Positions 1 to 52,839 of a stretch of 52,839 nt of DNA are shown here, one piece after another. The position numbers were made by a program, and so were the translations under genes. The DNA is taken from positions 1 through 52,839 of IMG/VR virus record IMGVR_UViG_3300046501_000372. One strand, written 5' to 3'. Origin of the DNA: a virus. Each line of letters starts with the position of its first letter. Positions within the stretch are counted from its first letter, which is position 1. Below the pieces are notes generated by a model that was given only the letters and a program-made list of their open reading frames with translations, did not search any database and was not told the origin of the DNA.

Positions 1-127
1 GAGGCGATCCGGGGCGTAGAGTCGAACCGCAAGCGTCAACTGTCCAGCGCGTACCGCTACACGCCCGATATGACGCCCGGAAATTATCAGGGTATGCAAT
101 ACGACGGAATTATGCGAAATATCGTCG
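1..127. repeat. Terminal direct repeat, left copy
   Basis: Bases 1-127 are identical to 52713-52839. The gene running off the right end continues in the same frame here, so the contig closes into a circle of 52,712 bp. A 127-base exact overlap is most simply an assembly overlap of a circularly permuted or circular genome and not a biological terminal repeat. Confidence 0.97.
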
Positions 128-828
128 GCAATCATGTGGCGCTCGTTATCGAAGGGCGCGCAGGACCAGACGTTCTAGTCGGGGATGAGAATACCATGAA
201 GACACGTACGGCGCTGATGGTATCGGGAGCACTGGCGGCGCTGGTTCGCCCCCTGCTCGCGCAGGATGCCCAGATCGACCTGACCGGCCCGCTCGACGAT
301 GTGTCGGCCAGTACGCTCGGCGACGGCAAGGCGATCGCCGAAGCGGTCGTGGCGCTCGTCACGCCGCAGCTGGCCGCCGACAAGGCGCTGACCGTAGAAG
401 ACGTGCAGGCGACCATCGCCGCGGTCCCCAAGGTGCTCGCCGAAGACGCGCTGACGGTCGCCGCGCCGGCGCCCAAGCCGCCGACTATCGTGCCGCCCGC
501 CCCGCTCGGCATGGACGAAGCGGCCGTGGCGAGCCGTATCGAAGCGGCGGTCGCCGCCGAGCGTACCGCCAGCATGGCCATTCGGACCGCCGAACGCGAG
601 GTCTTTCCGCACATCGGTGAAGTCGTCGCCATGGATAGCGCGAACGCCTACTATCAGATGGCGCTCGACGCGGCCAAGGTCGATCACGCTGGCATTACCG
701 ATACGACCGCCCTGCGCGCCATGGTCAAGATGCTGCCCGCGCCGGGCGATCTGATCGCGCAGGACACGGCGTTCAAGGATGCCGCCGACGACATCCTGCC
801 CGCCAAGTCGCACCTCATCCGGAGCTAA
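1..828 (+). CDS. Prohead protease, DUF2213 family (3' part; 5' part is 52356-52839)
   Basis: Continuation across the circle junction of the gene starting at 52356; the joined protein is 394 aa (119 codons from 52356-52712 plus 275 here). The stretch around LSSAYRYTPDMTPG and YDGIMRNIVGNHVALV is typical of the DUF2213 head maturation protease family, with a candidate catalytic His in LSEHVPV (right-end part) and Ser in LSSAY. The C-terminal half is Ala/Pro-rich and helical and could act as a scaffold fused to the protease. It lies directly upstream of cement and capsid genes, as expected. An internal ATG at 70 is not the real start. Confidence 0.85.
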   Translation, partial: EAIRGVESNRKRQLSSAYRYTPDMTPGNYQGMQYDGIMRNIVGNHVALVIEGRAGPDVLVGDENTMKTRTALMVSGALAALVRPLLAQDAQIDLTGPLDDVSASTLGDGKAIAEAVVALVTPQLAADKALTVEDVQATIAAVPKVLAEDALTVAAPAPKPPTIVPPAPLGMDEAAVASRIEAAVAAERTASMAIRTAEREVFPHIGEVVAMDSANAYYQMALDAAKVDHAGITDTTALRAMVKMLPAPGDLIAQDTAFKDAADDILPAKSHLIRS

Positions 829-833
829 CAGCC

Positions 834-1361
834 ATGCCGTTCCAGACCTCGGTTCTTGCGAACCCCGCCCCCGCTTTCGATGGCGACTGGGCGAGCGCCA
901 ACCCGCACACGTCCATGCTGACGCCCGGTAACGGCGATCCCGCCCTGTCGACGTACAAGGCGTGGACCGTCGGCGCGGCCGGCGTGGTCGTCGGCCGGTT
1001 CGCCTTCGCAAACCTTTCGACTGGCGAAGTGACGAGCGCGCAGCCAGCCGTCGCAGCCAACCTGCAGCGCATCGGCTTCATCGGTCGCGACCAGCCGGTG
1101 GTCATCACCGGGTACCTCGCTGGCGACGGCATGACTATGTATCAGGGCCAGGAAGTCGACATCATGGACAGCGCGGACGTGTGGACTCGCTTTCCGAACG
1201 GCGGCACGATCGGCGGCAAGGTGTTCGCGTCGACTACGACCGGCCAGGCGATCGGTACGGCGGCAACGGGCGGCACGGTCGCCGGCGGCGTCGAAACGCG
1301 CTGGTTCCTCGACTCTCCGGTGATCGCCGGCGAGCTCGGCAAAATCTCGACTCGGGGGTAA
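834..1361 (+). CDS. Capsid cement/decoration protein (gp24-like)
   Basis: 175 aa. The N terminus MPFQTSVLANPAPAFDGDWA and the phrases VGRFAFAN and GFIGRDQPVVITGYL match the structural cement proteins that precede DUF2184 capsid genes in many proteobacterial myophages and prophages. It is thought to bind the outside of the mature capsid. Five bases separate it from the protease stop, and the capsid gene begins 6 bases after it. No membrane or signal segments are seen. Family assignment rests on remembered similarity and gene order. Confidence 0.75.
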   Translation: MPFQTSVLANPAPAFDGDWASANPHTSMLTPGNGDPALSTYKAWTVGAAGVVVGRFAFANLSTGEVTSAQPAVAANLQRIGFIGRDQPVVITGYLAGDGMTMYQGQEVDIMDSADVWTRFPNGGTIGGKVFASTTTGQAIGTAATGGTVAGGVETRWFLDSPVIAGELGKISTRG

Positions 1362-1367
1362 TCCACA

Positions 1368-2471
1368 ATGCGTGACCTTGCACTTCGCACCCGGCTGGCC
1401 GGCTACGGTATCCACCTTCCGACCACGGCTGTGCTTGCGCAGGATGCGTGGCGTGACGACCTGTTCGCTGCGGCGGCCGCCAACCCGGCGCTCGTCAACG
1501 CCGACCTGCGCAGTGTCATCGCCAGTATCGGTCACAACGGCGGACCGGCCATGGACGCCCAGCCCGGCGCGATCACCACGCCGTCGGCTGGTATCCCTGC
1601 GTTCCTGACCAACATCATCGATCCGGAAGTGATCCGTATCTTCACGCAGCCGATGCGTGCCGCGGAGATCTTCGGCGAGACGAAGAAGGGCGACTGGACG
1701 ACCCTTTCCGTGCAGTTCCCGACGATCGAGAACGCTGGCCAGGTCAGCAGCTACGGCGATTACAACAACAACGGCACGACCAGCGTCAACGCCAACTGGG
1801 TGCCGCGCCAGTCGTATCACTACCAGACGATCAAGCGCTACGGCGAGCGCGAGCAGGCCATCTGGGGCGTCGGCGGCATCAACAAGTCGGCCGAGCTCGA
1901 TATCTCGGCGGCCTACGTCATGGCCAAGTTCCAGAACCGCTCGTATTTCTACGGGATCGCCGGTCTGCAGAACTATGGCATGCTGAACGAGCCGTCGCTG
2001 ATCGCACCGTCCACCCCAGCCGTGAAGACCGCCGGCGGCACGACCTGGACGCTCGCGACGGCGCAGGAGATCTACAACGATATCCTCGCGCTCTACACGC
2101 AGCTGAACGTCCAGATGGGCGGCAACATCAACATGCGCGAGCGGATGACGCTCGTGCTGTCGACAACCCGCGAGTCGGCGCTGTCGAAGGTGTCGCAGTT
2201 CAACATCACGGCCCGTCAGACCATTCAGGAGAACTTCCCGAACCTGACGATCGAGACGGCGCCAGAGTACAGTACCGCGGGCGGCGAGCTCGTCCAGCTG
2301 TTCCTGCCGACGTTCGAGGGCCGCACGACTGCGTACGGCGCGTTCACGGAGAAGATGCGCGCGCACCCGCTGATCGCGCAGCTGTCCGCCTGGATGCAGA
2401 AGATGTCGGCCGGCACGTGGGGCGCCATCTTCCGGAGGCCGGTCGCCCTTGCACAAATGTTGGGTGTGTGA
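1368..2471 (+). CDS. Major capsid protein, DUF2184 family
   Basis: 367 aa, the usual size for an HK97-fold capsid subunit. The block FLTNIIDPEVIRIFTQPMRA followed by Y.TIKRYGEREQAIW and AAYVMAKFQNRSYFYGI is characteristic of DUF2184 major capsid proteins. The first 75 or so residues are less conserved and could be a delta-like segment removed by the upstream protease. It sits directly after protease and cement genes and before neck genes, the standard head order. Confidence 0.9.
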   Translation: MRDLALRTRLAGYGIHLPTTAVLAQDAWRDDLFAAAAANPALVNADLRSVIASIGHNGGPAMDAQPGAITTPSAGIPAFLTNIIDPEVIRIFTQPMRAAEIFGETKKGDWTTLSVQFPTIENAGQVSSYGDYNNNGTTSVNANWVPRQSYHYQTIKRYGEREQAIWGVGGINKSAELDISAAYVMAKFQNRSYFYGIAGLQNYGMLNEPSLIAPSTPAVKTAGGTTWTLATAQEIYNDILALYTQLNVQMGGNINMRERMTLVLSTTRESALSKVSQFNITARQTIQENFPNLTIETAPEYSTAGGELVQLFLPTFEGRTTAYGAFTEKMRAHPLIAQLSAWMQKMSAGTWGAIFRRPVALAQMLGV

Positions 2472-2510
2472 TCCGTGTAACACACTGAACATCTGACAAA
2501 GGATCCGAGA

Positions 2511-2933
2511 ATGCACGTCATCTGTAAGCTCCCCCACGGCCTGACCATCAAGCACGCCGGCCAGACCATCAACCTGAACGGCGCGAACGAGGGTTACGAC
2601 CCGACGTTCCTCGCGCCGAACGGGCGCAACAACGACGGCGAAAAGCGCGTCGGCGGGTTCGGCATCACCGAACTGACCGGCGATCAGGCGTCCGCGTTCG
2701 AGGACTGGGCGAACCACGTCACGTACAAGGACGGCAAGAAGGAATCGGGTAAGCTGCCCGAGCCGAACCTGGCGCTCGAGAACGGGATGATCGTCTCGTT
2801 CAAGTCGGAAGCCGACGCGCGCAAGGAAGCGAAGAACCTGTCGTCCTACATCGCGACCGGTACGGAGGGTATCGACCCGGCGACCGACAAGCAGATGAAG
2901 GACGACCAGCTGGAAACCGCTGACAAGAAGTAA
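2511..2933 (+). CDS. Conserved head-region protein, unknown function
   Basis: 140 aa, hydrophilic and charged, with a Lys/Asp-rich C terminus. It begins MHVICKLPHGLTIKHAGQTI, a start seen in uncharacterised proteins just after capsid genes in other phages (remembered, not searched). A ribosome-binding site (AAAGGA) lies about 10 bases upstream. Its position between capsid and the DUF4054 adaptor suggests a virion or head-completion role, but no function is assigned. Confidence 0.7.
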   Translation: MHVICKLPHGLTIKHAGQTINLNGANEGYDPTFLAPNGRNNDGEKRVGGFGITELTGDQASAFEDWANHVTYKDGKKESGKLPEPNLALENGMIVSFKSEADARKEAKNLSSYIATGTEGIDPATDKQMKDDQLETADKK

Positions 2934-2966
2934 TACCGCGGCCCTGCCCGCGCTCTGGAGGTTTCC

Positions 2967-3416
2967 ATGGCCGTAGCTGTTTTCGACTACGCGCTGTGGT
3001 CCCTTTCCTACCCGGAACTACAGGCGACCGTTAGCGAACCGCTGGCGGTCGCTTTGTTTCGTCGCGCGCGGTTGTTCCTTAACAATACGGACTGCTCGCT
3101 CGTCACGGACGTGGATATGCGGCTCGATCTGCTGAACCTGATCGTCGCGCACCTCGCCAGCCTTGGCGGGGCCGGCCAGGCGGGCGGCGCTAGCGGGCTG
3201 GTCGGACGCGTCACGTCCGCCACGGAGGGTTCGGTCAGCGTGGACGTGGACGCCGGCCCGAGCAATGCGAACAGCGCTTGGTGGCTGCAGACCACGTACG
3301 GCTTCCAGTACTGGACCGCGACGGCCAGTTACCGCACCATGCAATATGTTCCCGGCCCGGTTCCGTCTATGGAGCCGAGGGGGCTGAACGGCCGTACTTA
3401 CCGCAGGGGTTTCTGA
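2967..3416 (+). CDS. Head-tail adaptor, DUF4054 family
   Basis: 149 aa. The pattern FPEL-like (YPELQATV), a helix with [11 protein letters not shown], a middle [12 protein letters not shown] helix and the ending [14 protein letters not shown] matches DUF4054 head-tail connector proteins. A good Shine-Dalgarno (CTGGAGG) precedes the ATG. Its stop TGA overlaps the ATG of the next gene (ATGA type), showing translational coupling. It should form the ring between portal and neck. Confidence 0.8.
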
Positions 3417-5716
3417 TGGCACTGACGCTCACCAACACCGTCGCCACGTTCGGTTCGCGGTTCGTCGCACTCGTGCAGGGGCGCGTCGGCACCGTCACGC
3501 TCAAGACGAACCCGCGGTACGCCTGGGCGCTCGCCTCGCTCGAATTGTCGTGCAGCGACGTTCAGTCGGGCGACACGGTCGTGCTGACCGAGACGATCAA
3601 CGGCACGCCGACCGACTATACGTTCCCGATGACCGTGCAGGGCGCGCCGTCTACGTTGCGGATTGCCGGCACGCCGTCTGCCGCAGGTGTTGGGTCGTCA
3701 GGTGCGTTCACACCGACGATTACGGGCGGATCCGGCACGTACTACCTGCGTGCGCTCGGGCAGCTGCCGGCCGGCCGATCCGTGGTCGGTCTGGCCATGA
3801 CCGGCTCGTATCTCTCGAGTGGGCCGAACGCGTATCTGCTCGAGGCGTCGGACAGCTTGGGCGCGACCGCACGGCTAGCCGTTAGTGAGAATGTTGCGGG
3901 CGGCACCCCCACTCCAACCCCGACGCCTACGCCTACGCCGGGTCCGGCAATCCCCGCGCTCGATTGGCGCATGCCGGCGTCGGCCACGTATTCCAGCAAC
4001 GGCACCACGGCCACGCAGCTTCAGACCGCGCAGGCCAGCGTCGCGAGCAAGAGCCGGGCGCAGACGCTTACGGTCGCGGCAAATGGCGCTACGGGCTTTG
4101 TCGCTTACCGTGTCGCAGCGAGCGATACGCCGCTGATCCTGTCTTGGTCGGTAAGCTACCTCGACGGCATCAGCTACGCCATAGATACGAGCACGGACAC
4201 GACCACTCCCGGTGTCGACGGGACTTGGACCCCAGTCGGCGCGCACGAGTTGTTCAGCGAGTTCCGCGACTTTCACGTTATCCCAGCCGGTGGCGCACGT
4301 GTCATCCGCCTGACCGCTACCAACGCCCGCACATCGGGCAATCTCGTCATCGTGCCGATACTCCACCAGATCCCGGCAAGCGGCGCGTTCGATGCTCACC
4401 ACCTGATCGGCGCATCGCGCGAGGCAGGCCTTGGCAACAGCGACACGATCGAGAACGCGATTATTGCGCAGTTCCCGACGCGCGATCCGATCATCTTCTC
4501 GACGGCGGGCAGCGGCTACACCGCGCAGTCCGTCATTGCGAAGATCAACGCGCCTTGGTCCGCGGACGGCATCACGCGCACCGTCAGCTTCCAGACGCGC
4601 ATGACGGGCGCGGTGTCCTTCCACCATGTCGGCAACTTCATCGGCAACAACGTCACCGGCGCGCGAGTCTACGACAGCGGCCAAAAAGCTGCGCTCGACG
4701 CTGCTTACGATACGCTCTGCGCCACGATCATCCCTGCGATCGGCGGCACGATCTACATGCAGAACACGTCGTTTCGCTGGTATCACACAGGGACGGCCGT
4801 CGAGCCGACTTCGCTCGCACTTCAGAACAACGGTTCGCTTCCCTACAACATCAATGTCGTCAACGCGAAGATTCAGCAGTATTCGGTGGATGGCTGGGAC
4901 AGCAACGCCCTGACTGCCCGCACCGACAACTACAGCCTCATGTTGGTCGACCGTGATGAGCTGAACGCGACAGACGGCATCCACGACGGCTACGATGTCA
5001 ACCGGGCGTACATCATCGCGACCGAGTGGGCGCGCATCTATACCGGTTCGTGGCCTGCCAAATCCTATGCCGAGCAGGTTGTGGATACGGCGGTTTCGGC
5101 GGGCTCGACACGCGCCATTCAGGACGCGACCTATGTCCTGGACGCACTGCCGGACAGCAGCTTCAAGACCGCACAGCGCGCCCGCGTAACTGCTATTGCC
5201 GCTCCACAGGAGACGATTCTGTTCTCCCCGAACACGTCCAACACTGTCGCCGGCTGGTACGCCTTCGACGGTCTCACGACGGGTGTGAAGTCGGCGTCGA
5301 TGCCAAACACGACGGGTGCGGCGTCGGGCATATCAATGGAAGTTGTCGAGCCGTTCGACACCGTGGCGGTTACGAGTATGGGCTCGTCGAGCATACCGTG
5401 GGCGCCGTTACTGGCTCTCAATCGTCATGCGTACAACACTGCGGGTAACACCGCTACGCTGCGGATCGCCGGCCTCAATGCCGCCAAGTCTTACAGGTTG
5501 CGGCTGGCCCCGGCGCGAACGAGCACAACCGGATCGCGCCTCACGCAGTACAACGTCAATGGCGTTGACCGCACGCCGATTATCGAGGCACTGGGCAACA
5601 TCACGCAATTTATCGAGGTGACACTGACCGGGCTGACGACCTTCGACATCATCACCAAGAGCACTAACGGTCAGATTTCGTATCTCAACGTCGGTTCGCT
5701 CGAGAGAATGAACTGA
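3416..5716 (+). CDS. Virion protein with Ig-like domain, Pro-Thr linker and SGNH-hydrolase-like domain
   Basis: 766 aa, starting at the ATG that overlaps the previous stop. Residues 1-160 form beta-rich, Ig-like repeats; a (TP)n linker of about 14 residues follows. The C-terminal part carries SGNH-like blocks: Ser334 in LIGASREAG (GAS replacing GDS), GNN at 410-412, and D520-G-I-H523 as the Asp/His pair. This suggests a carbohydrate esterase or deacetylase displayed on the virion. The last 160 residues are beta-rich and could be a binding domain. A protein of this type between the DUF4054 adaptor and neck genes is unusual and may be a head or neck fibre. Catalysis is inferred only from motifs. 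Confidence 0.65.
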   Translation: MALTLTNTVATFGSRFVALVQGRVGTVTLKTNPRYAWALASLELSCSDVQSGDTVVLTETINGTPTDYTFPMTVQGAPSTLRIAGTPSAAGVGSSGAFTPTITGGSGTYYLRALGQLPAGRSVVGLAMTGSYLSSGPNAYLLEASDSLGATARLAVSENVAGGTPTPTPTPTPTPGPAIPALDWRMPASATYSSNGTTATQLQTAQASVASKSRAQTLTVAANGATGFVAYRVAASDTPLILSWSVSYLDGISYAIDTSTDTTTPGVDGTWTPVGAHELFSEFRDFHVIPAGGARVIRLTATNARTSGNLVIVPILHQIPASGAFDAHHLIGASREAGLGNSDTIENAIIAQFPTRDPIIFSTAGSGYTAQSVIAKINAPWSADGITRTVSFQTRMTGAVSFHHVGNFIGNNVTGARVYDSGQKAALDAAYDTLCATIIPAIGGTIYMQNTSFRWYHTGTAVEPTSLALQNNGSLPYNINVVNAKIQQYSVDGWDSNALTARTDNYSLMLVDRDELNATDGIHDGYDVNRAYIIATEWARIYTGSWPAKSYAEQVVDTAVSAGSTRAIQDATYVLDALPDSSFKTAQRARVTAIAAPQETILFSPNTSNTVAGWYAFDGLTTGVKSASMPNTTGAASGISMEVVEPFDTVAVTSMGSSSIPWAPLLALNRHAYNTAGNTATLRIAGLNAAKSYRLRLAPARTSTTGSRLTQYNVNGVDRTPIIEALGNITQFIEVTLTGLTTFDIITKSTNGQISYLNVGSLERMN

Positions 5717-6000
5717 TGACCAGCTTCCGTCAGTCCGGCACGTGCCTGATCGGCTGGCAGGGCGCCGAACCCGTCGCGCAGATCGCGTGGGACGTGACGG
5801 ACGGCGGCTGGTACATCAACTTCCTAACTGTCGAGCAGCCTCGGTTGCTTGCCCCGCTGCTTGCGCGTTTCCGTCAGATATGGCGCGATGCCGGCGAGCC
5901 CCGGTTGACCGCTGCCGTAGCGGATAATAATTACAGACTAGCCGTGTTCCTCGGTTCAGTACCGCGTAACAATCCTCAAGTGGAGATCCGTCATGGGTGA
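5716..6000 (+). CDS. Small protein, unknown
   Basis: 94 aa. ATG overlaps the previous stop by one base (TGATG). The sequence (FRQSGTCLIGW... GGWYINFLTVEQPRLLAPL... AAVADNNYRLAVFLGSV) faintly recalls the end of a GNAT acetyltransferase, where a residue pair near N-Y-R-L follows the acetyl-CoA site, but it is too short for a full domain. It is coupled to the gene before and after, so is very probably expressed with the neck genes. Confidence 0.6.
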   Translation: MTSFRQSGTCLIGWQGAEPVAQIAWDVTDGGWYINFLTVEQPRLLAPLLARFRQIWRDAGEPRLTAAVADNNYRLAVFLGSVPRNNPQVEIRHG

Positions 6001-6145
6001 CAAGGAAAGCAAGGCGTACCGTAAGCTGTCGGCCGCGGGCAAGACCGCGTATGGCCGTGACCGCGCGAAGGAAGCCGACGCCAACCAGGGCACGTTCAGC
6101 GCCACTTTGGCCAAGCTGTACGCCGGCGATTACAACTCGCTGTAA
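5993..6145 (+). CDS. Small basic protein, 50 aa, unknown
   Basis: Starts MGDKESKAYRKLSAAGKTAY and overlaps the preceding gene by 8 bases; its TAA shares a base with the ATG of the next gene. Rich in Lys, Ala and Arg, helical, no cysteines. Too short for common ORF calling but fills the gap precisely with start and stop overlaps on both sides. Unknown role within the neck cluster. Confidence 0.6.
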   Translation: MGDKESKAYRKLSAAGKTAYGRDRAKEADANQGTFSATLAKLYAGDYNSL

Positions 6146-6706
6146 ATGGCCGAAATAGGCATCAAGCAAGGCGGGCTGCTCGACAAGGCGTTACGTGACC
6201 TCGCGAACAAAGTCAGCAAGCCCGCCGTGTTGCGTGCGGGATTCCTTGAGTCCGCCAAATACCCCGACGGCCAGTCCGTGGCTGAAGTGGCGGCGATCCA
6301 GAACTTCGGTGCGCCCGGTGCGGGTATCCCGGCTCGTCCGTTCTTCACGAACGCAGTCGCGCGCGGATCGGGCGAGTGGGCCGGTAAGCTGGCTGCGCTG
6401 CTCAAGCTGACCGATTACGACGCGGAACGTGCGCTGGCCATGATGGGGCCGGTGATCGCGTTCGACATCCAGAAATCGATCACCGAGACGAACGCGCCGC
6501 CCCTATCGCCAGTTACCATCCAGCTTCGCGTCATGCGGAAAAATGACTCGTCGCTGGTCGTGACAGGCGCCACGGTCGGCGAAGCGGCTGCACGGGCCAA
6601 GGCCGGCGTGTCAACCGCCGGTGTATCGACCAAGCCACTTGTCGACAGCGGCACGATGTTCCGATACGTTTCGTTCGAAGTTACGCCGACAGGGGGCACA
6701 GAATGA
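6146..6706 (+). CDS. Neck/tail-completion protein (HK97 gp10-like or virion morphogenesis type)
   Basis: 186 aa. The stretch VAAIQNFGAPGAGIPARPFF is the signature block (E.GT..IP.RPFL) of HK97 gp10-like and phage virion-morphogenesis proteins, which sit at the head-tail joint. A SGVSTKPLVDSGTMFRYVSF ending is also typical (L.DTG.L..si). Overlaps the 5993 gene's stop and the next gene's start (ATGA). Confidence 0.7.
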   Translation: MAEIGIKQGGLLDKALRDLANKVSKPAVLRAGFLESAKYPDGQSVAEVAAIQNFGAPGAGIPARPFFTNAVARGSGEWAGKLAALLKLTDYDAERALAMMGPVIAFDIQKSITETNAPPLSPVTIQLRVMRKNDSSLVVTGATVGEAAARAKAGVSTAGVSTKPLVDSGTMFRYVSFEVTPTGGTE

Positions 6707-6849
6707 CAGCTACGGTCATCGTCACGAACGACAAGCGGCTCGGGCTGGCTGCCATGCTTACGCGGGTTGCCCTGGTCGTGCGATCGTCGCGTCTGCTCGT
6801 ACTGGCGATCGGGTTGCGTGATAGCGCGGTACGCGAGCAGTACGAATGA
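6703..6849 (+). CDS. Small membrane-like protein, 48 aa, unknown
   Basis: MTATVIVTNDKRLGLAAMLT followed by a hydrophobic stretch (RVALVVRSSRLLVLAIGL) and a charged tail. ATGA overlaps at both ends (6703-6706 and 6846-6849) make it a convincing translated gene although short. The hydrophobic segment is broken by arginines, so membrane insertion is uncertain. Confidence 0.6.
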   Translation: MTATVIVTNDKRLGLAAMLTRVALVVRSSRLLVLAIGLRDSAVREQYE

Positions 6850-7226
6850 ACCTTCGCGCTCTTGCCAACCGTGCGACCCGCACGGTCAATCCGAACGTGA
6901 CGGCACAGCTGCGCGCGTCGACCGGCTACGCGACCGCGGCGAGCGGCAAGCAGGAGCCGACCTACGCCGACGCCGCGCCGGTTGTGTTGCAGGCGCAGGC
7001 GTTGACCAAGCGGGACCTCGATCATCTGGCCGGGCTGAATATCAGCGACGCGGTGCGGCCCGTCTACGCAAACCGCCCGCTGACCGGCGTCGATCGCGCA
7101 AAGGGTAGCGGAGGGGATCTGATCGATATGGTCGACGGCACTTTCCTTGTCACGGCCGTGCTCGAGGACTGGTCGGCTACGTCTGGCTGGTGCAAGGCCG
7201 CCCTGACCCGGCAGCTTACTGCATGA
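6846..7226 (+). CDS. Neck protein, unknown family
   Basis: 126 aa, begins MNLRALANRATRTVNPNVTA and contains a beta-rich middle (LQAQALTKRDLDHLAGLN... NRPLTGVDRAKGSGGDL). Proteins of this size and wording lie between gp10-like and tail-terminator genes in related myophages and are thought to be head-closure or neck components. ATGA coupled to the gene on either side. Confidence 0.65.
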   Translation: MNLRALANRATRTVNPNVTAQLRASTGYATAASGKQEPTYADAAPVVLQAQALTKRDLDHLAGLNISDAVRPVYANRPLTGVDRAKGSGGDLIDMVDGTFLVTAVLEDWSATSGWCKAALTRQLTA

Positions 7227-7717
7227 TCAGCGAAGACGACATTTTCGCGGCGTTGCGCGCGTTCCTCCTATCCGTACTGCCCGCCGGCACGGAAGTGCTC
7301 GTTACGCAGCAAAACCGCGTCCCCCAGCCGGTCGGCCCGAATTACGTCATGATGACTGCGGCCAGCCGTACGTTCATGTCGAGCTCGTATCGCGAGTATC
7401 GCCCGCCCGACGACCAGCAGGACACCGCGCGCAGCACGTCGGCGGGTATCCAGCTGGATTTTTACGGCCCGGTCAGCAGCGACTATGCGCAACGGTTCGC
7501 TACGCTTTTCCGCGACGAGTATGCGACGACGGCGATGGCTGGCACGGGCGTGACGCCGCTTTATTGCGACGACGGCTCGCAGATGCCGCTGACGAACGGC
7601 GAGAAGCAATACGAAGCGCGCTGGATGATCCAATGCGCACTGCAAGTGAACCCCGTGGTATCGACACCAATGCAATTTGCGGATAAGGTCGTCGCAACCA
7701 TCGTAGAGGCGGACTGA
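7223..7717 (+). CDS. Neck/tail terminator protein (gp12-like, LIC_12616 type)
   Basis: 164 aa from the ATG overlapping the previous stop. The pattern DDIFAALRAFLLSVLP... V..QQNRVPQP.GPNYVMM, then LDFYGP.S.DYAQRFATLFRDEYA, matches phage neck-terminator proteins that cap the tail tube before head joining. Four bases separate it from the sheath gene, the usual order in myophages. Confidence 0.75.
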   Translation: MISEDDIFAALRAFLLSVLPAGTEVLVTQQNRVPQPVGPNYVMMTAASRTFMSSSYREYRPPDDQQDTARSTSAGIQLDFYGPVSSDYAQRFATLFRDEYATTAMAGTGVTPLYCDDGSQMPLTNGEKQYEARWMIQCALQVNPVVSTPMQFADKVVATIVEAD

Positions 7718-7721
7718 CGAC

Positions 7722-9212
7722 ATGGCAGCAAGCATTCCAGCATCGGCCATCGTGCAGGTCTTGCCGAACGTGATCGACGCGGGCGGCTCCGGTCTGGATC
7801 TGGTCGGCCTGATCCTGACGAACAGCAACCGCGTGCCCGTCGGTACAGTCGCCCGCTTCGCGACGCTGAACGACGTGCAGGCCTTTTTCGGCCCGATCAG
7901 CACCGAAGCCACGCTGGCCGCAACCTATTTCGCCGGTTATGACGGCTCGACTGTCAAGCCGGCTGTGCTGCTCTTCTCGCAGTATCCGGCCGCTCCGGTG
8001 GCCGCCTATCTGCGCGGCGGGTCGAACGGCCTGACGCTTGCGCAAGTTCAGGCGATGAGCGGCGTTCTGGCCGTAACGGTTAACGGCGTCGGGACGACCA
8101 GCGGGATCATCAATCTCGCCGCCGCGACCAGCTTGAGCAATGCCGCAGCGCTTCTGCAGACCGGGATCGCGGCCAGTAATGCAACCGTGACCTACGACAG
8201 CATTTCCGGTTCGTTCGTTATCGCCAGCCCGACCACCGGGCCGGGTAGCACCATCACTTTCGCCTCTGCCGCGCTGGCCGCCCCGCTCGGGCTGACCGAA
8301 GCGACGGGTGCGGTTCTTAGCCAAGGTGCCGCGGCCGCAACGCCGGGTGGTGCGATGGACGCGGTGGTCGCGCAGACGCAGGATTTCGCCAGTTTCACGA
8401 CGGCCTTCAAGCCGATTGCCGCCGACATGTATGCGTTCGCGCTGTGGAACGACCTGCAGGACAATCGCTACCTGTACGCGATGTGGGACAACTCGATCAC
8501 CCCGACGCAGTTCGGCGACACGAGCAGCGTCGGATATCTGATCGCGCAGGCCGGGCTGTCCGGTACGGCGCCGATCTATGACCCCAACAACGGCGCAAGC
8601 GTCGCGGCGTTCCTGCTCGGCGCGGTCGCATCGATCAACTTCAATGCCGTGGAGGGCCGCTCGACGCTGGCTTTCCGCAGCGGCTCCGGGCTGTCCGCCG
8701 GCGTGACGAACGCGACGATCGCGGCCAACCTGCGCAGCAACGGCTATAATTTCTACGGGGCGTACGCGACGGCCAACGATGGCTTCACGTTCTTCTATCC
8801 CGGCTCGGTCAGCGGCGAGTTCGACTGGATCGACTCGTACGTCAACCAGATCTGGATGAACAGCGGCTTCCAGCTGGCGCTGATGAACCTGCTGATCGAC
8901 GCGGGCAGCATCCCGTACAACACGGACGGCTATAGTCTGATCGAGGCGGCGATGGCGGATGTCATCAACCGCGCGGTCGACTTCGGCGCGATCCGGGCGG
9001 GCATCGCGCTCAGCCAGGCGCAGGCCGCGCAGGTCAACGGTGCGGCGGGGCGCGTCATCTCGAACACGCTGCAGGAGCGCGGCTGGTACGCGCTGGTGCT
9101 GCCGACCGACGCGTCCGTGCGCGCAGCCCGAGGCTCGCCGCCGGTGTATTTCTTTTATACCGATGGCAGCAGCGTTCAGAGGCTCACGGTGAGTTCGGTG
9201 TTGGTGCAGTGA
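7722..9212 (+). CDS. Contractile tail sheath protein, DUF3383 family
   Basis: 496 aa. N terminus with I.VLPNVIDAGGSGLDLVGL and VARFATLNDVQAFFG, and the C-terminal region with SLIEAAMADVINRAVDFGAI and a final YFFYTDGSSVQRLTVSSV, fit DUF3383 sheath subunits. The middle contains an Ala/Thr-rich inserted domain (about residues 110-200). This gene defines the phage as a myovirus. Its stop overlaps a GTG start of the HNH gene that follows, which separates it from the tube gene. Confidence 0.9.
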   Translation: MAASIPASAIVQVLPNVIDAGGSGLDLVGLILTNSNRVPVGTVARFATLNDVQAFFGPISTEATLAATYFAGYDGSTVKPAVLLFSQYPAAPVAAYLRGGSNGLTLAQVQAMSGVLAVTVNGVGTTSGIINLAAATSLSNAAALLQTGIAASNATVTYDSISGSFVIASPTTGPGSTITFASAALAAPLGLTEATGAVLSQGAAAATPGGAMDAVVAQTQDFASFTTAFKPIAADMYAFALWNDLQDNRYLYAMWDNSITPTQFGDTSSVGYLIAQAGLSGTAPIYDPNNGASVAAFLLGAVASINFNAVEGRSTLAFRSGSGLSAGVTNATIAANLRSNGYNFYGAYATANDGFTFFYPGSVSGEFDWIDSYVNQIWMNSGFQLALMNLLIDAGSIPYNTDGYSLIEAAMADVINRAVDFGAIRAGIALSQAQAAQVNGAAGRVISNTLQERGWYALVLPTDASVRAARGSPPVYFFYTDGSSVQRLTVSSVLVQ

Positions 9213-9799
9213 CTTCTCGGCTTTGTCCGACTTGCGCGGTTTCGTATGCTCCCGCAGAATACGGGGCGTCGTACTATTGCAAGCCGTGTATGGCCGCGCG
9301 TGCCCGATCTCGACGACTCGCTAATCCGGAAGCCTCGCGAGCGGTCAATGCTAAATGGCGCAATAATAATCTTGACCGCTTCAAAGCGATGCAAGCGGTT
9401 TGGTTCGCCGAGAACGCGGAATATCGTTCCGAATATCGGAAACGTCAGCACGAACAGACTAAGCCCCGCGCGCTACAGCTGGCGCGAGACTGGAAAGCCG
9501 CCAATCCAGGCAAATGCTTAGCCTACACAGCGAAACGTACAGCGATTAAAAAGAACGCGATTCCCAAGTGGTCGAATGCCGAGATGACCGAGACGGTCTA
9601 CCATTTGGCTCGAATGCTGACGGAGACAACCGGCGAGCCGTATCATGTCGACCATATCGTTCCCTTGGTTTCACCGTACGTTTGTGGTTTACACTGGCAC
9701 GGCAACTTGCAGATTCTGACGGCTTCGGAAAACCAGTCCAAGTCGAATCGTTTCGATCCGAACACGCCGCTGGCGATGGGGGCCCTACGTCATGGCTAA
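9209..9799 (+). CDS. HNH endonuclease, probably a free-standing homing enzyme
   Basis: 196 aa, GTG start within GTGA of the sheath stop. N-terminal Cys pairs (CPTC, YYCKPC) form a likely zinc finger; basic helices follow; the HNH core is HVDHIVPLVSPYVCGLH with NLQILTASENQSKSNRF (about residues 150-185). The gene is visibly less GC-rich than its neighbours and splits the sheath-tube pair that is normally adjacent. It overlaps the tube gene start by 8 bases. DNA-nicking or homing activity is inferred from family. Confidence 0.85.
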   Translation: MTSRLCPTCAVSYAPAEYGASYYCKPCMAARARSRRLANPEASRAVNAKWRNNNLDRFKAMQAVWFAENAEYRSEYRKRQHEQTKPRALQLARDWKAANPGKCLAYTAKRTAIKKNAIPKWSNAEMTETVYHLARMLTETTGEPYHVDHIVPLVSPYVCGLHWHGNLQILTASENQSKSNRFDPNTPLAMGALRHG

Positions 9800-10232
9800 C
9801 AACAGAACTATCACCGCCGCCAACTCGGTCCTGCTGCTTAGCGCGGAAGGTCTGTTCGACGTGCCGCAGCGGATCCAGGGGTTCAGCGCGGACAACATCA
9901 CCAGCACGGACAGCCTGGCGAGCAAAGAGACGCTGATGGGCGTAGACGGGCGGCTGTCCGCCGGCTGGGTCGCAGTCGCCGTGCCGCAGACGATCACGCT
10001 GCAGGCGGACAGTCCGTCCAACGACTTTTTCGACGCGCTCCTGCAGGCCGAAGAGACGGCGCGCGAAGCGTACGTGCTGCGCGGCTCGCTCGTCCTGCCC
10101 GCCATCGGCAAGAAATACTCCATGTCGCGCGGCTTCCTTACCGGGATCGTCAAGTTCCCCGCGGTCGGCAAGACGCTCGCACCGCGCGCCTTTACGATCC
10201 TGTGGGAAAAGGTTACTCCGGCGAACACCTAA
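9792..10232 (+). CDS. Tail tube protein, DUF3277 family
   Basis: 146 aa, usual length for this family. MANNRTITAANSVLLLSAEG, QGFSADNIT and the ending PRAFTILWEKVTPANT are typical of DUF3277 inner tube proteins that pair with DUF3383 sheaths. The start lies inside the HNH gene, so the tube is still coupled to the upstream operon despite the insertion. Confidence 0.87.
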   Translation: MANNRTITAANSVLLLSAEGLFDVPQRIQGFSADNITSTDSLASKETLMGVDGRLSAGWVAVAVPQTITLQADSPSNDFFDALLQAEETAREAYVLRGSLVLPAIGKKYSMSRGFLTGIVKFPAVGKTLAPRAFTILWEKVTPANT

Positions 10233-10253
10233 GCGCAGGGAGGCGCTTTCTTC

Positions 10254-10418
10254 ATGGCTACCACGATCACCATCCGCACAGGCGAAAAGCCCGTTGTGGT
10301 TACGATGTCGCGCGAAGGCGGCGAGCCCTCGACGTACACCGTCCCCGCGAACACACCGCACCACGTCGCCATTCCCGACGAGTGGACGCTGACCGTAGCG
10401 GATGCCGACGATGCGTAA
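10254..10418 (+). CDS. Small tail-region protein, 54 aa
   Basis: MATTITIRTGEKPVVVTMSR continuing to a TAA at 10416. GGGAGG lies about 12 bases upstream of the ATG. Beta-rich and acidic at the C terminus. It overlaps the start of the tail assembly chaperone. Unknown role; the position between tube and chaperone suggests a tail component or assembly factor. Confidence 0.6.
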   Translation: MATTITIRTGEKPVVVTMSREGGEPSTYTVPANTPHHVAIPDEWTLTVADADDA

Positions 10419-10908
10419 GACCAAAGACGTTACGATCGCGCTGGGCGACGGCAACCGCGATAACGGCAAGACCTTCCGCCTGACCGAGATGCCCGCCGTG
10501 CAAGCCGAAAAGTGGGCCGCGCGCGCCCTGCTCGCCATGTCGCGTAGTGGCGTCGAGATCCCCGAGGAAGCCATGTCGGCCGGCGCCGCGACGTTGCTGG
10601 CCGCGGGCTTGAGGTCGTTCACGTCCATGGCGTTCGAGGATGCCGAGCAGTTGCTGGACGAAATGTTCGGTTGCATCGTGTTCTTGCCGGACCCGAGCAA
10701 GCCGCACGTCACGCGCCCGCTGATCGACGACGATATCGACGAGGTGTCGACCCGTCTCTTCCTGCGCGGCGAGGTGATCGAAATCCACACGGGTTTTTCC
10801 GTGACCGCCACTCTCTCGAGCTTGGGGGCGGCGGCCAAGGCGCAGGCGGATTCGTCCGGTACGCCAACGTCCCCCAAACCGTTGGAACCGTCGTCGGCCA
10901 GCGCCTAG
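10402..10908 (+). CDS. Tail assembly chaperone (G-like)
   Basis: 168 aa if starting at 10402; an in-frame ATG at 10411 (MRKTKDVTIALGDGN) is equally possible. Content (FRLTEMPAVQAEKWAARALLAM... FEDAEQLLDEMFGCIVF) matches tail assembly chaperones of myophages. The C-terminal 30 residues are low-complexity (Ser/Pro/Ala). An open frame one base back encodes a conserved-looking extension (see 10875-11018), so this is the short product of a frameshift pair that assists tape measure assembly. Confidence 0.8.
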   Translation: MPTMRKTKDVTIALGDGNRDNGKTFRLTEMPAVQAEKWAARALLAMSRSGVEIPEEAMSAGAATLLAAGLRSFTSMAFEDAEQLLDEMFGCIVFLPDPSKPHVTRPLIDDDIDEVSTRLFLRGEVIEIHTGFSVTATLSSLGAAAKAQADSSGTPTSPKPLEPSSASA

Positions 10909-11018
10909 CCACGCTGCATGAACTGTCCACGGTGTACGGACTGGAAGCTATGTACGATCTGCTGGAAATCGGACTAGTGGACAGCCGTAACCAGCAGATT
11001 GCCGGGGAGCCTCAGTAG
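10875..11018 (+). other. Probable -1 frameshift extension of the chaperone (GT-like)
   Basis: In the -1 frame the DNA encodes QRLATLHELSTVYGLEAMYD and onwards to DSRNQQIAGEPQ, a helical segment typical of chaperone T domains, with no start codon of its own. A run of five C followed by AAAC at 10871-10879 (codons TCC CCC AAA) allows the CCC tRNA to slip back one base; the next codon would be CAA at 10875. The fused product would be about 205 aa. The slip site is not a perfect X-XXY-YYZ heptamer, so the exact position is inferred. Confidence 0.65.
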
Positions 11019-11224
11019 AGGGGCGAGCGAAGGTAGCACTTAAGTGTTTTGAGGAACACGCCCTTTTTCTTAGTGCGACGGACAAAGCCGCTATTCACCC
11101 GTTTGTCCAATCGCCCCGACTTGAACAACCGTGTCATTCTTTTTTCGTCGTACGCCCTGGCCTCGGCCACGACTCGAACCCGGTCAGACTGGCGACGATT
11201 ATTGTTGGCGGTTCGTAAGCGCAT
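11012..11224 (-). CDS. Small highly basic protein, 70 aa, antisense in tail module
   Basis: Starts MRLRTANNNRRQSDRVRVVA with AGGAG nine bases upstream, so this start is preferred over a longer form. About a third of residues are Arg or Lys, suggesting nucleic-acid binding. It is the only minus-strand gene between the chaperone and tape measure genes and its end overlaps the chaperone extension by 7 bases. TTGACA on the minus strand at 11278-11273 (part of the shared palindrome) could be its -35 box. No family recognised. Confidence 0.65.
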   Translation of the reverse strand: MRLRTANNNRRQSDRVRVVAEARAYDEKRMTRLFKSGRLDKRVNSGFVRRTKKKGVFLKTLKCYLRSPLY

Positions 11225-11262
11225 CGGTCCGGCTCCTAAGTTACCGCCCACCCCTACCAGCA

Positions 11263-11278
11263 TTGACCGCCCTGTCAA
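11263..11278. promoter_or_regulatory. Palindrome TTGACCGCCCTGTCAA between divergent genes
   Basis: TTGAC and GTCAA arms with six bases between. It lies between the minus-strand basic protein and the plus-strand tape measure gene, and either arm reads TTGAC as a -35 box for one direction. One of seven related copies in the genome (see findings). Confidence 0.6.
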
Positions 11279-11318
11279 CACCTATCGCCCCGCTCGCTCG
11301 TAAGGTACTGTCCACGCC

Positions 11319-12944
11319 ATGAACGTCATAGACGCCCTTGTCGTAACGCTCGGTCTGGACGCCAGTGCGTACCGCAAGTCCGCAGCCGACACGCGCGCGG
11401 ACCAAGGCAAGGTCGTCGAGCAGTCCGACAAGATGGCCAAGCGCCTCGAGTCGGACGGCAAGCGTGCCGCGCAATCGTTTCGGTCCGTCCGTAACGAGGT
11501 GGCGGGGCTACTGCTCGCCTTCACCGGCGCGGCCACTTTGCGCGGTTTCGCGAGCTCGCTTATCGTCAATGACGCTGCGGTCGGCCGCCTCGCTACGAAT
11601 CTCGGCATGGCGACCGAACAGGTGTCCGCATGGGAAGGCGCGATCAAGCGCGTCGGTGGCGATGCGAAGGACGCGGACGCGGCGCTGCAGTCCATGGCGG
11701 CCGCCTTCCAGTCGTACAAACTGACCGGCACGACCGGGAAGGACGCGGACTTTCAGGGGCTGGGCGTTTCGCTGAACGACCTGCAGGATCCAGCCGGTGC
11801 GCTGCTGAAGATCGCCGAAGCGTCCGAGCGTATGAGCCGACCGGAGTTCGTCGCGCGCGCCGGCCGGCTGGGCCTGTCCGATGCGACGATCAACCTGCTC
11901 GCTAAGGGTCGCGCCGGCACGCAAGGGCTGGTCGACGACCAGTACAAGCTGGGCGTGGCGACCGACGAGTCAAGCCGTGCCGCGCAGAAGTTCGAAGAGA
12001 CGTTGGCGCGCGTCGATTCGTTGCTGCGCGAGAAGGTCCGTCCGATCGTCACGGAAATGCTCGAATGGTTCGAACAGTGGGCGGGCGATACGGACAACCT
12101 GTCGCTGGCGGTTGGTGGTTTGCTGATCGTGTTGGGCGGCCTGTCGCTATGGGTGCTGGCCGCCGCCGCGCCGTGGATCGCGTTTGCCGCGGCCATCGCT
12201 GCCGTGGTCTACGGTCTGGATCGACTGAAGAGCGTTGCGGCCGCATTGCTCGCCGGCGACTTTAAGGGTGCTTGGAACGCTCTGACGACTGGCGACACGA
12301 TGGGCTCGCCAGACGTGTCGCGCGTGTCGGGCGACTGGATGAGCCGTGCCAACGCGGGCTTGCCGTCGGCGGGCGGTCGCGGCCCGAACGCCGGGATCAT
12401 CGCGTATCTGAAGCGCGCCGGGTTCAGTAACGAGCAGGCGCGCGGAATAGACGCGGGGATCGGTGCGGAGGGCGGTGCGGTCGGTGCCGTCAACCCCAAG
12501 TCCGGCGCGTTCGGTATCGGCCAGTGGCTCGGTTCGCGCAAGCAGGGGCTGTTCGCGCGGTACGGGCGCAACCCGTCGCAAGAGCAGCAGCTGGCCTATC
12601 TCGTCTGGGAACTGAACGGCGGCGACCACGGCGGGCGGGCGGTGCGCGGCCAGTCGACCGCGGAAGGCACGCTGAACGCATATATCACCCGGTTCATGCG
12701 GCCCAAGGCGGGCTATGAGACGACCAGCGACCTGTCGCGCGGCATGGGGATCCTTGGCGGTCGAGCACCGGTGGGCGTCGGTGCGCGTGGCGGTACGGGC
12801 GGCTCGTCGACCAACACGACCAGCGTCGGCCAGATCACCGTCTACGTACCGAGCGGCGATCCGGACACGATCGCCAGCGGGATCCGCGGCGCCATCGTCA
12901 AGCGCGGCTTGGTCGTGCAGTCCGGATCGGGTATGAACCCCTAA
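11319..12944 (+). CDS. Tape measure protein with tail-lysozyme domain
   Basis: 541 aa, short for a tape measure, predicting a short tail. Residues 1-230 are helical (VIDALVVTLGLDASAYRKSA at the start is typical). A hydrophobic stretch of about 45 residues (LSLAVGGLLIVLGGLSLWVL onward, about 266-305) can span a membrane. Residues about 360-480 resemble phage tail lysozyme: GFSNEQARGIDAGIGAEGG, AFGIGQWLGSRKQGLF, QLAYLVWEL. It would cut peptidoglycan during DNA entry. Overlaps the next ATG. Confidence 0.85.
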   Translation: MNVIDALVVTLGLDASAYRKSAADTRADQGKVVEQSDKMAKRLESDGKRAAQSFRSVRNEVAGLLLAFTGAATLRGFASSLIVNDAAVGRLATNLGMATEQVSAWEGAIKRVGGDAKDADAALQSMAAAFQSYKLTGTTGKDADFQGLGVSLNDLQDPAGALLKIAEASERMSRPEFVARAGRLGLSDATINLLAKGRAGTQGLVDDQYKLGVATDESSRAAQKFEETLARVDSLLREKVRPIVTEMLEWFEQWAGDTDNLSLAVGGLLIVLGGLSLWVLAAAAPWIAFAAAIAAVVYGLDRLKSVAAALLAGDFKGAWNALTTGDTMGSPDVSRVSGDWMSRANAGLPSAGGRGPNAGIIAYLKRAGFSNEQARGIDAGIGAEGGAVGAVNPKSGAFGIGQWLGSRKQGLFARYGRNPSQEQQLAYLVWELNGGDHGGRAVRGQSTAEGTLNAYITRFMRPKAGYETTSDLSRGMGILGGRAPVGVGARGGTGGSSTNTTSVGQITVYVPSGDPDTIASGIRGAIVKRGLVVQSGSGMNP

Positions 12945-13693
12945 TGTCCGCACTCTTTCCGAACGTGCCGCTTGCTATTGCCGGGGTTCCGGCGGTGCTG
13001 CGCCGTGCGGGCGCGCTGGCCGACGCTCGCGAGCAGTTGGCTACGGCCAGCCGCGACATATCGAACACGATCGCCGCGCAGCGCTGGGGCATCTTCGCGC
13101 AGTCCGGCGACCAGTTACTGGACCCCGATAACGTCGTGTCGCTCGAGCACCGCGCCGAGTACCGGGTCGCCGACTATCCGCTGGAAGGCGGTTCGTTCGA
13201 ATCGTACGACAAGGTGCAGACGCCGTTCGATATGCGGATAGCGGTCAGCAAAGGCGGCTCGCAGACCGATCGCGAGACGTTCCTGACGACCTGCCAGGCG
13301 CTGCTCGAGTCGCTCGCGGTCTATAATATCGTCACGCCCGAGCGCACTTATCTGAACGTTAACGTGGTCGGTATCGGCATGACGCGCAACGCGACGACCG
13401 GCGCCGGAATGGCGACCGTCGAGCTCGTGCTGCGCGAGGTGCGGCAAGCGGCCAAGGCGGCGTACAGCCGGACCGAGACGGCCAGTACAGACCAGCCACT
13501 GGCCGCTGCGCCGGCGACGACCGCGCCACCCGTCAGCGCGGCGCAAGGCACCACCCGACGGCCAGCCGCGGTGCGCAAGGTCAACCAGGGTAGCGTACAG
13601 CCGAAGCGGGTCGTAATTTCCGGTGCGACGCTGACCACAACGGCGAGCGGCCGAAAGCTGTTCGTTTACGACACGCCGCCGGGAGGCCGATAG
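12944..13693 (+). CDS. Baseplate/tail hub-associated protein
   Basis: 249 aa. Residues 40-150 (ISNTIAAQRWGIF... YRVADYPLEGGSFESYDKV... FDMRIAVSKGGSQTDRETFL) match a conserved phage protein found directly after tape measure genes in myophages related to Bcep781 and Pam3, thought to link tube and baseplate. The C-terminal third is a Pro/Ala/Thr-rich linker ending in a short beta segment. Precise name uncertain. Confidence 0.65.
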   Translation: MSALFPNVPLAIAGVPAVLRRAGALADAREQLATASRDISNTIAAQRWGIFAQSGDQLLDPDNVVSLEHRAEYRVADYPLEGGSFESYDKVQTPFDMRIAVSKGGSQTDRETFLTTCQALLESLAVYNIVTPERTYLNVNVVGIGMTRNATTGAGMATVELVLREVRQAAKAAYSRTETASTDQPLAAAPATTAPPVSAAQGTTRRPAAVRKVNQGSVQPKRVVISGATLTTTASGRKLFVYDTPPGGR

Positions 13694-13694
13694 A

Positions 13695-14180
13695 ATGCCC
13701 GTCCCGTCCTACTATCCGATCGATATCGATCCGCCCGGTGACGGTGGCGACCCGGGCACCGGCTATCCGCCGCTCGCGCCTACACCCAGTCCGACCCCGA
13801 CACCTACCCCCACGCCAACACCGACCCCACCGGTGAGCAGCGCAACTGTGCCGTCGGCCGTCGTAGCGGTGGCGCGCGCGCTCGCGTCGGTCATCGTGCC
13901 GTTGTCGCCCGTCCCCGCACAGGTGCTGGCGGTGTCGCTGGGTGCGCAGGCTTGCCGCATCCAGATCGCGCAGAAGTCGACGGGGCTCTATCTCGATCTG
14001 TTCGTCGCGGACGTGCCGGTCGTGCAGGGCGTGCTGTGCCGTGATCGCAACGTGCTCGTGCGCGACGCCTACCACGGCTTCACCGGCGACCTGACATTCT
14101 ACGACACGCAAGGACTGGCCGATCCGTCGTACGAAGGGCTCGGCTCGCGCTGGCAGTTGGTGTGGCTGACCGTACCGTGA
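13695..14180 (+). CDS. Baseplate plug protein (Pam3 gp18-like) with Pro-Thr extension
   Basis: 161 aa. The C-terminal 100 residues carry VPAQVLAVSLGAQACRIQIA, LYLDLFVADVPVVQGVLCRD and DLTFYDTQGLADPSYEGLG, typical of the baseplate plug domain. The first 60 residues are an unusual extension with PSPTPTPTPTPTPTPTPP, a simple repeat in both protein and DNA. Its stop overlaps the GTG start of the hub gene. Confidence 0.75.
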   Translation: MPVPSYYPIDIDPPGDGGDPGTGYPPLAPTPSPTPTPTPTPTPTPPVSSATVPSAVVAVARALASVIVPLSPVPAQVLAVSLGAQACRIQIAQKSTGLYLDLFVADVPVVQGVLCRDRNVLVRDAYHGFTGDLTFYDTQGLADPSYEGLGSRWQLVWLTVP

Positions 14181-15046
14181 GCCTCGAGCAGCGCAAGATC
14201 GACCTGAAATTCCAGCTGGGCACCGGCGCGTTCGGCGAGGACGGTTCGAACACGGTCGAACTGACCGGGCTGCGCTGCACGGCCAACATCACAAAGTCGG
14301 GCGGCGTCAGCATGTCGAGCCTCGATCTGCGCGTCTACGGCATGCCGCTGGACGTGATGAACAAGCTGACCATCCTGAACAAGCTGCGCTACACGGACAG
14401 CCGGTTCAATTCGGTGACGGTCAGTGCGGACGGCGCGGTTTGCTTTACCGGGATCATGTCGGAAGCGTGGGCCGACATCCAGTCCGCGCCCGACGCGCTG
14501 TTCCACGTGTCCGCCTTCACGGGACTGCTCGAGGCGGTCAAACCTGTGGCGCCGGTCAGCTATAACGGCTCGGTCGACGTGGCGACGATCATGGCCGGGA
14601 TCGCCGTGCAGATGCAGCCTATCCGTACGCTGGAAAATAGCGGTGTGGACGTGCGACTGGCCGATCCGTATCTGCCCGGGACGCTCCGTGACCAGGCACT
14701 GGCCGTTGCTCGCGCGGCCGGGATCAACCTGTTCATAGACGACACGGTGCTGGCAATCTGGCCGAACGGCGAGTCGCGCGGCGGACTTGTGCCGGTGCTG
14801 TCCGCGGCGACCGGCATAGTCGGCTATCCGCAATTTACGCAGAACGGCATCATGGTCCGCACGCTCTATAATCCGTCGCTCGTGTTCGGCCAGACGGTCG
14901 AAGTCGAGTCGGTGCTGACGCCGGCCAACGGTCGCTGGACGATCGCGGCCATCAGCCATAACCTCGACAGCGACGTGCCCGGCGGCGCGTGGTTCACGAG
15001 CATAGAATGCGGCCTGCTCGGGCAGACCGTCGCGGTGATCGACTGA
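14177..15046 (+). CDS. Baseplate hub protein
   Basis: 289 aa from the GTG at 14177, chosen because it overlaps the previous stop as GTGA; an upstream GTG at 14162 is possible. MSLEQRKIDLKFQLGTGAFG and later VLTPANGRWTIAAISHNLDS are typical of myophage hub proteins (gp27/gpD-like). It precedes the spike, as expected. Should form the ring that carries the spike and continues the tube. Confidence 0.75.
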   Translation: MSLEQRKIDLKFQLGTGAFGEDGSNTVELTGLRCTANITKSGGVSMSSLDLRVYGMPLDVMNKLTILNKLRYTDSRFNSVTVSADGAVCFTGIMSEAWADIQSAPDALFHVSAFTGLLEAVKPVAPVSYNGSVDVATIMAGIAVQMQPIRTLENSGVDVRLADPYLPGTLRDQALAVARAAGINLFIDDTVLAIWPNGESRGGLVPVLSAATGIVGYPQFTQNGIMVRTLYNPSLVFGQTVEVESVLTPANGRWTIAAISHNLDSDVPGGAWFTSIECGLLGQTVAVID

Positions 15047-15624
15047 TGAACGACCAGCAAGCCTACGCCGGCCAAGGCGACCGCCAGAGCGGAACGAGCG
15101 AATGGAACCGCATGAACGCGGCGATCCGATCGGTCGTCAACCAGCTGGCGACCATGACGCCCGTACGGGTCGTCGCGGTGCGTGCGGGCAGCGTGGACGT
15201 AGAGCCGCTCGTCGCGCAGCTGGACGGCGCGGGCAATGCCGTGCCGCACGGGACGCTGCACAATCTGCCCGTCTACCGCGCGCAGTCGGGCGGTATCGGC
15301 ATCATCATGGATCCGGTCGTCGGGGACCGCGGCGTCGCCCTGTTCGCGCACAGCGACATATCAAGCGTCAAGGCCAACCGCGCGCCCAGCCCGCCGGGAT
15401 CGCGCCGGCGGTTCGACTGGTCGGACGGGGTGTTCCTGCCGGGGTTGCTGAACGACGAGCCGGTCAGCTACGTACGGCTGTCGGGCAGCGGCGTGGAGAT
15501 CGAGGCGCCGACCGTGACGACCAGCGCGAGCCTTGCGGCCGGCGGCGGCGCGACGGGCAGCTTCTCGACGACGGACGGCAAGGTCGTTACGGTGGTCGGC
15601 GGGATCATCGTGGGGATCGCATGA
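15046..15624 (+). CDS. Baseplate central spike (gp138/gpV-like OB fold)
   Basis: 192 aa from the ATG in TGATG. MTPVRVVAVRAGSVDVEPLV, then GGIGIIMDPVVGDRGVALFA, and HSDISSVKANR are the OB-fold blocks of gp138/gpV-like spike proteins. The end is beta-rich and Gly/Thr-rich (GATGSFSTTDGKVVTVVGGI), consistent with a short needle. Membrane puncture role is inferred from family. Confidence 0.8.
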   Translation: MNDQQAYAGQGDRQSGTSEWNRMNAAIRSVVNQLATMTPVRVVAVRAGSVDVEPLVAQLDGAGNAVPHGTLHNLPVYRAQSGGIGIIMDPVVGDRGVALFAHSDISSVKANRAPSPPGSRRRFDWSDGVFLPGLLNDEPVSYVRLSGSGVEIEAPTVTTSASLAAGGGATGSFSTTDGKVVTVVGGIIVGIA

Positions 15625-15965
15625 CCATCTATTCGGATATCGTCGCCCAGGCCGAGCAGTGCCGCACGTGCGAGGAATTGCAACGGCTGGCGCAGCGTAG
15701 CCTGCCACAGCTGGAAGCTGTGCTGTCGGGCGTCACGGAAGCCGCCGCCGCGCTGGAAGCCGCGCAGGAACTGCTGACGCTCAACCCGACCAGTCTGACC
15801 GACATCGCCAGCTATATCGGCAAGCTCAAGACGTACATTATCACGCCGTACCTGGCACCCTATGCGACGTACCTTGAGCAGATCCCACAAATTACGGCCG
15901 GGATCGCGCAGGCCACGGCCGGACTGAACGCCGCGGCTAGTCGGATCGGGAACTGTTCGATTTAA
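15621..15965 (+). CDS. Helical baseplate-region protein, 114 aa
   Basis: ATGA overlap with the spike gene. Mostly helical, Ala/Gln-rich, with two cysteines near the N terminus (EQCRTCEELQRL) and one near the end (GNCSI). Its stop overlaps the stop of the minus-strand gene that converges on it. Conserved helpers of unknown function are common after spike genes; no function is assigned. Confidence 0.65.
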   Translation: MTIYSDIVAQAEQCRTCEELQRLAQRSLPQLEAVLSGVTEAAAALEAAQELLTLNPTSLTDIASYIGKLKTYIITPYLAPYATYLEQIPQITAGIAQATAGLNAAASRIGNCSI

Positions 15966-16144
15966 TCCAGTCCGAGCCGCTCTACTAACTCATGCAAAAA
16001 CGCTTTTACGTCGTGCATATCGGCAATTTCTTCGATCCGTTCGTATGTCGACAAATTAGCCATTCGAGCCGTTTCGGCATCTTCTGCAAGACAAGCTGCT
16101 TCAAATTGCGCGGCAAGTTCGCGCCGACGATGGGGGCTGCTCAT
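15962..16144 (-). CDS. Small acidic helical protein, 60 aa (minus cassette gene 5)
   Basis: Starts MSSPHRRRELAAQFEAACLA at the ATG overlapping the upstream stop (ATGA at 16144-16141). Predicted helix-turn-helix-like packing but no recognisable motif. Last gene of a five-gene minus-strand cassette inside the baseplate module. Confidence 0.6.
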   Translation of the reverse strand: MSSPHRRRELAAQFEAACLAEDAETARMANLSTYERIEEIADMHDVKAFLHELVERLGLD

Positions 16145-16365
16145 TTGACCCGCCTCCACCCGTAACGGCTCGACCACGACCAGCCGCGCGCGGCCAGCAC
16201 CCGGCCCGTATCTTCCCGCCAGCGGCAAGCGGGCGTCGGCTCGGGACTACCGCGACACGTGTCGTTCTGGACGTACCAGGCGCGCATCAGCAGCACGTCG
16301 ACCGGCTGCGCGTGCGCGGGGACCTGCCAGAAACTGGCGGCGGCGGACAGGGCGAGCCAGATCAT
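16141..16365 (-). CDS. Small exported protein, 74 aa (minus cassette gene 4)
   Basis: Begins MIWLALSAAASFWQVPAHAQ, a Sec signal peptide with cleavage likely after AHA. The mature part has two cysteines and is Trp/Arg-rich (WREDTGRVLAARGWSWSSRY), pointing to a periplasmic protein with one disulfide. Overlaps its neighbours by ATGA. Exported small proteins of this kind can alter the infected host's envelope, but the function is unknown. Confidence 0.6.
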   Translation of the reverse strand: MIWLALSAAASFWQVPAHAQPVDVLLMRAWYVQNDTCRGSPEPTPACRWREDTGRVLAARGWSWSSRYGWRRVK

Positions 16366-16655
16366 GCCAGTAACTCACGGATACGGATCATCGCTTCGGT
16401 CTGGTTGTCGACGCCGAGTTCCTTCCAGATTTCCGCAAGAGCCGTGGCGCTCGCTTGGGCCGCCTGACCGTCGCTCGTCCAGCCCTGTGCCCAGACGGGT
16501 CGCAGAACTTCCAAGGTCGTGACGGCTTGGTCGGCTCGTTGCTTTTCGCCGGCCACCAGATCAGCAGCCGCGCCAAGCAGTTCGGTGATCGGGTTGAGAA
16601 ATTTTGCCCGTACTTTGTGAGTAGCGTGCATGAATCGTCGTTGTTCGTCCGTCAT
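16362..16655 (-). CDS. Helical protein, 97 aa (minus cassette gene 3)
   Basis: MTDEQRRFMHATHKVRAKFL, then a helix-rich body ending MIRIRELLA. Resembles small phage early proteins in composition; no motif recognised. ATGA overlaps on both sides. Confidence 0.62.
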   Translation of the reverse strand: MTDEQRRFMHATHKVRAKFLNPITELLGAAADLVAGEKQRADQAVTTLEVLRPVWAQGWTSDGQAAQASATALAEIWKELGVDNQTEAMIRIRELLA

Positions 16656-16780
16656 TTCCGTCCCTCTCGGTCAAATTGCCGTTGCGCCTCGCGCGGATCG
16701 GTCGTGGAGACTGGCCGATTGTCGCCGCGGTAACGGTCGATCACTAGCCGTTCGTGCTGTGCGGGGCGATACGGGGTCAC
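16652..16780 (-). CDS. Small basic protein, 42 aa, GTG start (minus cassette gene 2)
   Basis: Frame open from a GTG at 16780 (3 bases after the upstream stop) to a TGA overlapping the next ATG. Sequence begins (M)TPYRPAQHERLVIDRYRGDN. Included because it exactly fills the gap within the cassette with coupled ends; too short for confident family assignment. Confidence 0.5.
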   Translation of the reverse strand: MTPYRPAQHERLVIDRYRGDNRPVSTTDPREAQRQFDREGRK

Positions 16781-16783
16781 AGT

Positions 16784-16996
16784 CTACCCGTGCGTATGGA
16801 ACGCAGCGGCCTCGCCGCCAACAGCCGCATCGATCGCACTACGAATATCGAGCCGCGGTTCACCGATGAAGAATCGCCGCATAAACCGAAATCCCGCGCG
16901 CTCGTCTTCGAACTTCGGCACCCAGTCAAAACTGATGCCGGTACGTGAGCGTTTCGCGGCTTGCTCTAACCAGTCCAGTCGTTCCGAATCGGTCAT
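16784..16996 (-). CDS. Small protein, 70 aa (minus cassette gene 1)
   Basis: MTDSERLDWLEQAAKRSRTG, with AGGAGG nine bases upstream of the ATG. The start RLDWLE is shared by many short phage proteins of unknown function. First gene of the cassette, directly downstream of the palindrome at 17012, which can supply a -35 TTGACC reading leftward. Confidence 0.65.
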   Translation of the reverse strand: MTDSERLDWLEQAAKRSRTGISFDWVPKFEDERAGFRFMRRFFIGEPRLDIRSAIDAAVGGEAAAFHTHG

Positions 16997-17011
16997 CTCG
17001 TCGTCCTCCTA

Positions 17012-17027
17012 TTGTCAGAACGGTCAA
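17012..17027. promoter_or_regulatory. Palindrome TTGTCAGAACGGTCAA between divergent genes
   Basis: Imperfect TTGAC-N6-GTCAA copy between the minus-strand cassette (start 16996) and the gp25-like gene (start 17074). Reading leftward it gives TTGACC. Confidence 0.55.
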
Positions 17028-17073
17028 TAGCACCAAGCTAGCCGTCGCGCAACCCCCGTGCTACGGTCCGCCC

Positions 17074-17427
17074 ATGGCCACGACCCTTCTGCTCGACCGC
17101 GACGACTGGGACCTTGCAATCGACGCGTCCGGCAATATCGCGCTCGCCAGCGAACCGTACGCGCAGGTGCAGGACGCGGCCAGCGCGTGCAAGGTGTTCG
17201 AGGGCGAAGCGTGGTACGATACGACCCTTGGCGTGCCGTACTTTCAGCAGGTGTTCCGCGGCGCGCAGCCCGTACAGGTGCTGAAGGCGCGCATGGTTCT
17301 GGCCGCGCAGTCGGTGCCCGGCGTCACGGCCGCTACGGTCGTCCTGACCGAACTGACTGACCGTACGCTGGGCGGCCAGCTGCAGGTACGGACCGATGAC
17401 GGGGCGGTCGTGACGGCGCGCATCTAG
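17074..17427 (+). CDS. Baseplate wedge protein, gp25/GpW-like
   Basis: 117 aa. The pattern DWDLAIDASGNIALASEPYA, VQDAASACKVFEGEAWYDTT, LGVPYFQQVF and the ending GGQLQVRTDDGAVVTARI is typical of the gp25-like wedge subunit of simple contractile tails. It restarts the plus-strand baseplate genes after the inserted minus cassette. It precedes the J-like wedge, as in P2 and Pam3. Confidence 0.8.
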   Translation: MATTLLLDRDDWDLAIDASGNIALASEPYAQVQDAASACKVFEGEAWYDTTLGVPYFQQVFRGAQPVQVLKARMVLAAQSVPGVTAATVVLTELTDRTLGGQLQVRTDDGAVVTARI

Positions 17428-17444
17428 CGTGCTATCGTAGCGGC

Positions 17445-18656
17445 ATGCCGACCAATGTCCCCGCGCCGACGCTGACACCGACCGGTTTTGCCGTGCCGGA
17501 AGAGCTTGCAATCCTGACCGGGCTGTTCGCCGACTTCCAGGCGGCCTTCGGCGGGGCGCTCAATCCCGGCCTGTACACGCCGCAGGGGCAGTTAGCGACC
17601 AGTCTGGCCGCGCTGGTCGGCTCCAACAACGACCAGTTCCTGCTCTTGGCGAACCAAGTCGATCCCGCGTTCGCCGACGGCCGGATGCAGGACGCCATCG
17701 CGCGCATCTATTTTCTCGAGCGCAATCCGCCCCTGTCGACCAGCGTCGCCGTTGTCCTGACCGGTGCGCCCGGTACGTCCGTGCCGGCGGGTAGCTTGGC
17801 GCAAGCGACTGACGGCACGATCTATCAGGCGCTGGGCGACACGGTGATCTCGTCGGTCGGCACGTCGCCTGCGCAGTTCCAGGCGCTCGACACCGGACCG
17901 ATCGACTGTCCGACCGACACGCTGACCCGCATCTATCGCGCGATCCCCGGCTGGGACGCGATCAGCAACCCATCGGACGGCGTGCCGGGCCGAGACGTGG
18001 AGACGCGAGCGGAATTCGAGCAGCGACGAGCCAACTCGGTCGCACTAAACGCGATCGGCGTGCTGCCGGCCATCCGCGCGGCCGTCCTGAACGTGCCGGG
18101 TGTGCTCGACGCGTACGTAACGGAAAACAGCGGCGCGGCCAGCCGCACGGTCGCTGGCGTCGGTCTGCCCGCGCACAGTTTGTACGTGGCGGTCGTCGGC
18201 GGCACGGACGCGGACGTGGCGCGCGCGATCTGGGCGAAGAAGAACCCGGGCTGCGACTATTATGGCAATACGACCGTCACCGTGCAGGACACCGGATCCG
18301 GCTATGGCGTGCCGTACCCGCAGTACGACGTGACGTTCCAGCGGCCGGACGCCCTGCCCGTGTACGTGTCCGTCGAGCTCGCAAACAATACGGGCATCCC
18401 GGCCGACGCCGGCGAGCAGATCGATGCGGTCGTGCTGGCCGCATTCAACGGTCTGGATGGCGGCCCGCGCGCGCGGATCGGCGCGACGCTGTTCGCCAGC
18501 CGGTTTTACGCAGGCATCGCACGGCTCGGCAACTGGGTGCAGATCGTATCGGTCAGCGTCGGCACGTCGGCCAGTCCGACCGCGGACCGCATCACGGTCG
18601 ACATGGACCAAGTGCCGACGTTGGACGCCGCTAACATCACGGTCGCGCTGGTGTGA
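17445..18656 (+). CDS. Baseplate wedge protein, gpJ-like
   Basis: 403 aa. SVAVVLTGAPGTSVPAGSLA, then ETRAEFEQRRANSVALNAIG and VLNVPGVLDAYVTENSG are the blocks of baseplate J-like proteins; YDVTFQRPDALPVYVSVEL follows in the C-terminal domain. Together with gp25-like it forms the wedges around the hub. Overlaps the next GTG start. Confidence 0.87.
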   Translation: MPTNVPAPTLTPTGFAVPEELAILTGLFADFQAAFGGALNPGLYTPQGQLATSLAALVGSNNDQFLLLANQVDPAFADGRMQDAIARIYFLERNPPLSTSVAVVLTGAPGTSVPAGSLAQATDGTIYQALGDTVISSVGTSPAQFQALDTGPIDCPTDTLTRIYRAIPGWDAISNPSDGVPGRDVETRAEFEQRRANSVALNAIGVLPAIRAAVLNVPGVLDAYVTENSGAASRTVAGVGLPAHSLYVAVVGGTDADVARAIWAKKNPGCDYYGNTTVTVQDTGSGYGVPYPQYDVTFQRPDALPVYVSVELANNTGIPADAGEQIDAVVLAAFNGLDGGPRARIGATLFASRFYAGIARLGNWVQIVSVSVGTSASPTADRITVDMDQVPTLDAANITVALV

Positions 18657-19288
18657 GTCAGAAATACGCCACGGCCAGCGCACCGGTAGCAGATCCCGGC
18701 CCGGGCAGCGCGCTCGGTATCCTGGCGTTCGACGTGTTCGAGACGGTCCTGTCGCAATATGCGAACAGCCCGGTCCTGCTCGCGCTGCTGCGGCGGCTCA
18801 ATACGGCGCTCGACCAGGGCGCCAATATCGAGTCGTTCTATACGAACATATGGGATCTGCGCACGGCGGTCGGTTACGGTCTGGACGTGTGGGGGCGGAT
18901 CGTCGGCGTCAACCGCATCCTGCGCGTACCGCTGGGCGGCTATCTCGGCTGGGACGAAGCGACGGACGCGCTTACCTTCGGCGAGGGTATCTGGTTCGGC
19001 GGCGGTACGCTGACGAGCAATTACGCGTTGGTCGACGATGCGTTCCGACGACTCATATTCGCCAAGGCGGCGCTCAACATCACGGACGGGTCGATCCCGG
19101 CGATCAACGCCGCCCTGATGGCTTTGTTTCCAGATCACGGGAACTGCTACGTGCGAGATGACGGCGGCATGGCCATGACCTACGTGTTCGGCTCAGCGCT
19201 CAGCCCGCTCGAATTGGCCATCGTCTCGCAGTCGGGCGTGTTGCCTAAGCCGGCTGGGGTTAGCGTGAGCGGCGAGGTGGCGACTTAA
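18653..19288 (+). CDS. Baseplate wedge/tip protein, DUF2612 family
   Basis: 211 aa, GTG start overlapping the J stop as GTGA. DLRTAVGYGLDVWGRIVGVN and DDAFRRLIFAKAALNITDGS are the DUF2612 signature, a wedge protein that connects J to the tail fibres in simple myophages. Its stop overlaps that of the converging minus-strand gene. Confidence 0.8.
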   Translation: MSQKYATASAPVADPGPGSALGILAFDVFETVLSQYANSPVLLALLRRLNTALDQGANIESFYTNIWDLRTAVGYGLDVWGRIVGVNRILRVPLGGYLGWDEATDALTFGEGIWFGGGTLTSNYALVDDAFRRLIFAKAALNITDGSIPAINAALMALFPDHGNCYVRDDGGMAMTYVFGSALSPLELAIVSQSGVLPKPAGVSVSGEVAT

Positions 19289-19890
19289 GCGGCCAGTTTC
19301 GGCGGCAATTTGAACTTCATATTGAGTCCAGCGACCTGAACAACCGGCAGCGTCCGATCATCTTCCGGAATGAGATGGCCGATGACCGGCATGGCCTCTG
19401 GCCAGTCCGCCGCCAATCGCTTGCCTGTCGAAAACTGCTGTAGCGCGCCGAGCGCTTCGCGATGGGCGATCTGAATATCTTCGCTAACTTGCGCGACGGC
19501 ATCACCGAACGCAACGAGCCGCGCGGCTAGTGGCGTCCCATCCTCCACCGCTACATAGTCGTTATATCCGTCCTGATCGTCAAGGACCGGCCGTTTGGCG
19601 ATCTCGACCTTGAAAACGCAGGCCGCGTAGTAGCCGATCATAATCGCGCCGGTTTCGATACGACGGCCGGCGACGTTTCCGTCGAGGAGATCGGACGTTT
19701 TGAAAGCCTGGGCAATCTTCTTTTCGATGGCCGAAATATGCTTACGTACGTCCGCGTCGTAATGAAAATCGTACAGCGTACGGAACAGATCTTGGCTTTC
19801 AGCAACCAGTGTCGCACCCTGCTCGGCAAACCGGTGGCGAACCAGTTCCGCAGCCATGTCGTCACGTGTAGATTTGGAAAGTCGCGACAT
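19285..19890 (-). CDS. Unknown protein, possibly nucleotide-modification-associated (Nmad5-like)
   Basis: 201 aa from MSRLSKSTRDDMAAELVRHR, with AGGA ten bases upstream; a much longer open frame on this strand is not used because the extra part lies over the tail fibre gene. The first 60 residues recall phage proteins with the Nmad5 domain (MSRLT..IRD... E..LF..LYD). The middle has a small hydrophobic stretch around Ile-Met-Ile-Gly-Tyr-Tyr. A single minus-strand gene between baseplate and fibre genes. The family link is a weak memory and needs a profile search. Confidence 0.5.
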   Translation of the reverse strand: MSRLSKSTRDDMAAELVRHRFAEQGATLVAESQDLFRTLYDFHYDADVRKHISAIEKKIAQAFKTSDLLDGNVAGRRIETGAIMIGYYAACVFKVEIAKRPVLDDQDGYNDYVAVEDGTPLAARLVAFGDAVAQVSEDIQIAHREALGALQQFSTGKRLAADWPEAMPVIGHLIPEDDRTLPVVQVAGLNMKFKLPPKLAA

Positions 19891-19945
19891 AACAAAAATT
19901 CCTAAGATATATCTTTGCGAAATTGCATGCTCACCGTGGGCTTTA

Positions 19946-19961
19946 CTGTCCGCCCTGTCAA
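19946..19961. promoter_or_regulatory. Palindrome-like CTGTCCGCCCTGTCAA between divergent genes
   Basis: Degenerate copy whose right half (CCGCCCTGTCAACACCT) is identical to that at 11263. It lies between the minus-strand gene at 19890 and the tail fibre at 20002. Leftward it reads TTGACA. Confidence 0.55.
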
Positions 19962-20001
19962 CACCTTTCCGGCCTACCCGCACGTGTGGTATGCCCAGCG
20001 C

Positions 20002-20685
20002 ATGCAGAACAGCAACCGCCCGCGTCGTCTGATTAAGCCGTTCGGTGCGGCGGCCGGTAGCGGGTTCATCCGGTCCGTGCCGAACGATGCCGCCAGCGAC
20101 GGTGCGGCCAGCTACGAACAGGGCTTCCCGCCCGAGACGTTCCAGCCGGTGGCCAGTGGCGGGAAGCCTCCGTCCGGTGCCGACATGAACGGCGTGCTCT
20201 ACGATGTCAGCGGCAACGCTTATGCGTTCGCGGCCGGCATGCCCGCCATGTACGACGCGGCGTACACCAGCGCCATCGGCGGCTACCCTCGGTACGCCCT
20301 GCTCGCTTCGACAACACCGGGCCGCTTCTATCAGTCGACCGTCGAGAATAACACGACCGACCCGGACGGTAGCGGATCGAGCGGCTGGACAGCCGTCATC
20401 TCGCCGTCCACCGGCGGTACGTCCAGCCTCGTCGCGAACGGCGGGTACGACATCCAGCCGAACGGGCTGATCAAATGCTGGGGCGCCGCGTTCAGTCCCG
20501 CCAACCAGACGATCACCGTGCCGCTGCCCGTCGGGCATACAACCTTCTCTGTTGTGTCGGGCTCGTGCAGCATCCCGCAGGATGAAATGTGCATTGGTGT
20601 CGTCACGTCCGCTTTGACCGGCTTCACACTGCGCAACGGCAACCCGCGCGCGACGACCTTCTATTGGCATTCGTACGGAGTCTGA
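20002..20685 (+). CDS. Tail fibre protein
   Basis: 227 aa. The N terminus RRLIKPFGAAAGSGFIRSVP, FPPETFQPVASGGKPPSGAD and MNGVLYDVS is the conserved attachment part of many short tail fibres. The C-terminal 100 residues (NGGYDIQPNGLIKCWGAAFS... ATTFYWHSYGV) are a beta-rich tip like that of phage fibre knobs and likely contact the host surface. It follows the DUF2612 gene apart from one inserted minus-strand gene. Confidence 0.8.
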   Translation: MQNSNRPRRLIKPFGAAAGSGFIRSVPNDAASDGAASYEQGFPPETFQPVASGGKPPSGADMNGVLYDVSGNAYAFAAGMPAMYDAAYTSAIGGYPRYALLASTTPGRFYQSTVENNTTDPDGSGSSGWTAVISPSTGGTSSLVANGGYDIQPNGLIKCWGAAFSPANQTITVPLPVGHTTFSVVSGSCSIPQDEMCIGVVTSALTGFTLRNGNPRATTFYWHSYGV

Positions 20686-20686
20686 C

Positions 20687-20977
20687 ATGGAACCCAAATA
20701 CGTTGTGAACCCGTCGACCGTGCTGGCCGTCGTCAAGACCGCGGGCAGTCTGCTCGCGTTCGCCGTGCTGTTCTTCGGTACGGTTATGCGGTTCCTGTCC
20801 GCGCGGGATCTCGCCGGGCTGTTCGTTTACCTGCAGCAGAACGACACGATCGCCGGGCTGACCATGCTCGCGACGGCCGGCTGGTTCGTGTGGCGCAATC
20901 TCGCCGCGTACTGGCGCAAGCAGCGAGACGTGGAAATCGCCCAGGCGGCGCCGAACAGCGTGGCGGTGGTCAAGTGA
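20687..20977 (+). CDS. Two-helix membrane protein, holin candidate
   Basis: 96 aa with two hydrophobic segments (about residues 12-34 and 53-71) separated by a short polar loop, and a basic then acidic C-terminal tail (YWRKQRDVEIAQ). Size and topology fit a class II holin, and it starts one base after the fibre gene. There is no endolysin next to it (the lysozyme lies at 34569), so the holin call is inference only. Confidence 0.5.
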   Translation: MEPKYVVNPSTVLAVVKTAGSLLAFAVLFFGTVMRFLSARDLAGLFVYLQQNDTIAGLTMLATAGWFVWRNLAAYWRKQRDVEIAQAAPNSVAVVK

Positions 20978-21213
20978 CCCGCCTGCTCGCACTCGCCATG
21001 GCGATCGTCCTGACCGGCTGCGCGAACGCACCGCATCTCGACATGTGCAAATACGCCAGCGTCCGCCGCTCGGTCTATACGACCACGATCCGCGCCGCCG
21101 ACCTGTACGCCATGTCGGGTCGTCCCGTTCCGTACGAGGTGACGCTCGGACGGCAGGCCGCGGCGACCGCGCTTGCCGTGCTCGACACGAACTGCCCGGA
21201 GATGACGCCGTGA
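20974..21213 (+). CDS. Small lipoprotein, 79 aa, possible outer spanin
   Basis: GTG start overlapping the previous stop. MTRLLALAMAIVLTGC is a lipoprotein signal with lipobox LTGC, so the mature protein would be anchored to a membrane through Cys16. Contains two further cysteines. Adjacency to a holin-like gene suggests an outer-spanin role, but the sequence is not Pro-rich like Rz1 and no partner inner spanin is evident. Confidence 0.55.
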   Translation: MTRLLALAMAIVLTGCANAPHLDMCKYASVRRSVYTTTIRAADLYAMSGRPVPYEVTLGRQAAATALAVLDTNCPEMTP

Positions 21214-21803
21214 TCCGATACATACTGCTCGCACTGACCATGCTGGCGGCACCGGCCGCCGCGCAGGTAACGGCCAATCTTCCCGTCACGTGCAACCCGA
21301 CCACCGCGATCTGCGTCCAGGCGACGCCCGTCACGAACCCGGACGGCTCGCTGGTCGGTGCGGGCGGTGGCTCGGCAACACGCACCACCGCGGCCGGCAC
21401 GTCCGATACACTGGCCGTACCTGTGCAGGGCGTCACCGGTGGCGTGCCGCAGCGCATCACCGGTGTCGGCCAGACGACCAGCGCGACCGCACAGACCGTC
21501 GTGCCCGCTACGGACAGTGCGGTCTTTCCGACCGTCGCGCGCGGTGGCGGATCAATCGCTACCGGCCAGGTCAGCGTCGGTACGACGGCAACCCTGATCG
21601 CCGCGGCGCGGACCGGCCGCCAGCGGATCACCGTGTCGGTCGGAAGCGCGGTGTCCTGCGCGTACGGTGCCACCGGCGTCACGCTGACGACCGGGTACGT
21701 CCTGCAGGCTGTCGCCGGCGCGAACGACACGTCCGATACGTCTGCGGCGTTGTACGGCGTCTGCGCGTCGACTGCGACCGTCAGCTACAAGGAACTGTTC
21801 TGA
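21210..21803 (+). CDS. Exported Thr/Gly/Ala-rich protein, 197 aa
   Basis: GTG start in GTGA overlap. Signal peptide MIRYILLALTMLAAPAAAQ. Mature part is low-complexity and beta-rich with four cysteines (CNPTTAIC near the N terminus and two near the C terminus), and a domain (VSVGTTATLIAAARTGRQRI) seen in phage structural proteins. A signal peptide on such a protein is odd; it may be exported to the cell surface or be a virion protein that keeps its leader. Confidence 0.6.
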   Translation: MIRYILLALTMLAAPAAAQVTANLPVTCNPTTAICVQATPVTNPDGSLVGAGGGSATRTTAAGTSDTLAVPVQGVTGGVPQRITGVGQTTSATAQTVVPATDSAVFPTVARGGGSIATGQVSVGTTATLIAAARTGRQRITVSVGSAVSCAYGATGVTLTTGYVLQAVAGANDTSDTSAALYGVCASTATVSYKELF

Positions 21804-22312
21804 TGATGCGGATGGTCGCTCTACTCGCGCTCGCCGGTATCGCCGCGCAGGCCGCGTACGCCCAGACGGGCTATCCACCGGCCGACACGTCCGCCATATC
21901 GGGCGCCGTCGCGACGCTGCAGGCGAACATGCCGACGCCCAGCACGACCACGCCGCCGGGAGTCGCAGACAGCGGCCAGACCGGCACGATGACGACCATC
22001 TACGCGCTGGCCAACCACACGCACGCCAGCAAGGCGCGTAAAGGCCGGGTGCTCGTGCCGGCAACCGGTGTTCTACCCGTGACCTTCAGTTCGGCGTTCG
22101 GCGGCGTGCCGGTCTGTGCCGTGACCGCCGAAGCGACCGCCGGCGACACCAACGTCGTGAACGCCCAGATCGACGGGACGCCGACCGCTACCGGCATGGC
22201 TATCCGCATCACCCGCACACAGCAGTCGGTGGTCGCGCTGCTCGGGCTGACCATCCTGTCCGTGCCGACGCAGATCGCCACGTACGCCCATTTCGTATGT
22301 CTTGAGCCCTGA
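21803..22312 (+). CDS. Exported protein with fibre-like motif, 169 aa
   Basis: Starts MMRMVALLALAGIAAQAAYA (signal peptide, TGATG coupling). Contains YALANHTHASKARKGRVLVP, a motif common in phage fibre and surface proteins, followed by a compact beta domain ending ATYAHFVCLEP. Last plus-strand gene before the converging replication operon (2 bases apart from the polymerase stop). Confidence 0.6.
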   Translation: MMRMVALLALAGIAAQAAYAQTGYPPADTSAISGAVATLQANMPTPSTTTPPGVADSGQTGTMTTIYALANHTHASKARKGRVLVPATGVLPVTFSSAFGGVPVCAVTAEATAGDTNVVNAQIDGTPTATGMAIRITRTQQSVVALLGLTILSVPTQIATYAHFVCLEP

Positions 22313-24631
22313 TCACTTGCGGTAGCGACGGCCGCGCCATCCATCAGCCGCGCGAATAGGCCAGTCGGCTATCTCGGGCGGCAAGAGCGACAAGAGGTGT
22401 TCCATCTCCTGCACGTACGGATCGAGCCCGTCGACCGGCGGCAGACCGAGCGTGAGCGGCTTGCCCTTGGGGATTCGCGTGCAGTCCTCGTCGTAGACGC
22501 CAAGCACCATATCGTAGCCGTGCCGCTTGAGCAGCTTGATCCCGAACCGTTGAATATCGACCTCCACGCCCATCACGACATTCTCGAACAGCCGGCCGCC
22601 CCACGTGCCCATGCGCGTCCAGCCGGTGCCGCCATACTTGGCGTTGCTGTTTTCCGTCATGTAGCTGATCGACAGTTCGTCGGCGTTGCGCGCGGACTGC
22701 TCTAGCCGCGGCGAGTGGTATCGCAGCGGCCGGCGCACCCCGTCTATCAGCGGCAGGCGGATGACCAGCGTGTCCAGGCCGTCCTCCATGCAGAACGATA
22801 CGCCGCGGTAGCTGTACGTCGCGCCGGGGTTCTGGACGGCAGCAATGAACATGCCTTCCAGCCCGTACAGTTCCTGTCGTTCGCGGCGCCACGGCGGGCC
22901 CCGCCACTGGCCGCCCCACATCTCGACGATCGCAGGGTTCGCGTCGCGCCACGCAACGATGATATCGCGCAGCCGCTTGTCGTCGTAGCCACTATCGACG
23001 CCCTGCTGCTCTTCCATCGCGCGCCAAGCGCCTATCCAGCCTTGGAAGCCCAGGGCGAGCTCGGCGGTCTTGCCGGCCTGGCGGTCCGGATGGTGCGTGC
23101 CGTGCTGCGCTGCGTACGCCTCGTACGTCTCGACCGACGTACCGGTGATGCTGCTGGCGGACAGGAGGTAGACAGGCTTGCGCTCGCGGAACGCCTCGAC
23201 CTTCCACGCCTCGCCGGCCAGACACGCCGCCACAACCGCCTGCAGGCTGCTATAGTCGGTCGATACCAGTTCGTGCTCGTCGTCCTCTATGAACAGCCCG
23301 CGCAAGCATCCGGAGATGGCCAGCATGGCGTCTCCAAAGAACGCCTCGACCATCGGCAGCGACTCGCACGCCATGATTTCAAGCACGTGGTCGACCATCC
23401 ACGGCTTCCACGCGGCCTTGCGTTCGGGCGGCCCGAGGTCGCCGCACCATGGGCAGATCGCGACGGTCGGCTTGTGCGGTCGCGAGCAGTCGCCACACGT
23501 GACCAGCTGCGGTCCGGCCTTTGGCAGATTCAGCGGCTGGGGGCCGCTGCCCGTCGGTCTGCCCGGGCGCGTGCCGTGATGGATGACAAGGTGCCGCAAC
23601 CGACCGTCCGCGCTGACCATGTTGGCCATCTGGTAGAGCTTCTTCACGCTCGCCGAGCCGGTCAGCGCGCGCAGTTCCAGCACGCGGCGGACCGCCGGCG
23701 GCAGGTCGGTGCGCGTGAGCAGTGCGGTCACACTGTCTGCGTCCAGACTGTTCGTGTGGACGCCGTGCGCCGCCATCCATCCGGTCAGCTTCGCCAGCTG
23801 CGTCGCGGCGAACCCGGTAATCCGCTCGCACTCTGCGCCGTACTGCTCGAGCACTTGATCGAGGATTGCGATGCACGTGCGCACGCCGGGCATGTCGATC
23901 GCCAGCCCGCGGTGGTTCATTTCCTGGTCAAGCTGCCAGGCGACCACCTCGTGCGGCTCCATGTCGGGCATGGCGTCGCTCGCCTGCATCTGCGAGATTA
24001 CGTCCGTATCGCAATAGGCGCACAGGCGTTCAAAATCTTCCGGATCGTCGTGCGGGTAGATACGGCGTGCGGGCACCGGCTCGCGCTTGACCTTGCCGGT
24101 GCGCTTGTCGACCAGCCCGGCGATCGGCTGCTGCGGCACGCAGAACTTATTGATCAGGCGCTTGCCGTCCTTGTCCTTTTCCGTCTTGATACCGAGCACA
24201 GCGCCCAGATTACCGAGCGCGCCCGGATACTGCGCGACGTGCGCCTTAGCCATCGAACAGCGCGCGGCGTCAACGGGCAGCGGCATCCAGCCGTGCTTCT
24301 TCACCAACTGTTCGGCCCACATGCCGACCTCAAAGTCCGCCTTATGGAATTCGAGCGTACCACCAGCGTCAAGGTGCAACTGCAAGTCGAGCGGCATCGG
24401 CTGGCCGGGGAGCCAGCGCCGCCCGCCGAGCCCGTCCGCAAGGTCGTAGCTGGCGCACAGCACTTCCGTGCTCGGATGCTCCGCGTACGCCGCGCTGCCA
24501 ACCGCGGAGATACCGGGCTGCTTCGAGCCCCGCGGCGGGATCCATCGGCCTAGCGGGTACTTGTCGGTCGGCTCCTGCCAGACGAACCCCGCAGCACTGA
24601 ACGACTCAAGGTCGAAGGTCGGACGAGACAT
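22313..24631 (-). CDS. Family A DNA polymerase with 3'-5' exonuclease
   Basis: 772 aa. Exonuclease motifs: FDLE (D7, E9), FHKADFE near 95-101 and AYCDTDV near 205-211. Polymerase motif A is TDYSSLQAVV (D459), motif B RQAGKTAELALGF (R517, K521, F529), motif C VYDED (D714). Two changes from the family norm: Gln464 where Glu usually acts as steric gate, and Tyr713 instead of His in HDE. Four cysteines at 379-396 (CGDC, CPWC) form a zinc ribbon inserted between thumb and palm. It replicates the phage genome with the primase-helicase. Last gene of the minus-strand operon, ATGA-coupled. Confidence 0.88.
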   Translation of the reverse strand: MSRPTFDLESFSAAGFVWQEPTDKYPLGRWIPPRGSKQPGISAVGSAAYAEHPSTEVLCASYDLADGLGGRRWLPGQPMPLDLQLHLDAGGTLEFHKADFEVGMWAEQLVKKHGWMPLPVDAARCSMAKAHVAQYPGALGNLGAVLGIKTEKDKDGKRLINKFCVPQQPIAGLVDKRTGKVKREPVPARRIYPHDDPEDFERLCAYCDTDVISQMQASDAMPDMEPHEVVAWQLDQEMNHRGLAIDMPGVRTCIAILDQVLEQYGAECERITGFAATQLAKLTGWMAAHGVHTNSLDADSVTALLTRTDLPPAVRRVLELRALTGSASVKKLYQMANMVSADGRLRHLVIHHGTRPGRPTGSGPQPLNLPKAGPQLVTCGDCSRPHKPTVAICPWCGDLGPPERKAAWKPWMVDHVLEIMACESLPMVEAFFGDAMLAISGCLRGLFIEDDEHELVSTDYSSLQAVVAACLAGEAWKVEAFRERKPVYLLSASSITGTSVETYEAYAAQHGTHHPDRQAGKTAELALGFQGWIGAWRAMEEQQGVDSGYDDKRLRDIIVAWRDANPAIVEMWGGQWRGPPWRRERQELYGLEGMFIAAVQNPGATYSYRGVSFCMEDGLDTLVIRLPLIDGVRRPLRYHSPRLEQSARNADELSISYMTENSNAKYGGTGWTRMGTWGGRLFENVVMGVEVDIQRFGIKLLKRHGYDMVLGVYDEDCTRIPKGKPLTLGLPPVDGLDPYVQEMEHLLSLLPPEIADWPIRAADGWRGRRYRK

Positions 24632-25095
24632 CAGTCCGCACAGCCGCGACCGACCTGCCCACTATCGCGCGCATCGACAAAATCGGTCCAGAGGCGCCAC
24701 CCCTTCGGGCAGTGGAATCCCCACTCGCGCAGCTTCGGGCCGGTCATGAACAGGCTGATCGCCCGACCGTTCGGCAGAATTTCCAGCCGGTGGGCGTCGG
24801 TCGCCTTGCGCGAGACGATACTGCCCGCTTCGCGCAGGAACGACCCTTCCGGGGTGTGTTCGATATACGCGCCGTCGATCAGCATGGACGTATTGTCCCA
24901 CGGATGGTCGTGCAGCGCGCGGTCATCATCCGAATTGTTGATCTCGTGCAGGTAGATATTGCACCCCTCGTTGCGCGGGATGATCCACCAGCGGCGCAGA
25001 TAGTTGTCGCCGATCACGAAGTCTGGATCGCGGGTCATGACGCCCTGCGCCCACGCCAGCATCTCGGCTGGGCCGCTGTATGGCGACCCGCTCAC
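24631..25095 (-). CDS. Cupin-like phage protein
   Basis: 154 aa from the GTG overlapping the upstream stop (GTGA); an internal ATG (MLAWAQGVM) is an alternative. RALHDHPWDNTSMLIDGAYI and DAHRLEILPNG supply spaced histidines and GPKLREWGFHCPKGWRLW a Cys/Trp end, the pattern of small cupin-like proteins near replication genes in many phages. Metal binding by His-x-His is likely; the substrate is unknown. ATGA-coupled to the polymerase. Confidence 0.65.
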   Translation of the reverse strand: MSGSPYSGPAEMLAWAQGVMTRDPDFVIGDNYLRRWWIIPRNEGCNIYLHEINNSDDDRALHDHPWDNTSMLIDGAYIEHTPEGSFLREAGSIVSRKATDAHRLEILPNGRAISLFMTGPKLREWGFHCPKGWRLWTDFVDARDSGQVGRGCAD

Positions 25096-25283
25096 GCCCG
25101 CGACCCCACGCTGGCGGCCGGCTGCGGGCAGTCCGCGCAGATGTGCGTACCGCCCGAGCAGTGCCAGCCGAGCCTGTTCAGCCCGTGCGCCTTCAGGATC
25201 TTGTCGGACGGCGGCGCGGGCTTGCTGCATGTGTCGCATTGCAGGCCGATGTACGACCCGTCGAGTGCTCGCGCGACGCTCAC
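25092..25283 (-). CDS. Small zinc-binding protein, 63 aa
   Basis: GTG start coupled to the previous gene. Cysteine pairs CDTC, then C..GTHICADC in 40 residues suggest one treble-clef or zinc-ribbon fold. Probably a nucleic-acid or protein adaptor for the replication module; no family recognised. Confidence 0.62.
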   Translation of the reverse strand: MSVARALDGSYIGLQCDTCSKPAPPSDKILKAHGLNRLGWHCSGGTHICADCPQPAASVGSRA

Positions 25284-25540
25284 GACTGCGGATCCGCCGC
25301 GGTCGGCTGGTAGCCCATATCGACTGTGATGGTAACGGTTGCCTGATCGCCAACCTTATGGCCCGGTGAGCCTTCCCGAACCTCCTGAATATCGACGCTC
25401 CATTTGACGCCCGGCTTGTCAAATAGATCCACGCCGACTGCTTTGCGCGATACGGCGTTGACGAGTAGTTTTTCCAGATCCTTGCGGTCGATATGCGCAC
25501 GTATGGTCTGCTGGTGCGTCTCGGTGTTCGTTACCTTCAT
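25280..25540 (-). CDS. Unknown replication-operon protein, 86 aa
   Basis: MKVTNTETHQQTIRAHIDRK followed by a beta-rich domain (GVKWSVDIQEVREG, DQATVTITVDMGY). No cysteines or membrane segments. AGAACGAGAA upstream gives a modest ribosome site, and it overlaps both neighbours. Unknown function. Confidence 0.62.
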   Translation of the reverse strand: MKVTNTETHQQTIRAHIDRKDLEKLLVNAVSRKAVGVDLFDKPGVKWSVDIQEVREGSPGHKVGDQATVTITVDMGYQPTAADPQS

Positions 25541-25722
25541 TTCTCGTTCTCCCTATCCTGTAGCAGCGCCAATGCGGCACACGCTGCGTCTAGCTGGTCA
25601 GCGGCCATTTGTGCGGACCGCGCCAGCCGTCGCTCCCCGGCGAACCGGTAGCCGGCCGCACGCTCTTTCAAACGTACGGCCGACTCGCGCATCTCGTCGT
25701 ACAGACGGGACGGCTTGGTCAT
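25537..25722 (-). CDS. Small helical protein, 61 aa
   Basis: Starts MTKPSRLYDEMRESAVRLKE, one base after the stop of the DUF2815-like gene; the longer form beginning inside that gene is not used. Two amphipathic helices rich in Arg, Ala and Glu. Unknown function, tightly placed in the replication operon. Confidence 0.58.
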   Translation of the reverse strand: MTKPSRLYDEMRESAVRLKERAAGYRFAGERRLARSAQMAADQLDAACAALALLQDRENEK

Positions 25723-25723
25723 G

Positions 25724-26539
25724 TCAGTACGGCACGCCATCGTCGACCACGTACCCGCCATCGACCAGCTGCTTGTGCGTCCACTTAGCGTCGCGGAACT
25801 GCTTGTACGTCTTGTTGCCCGCCTTGGCCGTCATGGTCGGTTCGGCACCGGACGGCGGGGGTGGCGGCGTGTCATCGGCGGGCGGCGGGGGTGTGTCGGT
25901 GTCCATGTACCCCGTGTACGAGCCACCCGCGCCGGCCGTCTGGCCGCCTGTCGCAGCCCCGGGTCCACGCGAACCAAACGCGTCATTACCGTCCGCGCCG
26001 GTCTGGCCGACGATCGCGTCGCCCGCCTTCTCAAGCCCGATCAGCTTGGGGTTCAGATGGATGCCCGGCGTCTGCAGCGACTTGTTGCTGGCCGTGTCGA
26101 ACAGCACCGAGACGTAATCGCCGATCTTGACGTGCCCGCCGACGCTATCGACCCACTTGTTCTGATGCGAATCCCAGTACTGCACCTTCGGCGGATAGAG
26201 CGTGCCGAGCTTGACGACGTTGCAGCCCGGAAAACCCTCGTAATCGCACCAGCGCTTGTTTTGCTTGTTCTTGGCCGTGCTGTCGCCATCGATGATCTTG
26301 CTGGCGAAATCAGCACGGCCCGTTTCGCCGTTCGGCCAGAAGCGCGCGGCGTCGGCGTCGATGCCCACCTTGACGGTCGGCCACTTCGGGTCGCCCTTGG
26401 GAACAGCCAGTGCGACGTAGAAGTTCAGCACCGGCTGACCGTCGGTGCCGATGACCGTCTTGTTCTGGTTGTCCTTCTTCGGCTGCATCTTGTACGGGTC
26501 GCCCTGTACGAGTCGGCCGGTCAATACATATTCACCCAT
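25724..26539 (-). CDS. DUF2815-like single-stranded DNA-binding protein
   Basis: 271 aa from the ATG at 26539, which has AGAGGA eight bases upstream (ATGs at 26545 and 26581 are less well spaced). The N-terminal 170 residues form an OB-like domain (GEYVLTGRLVQGDPYKMQPK, FYVALAVPKGDPKWPTVKV, KIGDYVSVLFDTASNKSL) resembling DUF2815. A Gly/Pro-rich disordered linker leads to a small C-terminal domain (TYKQFRDAKWTHKQLVDGGY). Expected to coat ssDNA during replication and recombination, next to the DUF2800 nuclease. Confidence 0.72.
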   Translation of the reverse strand: MGEYVLTGRLVQGDPYKMQPKKDNQNKTVIGTDGQPVLNFYVALAVPKGDPKWPTVKVGIDADAARFWPNGETGRADFASKIIDGDSTAKNKQNKRWCDYEGFPGCNVVKLGTLYPPKVQYWDSHQNKWVDSVGGHVKIGDYVSVLFDTASNKSLQTPGIHLNPKLIGLEKAGDAIVGQTGADGNDAFGSRGPGAATGGQTAGAGGSYTGYMDTDTPPPPADDTPPPPPSGAEPTMTAKAGNKTYKQFRDAKWTHKQLVDGGYVVDDGVPY

Positions 26540-26567
26540 GCTCATAGTCCTCTGAGTAGCTGTTGGT

Positions 26568-27722
26568 TTATCGTGGTCCAAAAACCGCTAAGGCCGCGTC
26601 GCTGTCCGTCTTGATCAGCTTTTGCGCCCCTGTCGGTGTCTCTGCGTATTCGGTGATGACCGCCGCGTCAATACCCAATTTGCGCGCTTGCTTGGGCGTG
26701 ACGAGCGCCGGCTCGGGCTTGCGCAACTCCACGCCGAACAGGTCGCCCATCTGCGCCGCCGCCGCCGGATCGCGCCAACGCTCGAGCGGACTGGTCGACC
26801 CGATCGCGCGGCCCGGAACGACTAGTCCGCGGCGCAACAACCCCAACGTACGCTCCGTCACGGCGTCCTTCACGGACTTCAGTCGCGCTTCGGCCACCTC
26901 GACCTGATGCAGCCAGAGCGCGAGCGCGGCCGGCGACATGTTGAGCGGCACTTGCGTACCGACCGTCTCGACCGCCGCCTGGCCGCTCCGCAAGTGTGCC
27001 TCGCAGTCCCAGGCCGCTGTGCATTTATAGCAGTGGTCGCCTGTCCGGGTCGGCGCGTCGAGCGCCAGCGCTGCGTACGCTGCGGTACGTAGATCATTGC
27101 ACATATCGACGAGCTCGCGGCCGGTCGGATGCCACTCGCGCACCGGACCGTCGCTATTGTAGCTGCGCGGCTGCACGATGGTGATGACGACCGTCCAGCG
27201 CAGCAAATCGCCGATGCCCAGCCCGTGCGTCTCGGCAATGCACGCCACGTAATCGACCGTCTGCCAGTTGCGGCGAACCGGCACGTATTTATGGCCGTAC
27301 TTATAGTCCCACAGGAACAGCAGCTTGTTCGCCATGTCGATCAGGTACGCGTCGGGCGTGCCGTCATTGTTCGGGTGGATCGACCGGTGCGCGGCGACCC
27401 GCCGCTCGACGTGCAGCACCCCGCCAGGATTGGCCGCCATGACCGCGCGCACGTCGTCCACCAGCATCTCGCCGCCTTCCAGCATGGCGCGATCGACCGG
27501 ATAACCGTTCGGCGCGAGCGTGCCGACAGCGGGCACCGTGCCGGCAAGCAGCATCGTGTCAAGCGCGGTCCAGTGGGCGGCGGTCCCTTCGCGGGCTTCC
27601 TCGCCGTCCGGGTCAGGGTCGGGATGCGCCTCCTGCATGGCCACGCTGCCCGCGCAACCGTCCGGACCCCAGCGGTGCGCGCTGCTCGGGGCGAGGCGGG
27701 CGTGTTCGCTCGGGCTACTCAT
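26568..27722 (-). CDS. DUF2800 protein, PD-(D/E)XK nuclease (RecB/Cas4-like)
   Basis: 384 aa from MSSPSEHARLAPSSAHRWGP; the start overlaps the upstream stop by 8 bases. The nuclease core GTPDAYLIDMANKLLFLWDY followed by KYG gives the Asp...Asp-x-Lys catalytic set. Near the C terminus CYKC..AWDC with the N-terminal Cys could hold an iron-sulfur cluster as in Cas4/AddB-type nucleases. Partners with the ssDNA-binding protein in phage recombination modules. Confidence 0.82.
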   Translation of the reverse strand: MSSPSEHARLAPSSAHRWGPDGCAGSVAMQEAHPDPDPDGEEAREGTAAHWTALDTMLLAGTVPAVGTLAPNGYPVDRAMLEGGEMLVDDVRAVMAANPGGVLHVERRVAAHRSIHPNNDGTPDAYLIDMANKLLFLWDYKYGHKYVPVRRNWQTVDYVACIAETHGLGIGDLLRWTVVITIVQPRSYNSDGPVREWHPTGRELVDMCNDLRTAAYAALALDAPTRTGDHCYKCTAAWDCEAHLRSGQAAVETVGTQVPLNMSPAALALWLHQVEVAEARLKSVKDAVTERTLGLLRRGLVVPGRAIGSTSPLERWRDPAAAAQMGDLFGVELRKPEPALVTPKQARKLGIDAAVITEYAETPTGAQKLIKTDSDAALAVFGPR

Positions 27723-27975
27723 CGCGGCGAGCCAACACATGATCGGCCAGCTTGTCCAGAACGAACAAGGCCTCGGCATCCGCATCCGACACGATATAGT
27801 GAGCCTGCCCGCACCAGCCGCTGTTCGGCCAGTCGCGGCTTTCTTCGCGCAGCGCCGTAAAGAACGCGGCTTGATCGACAGACACCCAGCTTGCAAAAAC
27901 CGAAGCCATCTCTATCGGGGTCAAATCGCTGACCGTAACAGTCCGTGTGACGGTCCGCACTTGGCGTTCTGCCAT
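27715..27975 (-). CDS. Unknown protein, 86 aa
   Basis: MAERQVRTVTRTVTVSDLTP with a strong GGGAGG nine bases upstream. The body (MASVFASWVSVDQAAFFTAL... CGQAHYIVSDADAEALFVLD) is a mixed helical fold without known motif, recurring in phages beside DUF2800 genes by memory only. Ends inside the next gene's start. Confidence 0.62.
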   Translation of the reverse strand: MAERQVRTVTRTVTVSDLTPIEMASVFASWVSVDQAAFFTALREESRDWPNSGWCGQAHYIVSDADAEALFVLDKLADHVLARRDE

Positions 27976-28027
27976 ATCCGTACCTCCCTATAAATTGCGG
28001 GCCGCCTCTCGACGACCCGCGCGTTAA

Positions 28028-28705
28028 TCAGCCGACCAATTCGTAGAACATCGGCCAGTGCTGCGACTGGTCCTTCATGTCCTTGAAGGCCGCGACGCCG
28101 AAGTTCTCCATCGCGACCTTGTTCAGCGCGACGTACGTCTTCGCCTCGTCCGGCACAGGCTTGGCGCTGACCGCCTGGACGAACTTGGGGAAGGTCGACA
28201 GGTCCGGCTCGTCGCTGGCCGGCGGCGGGGGCGGCACGTCAGCCGCAGTTGTGGCAGCGACCGCCGCGGGTGCCGTGACGACAGGCTCGGGTGCGGTTGT
28301 AGCTGGCGGCGGGGGGACATCGGCCACGTCATCGCTGGCAGCGTCCTTCAGTTCGGCCATGACCGCTTCGAACGTCACGTCCGGCGTGTTCTTGCGGCGG
28401 CGCCACGTTCCGTCCGCCACGGTCGCCTTGCTAGCCGAATGGATTCGCGCGTCCCACGGCAAGCCCGCCGAGTCGCGGTCCGGCGCGCCGGCGACCGCCG
28501 CGGTCGCCTCGTCGTCATCGTCCCCCGTGACCGGGGCGGGTGCATCGGGGATCGGTGCAGAACTGATAACTGGTGAAGCCGGCGTACTGGCCGTCGTGGA
28601 AATGATGGGGGCGTTTGGGGCCCGCCCGCCGAGCGCCGCAACCAGCGCAGTCAGTGCGTTCAGATCGTCCAGACTGCTCGTGTCGAGGTTGATGGTGATT
28701 TGCAT
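28028..28705 (-). CDS. Conserved replication-module protein with disordered linkers
   Basis: 225 aa from the second ATG (MQITINLDTSSLDDLNALTA), which has GGAG ten bases upstream; the ATG at 28720 is less well placed. Centre: GLPWDARIHSASKATVADGT followed by WRRRKN, a motif I remember from many phage proteins near recombination genes. It is flanked by long Ala/Pro/Asp linkers; the C-terminal helical domain ends QSQHWPMFYELVG. First gene of the minus-strand replication operon, so probably early-expressed. Biochemical role unknown. Confidence 0.65.
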   Translation of the reverse strand: MQITINLDTSSLDDLNALTALVAALGGRAPNAPIISTTASTPASPVISSAPIPDAPAPVTGDDDDEATAAVAGAPDRDSAGLPWDARIHSASKATVADGTWRRRKNTPDVTFEAVMAELKDAASDDVADVPPPPATTAPEPVVTAPAAVAATTAADVPPPPPASDEPDLSTFPKFVQAVSAKPVPDEAKTYVALNKVAMENFGVAAFKDMKDQSQHWPMFYELVG

Positions 28706-28747
28706 TTCGGTCGTCTCCATGTGTTGACTATTGCTGCGTACGGGCTA

Positions 28748-28763
28748 ATGACGGGTCGGTCAA
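28748..28763. promoter_or_regulatory. Palindrome ATGACGGGTCGGTCAA between divergent operons
   Basis: Copy of the shared palindrome; leftward it reads TTGACC followed 17 bases later by TACGCA, a plausible promoter for the replication operon. Rightward, TTGACT at about 28723 with TAATGA 16 bases on could drive the 28781 operon. The 75-base gap therefore likely holds two back-to-back promoters. Confidence 0.6.
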
Positions 28764-28780
28764 TAGAGGGAATGGAAATT

Positions 28781-29434
28781 ATGATTGATTGGTCGAAACC
28801 CATTGAAGCGGTTCACACGGACGGACGCGTGGTGGCAGTCGACCGACGCGACACAACTAAGCGTAACGAGACGACGTGGTTGGTTCAGTTAGACGGTAAG
28901 CCACAAATCGTATGGTCATCGGATGGGCGTACCGTCTACAAGTCGGGCTGGTCGCTCCGCAACGTAGAACCAACTAGCAACGCAATAGACTGGGACGCCG
29001 ATTTGGTAGCGGTTCATACGGACGGGCGTGTCGTTCCGGTTGAATTCGCGAGTCGGTCGTCTTCCGATACCGTCCACCTGAAGCCGCTACCGGACACGAT
29101 ATGGCACAACAACGGGCTGGCGTGGGGCCAAGACAGCAAATGGTCAATCCACAACGTCGAACCGACGCTCCATACAAGCGACGAGGCGCTGCGCCGTATG
29201 GAAGCGCTAGTCGAACGGATTGCTAACGGTAAGGTCGATCAGAACCAAACCCCTCTGTCGGTGGCGATCAATTCGGAATTGCTGGCCGAAGCCCGCGCCA
29301 TCCAGGTGCTGCGCGAACCAGTAGACCCTCGACTGGACAAAGTGCGGGCCGCCCTTCTGAACGACATGCCGCAACTGGCCGACGCTACCGCACGCCGTAT
29401 GGCCCGTGACGTGCTGGCCGCGCTCGACGCATGA
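28781..29434 (+). CDS. Protein with duplicated N-terminal domain
   Basis: 217 aa from the ATG at 28781, which is nine bases after GAGGGA; the ATG at 28772 is too near it. Residues 1-50 and 70-120 are a tandem duplication: each has IDW..., AVHTDGRV.PV and ends W.(I/L)(R/H)NVEPT. The C-terminal 90 residues are helical (ALVERIANGKVDQNQTPLSV... MARDVLAALDA). Similar short domains occur in phage early proteins. Overlaps the helicase gene by four bases (ATGA). Confidence 0.65.
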   Translation: MIDWSKPIEAVHTDGRVVAVDRRDTTKRNETTWLVQLDGKPQIVWSSDGRTVYKSGWSLRNVEPTSNAIDWDADLVAVHTDGRVVPVEFASRSSSDTVHLKPLPDTIWHNNGLAWGQDSKWSIHNVEPTLHTSDEALRRMEALVERIANGKVDQNQTPLSVAINSELLAEARAIQVLREPVDPRLDKVRAALLNDMPQLADATARRMARDVLAALDA

Positions 29435-31164
29435 CCGCCAAGCTCCGTCCGTACCAGCAGGATCTGATCGCAGCGACCGAACAGGCGTGGGCGGACGGGG
29501 CGCGCAACGTCCTGATGCGGCTAGACACCGGTGGCGGCAAGACCGTCTGCCTGGCCGATATCGTACATCGGCACAACGGCGCGTCCTGCCTGATCGTACA
29601 CCGCAGCGAGCTCGTCGGGCAGATATCGCTGACCCTCGCCAATCTGGGCATCCGGCACGACGTGATCGCCGCCGCGACGACCCGCAAGGCCATTGCCCGC
29701 GCGCACGTCGAAGAGATCGGCACGTGCTATTACCAGCCCGGCGCGCGCTGCGCGGTGGCCAGCGTCGACACGCTGATCCGTGCGGAAGGGCTGGACGCAT
29801 GGGCCAAGCAGGTGACGCTGTGGATTTGCGACGAGGGCCATCACCTCGCGCGCGACTGGTCCATGGACGGCGAGTCGCTACCAAACAAATGGGGCAAGGC
29901 CGTCGAGGCGTTCTCGCACCCGGACTGCCGCGGTCTGCTCCCGACCGCGACGCCCAAGCGCGCAGACGGCAAGGGGCTGGGGCGTCACGCCGATGGCTAT
30001 GCGGACGTGATGGTCGAAGGGCCGCCGATGCGCTGGCTGATCGACCAGGGCTATCTGTGCGATTACCGCGTGTATTGCCCGACCGTGCAGGCGCCCGCGC
30101 CCGGACCGGCCGGGGCGTCCGGCGATATCAGCCCGGCGCAGCTAAGCGAGTGGGCGCACAATCCGGACAACCCGATCGTCGGCGACCTGGCCCTGAATTA
30201 CCAGCGGTTCGGCGAGGGCGGCACGTTCATATCGTTCTGCACGGATATCGACACGGCGATCAAGACGGCCGAAGCACACCGCGCGCGCGGCATGACCGCG
30301 GAAGTCGTGACGGGCAATACCAAGGACCATGTACGCCGCGATATCTTTCGCCGGTTCGGCCGCGGCGAGGTGTTGCAGCTCTGCGTCGTCGATATCGTGT
30401 CGGAAGGCACGGACTTGCCGGCGTGCCGAGGCGCGTCGTTCGGTCGGCCGTCCGAGTCGCTCGCGCTGGTCATGCAACAGATCGGCCGTACGCTCCGTCC
30501 GCTTTATGCGCCCGGATTCGACCTGTCGACGCAAGCCGGCCGGCTGGCCGCCATCGCCGCGAGCGACAAGCCGTACGCCATCCTGATCGACCACGTGCAG
30601 CACTTCCTCAAGCCGCACCTAGGGCCGCCGGACAAGCAACGTGATTGGTCGCTGGATCGTCGCGAGAAGCGCGCCAAGACCGAACAGGATTTCGTACCGA
30701 ACAAGGTCTGCCCGTCCTGCGTCCGACCGTACGCCGCGATCCACCGCGCCTGCCCGAACTGCAAGGTCGAGACGCCCCCAGCGAGCCGCAAAAGCCCGGA
30801 AGCCGTAGAGGGAGATCTGTATCTGCTCGACCCGGCCGTACTGGCCGCGCTGCGCGGGGACGTGGCGGCAGTGGACGTGACGGACGATGAGCGGCGCGCA
30901 CAGCTGGTGGCCAGCCGCTGCCCGACGATCGGGATCGAGCGGCACGTCCGCAGCCATCAGGACCGCCAGGCCGCGCAGGCGATGCTACGGCCAGCCATGG
31001 GCCGCTGGGGCGCCGTGCAGCTAACGGCCGGGCTGGACGACGTGCAGATGCAGAGGATGTTCTGGCACGTGTTCGGCATCGACTGTCTCTCGGCTCGAGC
31101 ACTTGGCGCAACGGACGCATGGGCGCTGGCGGAACGTGTTGACGCGGCTGTCAGTAACGGATAG
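29431..31164 (+). CDS. Superfamily 2 DEAD/DEAH-box helicase
   Basis: 577 aa. Walker A LDTGGGKT (31-38), DEGH box (134-137), motif III PTATPKR, and motifs V-VI SEGTDLPA and QQIGRTLRP. After the helicase core a zinc finger CPSC...CPNC (about 430-450) and a C-terminal helical domain. Unwinds DNA or remodels branched DNA; analogous helicases sit beside DUF2800/DUF2815/PolA sets in other phages. ATGA-coupled to the preceding gene. Confidence 0.88.
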   Translation: MTAKLRPYQQDLIAATEQAWADGARNVLMRLDTGGGKTVCLADIVHRHNGASCLIVHRSELVGQISLTLANLGIRHDVIAAATTRKAIARAHVEEIGTCYYQPGARCAVASVDTLIRAEGLDAWAKQVTLWICDEGHHLARDWSMDGESLPNKWGKAVEAFSHPDCRGLLPTATPKRADGKGLGRHADGYADVMVEGPPMRWLIDQGYLCDYRVYCPTVQAPAPGPAGASGDISPAQLSEWAHNPDNPIVGDLALNYQRFGEGGTFISFCTDIDTAIKTAEAHRARGMTAEVVTGNTKDHVRRDIFRRFGRGEVLQLCVVDIVSEGTDLPACRGASFGRPSESLALVMQQIGRTLRPLYAPGFDLSTQAGRLAAIAASDKPYAILIDHVQHFLKPHLGPPDKQRDWSLDRREKRAKTEQDFVPNKVCPSCVRPYAAIHRACPNCKVETPPASRKSPEAVEGDLYLLDPAVLAALRGDVAAVDVTDDERRAQLVASRCPTIGIERHVRSHQDRQAAQAMLRPAMGRWGAVQLTAGLDDVQMQRMFWHVFGIDCLSARALGATDAWALAERVDAAVSNG

Positions 31165-31173
31165 GGACGGACC

Positions 31174-31359
31174 ATGACCACACGAGAAGCCATCGAACTT
31201 GCCGCTCGCGTAGCCGACGCTGCGGTGATCGAAGCAAACCGGATTGCCAAAATGCATCCGGAGGACAGCCCTAGTCGTGACCGTATGTTTGCCCGAGCAC
31301 GGGAAGCACGTCGTATCGCGCAGGATATCCGGGCTTTATGTGAGGATATAGCATCATGA
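31174..31359 (+). CDS. Small helical protein, 61 aa
   Basis: MTTREAIELAARVADAAVIE onward; Ala/Arg-rich single long helix with a lone cysteine. GGGACGG lies upstream of the ATG. Overlaps the next gene (ATGA at 31356). No function assigned. Confidence 0.6.
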   Translation: MTTREAIELAARVADAAVIEANRIAKMHPEDSPSRDRMFARAREARRIAQDIRALCEDIAS

Positions 31360-31613
31360 CCACATACCTATTACGCGAAGCTGTTCGACCAGATGGTCAA
31401 CCTTATAAGTGTTTTCGAACCTTCAACGTGTTCGTCGGCAACTCGATTCCCGGCATGATCCAATGTGAAGGGCCGTGCTACGGTCTATTCGCGGCACCGG
31501 ATCATAGGCACGGGCCGTGGATCGCATTTACTGGATCGGGCGACGCGGCTCGGGACTTGCCGGGACGGCACGTCGATATGGACGCGGCCGTACGAGCGGT
31601 GCTCGGCGCATGA
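31356..31613 (+). CDS. Unknown protein, 85 aa
   Basis: MTTYLLREAVRPDGQPYKCF, then FVGNSIPGMIQCEGPCYGLF and a Gly/His-rich body. Three cysteines may bind metal. Coupled to neighbours at both ends. Unknown. Confidence 0.6.
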   Translation: MTTYLLREAVRPDGQPYKCFRTFNVFVGNSIPGMIQCEGPCYGLFAAPDHRHGPWIAFTGSGDAARDLPGRHVDMDAAVRAVLGA

Positions 31614-31789
31614 CCATCCTAGGTCGAGCCGGCCAGCGCGGTCCGCGCCCCACGCCCTACCGCCACAATACGAGCGGGCCGGCGACCAAGCTGCACCCGG
31701 ACGCCAAGCCGACCGGCCTGCCCGCCGATCCGTGCTTTATGTGCGGTGCGCGCGGGTGGTGTTCGCATCGTCCGGAGGGGTCGGTGTGA
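31610..31789 (+). CDS. Small Cys-rich protein, 59 aa
   Basis: ATGA start; basic, Pro/Gly-rich, with CFMCGARGWCSHRPEG at the end giving C-x2-C and C-x-H ligands for a small zinc site. Its stop overlaps the GTG start of the methyltransferase. Unknown. Confidence 0.58.
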   Translation: MTILGRAGQRGPRPTPYRHNTSGPATKLHPDAKPTGLPADPCFMCGARGWCSHRPEGSV

Positions 31790-32889
31790 CCGCATATTAC
31801 AACGAGTTTGACCCATTTGCGGCGGCATGGCTCATGCAGCTGATCGGTGCGGGCCATATCGCCCCCGGCGTCGTCGACACGCGCAGCATAGAGGACGTTA
31901 CGCCAAATGACCTACGAGGCTTCACGCAGGGCCATTTCTTCGCAGGGATCGGTATCTGGTCGCTCGCCGCGCGACGCGCCGGATGGGCCGATGACGAACC
32001 GCTCTGGACAGGATCCTGTCCGTGCCAGCCTTTCAGCGCGGCAGGCAAAGGCGGCGGGTTTGATGACGAGCGGCACCTTTGGCCCGCTTGGTACTGGCTC
32101 ATTGCAGAGTGCCGTCCTGAGCGCATCGCTGGCGAGCAGGTTGCAAGCAGTAACGTCGACCCTTGGCTCGACCTTGTACAAGCTGACCTGGAAGGAATGG
32201 ACTACGCCTTCGGGTGTGTGCCGTCTCCGTCTGCGGGCTACGGCGCTCCGCACATCCGTGACCGAGCGTTCTGGACCGCAGAAAGGATGGGCGACTCCGA
32301 CGACACGCGACTGGAAGTCGGGCGGATCCGACCTGTCGACGAGCATGGTTCGCAAGGACGGCAAACGACGGGACGATCTGCTGGATTATCAGGCGTTCAT
32401 GACGGGCTGGCCGACGCCGATGGCCGGGACGCCCGCGCAGAATGGCAACAGCCCAGCGGGAAACAACGATTCGAGCCGCAAGACGGTCGAACTGGCGGGG
32501 TGGGCGACACCGACCGCGCAGATGCAGCGCAAATCGACCCGAGCGATGACCCCCAGCACGAACAACGGCCGACGTTCAGGAGGCGGTCAGAGCAGCCCGC
32601 CGGGGCTCGAACAGGAATCGGAGATGGCGATGGGTATAATCGCACCGGACGTGATGCGTTCGGGTCTACCAGCAAGGTGGCCTCCGTATCCCGGCCCGGC
32701 CCGACTAACGGTCTATGGCGAGATGCTGACTGGCTCGGCTGCACGGATGGAAAGTGGCGGCCAGTTATGCCCGAAACATTCCCTCTGGCTCATGCTGGGG
32801 CCTATCGGAATCGAGTGGGCACGCTGCGCGGAGCGGGTAACGCGATCAACCTCGCGCAAGCGACGGAATGGATGAGGGCTATCCGATGA
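31786..32889 (+). CDS. DNA (cytosine-5) methyltransferase
   Basis: 367 aa, GTG start in GTGA overlap. Motif I FFAGIGIWSLA (51-61), motif IV GSCPCQPFS with catalytic Cys80, motif VI as GEQV (Glu117), motif VIII IRDR. The target-recognition region is repetitive and low-complexity (MGDSDDTR, GLADADGRDA, GVGDTDRA), then motif IX-X GTLRGAGNAINLAQA closes the fold. Methylates C in DNA, probably to evade host restriction. The whole middle and end are overprinted by another long frame (31907-32875). Confidence 0.85.
   Translation: MTAYYNEFDPFAAAWLMQLIGAGHIAPGVVDTRSIEDVTPNDLRGFTQGHFFAGIGIWSLAARRAGWADDEPLWTGSCPCQPFSAAGKGGGFDDERHLWPAWYWLIAECRPERIAGEQVASSNVDPWLDLVQADLEGMDYAFGCVPSPSAGYGAPHIRDRAFWTAERMGDSDDTRLEVGRIRPVDEHGSQGRQTTGRSAGLSGVHDGLADADGRDARAEWQQPSGKQRFEPQDGRTGGVGDTDRADAAQIDPSDDPQHEQRPTFRRRSEQPAGARTGIGDGDGYNRTGRDAFGSTSKVASVSRPGPTNGLWRDADWLGCTDGKWRPVMPETFPLAHAGAYRNRVGTLRGAGNAINLAQATEWMRAIR
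31907..32875 (+). CDS. Overprinted gene: GWPTPT-repeat protein inside the methyltransferase
   Basis: 322 aa in the +1 frame relative to the methyltransferase. AGAGGA sits about a dozen bases before its ATG. It starts MTYEASRRAISSQGSVSGRS, has LASRLQAVTSTLGSTLYKLT, three spaced GW(P/A)TP blocks, and ends GQLCPKHSLWLMLGPIGIEW. I recall the same architecture (start with PDGPTT, LQSSL..RL...GSTLY.LTW, GWPTPT repeats, GQLNPAHSRWLMG end) in many phage and prophage proteins, so this frame looks conserved and not accidental. Function unknown. Confidence 0.6.
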   Translation: MTYEASRRAISSQGSVSGRSPRDAPDGPMTNRSGQDPVRASLSARQAKAAGLMTSGTFGPLGTGSLQSAVLSASLASRLQAVTSTLGSTLYKLTWKEWTTPSGVCRLRLRATALRTSVTERSGPQKGWATPTTRDWKSGGSDLSTSMVRKDGKRRDDLLDYQAFMTGWPTPMAGTPAQNGNSPAGNNDSSRKTVELAGWATPTAQMQRKSTRAMTPSTNNGRRSGGGQSSPPGLEQESEMAMGIIAPDVMRSGLPARWPPYPGPARLTVYGEMLTGSAARMESGGQLCPKHSLWLMLGPIGIEWARCAERVTRSTSRKRRNG

Positions 32890-33017
32890 CCGACCAACAA
32901 TACGCCGCGATACGTGCAGCCCGGATAGAACTAGCGGAACTTCGGACCCCACCCGTTCAGGTACGAGACGCTATCAAACGACTCGACGACGTTTTGGCTA
33001 GTGTGGCGATCCGATGA
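32886..33017 (+). CDS. Small helical protein, 43 aa
   Basis: MTDQQYAAIRAARIELAELR to a TGA that overlaps the next ATG; its own ATG overlaps the methyltransferase stop. ATGA at both ends makes it a convincing gene although short. Two amphipathic helices; unknown. Confidence 0.58.
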   Translation: MTDQQYAAIRAARIELAELRTPPVQVRDAIKRLDDVLASVAIR

Positions 33018-33484
33018 CTGTACTGAGCGTCACCGGCCACCGCCCGCATCTGCTTGGCGGCTACCACGTCCAGCCACGGCTCGATCATCTCGCGCTGGTC
33101 GTCCTGGCGGACTTGCAGCCGGATCGCGTCTGTACGGGCATGGCGCTCGGCTGGGACCAGGCGGTTGCCAGCGCGTGCAAGTTGCTCGGCGTACCGTTCG
33201 TGGCGGTCATCCCGGGCTTTGCTCTGGCGAGCCGACAGTATGGACGCTGGCCAGCCGCTGCGCAGGCTCAATACCACCGGTTGCTGCACGCCGCGGCCGA
33301 AGTCGAACAGTTGCCATGGCCCGGCGCCGGGCGGGAATTCCATTACCGCGACATGCGGTTGGTCGAACGGTGCGACGAGATGCTGGCGCTCTGGAACGGC
33401 GACCCGTCGACCGGTACGGGCAAGACCGTCCGCATGTGCGACGACGCGCGCAAGCCGATACTGAACGTGTGGAGCCGCTGGTGA
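33014..33484 (+). CDS. SLOG-fold protein (YspA/DUF1273-like)
   Basis: 156 aa. MTVLSVTGHRPHLLGGYHVQ and CTGMALGWDQAVASACKLLG are the nucleotide-binding loops of the SLOG superfamily (TGHRP and GMALG-D). ADP-ribose- or nucleotide-derivative binding is expected. Small SLOG proteins are frequent in phages, with unproven roles. Its stop overlaps the GTG of the next gene. Confidence 0.72.
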   Translation: MTVLSVTGHRPHLLGGYHVQPRLDHLALVVLADLQPDRVCTGMALGWDQAVASACKLLGVPFVAVIPGFALASRQYGRWPAAAQAQYHRLLHAAAEVEQLPWPGAGREFHYRDMRLVERCDEMLALWNGDPSTGTGKTVRMCDDARKPILNVWSRW

Positions 33485-33861
33485 GCCGCTCGGAAGGCGC
33501 CGTCAGCCAGGAACGCCTGCTGCATTACGACGCGCTCGGCTGGCGGCTGTTCAGGAACAACGTCGGTCAGCTGCTCGACAAGCGCGGGATCCCCGTTCGC
33601 TACGGCTTGAACAACGTCTCGAAGGCCGTGAACGACTCGTGCAAGTCGTCCGACTATATCGGCTGGCGGCCGCTACTCATTACGCCGGACATGGTGGGCG
33701 ACGTGATCGCGCAATTCTGTTCGATCGAGTTCAAGCACGAAGGCTGGACGCCGGCCCGCCCGACCAATCGAGCCGACTATGCGCACGAGCAGGCGCAGTT
33801 GAAATGGCTCGAAATGGTTCGGGCGGATGGTGGCTTTGGGGTGTTCGACAGTGGCAAGTGA
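33481..33861 (+). CDS. VRR-NUC domain nuclease
   Basis: 126 aa from a GTG coupled to the SLOG stop. RYGLNNVSKAVNDSCKSSDY with IGWRPLLIT, followed by FCSIEFKHEGW (Glu-x-Lys) and a final Q-L-K helix, fits the VRR-NUC PD-(D/E)XK fold used for branched-DNA cleavage. It commonly accompanies the helicase and polymerase set found here. Confidence 0.75.
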   Translation: MSRSEGAVSQERLLHYDALGWRLFRNNVGQLLDKRGIPVRYGLNNVSKAVNDSCKSSDYIGWRPLLITPDMVGDVIAQFCSIEFKHEGWTPARPTNRADYAHEQAQLKWLEMVRADGGFGVFDSGK

Positions 33862-34618
33862 CGCATGGAACGTACCGATCGGGTCGGGCGTATGGCACAT
33901 TGGCGACACGTTCGACGTGATGCGAACCTTGCCGTCGGCCAGCGTCGACATGATCCTGTGCGACTTGCCGTACGGGACGACTCAGAACAAATGGGACTCA
34001 GTGCTACCGCTCGACCAGTTGTGGGCCGAATACTGGCGGATTGCCAAACCGAACGCGGCAATCGTACTGACGGCGCAGCCACCCTTCGACAAGCTGCTTG
34101 GGGCGTCATGCCTTCAGCATATGAAATACGAATGGATATGGGAAAAGACGGAAGCAACCGGCCATCTAAACGCTAAGAAACAGCCAATGAAATGCCACGA
34201 GAACATCCTGGTATTCTACCGCCAGCAGTCGACCTACAATCCCGAAATGACGCAAGGTCATCCCGTTAAGATTACGCAGCGATCTGCTCGTGCTTCGGTG
34301 AATTACGGATCACAGCGGCCAACTTCGTACGAAAGCGACCAGCGTTACCCCCGTAGCGTTTTGCAATTCGCCAAGGACAACAAGAACGCAAAGATACATC
34401 CGACGCAGAAGCCAGTGGACCTCTTCTCTTACATGATCCGCACGTATACGAACCCCGGCGACACGGTGCTGGACAACACGGCCGGCAGCGGCACGACCGC
34501 CGTCGCTGCCGAGCAGTCGGGCCGTCGGTGGATCTGTATCGAACGGGACGAAGAGTATAGCCTGCGCGCTATTGCTCGCCTCGGTAAATTGCCGCTTCAG
34601 CCTTGCGCCGACGGGTAA
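33851..34618 (+). CDS. DNA adenine-N6/cytosine-N4 methyltransferase (beta class)
   Basis: 255 aa from the GTG at 33851 (GGGGTG about 9 bases upstream); ATG 33827 is an alternative. Catalytic motif DLPYGTTQNKWD (DPPY variant) comes first, then KIHPTQKPVDL and the SAM-binding VLDNTAGSGTTAVAAEQSGR at the C-terminal side: beta-type order. A target domain lies between. Its last 50 bases overlap the lysozyme gene on the other strand. Confidence 0.82.
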   Translation: MASDAWNVPIGSGVWHIGDTFDVMRTLPSASVDMILCDLPYGTTQNKWDSVLPLDQLWAEYWRIAKPNAAIVLTAQPPFDKLLGASCLQHMKYEWIWEKTEATGHLNAKKQPMKCHENILVFYRQQSTYNPEMTQGHPVKITQRSARASVNYGSQRPTSYESDQRYPRSVLQFAKDNKNAKIHPTQKPVDLFSYMIRTYTNPGDTVLDNTAGSGTTAVAAEQSGRRWICIERDEEYSLRAIARLGKLPLQPCADG

Positions 34619-35051
34619 GCCCGGCCAGCACTTCCAGCTTGCCCGTCCTGGCGTTGCGCTGCTTGTTCCAGAGCGGGAAGGACAGGGCGGCCGTAGCGTT
34701 GTGCCCGGCCAAGTGGTTGGTCCTTACCGATGACGTGAGCCAGTTACCCCAACCGATATTGTCGACCAGCGCGCAGATCGCGTCGAACTGGCCTTGCGTG
34801 GTGCGCGGCGCGCGGCTCACGTCCGCCCAGACCTTCGCACCCAGCGCGTCGAGCCGATCCGTGAAGTTGCGTTCTGCTTTCTCGCGCGACCAGACCATGC
34901 CCATCTTGACGCCGTTCGTCTCGCCGTAGCCGATCGTCGGCCTGTCGTTCGGGGTCGGCATGTACGCTTCGACCATACCGTCCTTGCGCAGCTTTGCGAG
35001 CTTCTCGAAACCCTTCATGAATGCCGCGATACTTGCCGATGGCTTTAGCAT
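34569..35051 (-). CDS. Endolysin, GH24 lysozyme-like
   Basis: 160 aa starting at the ATG of MLKPSASIAAFMKGFEKLAK, with GGAG ten bases upstream. Glu near FEKL and Asp/Thr in NDRPTIGYGET give the E-D-T catalytic pattern of phage lysozymes. No signal peptide, so release needs a holin. It stands alone on the minus strand in an early region, with no recognised holin beside it. Converges with and overlaps the methyltransferase by 50 bases. Confidence 0.82.
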   Translation of the reverse strand: MLKPSASIAAFMKGFEKLAKLRKDGMVEAYMPTPNDRPTIGYGETNGVKMGMVWSREKAERNFTDRLDALGAKVWADVSRAPRTTQGQFDAICALVDNIGWGNWLTSSVRTNHLAGHNATAALSFPLWNKQRNARTGKLEVLAGLTRRRKAEAAIYRGEQ

Positions 35052-35052
35052 A

Positions 35053-35068
35053 TTGACCGCTCCGTCAC
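35053..35068. promoter_or_regulatory. Palindrome-like TTGACCGCTCCGTCAC between divergent genes
   Basis: Copy of the shared element between lysozyme (start 35051) and the gene at 35114. Rightward GTCACT with TTATAG 17 bases on (35087-35092), or TTGACC with TAGGAC 17 on, can serve as promoter. The left arm almost touches the lysozyme start codon, so a bound protein would also block its translation start region. Confidence 0.6.
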
Positions 35069-35113
35069 TAACCGTTAGGACGAGGCTTATAGCACGAGGG
35101 AGTACTGATCGCC

Positions 35114-36175
35114 ATGATGACCACCCCAGAGACCCCAAGCCCAGTCGAGCAGGTGGATCGGGAGGCTGTGCACGTGATGGAGCGCGTGCAGCACGTCCTT
35201 TCCATGGTCGCAAATTACTCGGATGCTGTTGCCAATGGCGGCGAGTTTGCCGACCGGCACCTAGCCGATATGCAAGCGATGAACGGCGACGTGATCGCGG
35301 AGGACTCTCGCTTCCTCGCCCGCCACCGCCTAGCCGAGCGCGCCCGCCTCACCACGGACAGGGCGGTTGGGGCGGAGGCAAAAGCGGCCGGTCGCAACCT
35401 CTATCTGTTGCAGGGCGACAACGCTCGCATGGCCGATGCACTGCGCCAGTGCCGAGATCAGTTCGCTTTCTACGCCCGCGAGCATTATGCGGCCGGGAAG
35501 AGCGAGAAGGGCGACACGAACACCCGGTTCGCTGACATCGCAAACGGCGCGCTGACCGCCGTGAAGCCCGCCGCCCTATCCCCGCCAATCCCAGAGCAGG
35601 GGGGGCGGGAGGCTTTGGAGGCGTTGCGTGCCGAACGTGCCAAGCCGCTACAGGGGCCGGAACACGGCGCTTGGGATCGCGGTCGTCGGTACGGGTTGGA
35701 TGATGCGATCCGGATAGTCGAAGCCCTCGCCGCCACCCCGCCCGTCCCTGCGATCAGCGGTGTTTGGCGCTCAATGAGCACCGCGCCCAAAGACGGAACC
35801 CGCATCATGCTCTGGCTCGGCCAGCCGTGGTCGTGCGCGGAGTTCGGGCATTGGTACGAGCCGTGGTCCAACTGGCAAACGGACCGGCATTTTGCGCCGC
35901 TCGAAACTGAAGAATACAGCGGGATCGGTGCAGAAGTGCCTATCGCGTGGCAGCCCGAACCGTGCGCTCTTGATCCCGTCCCCACGATCAGCGGGGAGGG
36001 GGAGAAGCTGCGGGAGGCGTTGATCGAAGCGCGCGAGTTGATCCTTGAACTGTCCCATGCCCGAGGCTGTGAATACGAAGGCACGGACGAAGACATGATC
36101 GGTTTCATCGACGCCGCTCTCGCCACCCCCGACGCCGCACCGATCGGGTCTGCCGACGCGGGGGCCGGAGCATGA
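35114..36175 (+). CDS. Accessory protein with DUF551-like domain
   Basis: 353 aa, MMTTPETPSPVEQVDREAVH (GGGAG 11 bases upstream). N-terminal helical part; then WRSMSTAPKDGTRIMLWLGQ and VPIAWQPEP, the DUF551 pattern (W..tAPkdGt... W.P.P). A C-terminal helix (EALIEARELILELSHARGCE) repeats the wording of phage accessory genes. Its sequence is less biased than flanking structural genes. Function unknown. Confidence 0.62.
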   Translation: MMTTPETPSPVEQVDREAVHVMERVQHVLSMVANYSDAVANGGEFADRHLADMQAMNGDVIAEDSRFLARHRLAERARLTTDRAVGAEAKAAGRNLYLLQGDNARMADALRQCRDQFAFYAREHYAAGKSEKGDTNTRFADIANGALTAVKPAALSPPIPEQGGREALEALRAERAKPLQGPEHGAWDRGRRYGLDDAIRIVEALAATPPVPAISGVWRSMSTAPKDGTRIMLWLGQPWSCAEFGHWYEPWSNWQTDRHFAPLETEEYSGIGAEVPIAWQPEPCALDPVPTISGEGEKLREALIEARELILELSHARGCEYEGTDEDMIGFIDAALATPDAAPIGSADAGAGA

Positions 36176-36444
36176 GCGCGCTGGCAGACCGCGATATGCA
36201 GGTGCTGGCGGAAATGCTGGCGTGCAGCGGCGACACCGATTGGCTGCGGCCGATGGATATCGGGGGCCGCGATGCTTCCGACGAAAGCTACCGGATGGCT
36301 AAGCTGGCTCGGCTCGGATTGGCTGAGCGCGTGCGGCGCAATTCGATCGCCAATGACTTCGGCCACGGTCGCGGGTCGTATGTCTATCGGCTGACCGGCG
36401 CGGGCATCGTCATGTGCCGCAATCCCAAGGTTTCCCGGGCATGA
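36172..36444 (+). CDS. Winged-helix-like small protein, 90 aa
   Basis: ATGA start. WLRPMDIGGRDASDESYRMA then KLARLGLAERVRRN and YVYRLTGAG fit a winged-helix DNA-binding pattern (helix, recognition helix, wing). Likely a regulator or adaptor. Overlaps the next gene. Confidence 0.6.
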   Translation: MSALADRDMQVLAEMLACSGDTDWLRPMDIGGRDASDESYRMAKLARLGLAERVRRNSIANDFGHGRGSYVYRLTGAGIVMCRNPKVSRA

Positions 36445-36704
36445 CCGCGCCAACCGGTAACGCGGCGCTGCGGGCGGCGCAGACCTGCACTGATTGTCGC
36501 AACGGGTTCTTCCGCGACCAGCGCTTCGGGCAGGACGTGGAGTGCGTCAACGGCCTCCTGATTGATATCGACGTGGCGCATGAAGGGCCGACCGATACCG
36601 ATTACCCGGTCGCGCCGTGCCACCCGTCGTGGGCCGCTCAACAGAGCGGCGAGGACTTCATCAACGACACCGAAGACCGCTTGGCTTCGTGGAGGAACTC
36701 ATGA
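36441..36704 (+). CDS. Unknown protein, 87 aa
   Basis: Starts MTAPTGNAALRAAQTCTDCR at the ATG overlapping the previous stop. Two cysteines in CTDC plus C near the middle and PCHPSW suggest a metal site. Acidic otherwise. Unknown. Confidence 0.58.
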   Translation: MTAPTGNAALRAAQTCTDCRNGFFRDQRFGQDVECVNGLLIDIDVAHEGPTDTDYPVAPCHPSWAAQQSGEDFINDTEDRLASWRNS

Positions 36705-37234
36705 ACGCGCTGATTGAAAAGGTCGCTGACCGCATTCAGGAGCGCATGGGGCCGCTGTTCGGTAGCCCTGAGTTCCTAGCTGATCCGGTGAAGCGGGCAC
36801 GTGCCGAGAAACGTCAACGAGACAGCGCGCTTTCCTTCGCACAGATCGCGGTCGAGGAAGCAACCCTCGCCGCCGCCATCCCCCCAGAGCAGGACGGGTA
36901 TGCGGAAGGACGGGCGCGCGAGGTGCTGGACCGCCAACTGAACAGGCGGCTGGAAGGCAGCGGCAGGCAAGACGGGCGCGCCTACGATAGCGCCTCTAAG
37001 GTGTTCGTCGGTGACGCAATCGCCGCCATGCTCGCCTTTGCCACCGACCGTCATGCGGAAGGACGGATCGCGGGGCTGGTGGAAGCGCTACAGCCGCTTG
37101 CCGACGTCTATATCACGGGCGCCGAAGACGACGATGACGAGGACGCGCTCGACGTGGACTTTCCCAAGGTCCGCCACGTTCGCGCTGCTCGCAAAGCTCT
37201 CCGCACCCTCGCAAACGGAGGGCCGGCAGCGTGA
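36701..37234 (+). CDS. Unknown protein, 177 aa
   Basis: Starts MNALIEKVADRIQERMGPLF in ATGA overlap. Helical, with an acidic patch (EDDDDEDALDVDF) near the end. Phrases such as IPPEQDGYAEGRA and DAIAAMLAFATDRHAEGR also occur in the neighbours and in accessory genes of other phages. Unknown function. Confidence 0.6.
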   Translation: MNALIEKVADRIQERMGPLFGSPEFLADPVKRARAEKRQRDSALSFAQIAVEEATLAAAIPPEQDGYAEGRAREVLDRQLNRRLEGSGRQDGRAYDSASKVFVGDAIAAMLAFATDRHAEGRIAGLVEALQPLADVYITGAEDDDDEDALDVDFPKVRHVRAARKALRTLANGGPAA

Positions 37235-37731
37235 GCCATTGGGAAACCGCCGGCGCTTCGGACGAATGGTACACGCCCGCCTATGTGTTCGATGCACTGG
37301 GCTGCTGGTTCGACTTGGACCCGGCGCATCCGTCGGCCGATACGCACGTGCCAACCAGCGCGCGCTATGCCGATGGCGGACTTGAGCGCGACTGGCACGG
37401 CTTCGTCTGGATGAACCCGCCCTTTGGTGGGCGCAACGCGCTTGAGCCATGGCTGACGAAGTTCTTCGACCACGGCAACGGCGTCGCGCTCACGCCAGAT
37501 CGGACGTCAGCGCCGTGGTTTTGGGATGCATGGCAGCGGTGCGACCGCGCGTTGTTCACCCGGAAGATCCGCTTCCTGCGCCCGGATGGCTCGCAGGGTG
37601 TCAGCCCGTCGAACGGCACGTGCCTATTCGCTGCCGGTGATCGCGCGACGAAAGCACTCGACCGCGCTGCCGGCCTCGGTCTCGGTATTCTCGCACAGCC
37701 AATGAGGATTGCAGCATGGCCCCCGAGCTAA
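37231..37731 (+). CDS. Phage DNA N6-adenine methyltransferase (Dam-like, DNA_N6AAMT type)
   Basis: 166 aa, GTG start coupled to the previous stop. SDEWYTPAYVFDAL and FDLDPAH, with the catalytic WMNPPFGG (NPPF) at about 61-68, are diagnostic of the phage N6-adenine methyltransferase family. Third methyltransferase of this genome. Confidence 0.82.
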   Translation: MSHWETAGASDEWYTPAYVFDALGCWFDLDPAHPSADTHVPTSARYADGGLERDWHGFVWMNPPFGGRNALEPWLTKFFDHGNGVALTPDRTSAPWFWDAWQRCDRALFTRKIRFLRPDGSQGVSPSNGTCLFAAGDRATKALDRAAGLGLGILAQPMRIAAWPPS

Positions 37732-37829
37732 ACGATATCGCGGATCGGGTGGAGGCGGCGGACGTATTGTTGACCCGTTCGTCACTATCCGTTACGGTCG
37801 GCGCGACCAATTTGGGGCCGAACATATGA
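37716..37829 (+). CDS. Possible remnant or micro-gene, 37 aa
   Basis: ATG at 37716 inside the methyltransferase end: MAPELNDIADRVEAADVLLT, stopping at a TGA that overlaps the start of the TetR-like gene. The first 16 residues resemble the start of a helical protein, the rest runs through the palindrome, so it may be a truncated gene. Low confidence that it is translated usefully. Confidence 0.3.
   Translation: MAPELNDIADRVEAADVLLTRSSLSVTVGATNLGPNI
37770..37785 (+). promoter_or_regulatory. Palindrome-like TTGACCCGTTCGTCAC upstream of the TetR-like gene
   Basis: TTGACC followed 17 bases later by TACGGT (37793-37798) makes a candidate promoter for the regulator at 37826. It is one of two copies that lie between codirectional genes; autoregulation is possible but not shown. 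Confidence 0.55.
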
Positions 37830-38158
37830 CCGACGAACGCAATACTGCCCGCGACCAGGCGATCCTGTCCGCGGCGATCGAACTGGCCGTGGTGCAGGGG
37901 CTGTCCGGCTTCACGCGCGGCCAGATCGCGGACAAGGCGCGGCTGTCCCCGGCCGGCGTGTCCAACTACGGCCGCTCGCGCATCACGAACGGGCCGCAAG
38001 GGACGGCTGGCGTGCTCGAACGGATCCGCACGGACGTGATGCACCATGCCGTAAGCGAAGGGCACCTAGCGCTGCTCGCCGTCGGGATCGCCGCGCGCCA
38101 CCCGATCGCACTGGCCGCGCCGGATGACCTGCGCATTGCTGCGGTGGCGGGGGCTTAG
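37826..38158 (+). CDS. TetR-like helix-turn-helix regulator
   Basis: 110 aa from MTDERNTARDQAILSAAIEL (ATG at 37826; longer upstream forms run through the promoter). GLSGFTRGQIADKARLSPAG followed by VSNYGRSRI is a TetR-family HTH in which the first helix AAIELA precedes. No ligand-binding domain, so a minimal regulator. A candidate binder of the palindrome directly upstream. Confidence 0.62.
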   Translation: MTDERNTARDQAILSAAIELAVVQGLSGFTRGQIADKARLSPAGVSNYGRSRITNGPQGTAGVLERIRTDVMHHAVSEGHLALLAVGIAARHPIALAAPDDLRIAAVAGA

Positions 38159-38283
38159 GTACTGACCGCGCGATTAGTATGCGTGCCGTTGACGTAGAGC
38201 GCTGATCGGGCCTAGTTAGGCGGGCGGGGAGCGTTGGAAGCGCTCGACCCGCCCAGTCACATACGCCTAGGGAGGCGACGTAC
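38159..38283 (+). promoter_or_regulatory. Promoter and strong hairpin ahead of the primase operon
   Basis: TTGACG at 38189 with CTAGTT 17 bases later is a plausible promoter. A 12-bp stem interrupted by a GA bulge follows: GGGCGGG GAGCG (38222-38233), loop TTGGAAG, CGCTC GA CCCGCCC (38241-38254). No T-run follows, so it is not a standard terminator; it would sit in the 5' leader of the next mRNA. GGGAGG lies 8 bases before the ATG at 38284. Confidence 0.5.
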
Positions 38284-38529
38284 ATGACACCGACACCTAT
38301 AGATGCCTCTCGTCCGACGTGCAAGACGTGCCGTTACTGGCAGCCGGGCGCAATCATTCAAACCTTCTATTTTATAGCTTCTCAAGCCGACATTGCGAGT
38401 AGCCGCCGGTCAGAGGAACGGTCGACGCCCGAAAACTGGAAGAACAGGCAGTGCCGGTATAACCCGCCCCGTTCTAGCGGTTTTCCAAAGGCTCTGCCAG
38501 ACCAGTGGTGTGGGAAGCACAAGGCGTGA
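38284..38529 (+). CDS. Small zinc-binding protein, 81 aa
   Basis: MTPTPIDASRPTCKTCRYWQ, then QCRYNPPRS and DQWCGKHKA: four cysteines and a His arranged C-x2-C...C...C as in widespread small prophage zinc proteins. Strong ribosome site. Coupled to the primase by GTGA. Confidence 0.65.
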   Translation: MTPTPIDASRPTCKTCRYWQPGAIIQTFYFIASQADIASSRRSEERSTPENWKNRQCRYNPPRSSGFPKALPDQWCGKHKA

Positions 38530-40814
38530 CCAACGACCTTTCGCTCTTCCCGCTTCTCCCCGAAACCAAGACCCCGGCGCTCGCCTGGGATGCGTTCAAG
38601 ACCGGTCAGCGCCGCGCTTCCGATAGTGAACTGGCGGGTTGGGCTGCACAGCGGTACAATCTGGCGGTCGCGACTGGTGAACCTAGCGGCTGCGTCATCC
38701 TCGATTGCGACAGTTGGGAAGCGTGGGCTATCGCGACCGAACGCGACGTACCCGACACGTACACGGTCAAGACGCCTCGCGGCTGGCATTTCTATTTCCA
38801 GCATCCGGGCGGCTACGTCGGCAACCGCGCCAAGTTGGGTGGCGTTGCGGGCTGGGATATCCGTGGCGATGGTGGATATGTTGTTGCGCCCGGCTCGCAC
38901 TATACGCCTAGCGAGGAAGACGCCGCCAAGGGCAAGGTCGCCGGTCCGTATTTCGTCGAAAATGACGTGCCAATGGCGCCCGCCCCCGCGTGGCTGCTCG
39001 ACCTGCTCAAGCGTGATGTTGTGGCCCAGCCGATAGTTCCGCATAGCGAGTGCGAGCAGACGACTATCTACGGCCAGGGCGCTCTGAATGGCACACTGCG
39101 CGATCTGTCCGAAGCCGTACAAGGTCAGAACCTGTCGCATCAAATTTACGTGTCGTCGGCCCGCGTTGGCGAGCTCGTCGGAGGCGGCGAGGTTCAGTAC
39201 GAACAGGGCTGGGAGTCGCTGCTCGAGGGTATCCGCGCCCACGTCGGCGATGAAGAGAAGGCGCTCGGCACGATGCTACGCGGTTGGGAAAAAGGTTGGG
39301 CGAACCCCAAGTCCGCACCCGAACGCACGATCCTGACGGCCGAAGCCGCCTTTGGCCAACGTGGTCCGCTCGTCGAGGGCGAACAGCCCGTTGACGTGCC
39401 CGAGCCGCCTTCCAGTCTAGGGCCGGTCAAACGCGAGCACACCGTGACGGGCGAACCTGCGTATCAAGCGTACTTCGCAGGTTGCGCGTTCGTTATCGTG
39501 GACGATGCGATCTGGGTTCCCGGTGGTGTGATGCTCAAGCGGTCCGCCTTCGATGCCGTATATGGCGGACCGACCTTTTATCTCGACGCGGAAGGGTCGA
39601 AGAATACTCGGTCAGCCTGGGAGGCATTCCGTACGACTGGGCAGGCGAACCTGCCGATCGTCTACCAGACCATTTTTCGTCCCGAACTGGCGCCGAATCT
39701 GATCAAGACGATTGAGGGTATGCCGGCACTGAACGCCTATACGCCGATCCACGTGCCGACACAGGAAGGTGACGCGTCGCGGTTCGTCGCGCATGTCCAC
39801 AAGATGCTGCCTGACGGTCAGGATGCCGAGTACCTCCTGCACTGGATGGCGTCGTGCGTACAGAACCCGGGCAAGAAATTCCAGTGGTGGCCAGTCATTC
39901 AGGGAACGAAGGGTAACGGGAAGGGCCTGCTGCTCAACGTTATGATGGCGGCGATCGGGGGGCGGTACAGCCACCTTGTCAATCCCGAGGCGATGCAGAA
40001 GACGGGCAACCAGTTCAACGCATGGCTGGAACGCAAGCTGTTTCTCGGGTTCGACGAAATCCGTACGGGCGAAGGGCAGCGGCATTTCATCGAGATGATG
40101 AAGGAAACCGTCACGTCCGGCACGATCACTGTTGAAGGCAAAGGACAAGCACAACGCACTGCCGACAACCGCGCCAACGGCATGATGCTGACCAACTGGA
40201 AAGACGCCGTGCCAGTCGACTCCGACGAGCGGCGCTGGGGTATGTTCTGGTGCGCGCAGCAGGACTTCGAACACTTGGCGCGCGACGGCATGGGCGGCTC
40301 GTACTTCACGTCGCTGTACGACTGGCTGCGCGACCAGGGCGGCTATGCAATCGTCACCAATTACCTGAAGACGCGACCGCTTGTCGCTACCATGGATCCG
40401 GCCCGCGACCTGCAGCGCTGCCCCGAAACGACCAGCACGGCCGGTGCTCGCGCCCAGTCGCTCGGCAATCTCGAGCAGGAGGTGGCCGACGCGATTGAGG
40501 AAGAGCGGCCCGGCTTCACCGGCGGGTTCGTATCTTCCTTCGCGCTTAAAGGACTGTTCGCCACACTGCGGACGGTCGTAGGGCCGAAGAAACACGCGGG
40601 CATCATGAAGAACGTCGGGTACATCCTGCACCCGCGTCTGCCCGCCGGCCGGCTTACGGCCGCGGTGAACGGGCAGAAGCCGCGCGTCTATGTTCGGGCA
40701 GACGATGCGTACCTGATGGGGCTGGACGCTTCGCAGGTCGTGTCCGCGTTCGAGCAGACGGCCAACGGTGCGCCAACGATCAGCAATGTGGTGGCCTTCC
40801 CGCCTCGCGCATAA
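38526..40814 (+). CDS. Primase-polymerase/helicase replication protein
   Basis: 762 aa from the GTG at 38526, which overlaps the previous stop; an ATG at 38505 is an alternative. N-terminal prim-pol domain with VILDCD (D60-x-D62) and TPRGWHFYF (His). C-terminal AAA+ helicase of the P4/DUF5906 type: Walker A GTKGNGKG (Lys466), FLGFDEIRTGEG as Walker B, and ANGMMLTNWKDAVPVDSDER then RWGMFW sensor. It would synthesise primers and open the duplex for the family A polymerase. Confidence 0.87.
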   Translation: MTNDLSLFPLLPETKTPALAWDAFKTGQRRASDSELAGWAAQRYNLAVATGEPSGCVILDCDSWEAWAIATERDVPDTYTVKTPRGWHFYFQHPGGYVGNRAKLGGVAGWDIRGDGGYVVAPGSHYTPSEEDAAKGKVAGPYFVENDVPMAPAPAWLLDLLKRDVVAQPIVPHSECEQTTIYGQGALNGTLRDLSEAVQGQNLSHQIYVSSARVGELVGGGEVQYEQGWESLLEGIRAHVGDEEKALGTMLRGWEKGWANPKSAPERTILTAEAAFGQRGPLVEGEQPVDVPEPPSSLGPVKREHTVTGEPAYQAYFAGCAFVIVDDAIWVPGGVMLKRSAFDAVYGGPTFYLDAEGSKNTRSAWEAFRTTGQANLPIVYQTIFRPELAPNLIKTIEGMPALNAYTPIHVPTQEGDASRFVAHVHKMLPDGQDAEYLLHWMASCVQNPGKKFQWWPVIQGTKGNGKGLLLNVMMAAIGGRYSHLVNPEAMQKTGNQFNAWLERKLFLGFDEIRTGEGQRHFIEMMKETVTSGTITVEGKGQAQRTADNRANGMMLTNWKDAVPVDSDERRWGMFWCAQQDFEHLARDGMGGSYFTSLYDWLRDQGGYAIVTNYLKTRPLVATMDPARDLQRCPETTSTAGARAQSLGNLEQEVADAIEEERPGFTGGFVSSFALKGLFATLRTVVGPKKHAGIMKNVGYILHPRLPAGRLTAAVNGQKPRVYVRADDAYLMGLDASQVVSAFEQTANGAPTISNVVAFPPRA

Positions 40815-40833
40815 TTATACATAACTGATTTGA

Positions 40834-40871
40834 TGGCTCGTCCTGTAGATTATAGGGCGGGCCATATTTTT
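40834..40871 (+). terminator. Rho-independent terminator after the primase gene
   Basis: TGGCTCGTCCT pairs over 11 bp (with G-U pairs) with AGGGCGGGCCA around the loop GTAGATTAT, followed by TATTTTTATG. It ends the early plus-strand operon just after the 40814 stop. Confidence 0.8.
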
Positions 40872-41151
40872 ATGTATTTTTGGTTGCGGGCCTGCGTTTC
40901 GTTGCGGGCCTAGTAGAATCAACCACTTAGTACCCAAAAGCCCGTGAGCCCGCGTTTTTCAAGTCCGTTCCATAGGCGTGTGCGTGTGCGCATGTGTGCG
41001 AGCGTGTATACACGTAGAATAATAGGGGCTTTGCGGGCTTTGTGGGCTTCTTGTTTATTTTCAGTATGTTAAGAGGCCCGCGACGCTGATCGTTACGGGC
41101 TTTTGCGGGCCACCCTTGCGAGCGGCTAGTGCGGATGGTATTGACCGGTGT
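40872..41151. other. Non-coding gap with GCGGGC-type repeats (possible origin or control region)
   Basis: About 280 bases without a credible gene between the terminator and TerS. Contains GTTGCGGGCCT twice (40883, 40901), the run GGGCTTTGCGGGCTTTGTGGG near 41027, a GT/GC-alternating stretch (GCGTGTGCGTGTGCGCATG), and a long-range inverted repeat GGCCCGC ... GCGGGCC near 41077-41113. Less GC-rich than flanks. TTGACC at 41141 is close to the TerS start. Candidate replication origin or packaging-start region. Confidence 0.45.
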
Positions 41152-41598
41152 ATGGCCGATAGCGATCAGGGACAGTCTCGCGCGCAGGACGGAATGTCGC
41201 TGTTCGACGAGATGCTTGCGGACATGATCGCGAGCGGCGAGCACTATCTGAACGAGGCGTGCGCTGCGCTCGGGCTGTCGTGGCGCCAGGTGTACCGTCG
41301 GCTTGCCAAGGACGTGGACTTCGCGGACCTGATGAATGAGGCGCAGGAAGCGGGCCTGGAGGTGCGGCGAGCTCGCCTCGACCGCATCGCGGCTGGCGAC
41401 CAGACGGCGGGCAGCAGCGGCGACTGGAAGCGCGATCAATTGATGATCAAGCAAGGCAACTGGACGCTCGAGAAGCTGCACCCCAAGCGCTACGGGCCGA
41501 AGCTGGAAGTCGAGACGACGAACCGCAACGTGCAGGTGCCTATGTCCGACGACCCGAACGAGGCGGCCCGCGCGTACGCCGATCTGATGAAGGGTTGA
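41152..41598 (+). CDS. Terminase small subunit
   Basis: 148 aa. NEACAALGLSWRQVYRRLAK gives an N-terminal HTH; DLMNEAQEAGLEVRRARLDR and DWKRDQLMIKQGNWTLEKLH with PKRYGPKLEVE are the typical body of terminase small subunits. Start at 41152 follows a weak ribosome site; ATG 41194 (MSLFDEML, with AGGA upstream) is an alternative. Recognises the packaging site. Confidence 0.8.
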   Translation: MADSDQGQSRAQDGMSLFDEMLADMIASGEHYLNEACAALGLSWRQVYRRLAKDVDFADLMNEAQEAGLEVRRARLDRIAAGDQTAGSSGDWKRDQLMIKQGNWTLEKLHPKRYGPKLEVETTNRNVQVPMSDDPNEAARAYADLMKG

Positions 41599-41610
41599 CA
41601 GCGCGGTCAA
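41595..41610 (+). promoter_or_regulatory. Palindrome TTGACAGCGCGGTCAA at the TerS end
   Basis: Best-matching copy: TTGACA with TAGCGT 18 bases downstream, followed by GGGAG before the ATG at 41650. It overlaps the TerS stop codon and could start transcription of the small-gene cassette and packaging genes. Confidence 0.6.
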
Positions 41611-41649
41611 CACGCGCCTAGCGTATGGCATCGATAGGGAGACGATTCG

Positions 41650-41796
41650 ATGCAATACCGCAACGCCGACCGTCCGCTGGAATACACGCCCCTGCAGCCG
41701 CTCGTCACGCCTGCGCGGCCCTGGTACGTCCGCTACGAGATCCCGCTGACCATGCTCGTGCTGTTCGTCGCGACCGTCGCCATGGTGTCGCTGTGA
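41650..41796 (+). CDS. Small single-span membrane protein, 48 aa
   Basis: MQYRNADRPLEYTPLQPLVT then RYEIPLTMLVLFVATVAMVS: one C-terminal transmembrane segment with a cytosolic polar N terminus. GGGAG lies about 11 bases upstream. GTGA overlap with the next membrane protein. The pair could be a holin/antiholin-like or envelope-acting set. Confidence 0.58.
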   Translation: MQYRNADRPLEYTPLQPLVTPARPWYVRYEIPLTMLVLFVATVAMVSL

Positions 41797-41903
41797 GCGT
41801 CGGTCCGGAGCGGTACGTGCCGCGCGGCATCCTGTACGCAGTGGCCGCGGCGATTGGCATCTGGGCGGCGCTCGCCGTCATCGTCCTGTACGTGTGGGCG
41901 TGA
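41793..41903 (+). CDS. Mini membrane protein, 36 aa
   Basis: GTG start in GTGA. MSVGPERYVPRGILYAVAAA followed by IGIWAALAVIVLYVWA: one transmembrane segment. Its stop overlaps the next ATG by one base (TGATG). Partner of the preceding membrane protein. Confidence 0.52.
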   Translation: MSVGPERYVPRGILYAVAAAIGIWAALAVIVLYVWA

Positions 41904-42049
41904 TGAAAAAAATCGTCCTGATAGCCGCCGCGTCGGGCATCATGAATGCTCAGTCTAAGCGCCACGAGCGTCACGCGGTCCGTCGCGAAGGCGACGAGCA
42001 GGCGTGCAGCTGCGGCAAGCGCTGGCCGGTCGGGGAGGCGCACCCATGA
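41903..42049 (+). CDS. Small Cys-containing basic protein, 48 aa
   Basis: MKKIVLIAAASGIMNAQSKR looks like a weak signal or helix, then basic residues and CSCGKRWPVGEAHP, a C-x-C zinc-like end common to short phage proteins. TGATG and ATGA couplings. Unknown. Confidence 0.52.
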   Translation: MKKIVLIAAASGIMNAQSKRHERHAVRREGDEQACSCGKRWPVGEAHP

Positions 42050-42258
42050 CCGTCGACGAGAAGCGCGGATACGCCAAGGGTTATGCGGCCGGCACGAAGC
42101 GCACGGACCGCGACTTCGAACGCGCGGTGTTTCTGGCCGTGCTACCTGAACTGATCCGGAAGCCATGGCTGACGGGTGAGAAGACGTGGACCACGATGGA
42201 TCAGTTCGTGAGGGGGGCGGCTGACTTCGCAGCCAAATCCGTGCGGCGGATGCCATGA
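42046..42258 (+). CDS. Unknown protein, 70 aa
   Basis: ATGA start; MTVDEKRGYAKGYAAGTKRT begins with a G-Y-A-x-G motif found in short phage proteins; helical throughout. Overlaps the next ATG. Unknown. Confidence 0.55.
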   Translation: MTVDEKRGYAKGYAAGTKRTDRDFERAVFLAVLPELIRKPWLTGEKTWTTMDQFVRGAADFAAKSVRRMP

Positions 42259-42503
42259 CTGTCGATCGTAACCCCGCTGGCGGCCGCGTCAGCCTGTCCG
42301 AAGCGACCCGCGTCCTGTCCGCCCGCAAGTCGTACCGCACGAGCGATCCGGTGCGGCAGGCACGGACCGACCTGGCCGAACTGATGGCGAACGGCTGTCC
42401 GTCGATCAGCGAGGCGGCGCGGACCATGCGGATCACCCAGAGTCGTTGTGACCAGCACTGGCAGGCGATCAAGCGTGAACTGGGCGTGGAGCAGTGCAAG
42501 TGA
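42255..42503 (+). CDS. HTH-like small protein, 82 aa
   Basis: MTVDRNPAGGRVSLSEATRV; the centre ISEAARTMRITQSRCDQHWQ followed by AIKREL has a helix-turn-helix cadence. Could bind DNA in the packaging-gene region. Coupled by ATGA/GTGA. Confidence 0.55.
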   Translation: MTVDRNPAGGRVSLSEATRVLSARKSYRTSDPVRQARTDLAELMANGCPSISEAARTMRITQSRCDQHWQAIKRELGVEQCK

Positions 42504-42838
42504 CGACCCCCATCTGCCCATGCTGTGGTTACGATCTGGAACGTGACGGATCGGTGGAACGCGGCCTGTTCCGATACGTCCCGAACGACGGGGTGTATTA
42601 CGACGGTCAGCGCGTCGAGGTGTCTCGTACGGTTCATGAGCTCGTCGGTGCGTTGATGCGTGCGAACGGGGCGACCATCACGAAACCCGCCTTGCATGAT
42701 CGCATCGGCTACGAGGGTGATCGCCCAATTGTGGACGTGTATGTCTGCACGTTTCGACGCGTGCTGCGGCTTCGGGGCGTCGCGGATCCGATCCGCACGG
42801 TACGGGGCGTCGGTTTTGCATGGGTGGTGCAGGCATGA
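42500..42838 (+). CDS. OmpR-type winged-helix DNA-binding protein with zinc knuckle
   Basis: 112 aa from a GTG coupled to the previous stop. N-terminal CPCCGYDLE zinc knuckle; then VHELVGALMRANGATITKPA, VDVYVCTFRRVLRL and IRTVRGVGFAWV, the DNA-binding domain of OmpR/PhoB response regulators, without a receiver domain. Likely a transcription regulator; a candidate for control of late genes. Best regulator candidate in the cassette. Confidence 0.72.
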   Translation: MTTPICPCCGYDLERDGSVERGLFRYVPNDGVYYDGQRVEVSRTVHELVGALMRANGATITKPALHDRIGYEGDRPIVDVYVCTFRRVLRLRGVADPIRTVRGVGFAWVVQA

Positions 42839-43131
42839 CCCGTTGGCTCAACGCGCGTGAATGGCTCGAGCATGAGCGACTGACCGGCTTGCCGCACGCG
42901 GACTTCGCGGGCGAGGCGTTGCGGCAACTCGACTTGCTCGAGGATGCGGACGGGTTGGTCGAATTGATCGACGACGCGTTCGATGGTCCGGATGATCTGG
43001 TGGCCACCGCGAACATGTTTCGGGACTTCCGCGACGCGGTGCTGACCGTGCTCGTCGACGCGGGGGTGATCGACGATGACGTGCCGGCCGATCAGGTCGG
43101 TGCGTTGCTCCGTATGTTCTTGCCAGTATGA
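42835..43131 (+). CDS. Acidic helical protein, 98 aa
   Basis: MTRWLNAREWLEHERLTGLP with ATGA coupling; strongly acidic (Asp-rich) and helical. Acidic small phage proteins can mimic DNA or inhibit host factors, but no motif supports this here. Unknown. Confidence 0.58.
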   Translation: MTRWLNAREWLEHERLTGLPHADFAGEALRQLDLLEDADGLVELIDDAFDGPDDLVATANMFRDFRDAVLTVLVDAGVIDDDVPADQVGALLRMFLPV

Positions 43132-43298
43132 ACGACCGCGCCATCCTTGAGGCGTTCGCCCGCGGTCAGCAGGCGAACCGTGCGGGCCGACCCATATCGA
43201 CCTGCCCGCACCGCCCGTCCGAGACGATACGCTGGGACGCGTGGATCGCTGGCTGGTGGGACGAAGAAGGACCGAAGTACGTGGTGGCGAGCAAATGA
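43128..43298 (+). CDS. Ribosome-modulation-factor-like small protein, 56 aa
   Basis: ILEAFARGQQANRAGRPIST, CPHRPSETIRWDAWIAGWW matches the Rmf pattern (G..A...G....CP......R..W..GW). Rmf binds ribosomes and dimerises them; phage versions are common and of unknown use. ATGA on both ends. Confidence 0.6.
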   Translation: MNDRAILEAFARGQQANRAGRPISTCPHRPSETIRWDAWIAGWWDEEGPKYVVASK

Positions 43299-43549
43299 CC
43301 GAGCCCGTAGTCTGCGAGCACTGCGCGCACGAGCCGTCCTATCAGCGACGCGAGGCGTTCCAGCAGCCGTACCGCGGCCAATGGCACGCGCTGGTCGAAT
43401 GGGCGGCGGACCGCCAGCGCTCGGGCTTCCCGATCTATCCGGACGACCTGATCCGCACGATCCATCGCCTGGCCGACGAGCAGCCGGACGCTCGGGCCGC
43501 CACGGCGCACCGCACCACGCGATATGGGCGGGAGGGCGAGGCGGAGTGA
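43295..43549 (+). CDS. Unknown protein, 84 aa
   Basis: MTEPVVCEHCAHEPSYQRRE with a C-x2-C pair near the start, then WHALVEWAADRQRSGFPIYP and a basic tail. Coupled to TerL through GTGA. Unknown; no membrane segment. Confidence 0.58.
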   Translation: MTEPVVCEHCAHEPSYQRREAFQQPYRGQWHALVEWAADRQRSGFPIYPDDLIRTIHRLADEQPDARAATAHRTTRYGREGEAE

Positions 43550-45168
43550 ACCCAGCTATCCCCGCGGATTGGGACTGGAAGCACCCCGCGTACGCTCAAA
43601 TCTTCCAGCAGCGAGCTCGTCGGCTCTACAAGATCCGGTCGCAGCCCGAGTTGCTGCCTGGGCTGAAACGCTTCTACAAGGACAATCCCGCCCAGTTCAT
43701 ATCGGACTGGATGTGCACGGCCGACCCGCGCAATCTGGACATCGGCCTGCCCGCCATCGTCCCGTTCCTGCTGTTCCCCAAGCAGGTCGAATGGGTCGAA
43801 TGGGTCATGCGTCAGTGGCAGACGCGACAACCCGGCGTGACCGCGAAGAGCCGTGAGTCTGGCGTGTCGTGGCTTGCTATCGCGACGGCGTGTACATTGT
43901 GCCTGTTCAACGACAACATGACGATCGGCTTCGGCTCGCGCCATCTGTACCTCGTCGATACGCTTGGCGACCCGGACAGCCTGTTTTGGAAGGCCCGCGA
44001 GATCATGGCGCTGCTGCCCCCGGAGTTTACCGGCGGTTGGACGCGCGACCACGCGCCCGAGAAGCGGATAAAGTTCCCCGGCACGGGAAGCGTGATGAAG
44101 GGCGAAGGCGGCGACGATATCGGCCGAGGCGGTCGTGCCAGTATATACTTTGTCGACGAGGCGGCTTTTCTGCAGCACCCGGCGCTAGCGGAAGCGTCGC
44201 TGTCCGCCACGACCAACTGCCGTATCGATATCTCGACGCCGAACGGCACGGGCAACCCGTTCCATACGAAGGTGACGAAGTGGCCTAAGGACCGCGTGTT
44301 CCTGTTTCATTGGCGCAACGATCCCCGAAAAGACGAAGCGTGGTATCAGGACCAGCTTTCGAAATGGGATCCGGTAACGATCGCCCAAGAGATCGATATG
44401 GATTTCGCGGCGTCGGTCGAAGGCGTGCTGATTCCGTCCGCATGGGTCGAAGCGGCGGTCGACGCGCATATTAAACTCGGCTGGTCGGTCAGTGGCGAGA
44501 AGCGCGGCGCGTTGGACGTTGCGGATGAGGGCAAGGACAAGAACGCTTTTGCGCTGGCACACGGCCCGCTCGTGCAGTTCGTCGAGCAGTGGAGCGGCAA
44601 GGGTGACGACATTTTTGGCACTGTTGAGCGCGCCTTTGGTCTTGCCGACGCGAACGGGCTGACCGGCTTTCAGTACGACGCGGACGGCTTGGGCGCCGGT
44701 GTTCGTGGCGACGCGCGGGTGATTAACGAGCGCCGTCGCGATCAGGGCGTCAAGGCCGGCAGCATCATGCGTGCGCTTGAAATCACTCCGTTCCGCGGAT
44801 CGGGTGCGGTCGAACGGCCCGACGCTAAGGACGTGCCGGGGCGTACCAACTTCGATTTCTTCAAGAACCTGAAAGCACAAAGCTGGTGGACGTTGCGCAG
44901 GCGCTTCCAGCAGACTTTCCGAGCGGTCAGAGGCGAGGAATACGACCCGGACATGGTAATTTCGTTGTCGAGCGAGATCACCGACCTGACCGACCTGAAG
45001 GCCGAATTGAGCCAGCCGACCTTTAGCCTTAACCCACAGGGCAAAGTCGTGGTAGACAAAGCACCAGACGGAACGCGCTCGCCGAACCTGGCGGATGCGG
45101 TCATGATCCTGATGGGCCGCCACAAACGGGCTATGCGGATCAGCGACGAGGCGATGAGGGCGGCATGA
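43546..45168 (+). CDS. Terminase large subunit
   Basis: 540 aa, GTG start overlapping the previous stop. ATPase: AKSRESGVSW (100-109) as Walker A, IYFVDEAAF (200-208) as Walker B, then STPNGT as the coupling motif. Nuclease: ALDVADEG (D324), YDADGLGAGVR and SPNLADAVMI supply the acidic residues. Cuts and pumps DNA into the head. Normally adjacent to TerS but here separated by nine small genes. Confidence 0.9.
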   Translation: MNPAIPADWDWKHPAYAQIFQQRARRLYKIRSQPELLPGLKRFYKDNPAQFISDWMCTADPRNLDIGLPAIVPFLLFPKQVEWVEWVMRQWQTRQPGVTAKSRESGVSWLAIATACTLCLFNDNMTIGFGSRHLYLVDTLGDPDSLFWKAREIMALLPPEFTGGWTRDHAPEKRIKFPGTGSVMKGEGGDDIGRGGRASIYFVDEAAFLQHPALAEASLSATTNCRIDISTPNGTGNPFHTKVTKWPKDRVFLFHWRNDPRKDEAWYQDQLSKWDPVTIAQEIDMDFAASVEGVLIPSAWVEAAVDAHIKLGWSVSGEKRGALDVADEGKDKNAFALAHGPLVQFVEQWSGKGDDIFGTVERAFGLADANGLTGFQYDADGLGAGVRGDARVINERRRDQGVKAGSIMRALEITPFRGSGAVERPDAKDVPGRTNFDFFKNLKAQSWWTLRRRFQQTFRAVRGEEYDPDMVISLSSEITDLTDLKAELSQPTFSLNPQGKVVVDKAPDGTRSPNLADAVMILMGRHKRAMRISDEAMRAA

Positions 45169-45431
45169 CACACACCGGTAAGTATGGCGGCTTGTGCCTT
45201 TGCGGCCATCTCAACGCCGTCACGTCTGATCGGCGCGAAACGTTCGGTAGCGTACTGGTCGTTCATGGCCGCAAGCATTGCTTCACGGTTCTGCGGGACG
45301 CTGTTGTGCCGCATCCGGTCCGGTCGATGGCCCGTAGCCGGGTGTCTAATCGTCCCGCGCTGCGAGCCGCGATAGCCGAGCGTTACGAACATACGTTCCG
45401 GCGTCTGGCGGCTAGTGAGCGCCGCGCATGA
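45165..45431 (+). CDS. Unknown protein between TerL and portal, 88 aa
   Basis: MTHTGKYGGLCLCGHLNAVT with a C-x-C pair, then a basic helical end (ALRAAIAERYEHTFRRLAAS). ATGA couplings to both neighbours show it is in the packaging operon. Unknown. Confidence 0.58.
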   Translation: MTHTGKYGGLCLCGHLNAVTSDRRETFGSVLVVHGRKHCFTVLRDAVVPHPVRSMARSRVSNRPALRAAIAERYEHTFRRLAASERRA

Positions 45432-46918
45432 CCCGCATGGCTCGCTTCCGCGCATGGCTTGCGGGCAGCACTAGCGCACCGCCCGCCCCACTGGTCGACG
45501 ACCGCCCCGTCGCCAAGGGCATGACGGTCAGCACGGCCGCGCAGTGGGAGGCCAACCGTACCGGCCGCCCCGTGCCGATGCCCGATGAACTGTTCGCACG
45601 CCCCGTACCGCCGCCGGGCGTGCTACCGGTCGGCATGGCGATGGACGCGCTGCCCGCACTGACCAGCATGGCCGCGTGGGGACTCGCTTCGGCGTTCCAC
45701 GAGGGGCTCGCCTTCCCGGGCTATGCGTATCTGGCCGAGCTCGCGCAGCGCGCCGAGTACCGGCACATGGCGGAAATATGGGCCGAGCACGCGACCCGCA
45801 AATGGATCAAGCTGTCCGGTCCCGACGAGGATCGGCTCGGGCTGATCGAAGCGGAGTTCGAACGGCTGAACGTCCGCGCGTTGTTCCGCCAGGCCGACGA
45901 AAAGGACGGCCTGTTCGGGCGGTCGCATATCTACATGGACTTCGGCGACGGCGAGCGCTCGCAGCGGCTTATGGTCGACGCGCGCAAGGTGACGCCCGCC
46001 CGTCCGCTCCGTTCGCTGCGCGTGCTGGAAGCCATGTGGTGCTACCCGGGCCAGTACGAGTCGATGGATCCACTCAGCCCCGACCACTACCGCCCGCGCG
46101 CGTGGTATGTGCAGGGACGGACCGTGGCGGATAGCCGACTGCTCACGTTCGTGCGGAACGAAGTGCCCGATATGCTCAAGCCGGCCTATGCGTTCGGCGG
46201 CCAGTCCGTCACGCAGATGGCCAAGCCTTACGTCGACAACTGGTTGCGCACCCGGCAGTCGGTCAGCGACGTGACGAGCGCCTTCAGTCAGATGGTGCTC
46301 GCGACCGACATGGGTTCGACGCTGACCGGCGGCAGCGGCGCCGATCTGTACGCGCGCGTCGACATGTTCAACATGACGCGCGACAACCGCGGTACGATGG
46401 TCATCAACAAGGATAGCGAGGAATTGACGAACGTCACGACCCCGCTGTCCGGGCTCGACAAGCTGCAAGCACAAAGCCAGGAACAACTATCGTCCGTCGC
46501 GCGCATCCCCCTGTCAGTCTACCTGCAGGTCACGCCGACCGGCCTGAATGCGTCGAGCGAGGGCGAGATACGGTCGTTCTATGCGGACGTGCAGGCGCAT
46601 CAAGAAAAGGACTATCGACCCAACCTTCAGCGGCTGCTCGAGATCGTGCAGCTGGGGATCGACGGCACGATCGATACGGACGTGAAGTTCACGTTCGAAC
46701 CGCTCTGGCAGATGTCGGCCGTGGACGAAGCGACCGTGCGCAAGACCGAAGCGGAAACGGACCAAATCTACGTGGTGGCAGGTGCGGTCAGCAACGAAGA
46801 GGTGCGCGAGCGCCTGCGCGAACAGGACGGCGGAATGTACCAGTCGGTCGGGCTGACCGGCGATGCGCCCGAGCCGGAAGAGGACGAGGATGAAGACCCC
46901 GCCCCTACCGAAGAGTAG
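45428..46918 (+). CDS. Portal protein, DUF1073-type
   Basis: 496 aa. GYAYLAELAQRAEYRHMAEI, LGLIEAEFERLNVRALFRQA, GLFGRSHIYMDF, and LDKLQAQSQEQLSSVARIPL followed by SVYLQVTPTGLNASSEGEI form the DUF1073 portal signature. The acidic tail (PEPEEDEDEDP) is usual. Forms the dodecameric ring for DNA entry. The Pfam name links this domain to fused anti-CBASS proteins in other phages; no such fusion is seen here. Confidence 0.85.
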   Translation: MTRMARFRAWLAGSTSAPPAPLVDDRPVAKGMTVSTAAQWEANRTGRPVPMPDELFARPVPPPGVLPVGMAMDALPALTSMAAWGLASAFHEGLAFPGYAYLAELAQRAEYRHMAEIWAEHATRKWIKLSGPDEDRLGLIEAEFERLNVRALFRQADEKDGLFGRSHIYMDFGDGERSQRLMVDARKVTPARPLRSLRVLEAMWCYPGQYESMDPLSPDHYRPRAWYVQGRTVADSRLLTFVRNEVPDMLKPAYAFGGQSVTQMAKPYVDNWLRTRQSVSDVTSAFSQMVLATDMGSTLTGGSGADLYARVDMFNMTRDNRGTMVINKDSEELTNVTTPLSGLDKLQAQSQEQLSSVARIPLSVYLQVTPTGLNASSEGEIRSFYADVQAHQEKDYRPNLQRLLEIVQLGIDGTIDTDVKFTFEPLWQMSAVDEATVRKTEAETDQIYVVAGAVSNEEVRERLREQDGGMYQSVGLTGDAPEPEEDEDEDPAPTEE

Positions 46919-47678
46919 CGTCCCGCAGCGCCCGTCCGCCGCCACGCGCGAGCGGTACGAGAAGGCGCTGGACGGCATGGTCGACAAGATGGGCCGATCC
47001 TTGCGCAAGTGGCTGCTCGCCGCGTACCGGCCGCACGCCATCGTCCTGACCGCCATGGACGCCAGCGCGGCCAGTCTGCTGCAGGCGGCCATGCGCAAAC
47101 TGACCAAGCTATGGCTCGCGCGGTTCGACGAGTTCGCAAACCCGACCGCGGATCTGTTCGTACGCCGCACGCGAGACGGGCTGATGCGCGACCTGCGCAA
47201 CGCCGGGTTCACGATCCGTATGCGCCAGACGCCCGCCATGACCAATGCTTTTCAGGCGGTCCGCAACGAGAACGTCAGCCTCATAAAGTCGATCGCCACG
47301 CAGCATCTCGGACAGGTCGAACAGCTGGTGCAGCGGACCGTCGCGAGCGGCTTCGATATGTCAGTGCTGGCCGGCGGGCTCGAGAAGCAACTGGGCGTCA
47401 CCAAGCGACGGTCCGCCTTTATCGCGCGCGACCAGTCCGCCAAGTCACTGTCCGCCATGCAGCGCCAGCAGTATCTCGACCTAGGCTATACGAAGGGCAA
47501 ATGGCTGCATAGCGCCGGCGGCCATACGCCACGGCCCGAACACGTCGCGTTCAGCGGCAAGGTGTTCGACCTGCGCACTGGCCACGACTTTGAGGACGGC
47601 GAGGGTCCGACCTTCCCGGGTCTACCGGTCAACTGCAAGTGCGTGTTCGGTCCGGCTATCGAGGGTATTGACTACTAA
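46890..47678 (+). CDS. Minor head protein, Mu gpF-like
   Basis: 262 aa from MKTPPLPKSSVPQRPSAATR; the ATG lies inside the portal gene end after GAGGACGAGG. LEKQLGVTKRRSAFIARDQS and KWLHSAGGHTPRPEHVAFSG then FPGLPVNCKCVF are the Mu gpF/SPP1 gp7-like signature with its Cys pair. Needed for head assembly or DNA ejection. Its end contains TTGACT with TAGACG 17 bases later (47668-47696), a possible promoter for the RNA that follows. Confidence 0.85.
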   Translation: MKTPPLPKSSVPQRPSAATRERYEKALDGMVDKMGRSLRKWLLAAYRPHAIVLTAMDASAASLLQAAMRKLTKLWLARFDEFANPTADLFVRRTRDGLMRDLRNAGFTIRMRQTPAMTNAFQAVRNENVSLIKSIATQHLGQVEQLVQRTVASGFDMSVLAGGLEKQLGVTKRRSAFIARDQSAKSLSAMQRQQYLDLGYTKGKWLHSAGGHTPRPEHVAFSGKVFDLRTGHDFEDGEGPTFPGLPVNCKCVFGPAIEGIDY

Positions 47679-47696
47679 ATTAGCAGCGCCTAGACG

Positions 47697-47975
47697 GGTC
47701 GCACGGTCGTTATACGGTCGGTTGAAGCAAAGCGGACACGCGGGGGCAGTACCCGCCACCTCCACCATCGACCCCGCCTACGCAGCGGCCAAAACCGAAC
47801 CGGGGCACCGGCTTAGGGACGGCGACAACGGTAGGTGTTGCAACCGGGGTCGTTGATGGGGGCGAAACAGGATCGACCCGCTGCGGCGAATACTGTTTAG
47901 ATGGTAGGAGCGAATAGGGTCGGCAGGCAGGGTGTCGTTAGGGGGCTTCGGTCCTTCCTGCTACGGGATGCGTAG
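47697..47975 (+). ncRNA. ssrA-like: Circularly permuted tmRNA-like RNA (ssrA type)
   Basis: Acceptor piece first: T-stem GCGGG/CCCGC (47740-47744, 47752-47756) with a seven-base loop, then CACCTCC ACCA ending at 47767; the preceding GCGGACACGCGGG resembles the CGGACGCGGG of bacterial tmRNA. After a 90-base spacer whose ends pair (CGACCCCG with CGGGGTCG), a 5' piece begins GGGGGCG (47858), pairing with CACCTCC at six of seven positions, followed by GGATCGAC as in tmRNA 5' ends. CCGCT (47878) pairs with AGCGG (47731) where helix P2 should lie. Order acceptor-spacer-5' end is that of permuted tmRNA genes. The T-loop GGCAGTA departs from the tRNA norm. Confidence 0.5.
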
Positions 47976-48036
47976 AGTTAACGCATGAAACCGGCTGGTT
48001 CGCTAGTCATTGCGGGTGCGACCCCCGCCGCATCCC
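47966..48036 (+). other. tRNA-like fold without anticodon arm
   Basis: GGATGCG (47966-47972) pairs perfectly with CGCATCC (48029-48035), followed by TA at positions 8-9; GCGGG TGCGACC CCCGC (48012-48028) is a well-formed T-arm directly before the 3' acceptor strand. Between them only a GGCTGG-TTCG-CTAGTC hairpin, so no canonical D and anticodon arms. Could be part of the tmRNA-like transcript or a degenerate tRNA. Confidence 0.35.
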
Positions 48037-48098
48037 ACCTACCCAACATCGTCCCTATCCGCTATGCTGCCCGTCGACACGTACGGAGCGGCCAGCGC

Positions 48099-50939
48099 AT
48101 GACCCTTGTAAATCTCGTCAAGTTCACGGCTGATACGACCGGTACGGGTGCGATCACCGTCGGCCAGGCCGTTCCGGGCTATCGCGGACGCGAAGTGCTG
48201 ACTGACGGCGGGGTGTACAGCTACAGCATCCAGCAGGACGCCGACTGGGAGTTCGGGCGCGCTACGTATCTGGCCGCATCGAACGCTTTCGTTCGTACGC
48301 CGTTCGGTTCGTCCAATGGGGGCGTGGCGATCGATCTGCAACCTAACGCACCGGTCGCATTGATCGCACTGGCCGAAGACCTCATGGCGCTGGCGGGCGG
48401 CGATGTCGATCCGACCGCGCTGGCTAACGAGGTTGCGCGCGCCACCGCGGCGGAACAGTATCTGTCCAACCGTATTGTCGCGGCGTCGCTCGGCATCCTC
48501 AGTTATACGACCCGTGCCGCCCTGTACGCCAACACGACCGCCGCGACCGGTACGCTCGCGCAGGTGACGGCCGACCCGACGCCCGCATACAATAATTTCT
48601 ACCGGTTCAACGGCGCGACGTGGGATATCGACACAGCGTTTGGACAGGCATTCGCCGCGACCGTGCAGCCGCAGATCGATGCCCTGTCCGCCCGCTTCTC
48701 CACGGACGTTCTGTTGCTCGCCGGCGGGCGAATGGTCGCGGGCGCCATCATCGATAGCAACGGTGGTCGTATCGTCGATCTGGGCGCCCCGCTCAGCCCG
48801 AACGAACCAGCGCGAATGGTCGAACTGACCACGCTGGTCGGACAGGTAGCAGCCGCGCTGCAGGGCAATCTGGACGCGCAGATCGCCCGTCTCGACGCGA
48901 TCCCCAAGCTGATTTCGTCGAACGATTACGCGCCGATCTACAGTATCGAGCGGCCTAACGCGGTGTTCGCTACGTTCTTCGGCGCTACGGTCGACGCGTT
49001 CTATATTCCGGTGCATACGCCGACCGACGAACTGACGACGAGCGCGCTGACAATCTGGCCCGGCTCGCTCGCCGGCAAGACGACTCTTCGGGTGTCGCAG
49101 ATCCGCCGGCCGCTTGCTGACGGGGATGTCGTCAACGGGTCGGGCAATGCACTGGCACCCGGATTCGGGCCAAACGACGTGACGAACTCGACGGTTGTGC
49201 CGTATTTCATCGTCGTCGTCGTGCCGAACTACCTGACCAACCAGGCGCAGGCCGTTACGCTCGACCTCGCGCCGTTCGGCTTGCATCGTGCCGACACGAT
49301 CTATTTTTACATGGTGGAAGTGCTGGCCGCCGACGGCTCGGTCGCTATCGCTGCGATGGGCAAGGGCAATCAAGTGCCAGCTGCGACCCCGGGCTGGGCG
49401 CGCGGCTGGTATCGCCAGAGCGGCGGCACGGGCTATAACCGGTTGTCCGAGCCCGGCACGGTCGGCGACGCGTACGCCTTCACGTTCTCGCGCAAGGCGA
49501 TCCGTCCAGCGACCGTCAAGGTGCGCAGCTTCCAGCAGGCGGGTGATACCCCCAATGCGTTCGGTAACGTCAAGGTGCTGCCCGATGTGACCGTGCGGGA
49601 CGCGTCTAATCCGCAGGGCGCCGTCGTGCAGGGCGGCGAGGTGACTTTCCCGGTTCCAGCCAATGTGACGGTGACGGCAGAATCGATCACGCTGCAGCCC
49701 GGCGGATATGCGTCGCTCTACTATGCGCCGCTGGGCGGTTCGGTCGTCGTCACCCCAGCCGGCGGCGGCGCGGCGCTGGTCGAAGGCACGAACTACACGA
49801 TCGACTATGCCGCCAACGCGATCCGCGGGATCGGGGCGACCCGCAGCGTGACGGTCGCGTACACCGGACAGCCTGTTCGGTACGATATGGTTACCTACGG
49901 CACGAACAGCAAAGTGCGCAGTCTGACGACCGGTCCGGTTCGCGGGTTCGATGCGTGTGAGCATGCCCCCCGTCTGCGAGGCACGCCCGTACACCCCGAT
50001 TACGGTCCGTCACTGACCGCCCCCGTTGTCTCGACGCCGCAGCGCCCGCTGTTCATGGTGCGGACGAGTGCGGTCAGTTCGGACGTGATCCCGCTGCACG
50101 ATGCGCAGACCGGCGTCCGCGAGCGCGACCAAGCGGAATATACGACGCTGATGGCGCGCAACGCCCGGCTGCTCGCTCCGGTCATCGCGCGGGCACGGCA
50201 GGGCCTGCCCATCATCATGACCGGCTATGGTGACAGTCTGACCGCGCAGGGCGACAGCCAGAGCATCACCGTGGCGAACGGCGATCGGGACACGCTCGCG
50301 TCGTTCTACCAGCCGCTGGAAGCCGGCACGCTCGGCCGCCTGGCCGCCGACACGTTGGCGCGCATCACGCGCTATCCCGGCGACATGGGTGCGACGGCGC
50401 ATCAGCATCTCGGCTGGAACTGGCAGATCAAGCGCGCGCTCGAACTGCTTGGCGGGTCGACCGTCACGTACCTGAACCGGGGCATCGGCGGGTCGAACCT
50501 CGACACGACCGGCACGGGTGCCAACAACCCTGCCCGCCTCGCCCCGGTCTATGCGGACGGCGCGCACCTGTTCCCGTTCTGCGTCGGCGAGAACGACAAG
50601 GGGCAGTCGTATATCTACGACCGCGTCATGTCGCTGATCGAGGCGGTTCGCGCGGGCGCCCCGAACATGGTGCTCTATCTCGTCCCGCCGCCGTTCAACG
50701 CGCTGTACAGCCCGAACATCACGATAGAAATGTCTGGATCCACGTACAAGATGGCCTGCGACGCCGCGACCGATGCGGGGATTGCATACGTGCCGCACGC
50801 TTTGATTCAAGGACCGGACGCGCAAGGGCCTTCCCGTCTCTCGCGGCAGGATTACAGCTTGTGCAACGGAATAAACCATCCGGGACCGACGCAACTGTTG
50901 GCAATCGGCGAGCTCGCCGCTACGCCGTTCCTTCTATAA
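48099..50939 (+). CDS. Tail fibre/tailspike with SGNH esterase domain
   Basis: 946 aa from the ATG of MTLVNLVKFTADTTGTGAIT, the usual start of this fibre family; the longer form from 47985 would run through RNA structure. The middle has an Ala/Asp coiled segment and beta domains. Residues about 706-946 are an SGNH/GDSL hydrolase: GDSLTA with Ser713, NRGIGGSNLD, FCVGEND, and NGINHPGPTQ with His927; the usual Asp three residues before His is not evident. Probably deacetylates host surface glycan. Confidence 0.82.
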   Translation: MTLVNLVKFTADTTGTGAITVGQAVPGYRGREVLTDGGVYSYSIQQDADWEFGRATYLAASNAFVRTPFGSSNGGVAIDLQPNAPVALIALAEDLMALAGGDVDPTALANEVARATAAEQYLSNRIVAASLGILSYTTRAALYANTTAATGTLAQVTADPTPAYNNFYRFNGATWDIDTAFGQAFAATVQPQIDALSARFSTDVLLLAGGRMVAGAIIDSNGGRIVDLGAPLSPNEPARMVELTTLVGQVAAALQGNLDAQIARLDAIPKLISSNDYAPIYSIERPNAVFATFFGATVDAFYIPVHTPTDELTTSALTIWPGSLAGKTTLRVSQIRRPLADGDVVNGSGNALAPGFGPNDVTNSTVVPYFIVVVVPNYLTNQAQAVTLDLAPFGLHRADTIYFYMVEVLAADGSVAIAAMGKGNQVPAATPGWARGWYRQSGGTGYNRLSEPGTVGDAYAFTFSRKAIRPATVKVRSFQQAGDTPNAFGNVKVLPDVTVRDASNPQGAVVQGGEVTFPVPANVTVTAESITLQPGGYASLYYAPLGGSVVVTPAGGGAALVEGTNYTIDYAANAIRGIGATRSVTVAYTGQPVRYDMVTYGTNSKVRSLTTGPVRGFDACEHAPRLRGTPVHPDYGPSLTAPVVSTPQRPLFMVRTSAVSSDVIPLHDAQTGVRERDQAEYTTLMARNARLLAPVIARARQGLPIIMTGYGDSLTAQGDSQSITVANGDRDTLASFYQPLEAGTLGRLAADTLARITRYPGDMGATAHQHLGWNWQIKRALELLGGSTVTYLNRGIGGSNLDTTGTGANNPARLAPVYADGAHLFPFCVGENDKGQSYIYDRVMSLIEAVRAGAPNMVLYLVPPPFNALYSPNITIEMSGSTYKMACDAATDAGIAYVPHALIQGPDAQGPSRLSRQDYSLCNGINHPGPTQLLAIGELAATPFLL

Positions 50940-50955
50940 ATCAGGAGCAATACCG

Positions 50956-51153
50956 ATGGTTACCGCAATCCAGATCGACAAGGCCAAGCAAGTCAAGAAG
51001 GCGCTTACCGCTGCCGAGACGGCCAACCCGGGCAGCGCCGAACTGACCACTCTGCACGAGAAGCTGAAAGCCCTGCTCGACACGTTCGAGGCGGACGTTC
51101 CGACGGCCGACTTCCAGACGCTCGGCGGCGGCACGAACAAGGACGGCGTGTAA
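50956..51153 (+). CDS. Small helical protein, 65 aa
   Basis: MVTAIQIDKAKQVKKALTAA; one long helix with leucine heptads then a short tail. AGGAG about 10 bases upstream. Common after fibre genes, possibly a chaperone or membrane-associated helper; unknown. Confidence 0.6.
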   Translation: MVTAIQIDKAKQVKKALTAAETANPGSAELTTLHEKLKALLDTFEADVPTADFQTLGGGTNKDGV

Positions 51154-51621
51154 ATGCAAGTCTGGCCGCTCTATGCAGGGCTGGCCATTGCGGCGTGCGC
51201 AGCCTCTTGGCGGGACTTCGATCTGCGGCCCGTCGGGGTCGCGCTCGTCGGCAGCTTTCTGGCGAGTAACGCGGCGCAGTGGCTGTCCGTGCAAGAGCGG
51301 CCAGCCGCGTACACCGTGTGCGAGGTAATGGTTTTGTCCATGGCGTTCCTCGCGCACGTATGCGGCGCAAGTAGGCTGACCGTCGGCATCGTCGCAGTGA
51401 GTATCATATCAATCTCGACCAATCTCTACGTCACAACCATTGACCATCCCCTCCGTTCGCAGGTCATGCTATGGGAATTGGCCACTAATCTATGCTTTGG
51501 TGCGGAATGTCTGCTTGTGGTAGGTATCGCACTTCATGGACGTATTCGTACACGTAATAGGGCTGATAATGGGCGCACTGGCACTTCACTTCATGGTCGT
51601 ACGACGGGTGCGGGCCGATGA
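51154..51621 (+). CDS. Multi-span membrane protein, 155 aa
   Basis: Starts one base after the previous stop. About four hydrophobic segments (AGLAIAACAASW; VGVALVGSFLASNA; VMVLSMAFLAHVCG; ASRLTVGIVAVSIIS). The last 25 residues are odd, polar and repetitive in Arg, Thr and Gly, where the DNA overlaps another frame (51536-51625). Possibly lysis-related, or a membrane-acting accessory protein. Confidence 0.6.
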   Translation: MQVWPLYAGLAIAACAASWRDFDLRPVGVALVGSFLASNAAQWLSVQERPAAYTVCEVMVLSMAFLAHVCGASRLTVGIVAVSIISISTNLYVTTIDHPLRSQVMLWELATNLCFGAECLLVVGIALHGRIRTRNRADNGRTGTSLHGRTTGAGR

Positions 51622-51625
51622 CTGA
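51536..51625 (+). CDS. Embedded membrane micro-protein, 29 aa
   Basis: MDVFVHVIGLIMGALALHFM then VVRRVRADD, one clean transmembrane segment, in a second frame inside the end of the 51154 gene and overlapping the next start. Listed because the sequence is more protein-like than the host gene's C-terminus in that stretch. Confidence 0.4.
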   Translation: MDVFVHVIGLIMGALALHFMVVRRVRADD

Positions 51626-51920
51626 AGTGCTGCGGGTAATGCAGGTGCTGATGGTTTGCGCGTGGGGCTTGCCTCTCGTTCTGTTCGCCAAGTACGCATG
51701 GCGCAAGGCGCGCGGGCCGTTCGATACGCTGCGAGCCGCCATCTGGACGGTCGCCCTGTCCGTCATGCTCTTCCCCGTTCGCTGGTTCGTCATGGGTACG
51801 GCCATCGCCGGGATGCAGCCGCGCGAACTGGCCGTCTGGTCCGCCCTGTACGTGCTCGGCACGCTGGCCGCCCTGTTCGTCACGTCCGCTACCTGGGACG
51901 TATCTCGTGGACATGAATGA
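51618..51920 (+). CDS. Membrane protein, 100 aa, holin candidate
   Basis: About three hydrophobic segments (MQVLMVCAWGLPLVLFA; AAIWTVALSVMLFPVRWFV; SALYVLGTLAALFVTSA). Starts within the end of the 51154 gene and overlaps the next gene. Topology is compatible with a class I holin, but there is no neighbouring endolysin. Confidence 0.58.
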   Translation: MTEVLRVMQVLMVCAWGLPLVLFAKYAWRKARGPFDTLRAAIWTVALSVMLFPVRWFVMGTAIAGMQPRELAVWSALYVLGTLAALFVTSATWDVSRGHE

Positions 51921-52356
51921 TCCTTCCGCCGTCCCCGTGGCGGTCAAGGGCTTCACGTGGGGCGCCGCCGCGGGCTGGTCGACGTTCCTCGCTGTTGTCG
52001 CGGGCATAGCTATGGCCATGCGTAATGCCGGCCCGTTCATGACCAAGATGGTCGAACTAATCTTGAACCGGGGCGATAAAATCCGCGGGGAGAAGCGGGA
52101 GGAAGAGTTGAGCCTGACGGACCGCGTGGAAGCTATCGAAAAGCGAGCTTCCACTGCGGAGCGCCGGCTGGGCTTCGTTATGTCGGCGTGTACGACGCTG
52201 ATCGAAGCGTTGGAAGGGCTCGACAAGGATCACGCGGGACTGAAAACCGCTCGTGCTCAGCTGCGCATGGCGGTTGCGGCAAATACGGAAGTCGACCCGT
52301 TTGAAGATCTGTTGAACCAACTGGGCGGCTTACCGTCTATTCCGGGGAAGCCCTAA
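51913..52356 (+). CDS. Membrane-anchored coiled-coil protein
   Basis: 147 aa from ATG 51913 (GTG 51907 is an alternative). One N-terminal transmembrane segment (GWSTFLAVVAGIAMAM) followed by a charged helix (EKREEELSLTDRVEAIEKRA), a coiled-coil pattern of holin-associated and spanin-like proteins. The stop overlaps the protease ATG. Confidence 0.58.
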   Translation: MNDPSAVPVAVKGFTWGAAAGWSTFLAVVAGIAMAMRNAGPFMTKMVELILNRGDKIRGEKREEELSLTDRVEAIEKRASTAERRLGFVMSACTTLIEALEGLDKDHAGLKTARAQLRMAVAANTEVDPFEDLLNQLGGLPSIPGKP

Positions 52357-52839
52357 TGAAATACGTCCTGTTGGCCATGGACCGCGCGCCCAGTGCCCGC
52401 CGCGTTGACGCGCAGGGCTTCCTGCACCTGTCCGCGACGAACATCAGCAAGGCGAACGTCTGCCCGTATTTCGGTCGCGAGATCCCCGGCTGGCAAGAGC
52501 TCGGGCTGGACGGCAACCGCGTCTACAATCTCCTGCGCGATCCGGCCGAACTGAAGGCCGCGGCGCACACGTTCGACAATCTGCCCGTGCTGTCCGAGCA
52601 CGTGCCGGTCGACGCGGACGACATCCCTGACGATCTGGTCGTCGGTTCGACCGGTTCGCACGGGGCGTTCGACGGCACGTATCTGGCCAACAGTCTCGCC
52701 ATCTGGAAGCGCGAGGCGATCCGGGGCGTAGAGTCGAACCGCAAGCGTCAACTGTCCAGCGCGTACCGCTACACGCCCGATATGACGCCCGGAAATTATC
52801 AGGGTATGCAATACGACGGAATTATGCGAAATATCGTCG
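52356..52839 (+). CDS. Prohead protease, DUF2213 family (5' part; continues at 1-828)
   Basis: Begins MKYVLLAMDRAPSARRVDAQ and has FLHLSATNISKANVCPYFGR, EIPGWQELGLDGNRVYNLLR and LPVLSEHVPVDADDIPDD, the N-terminal half of DUF2213. The sequence from 52713 onwards repeats 1-127, so the true gene goes on to 828 for a total of 394 aa. Expected to process capsid precursors. Confidence 0.85.
   Translation, partial: MKYVLLAMDRAPSARRVDAQGFLHLSATNISKANVCPYFGREIPGWQELGLDGNRVYNLLRDPAELKAAAHTFDNLPVLSEHVPVDADDIPDDLVVGSTGSHGAFDGTYLANSLAIWKREAIRGVESNRKRQLSSAYRYTPDMTPGNYQGMQYDGIMRNIV
52713..52839. repeat. Terminal direct repeat, right copy
   Basis: Identical to 1-127; see the left copy. It marks the closure point of the circular map inside the protease gene, an unlikely place for true physical ends. 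Confidence 0.97.

Follow-up and report, generated by a model that had tools for sequence, protein, structure and literature searches.

A permuted tmRNA-like gene in a contractile-tailed phage with a conserved tRNA-like domain and no canonical tag

Analysis of a 52,839-nt phage record (the whole stretch of DNA analysed, hereafter the window) reveals, at positions 47706-47902, the tRNA-like domain of an alphaproteobacterial-type circularly permuted tmRNA. The missing tag, and not the permuted order, is the unusual part of this gene. The reading that we favour, with confidence that is evenly balanced, is that of a permuted phage tmRNA that has kept its tRNA-like domain and precursor design and has lost or re-tooled the mRNA-like domain with its degradation tag. 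As part of this reading, the gene appears to have been inherited at the same genomic junction as a complete homologue in a related phage, IMG/VR 3300034069_000537 (hereafter L150).

Genomic context and permuted layout

Genome annotation searches identify the record as a contractile-tailed phage genome (terminase, portal, MuF, major capsid, tail sheath, and baseplate). The tmRNA-like element lies between a MuF-type head gene and a structural gene for a 946-aa protein, all on one strand. A promoter and terminator scan found neither, and no SmpB gene was found in the phage genome, so that host SmpB would be needed. Elsewhere in the window, ARAGORN calls a tRNA-Leu(CAG) at 35500-35585 on the minus strand that has no Rfam tRNA match and is probably a false call. 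The features of the locus are as follows:

46863-47678, plus strand: MuF-type minor head protein gene, upstream context (PHROG 324, E 1.1e-57; 54% identity to L150)
47705-47719, plus strand: GGTCG-TTATA-CGGTC, a small hairpin of the acceptor piece (5' part)
47706-47767, plus strand: conserved part of the acceptor piece (RF01849/RF04321; 56/62 identical to L150)
47731-47735, plus strand: P2 3' strand AGCGG, part of the acceptor piece
47740-47756, plus strand: T-arm, with T-stem GCGGG/CCCGC
47757-47763, plus strand: 3' acceptor strand CACCTCC
47764, plus strand: A73
47765-47767, plus strand: CCA
47768-47857, plus strand: spacer (precursor segment) of 90 nt, closed by an 8-bp stem
47858-47882, plus strand: 5' end of the coding piece, with acceptor 5' strand, D-loop region, and P2 5' strand (Rfam; 21/25 identical to L150)
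47883-48036, plus strand: divergent or replaced mRNA-like region (alignment to L150 at shuffle level)
47910-47975, plus strand: hypothetical divergent tag frame, GCG AAT ... GAT GCG TAG, with UAGGA directly before it
47965-48036, plus strand: hairpin set closed by GGGATGCG/CGCATCCC, with a cloverleaf-like outline (z -1.41, not significant)
48099-50939, plus strand: downstream structural gene, 946 aa (weak PHROG 807 match; alignments)

The order along the strand is T-arm, acceptor with CCA, spacer, and then 5' end, and the first-pass annotation had described these parts, including the pairing ends of the spacer, correctly. Specifically, the coding piece starts at 47858 with GGGGGCGAAACAGGATCGAC and comprises acceptor 5' strand GGGGGCG, D-loop region AAACAGGATCGAC, and P2 5' strand CCGCT. 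The AlaRS identity elements G3-U70 and A73 and an encoded CCA are all present. The acceptor stem forms 6 of its 7 pairs, with a C6-A67 mismatch in place of the U6-A67 pair of L150. Between the two pieces, the proximal 5 bp of P2 are formed, and the distal part is weak or lost, its partner CGATC being gone.

The small hairpin at 47705-47719 has counterparts in related phage tmRNAs (GATCG-TAATT-CGGTC and GGCCG-TAATT-CGGCC), with changes in both arms and pairing kept. In the window and in its phage relatives, the distal P2 5' strand can pair locally as well, giving a 5-bp hairpin within the acceptor piece (arms GATCG/CGATC, GGCCG/CGGCC, and GGTCG/CGGTC across phages, with both arms changed), possibly a processing switch.

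The spacer ends, CGACCCCG (47769-47776) and CGGGGTCG (47845-47852), pair perfectly over 8 bp, a stem that 110 of 5000 spacer shuffles reach. The spacer stem of L150 has 10 bp and a sequence unlike that of the window, and end stems of at least 7 bp are present in 115 of the 133 distinct permuted loci with a spacer of at least 20 nt.

Covariance models, gene finding, and folding

The assignment to a phage-borne, permuted tmRNA of alphaproteobacterial type, made in the first-pass annotation, is borne out by the surrounding phage structural genes and by RF01849 (alpha_tmRNA), which matches 47738-47876 with 52.9 bits (GA 50; E 5.9e-12 over the whole window and 1.4e-15 in the genome search). The match spans model positions 90-166 of 355 only, comprising the T-arm, CCA end, spacer, and 5' end. 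The merged model RF04321 (tmRNA_permuted) takes in P2 and covers positions 1-133 of 213, with 37.8 bits, below its GA of 47. The permuted-model check is thus positive for one model and short of the cut-off for the other, and both matches are partial. Rfam models matched nothing past 47905 in the mRNA-like region. ARAGORN called no tmRNA at the locus; because it likewise missed the complete tmRNA of L150, its silence is no evidence against the gene. By folding energy, neither the region as a whole nor its pieces do better than shuffles, and structure is therefore neither supported nor refuted by folding.

A complete homologue at the same junction

L150 carries a complete permuted tmRNA at the same junction of MuF and 946-aa genes (RF04321 86.4 bits, full model 1-213; tag VNDNDAPVAYKIAA; 3' GGCAACAGAA). 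Protein identities between the window and L150 are 59% for the large terminase, 55% for the portal, 54% for MuF, and 65% for the major capsid. The tRNA-like domain is 84-90% identical (56 identical positions in the 62 nt that end the acceptor piece and 21 in the 25 nt that open the coding piece), compared with 61% (177/290) and 66% (256/386) for flanking coding DNA. The P2 strands are CCGCC/GGCGG for L150, CCGCU/AGCGG for the window, and CCGCA/UGCGG for Erythrobacter phage XM05; both sides of the fifth pair covary (C-G, U-A, and A-U, respectively). The distance from the 5' end to the ATG is nearly equal in the window and L150, at about 240 nt, indicating that no simple deletion has occurred.

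Relatives were identified through either MuF or the N-terminal domain of the 946-aa protein; the N-terminus of this protein is conserved and, in alignments, serves as the marker of the junction. A portal query found no relatives. Among the relatives found, L150 alone has a permuted tmRNA there. No tmRNA is present at the junction in L128, L178, L180-184, L216, L224, or L226, and a different structured RNA occupies it in L127, L129, and L229, so that junction content varies among relatives between nothing, other genes, and another RNA. Scans for tag-less relatives yielded L150 only (P2-sequence pattern, IMG/VR) or L150 and chance matches only (16-mers), and the tag-less state is seen in one genome only.

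The other junction RNA (L129:4934-5114, L127:4884-5044, and L229:2763-2937) is about 170 nt long and unrelated to tmRNA. It combines an outer helix with a pseudoknot helix that covaries, both sides having changed in 4 of its 7 pairs; a ACGACCTTCAA segment is invariant, and there is also a strong terminator hairpin. Its strand order recalls an HDV-type double pseudoknot, and it has no Rfam match.

The mRNA-like region and a candidate tag

Past the 5' end of the coding piece, the next 153 nt align to L150 with a score that 133 of 300 shuffles reach. In particular, 47883-48036 contains no distal P2 partner, no ANDN/LAA tag, and no CAACAGAA 3' motif, and a search for this region in other loci and phages returned short matches only, none at a tmRNA. 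This is no ordinary tmRNA, since it lacks both the canonical tag and the 3' domain, a point that had escaped the first-pass annotation. A census of at least 126 distinct permuted coding pieces, each followed by 200 nt or more, from IMG/VR contigs and sequenced phages and with QAA and ASA counted among tag endings, places this absence in context: among the matches listed, a recognisable tag occurs in 125 of 126, the window being the sole exception.

The window offers a single tag-like frame, ANRVGRQGVVRGLRSFLLRDA (ANRV...LRDA, then stop), which has 21 residues, is without NDN, and ends in RDA, not LAA. Given the way in which ClpX recognises the ssrA C-terminus, such a tag would not be an ordinary degron. 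Among dinucleotide shuffles, 0.5% contain a frame of 8-35 aa that starts with A/V-N and ends in A, and 0.02% contain one with a UAR context, by criteria set after the sequence was seen. Resume codons lie 23-27 nt after GGATCGAC in some phage tmRNAs. Unusual tags occur elsewhere in phages: L157:3994-4200 encodes ANDNVVQLSSYAARRKY, without LAA, in a gene with a 3-nt spacer, and the tmRNA tags of L068, L098, and L102 have about 29 residues and end in ASA. Segment 47965-48036 was also considered as a tRNA or second tmRNA and rejected, having no ARAGORN or Rfam match and folding no better than 22 of 200 shuffles.

Proposed mechanism

The most economical reading of these features is that the RNA would use host processing, AlaRS, and SmpB without the usual tag, as a decoy or a non-degron rescue RNA. 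It would be made as part of the late operon, and host tRNA-processing enzymes would excise the spacer, yielding an acceptor piece and a coding stub that the acceptor stem and P2 would hold together. AlaRS is predicted to charge the RNA with alanine via G3-U70 and A73, and host SmpB to bind it; the RNA might then enter stalled ribosomes or titrate SmpB, and the ordinary LAA degron would not be added. The effect would be either a brake on host trans-translation, as with TLD-only molecules, or rescue with a non-degradable tag. A more far-reaching version holds that a complete two-piece tmRNA has become, in this phage, a permuted tRNA-like decoy, or a tmRNA with a non-degradable tag, and overrides host trans-translation late in infection; we regard this version as rather unlikely.

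Alternative explanations

The main competitor is decay: a deletion or replacement may recently have removed the mRNA-like domain of a complete phage tmRNA, leaving a remainder that is not yet eroded and now has no function. We take this to be a real possibility, if short of probable. The C6-A67 mismatch, the loss of the distal P2 partner and the 3' domain, the variability of the junction among relatives, and the single known genome all point towards it. A tRNA-like core far better conserved than the adjoining coding DNA, the compensatory change in P2, the intact spacer stem, and a 5'-end-to-ATG distance nearly as in L150 argue the other way, although conservation of the tRNA-like part would say little on present function if the loss of the mRNA-like part were recent. 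A sub-case of the reading that we favour supposes instead a complete two-piece tmRNA with a divergent, non-ClpXP-type tag, ANRVGRQGVVRGLRSFLLRDA, translated from the GCG resume codon. UAGGA before GCG AAU resembles the U-A-R context of tmRNA resume codons, the start and end pattern is infrequent in shuffles with or without that context, and both the resume-codon spacing of some phage tmRNAs and odd tags such as that of L157 offer precedents. However, the criteria were picked once the sequence had been seen, NDN and LAA are both missing, the frame crosses a GCAGG/CCTGC hairpin, and no relative is available for a conservation comparison; we consider this sub-case distinctly unlikely.

A captured host segment and a former attachment site, both raised in the first-pass annotation, are far less plausible. 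The T-arm and CCA end do resemble host ssrA, with the best host genomes at 89% over 45 nt and 97% over 33 nt. This likeness is confined to the T-arm and CCA, whereas the acceptor piece is, in its 5' part, of the GATCGTAATTCGGTC type of a phage lineage and not of the host type CTATGGCGATAAACGCC. In addition, the genome has no match to PF00589 (tyrosine) or PF00239 (serine) recombinases at E up to 1, both gene halves are present in permuted order around a paired spacer, and a complete homologue occupies the same locus in L150, so that both proposals are disfavoured and, in our judgement, highly improbable. Chance resemblance, for which only the sub-threshold tmRNA_permuted score could speak, has a negligible probability and is refuted by the RF01849 E-value of the genome search and by synteny with the complete tmRNA of L150.

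Comparison with known tmRNAs

As phage tmRNAs, the first-pass annotation had named only the one-piece molecules of mycobacteriophages. Two-piece forms are, however, on record, with 53 such calls among the 133 unique phage tmRNA structures of PMC9004378, and a phage-borne permuted tmRNA as such is therefore not new. We also find complete permuted tmRNAs on more than 100 IMG/VR contigs and in five sequenced phages whose deposited annotation does not list them: Rhodobacter phages RcSimone-Hastad and RcRudolph, Mesorhizobium phage Cp1R7A-A1, and Erythrobacter phages L02 and XM05 (L122-L126). Each of the two Erythrobacter phages also has a gene for an HslV/proteasome-type peptidase some 0.5 kb downstream of its tmRNA (L125:3313-3762 and L126:2536-2982), an arrangement suggestive of a phage tag-and-degrade pair. 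We found no description of a permuted phage tmRNA without a canonical tag in the literature, tmRNA database supplementary tables aside, and priority for the tag-less form is not established.

The window shares with alphaproteobacterial permuted tmRNAs (RF01849/RF04321) the acceptor-before-coding order, GGCAGTA T-loop, G3-U70, A73-CCA, D-loop GGATCGAC, P2 near the tRNA-like domain, and a spacer with paired ends. It differs in having one acceptor mismatch, only a partial model match, a weak or lost distal P2 pairing, and no ANDN...LAA tag or 3' CAACAGAA pseudoknot/helix, the latter being present in L150. The complete phage permuted tmRNAs (L150, the five phages above, and Melnitz, PMC9004378) are likewise phage-borne, permuted, and of alpha type, but a recognisable tag is present in all those examined and not in the window.

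Candidate reasons for a phage to carry a tmRNA are ribosome rescue, protein recycling, and blocking of the host system. Sister phages having the same locus with and without a full tag separate ribosome rescue from protein tagging, so that a Caulobacter or E. coli ssrA background could be used to address the question.

Tag-less systems are also known. The 72 "permuted, no CDS" tmRNA entries in PMC11915505, which also describes mitochondrial tmRNA without a tag frame, share the permuted order and missing frame, but belong, per its main text, to the mitochondrial lineage and not to phages. The tmRNA of mycobacteriophage DS6A is described as little more than the TLD (PMC4131195, PMC11915505), and a similar molecule is stated there to inhibit tmRNA strongly, perhaps by SmpB titration (PMC4131195, citing Mao et al. 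2009). DS6A and the window have in common a phage-borne tRNA-like domain without a recognised canonical tag, with a divergent frame possible in the window; unlike the DS6A tmRNA, the window gene is permuted and keeps a spacer and a 3' stretch. On the reading that we favour, the gene would be like that of DS6A, but permuted; if the more far-reaching version is true, it would be the permuted counterpart of the TLD-only tmRNA of DS6A, and a sister phage would retain the complete form, which resembles the ancestor.
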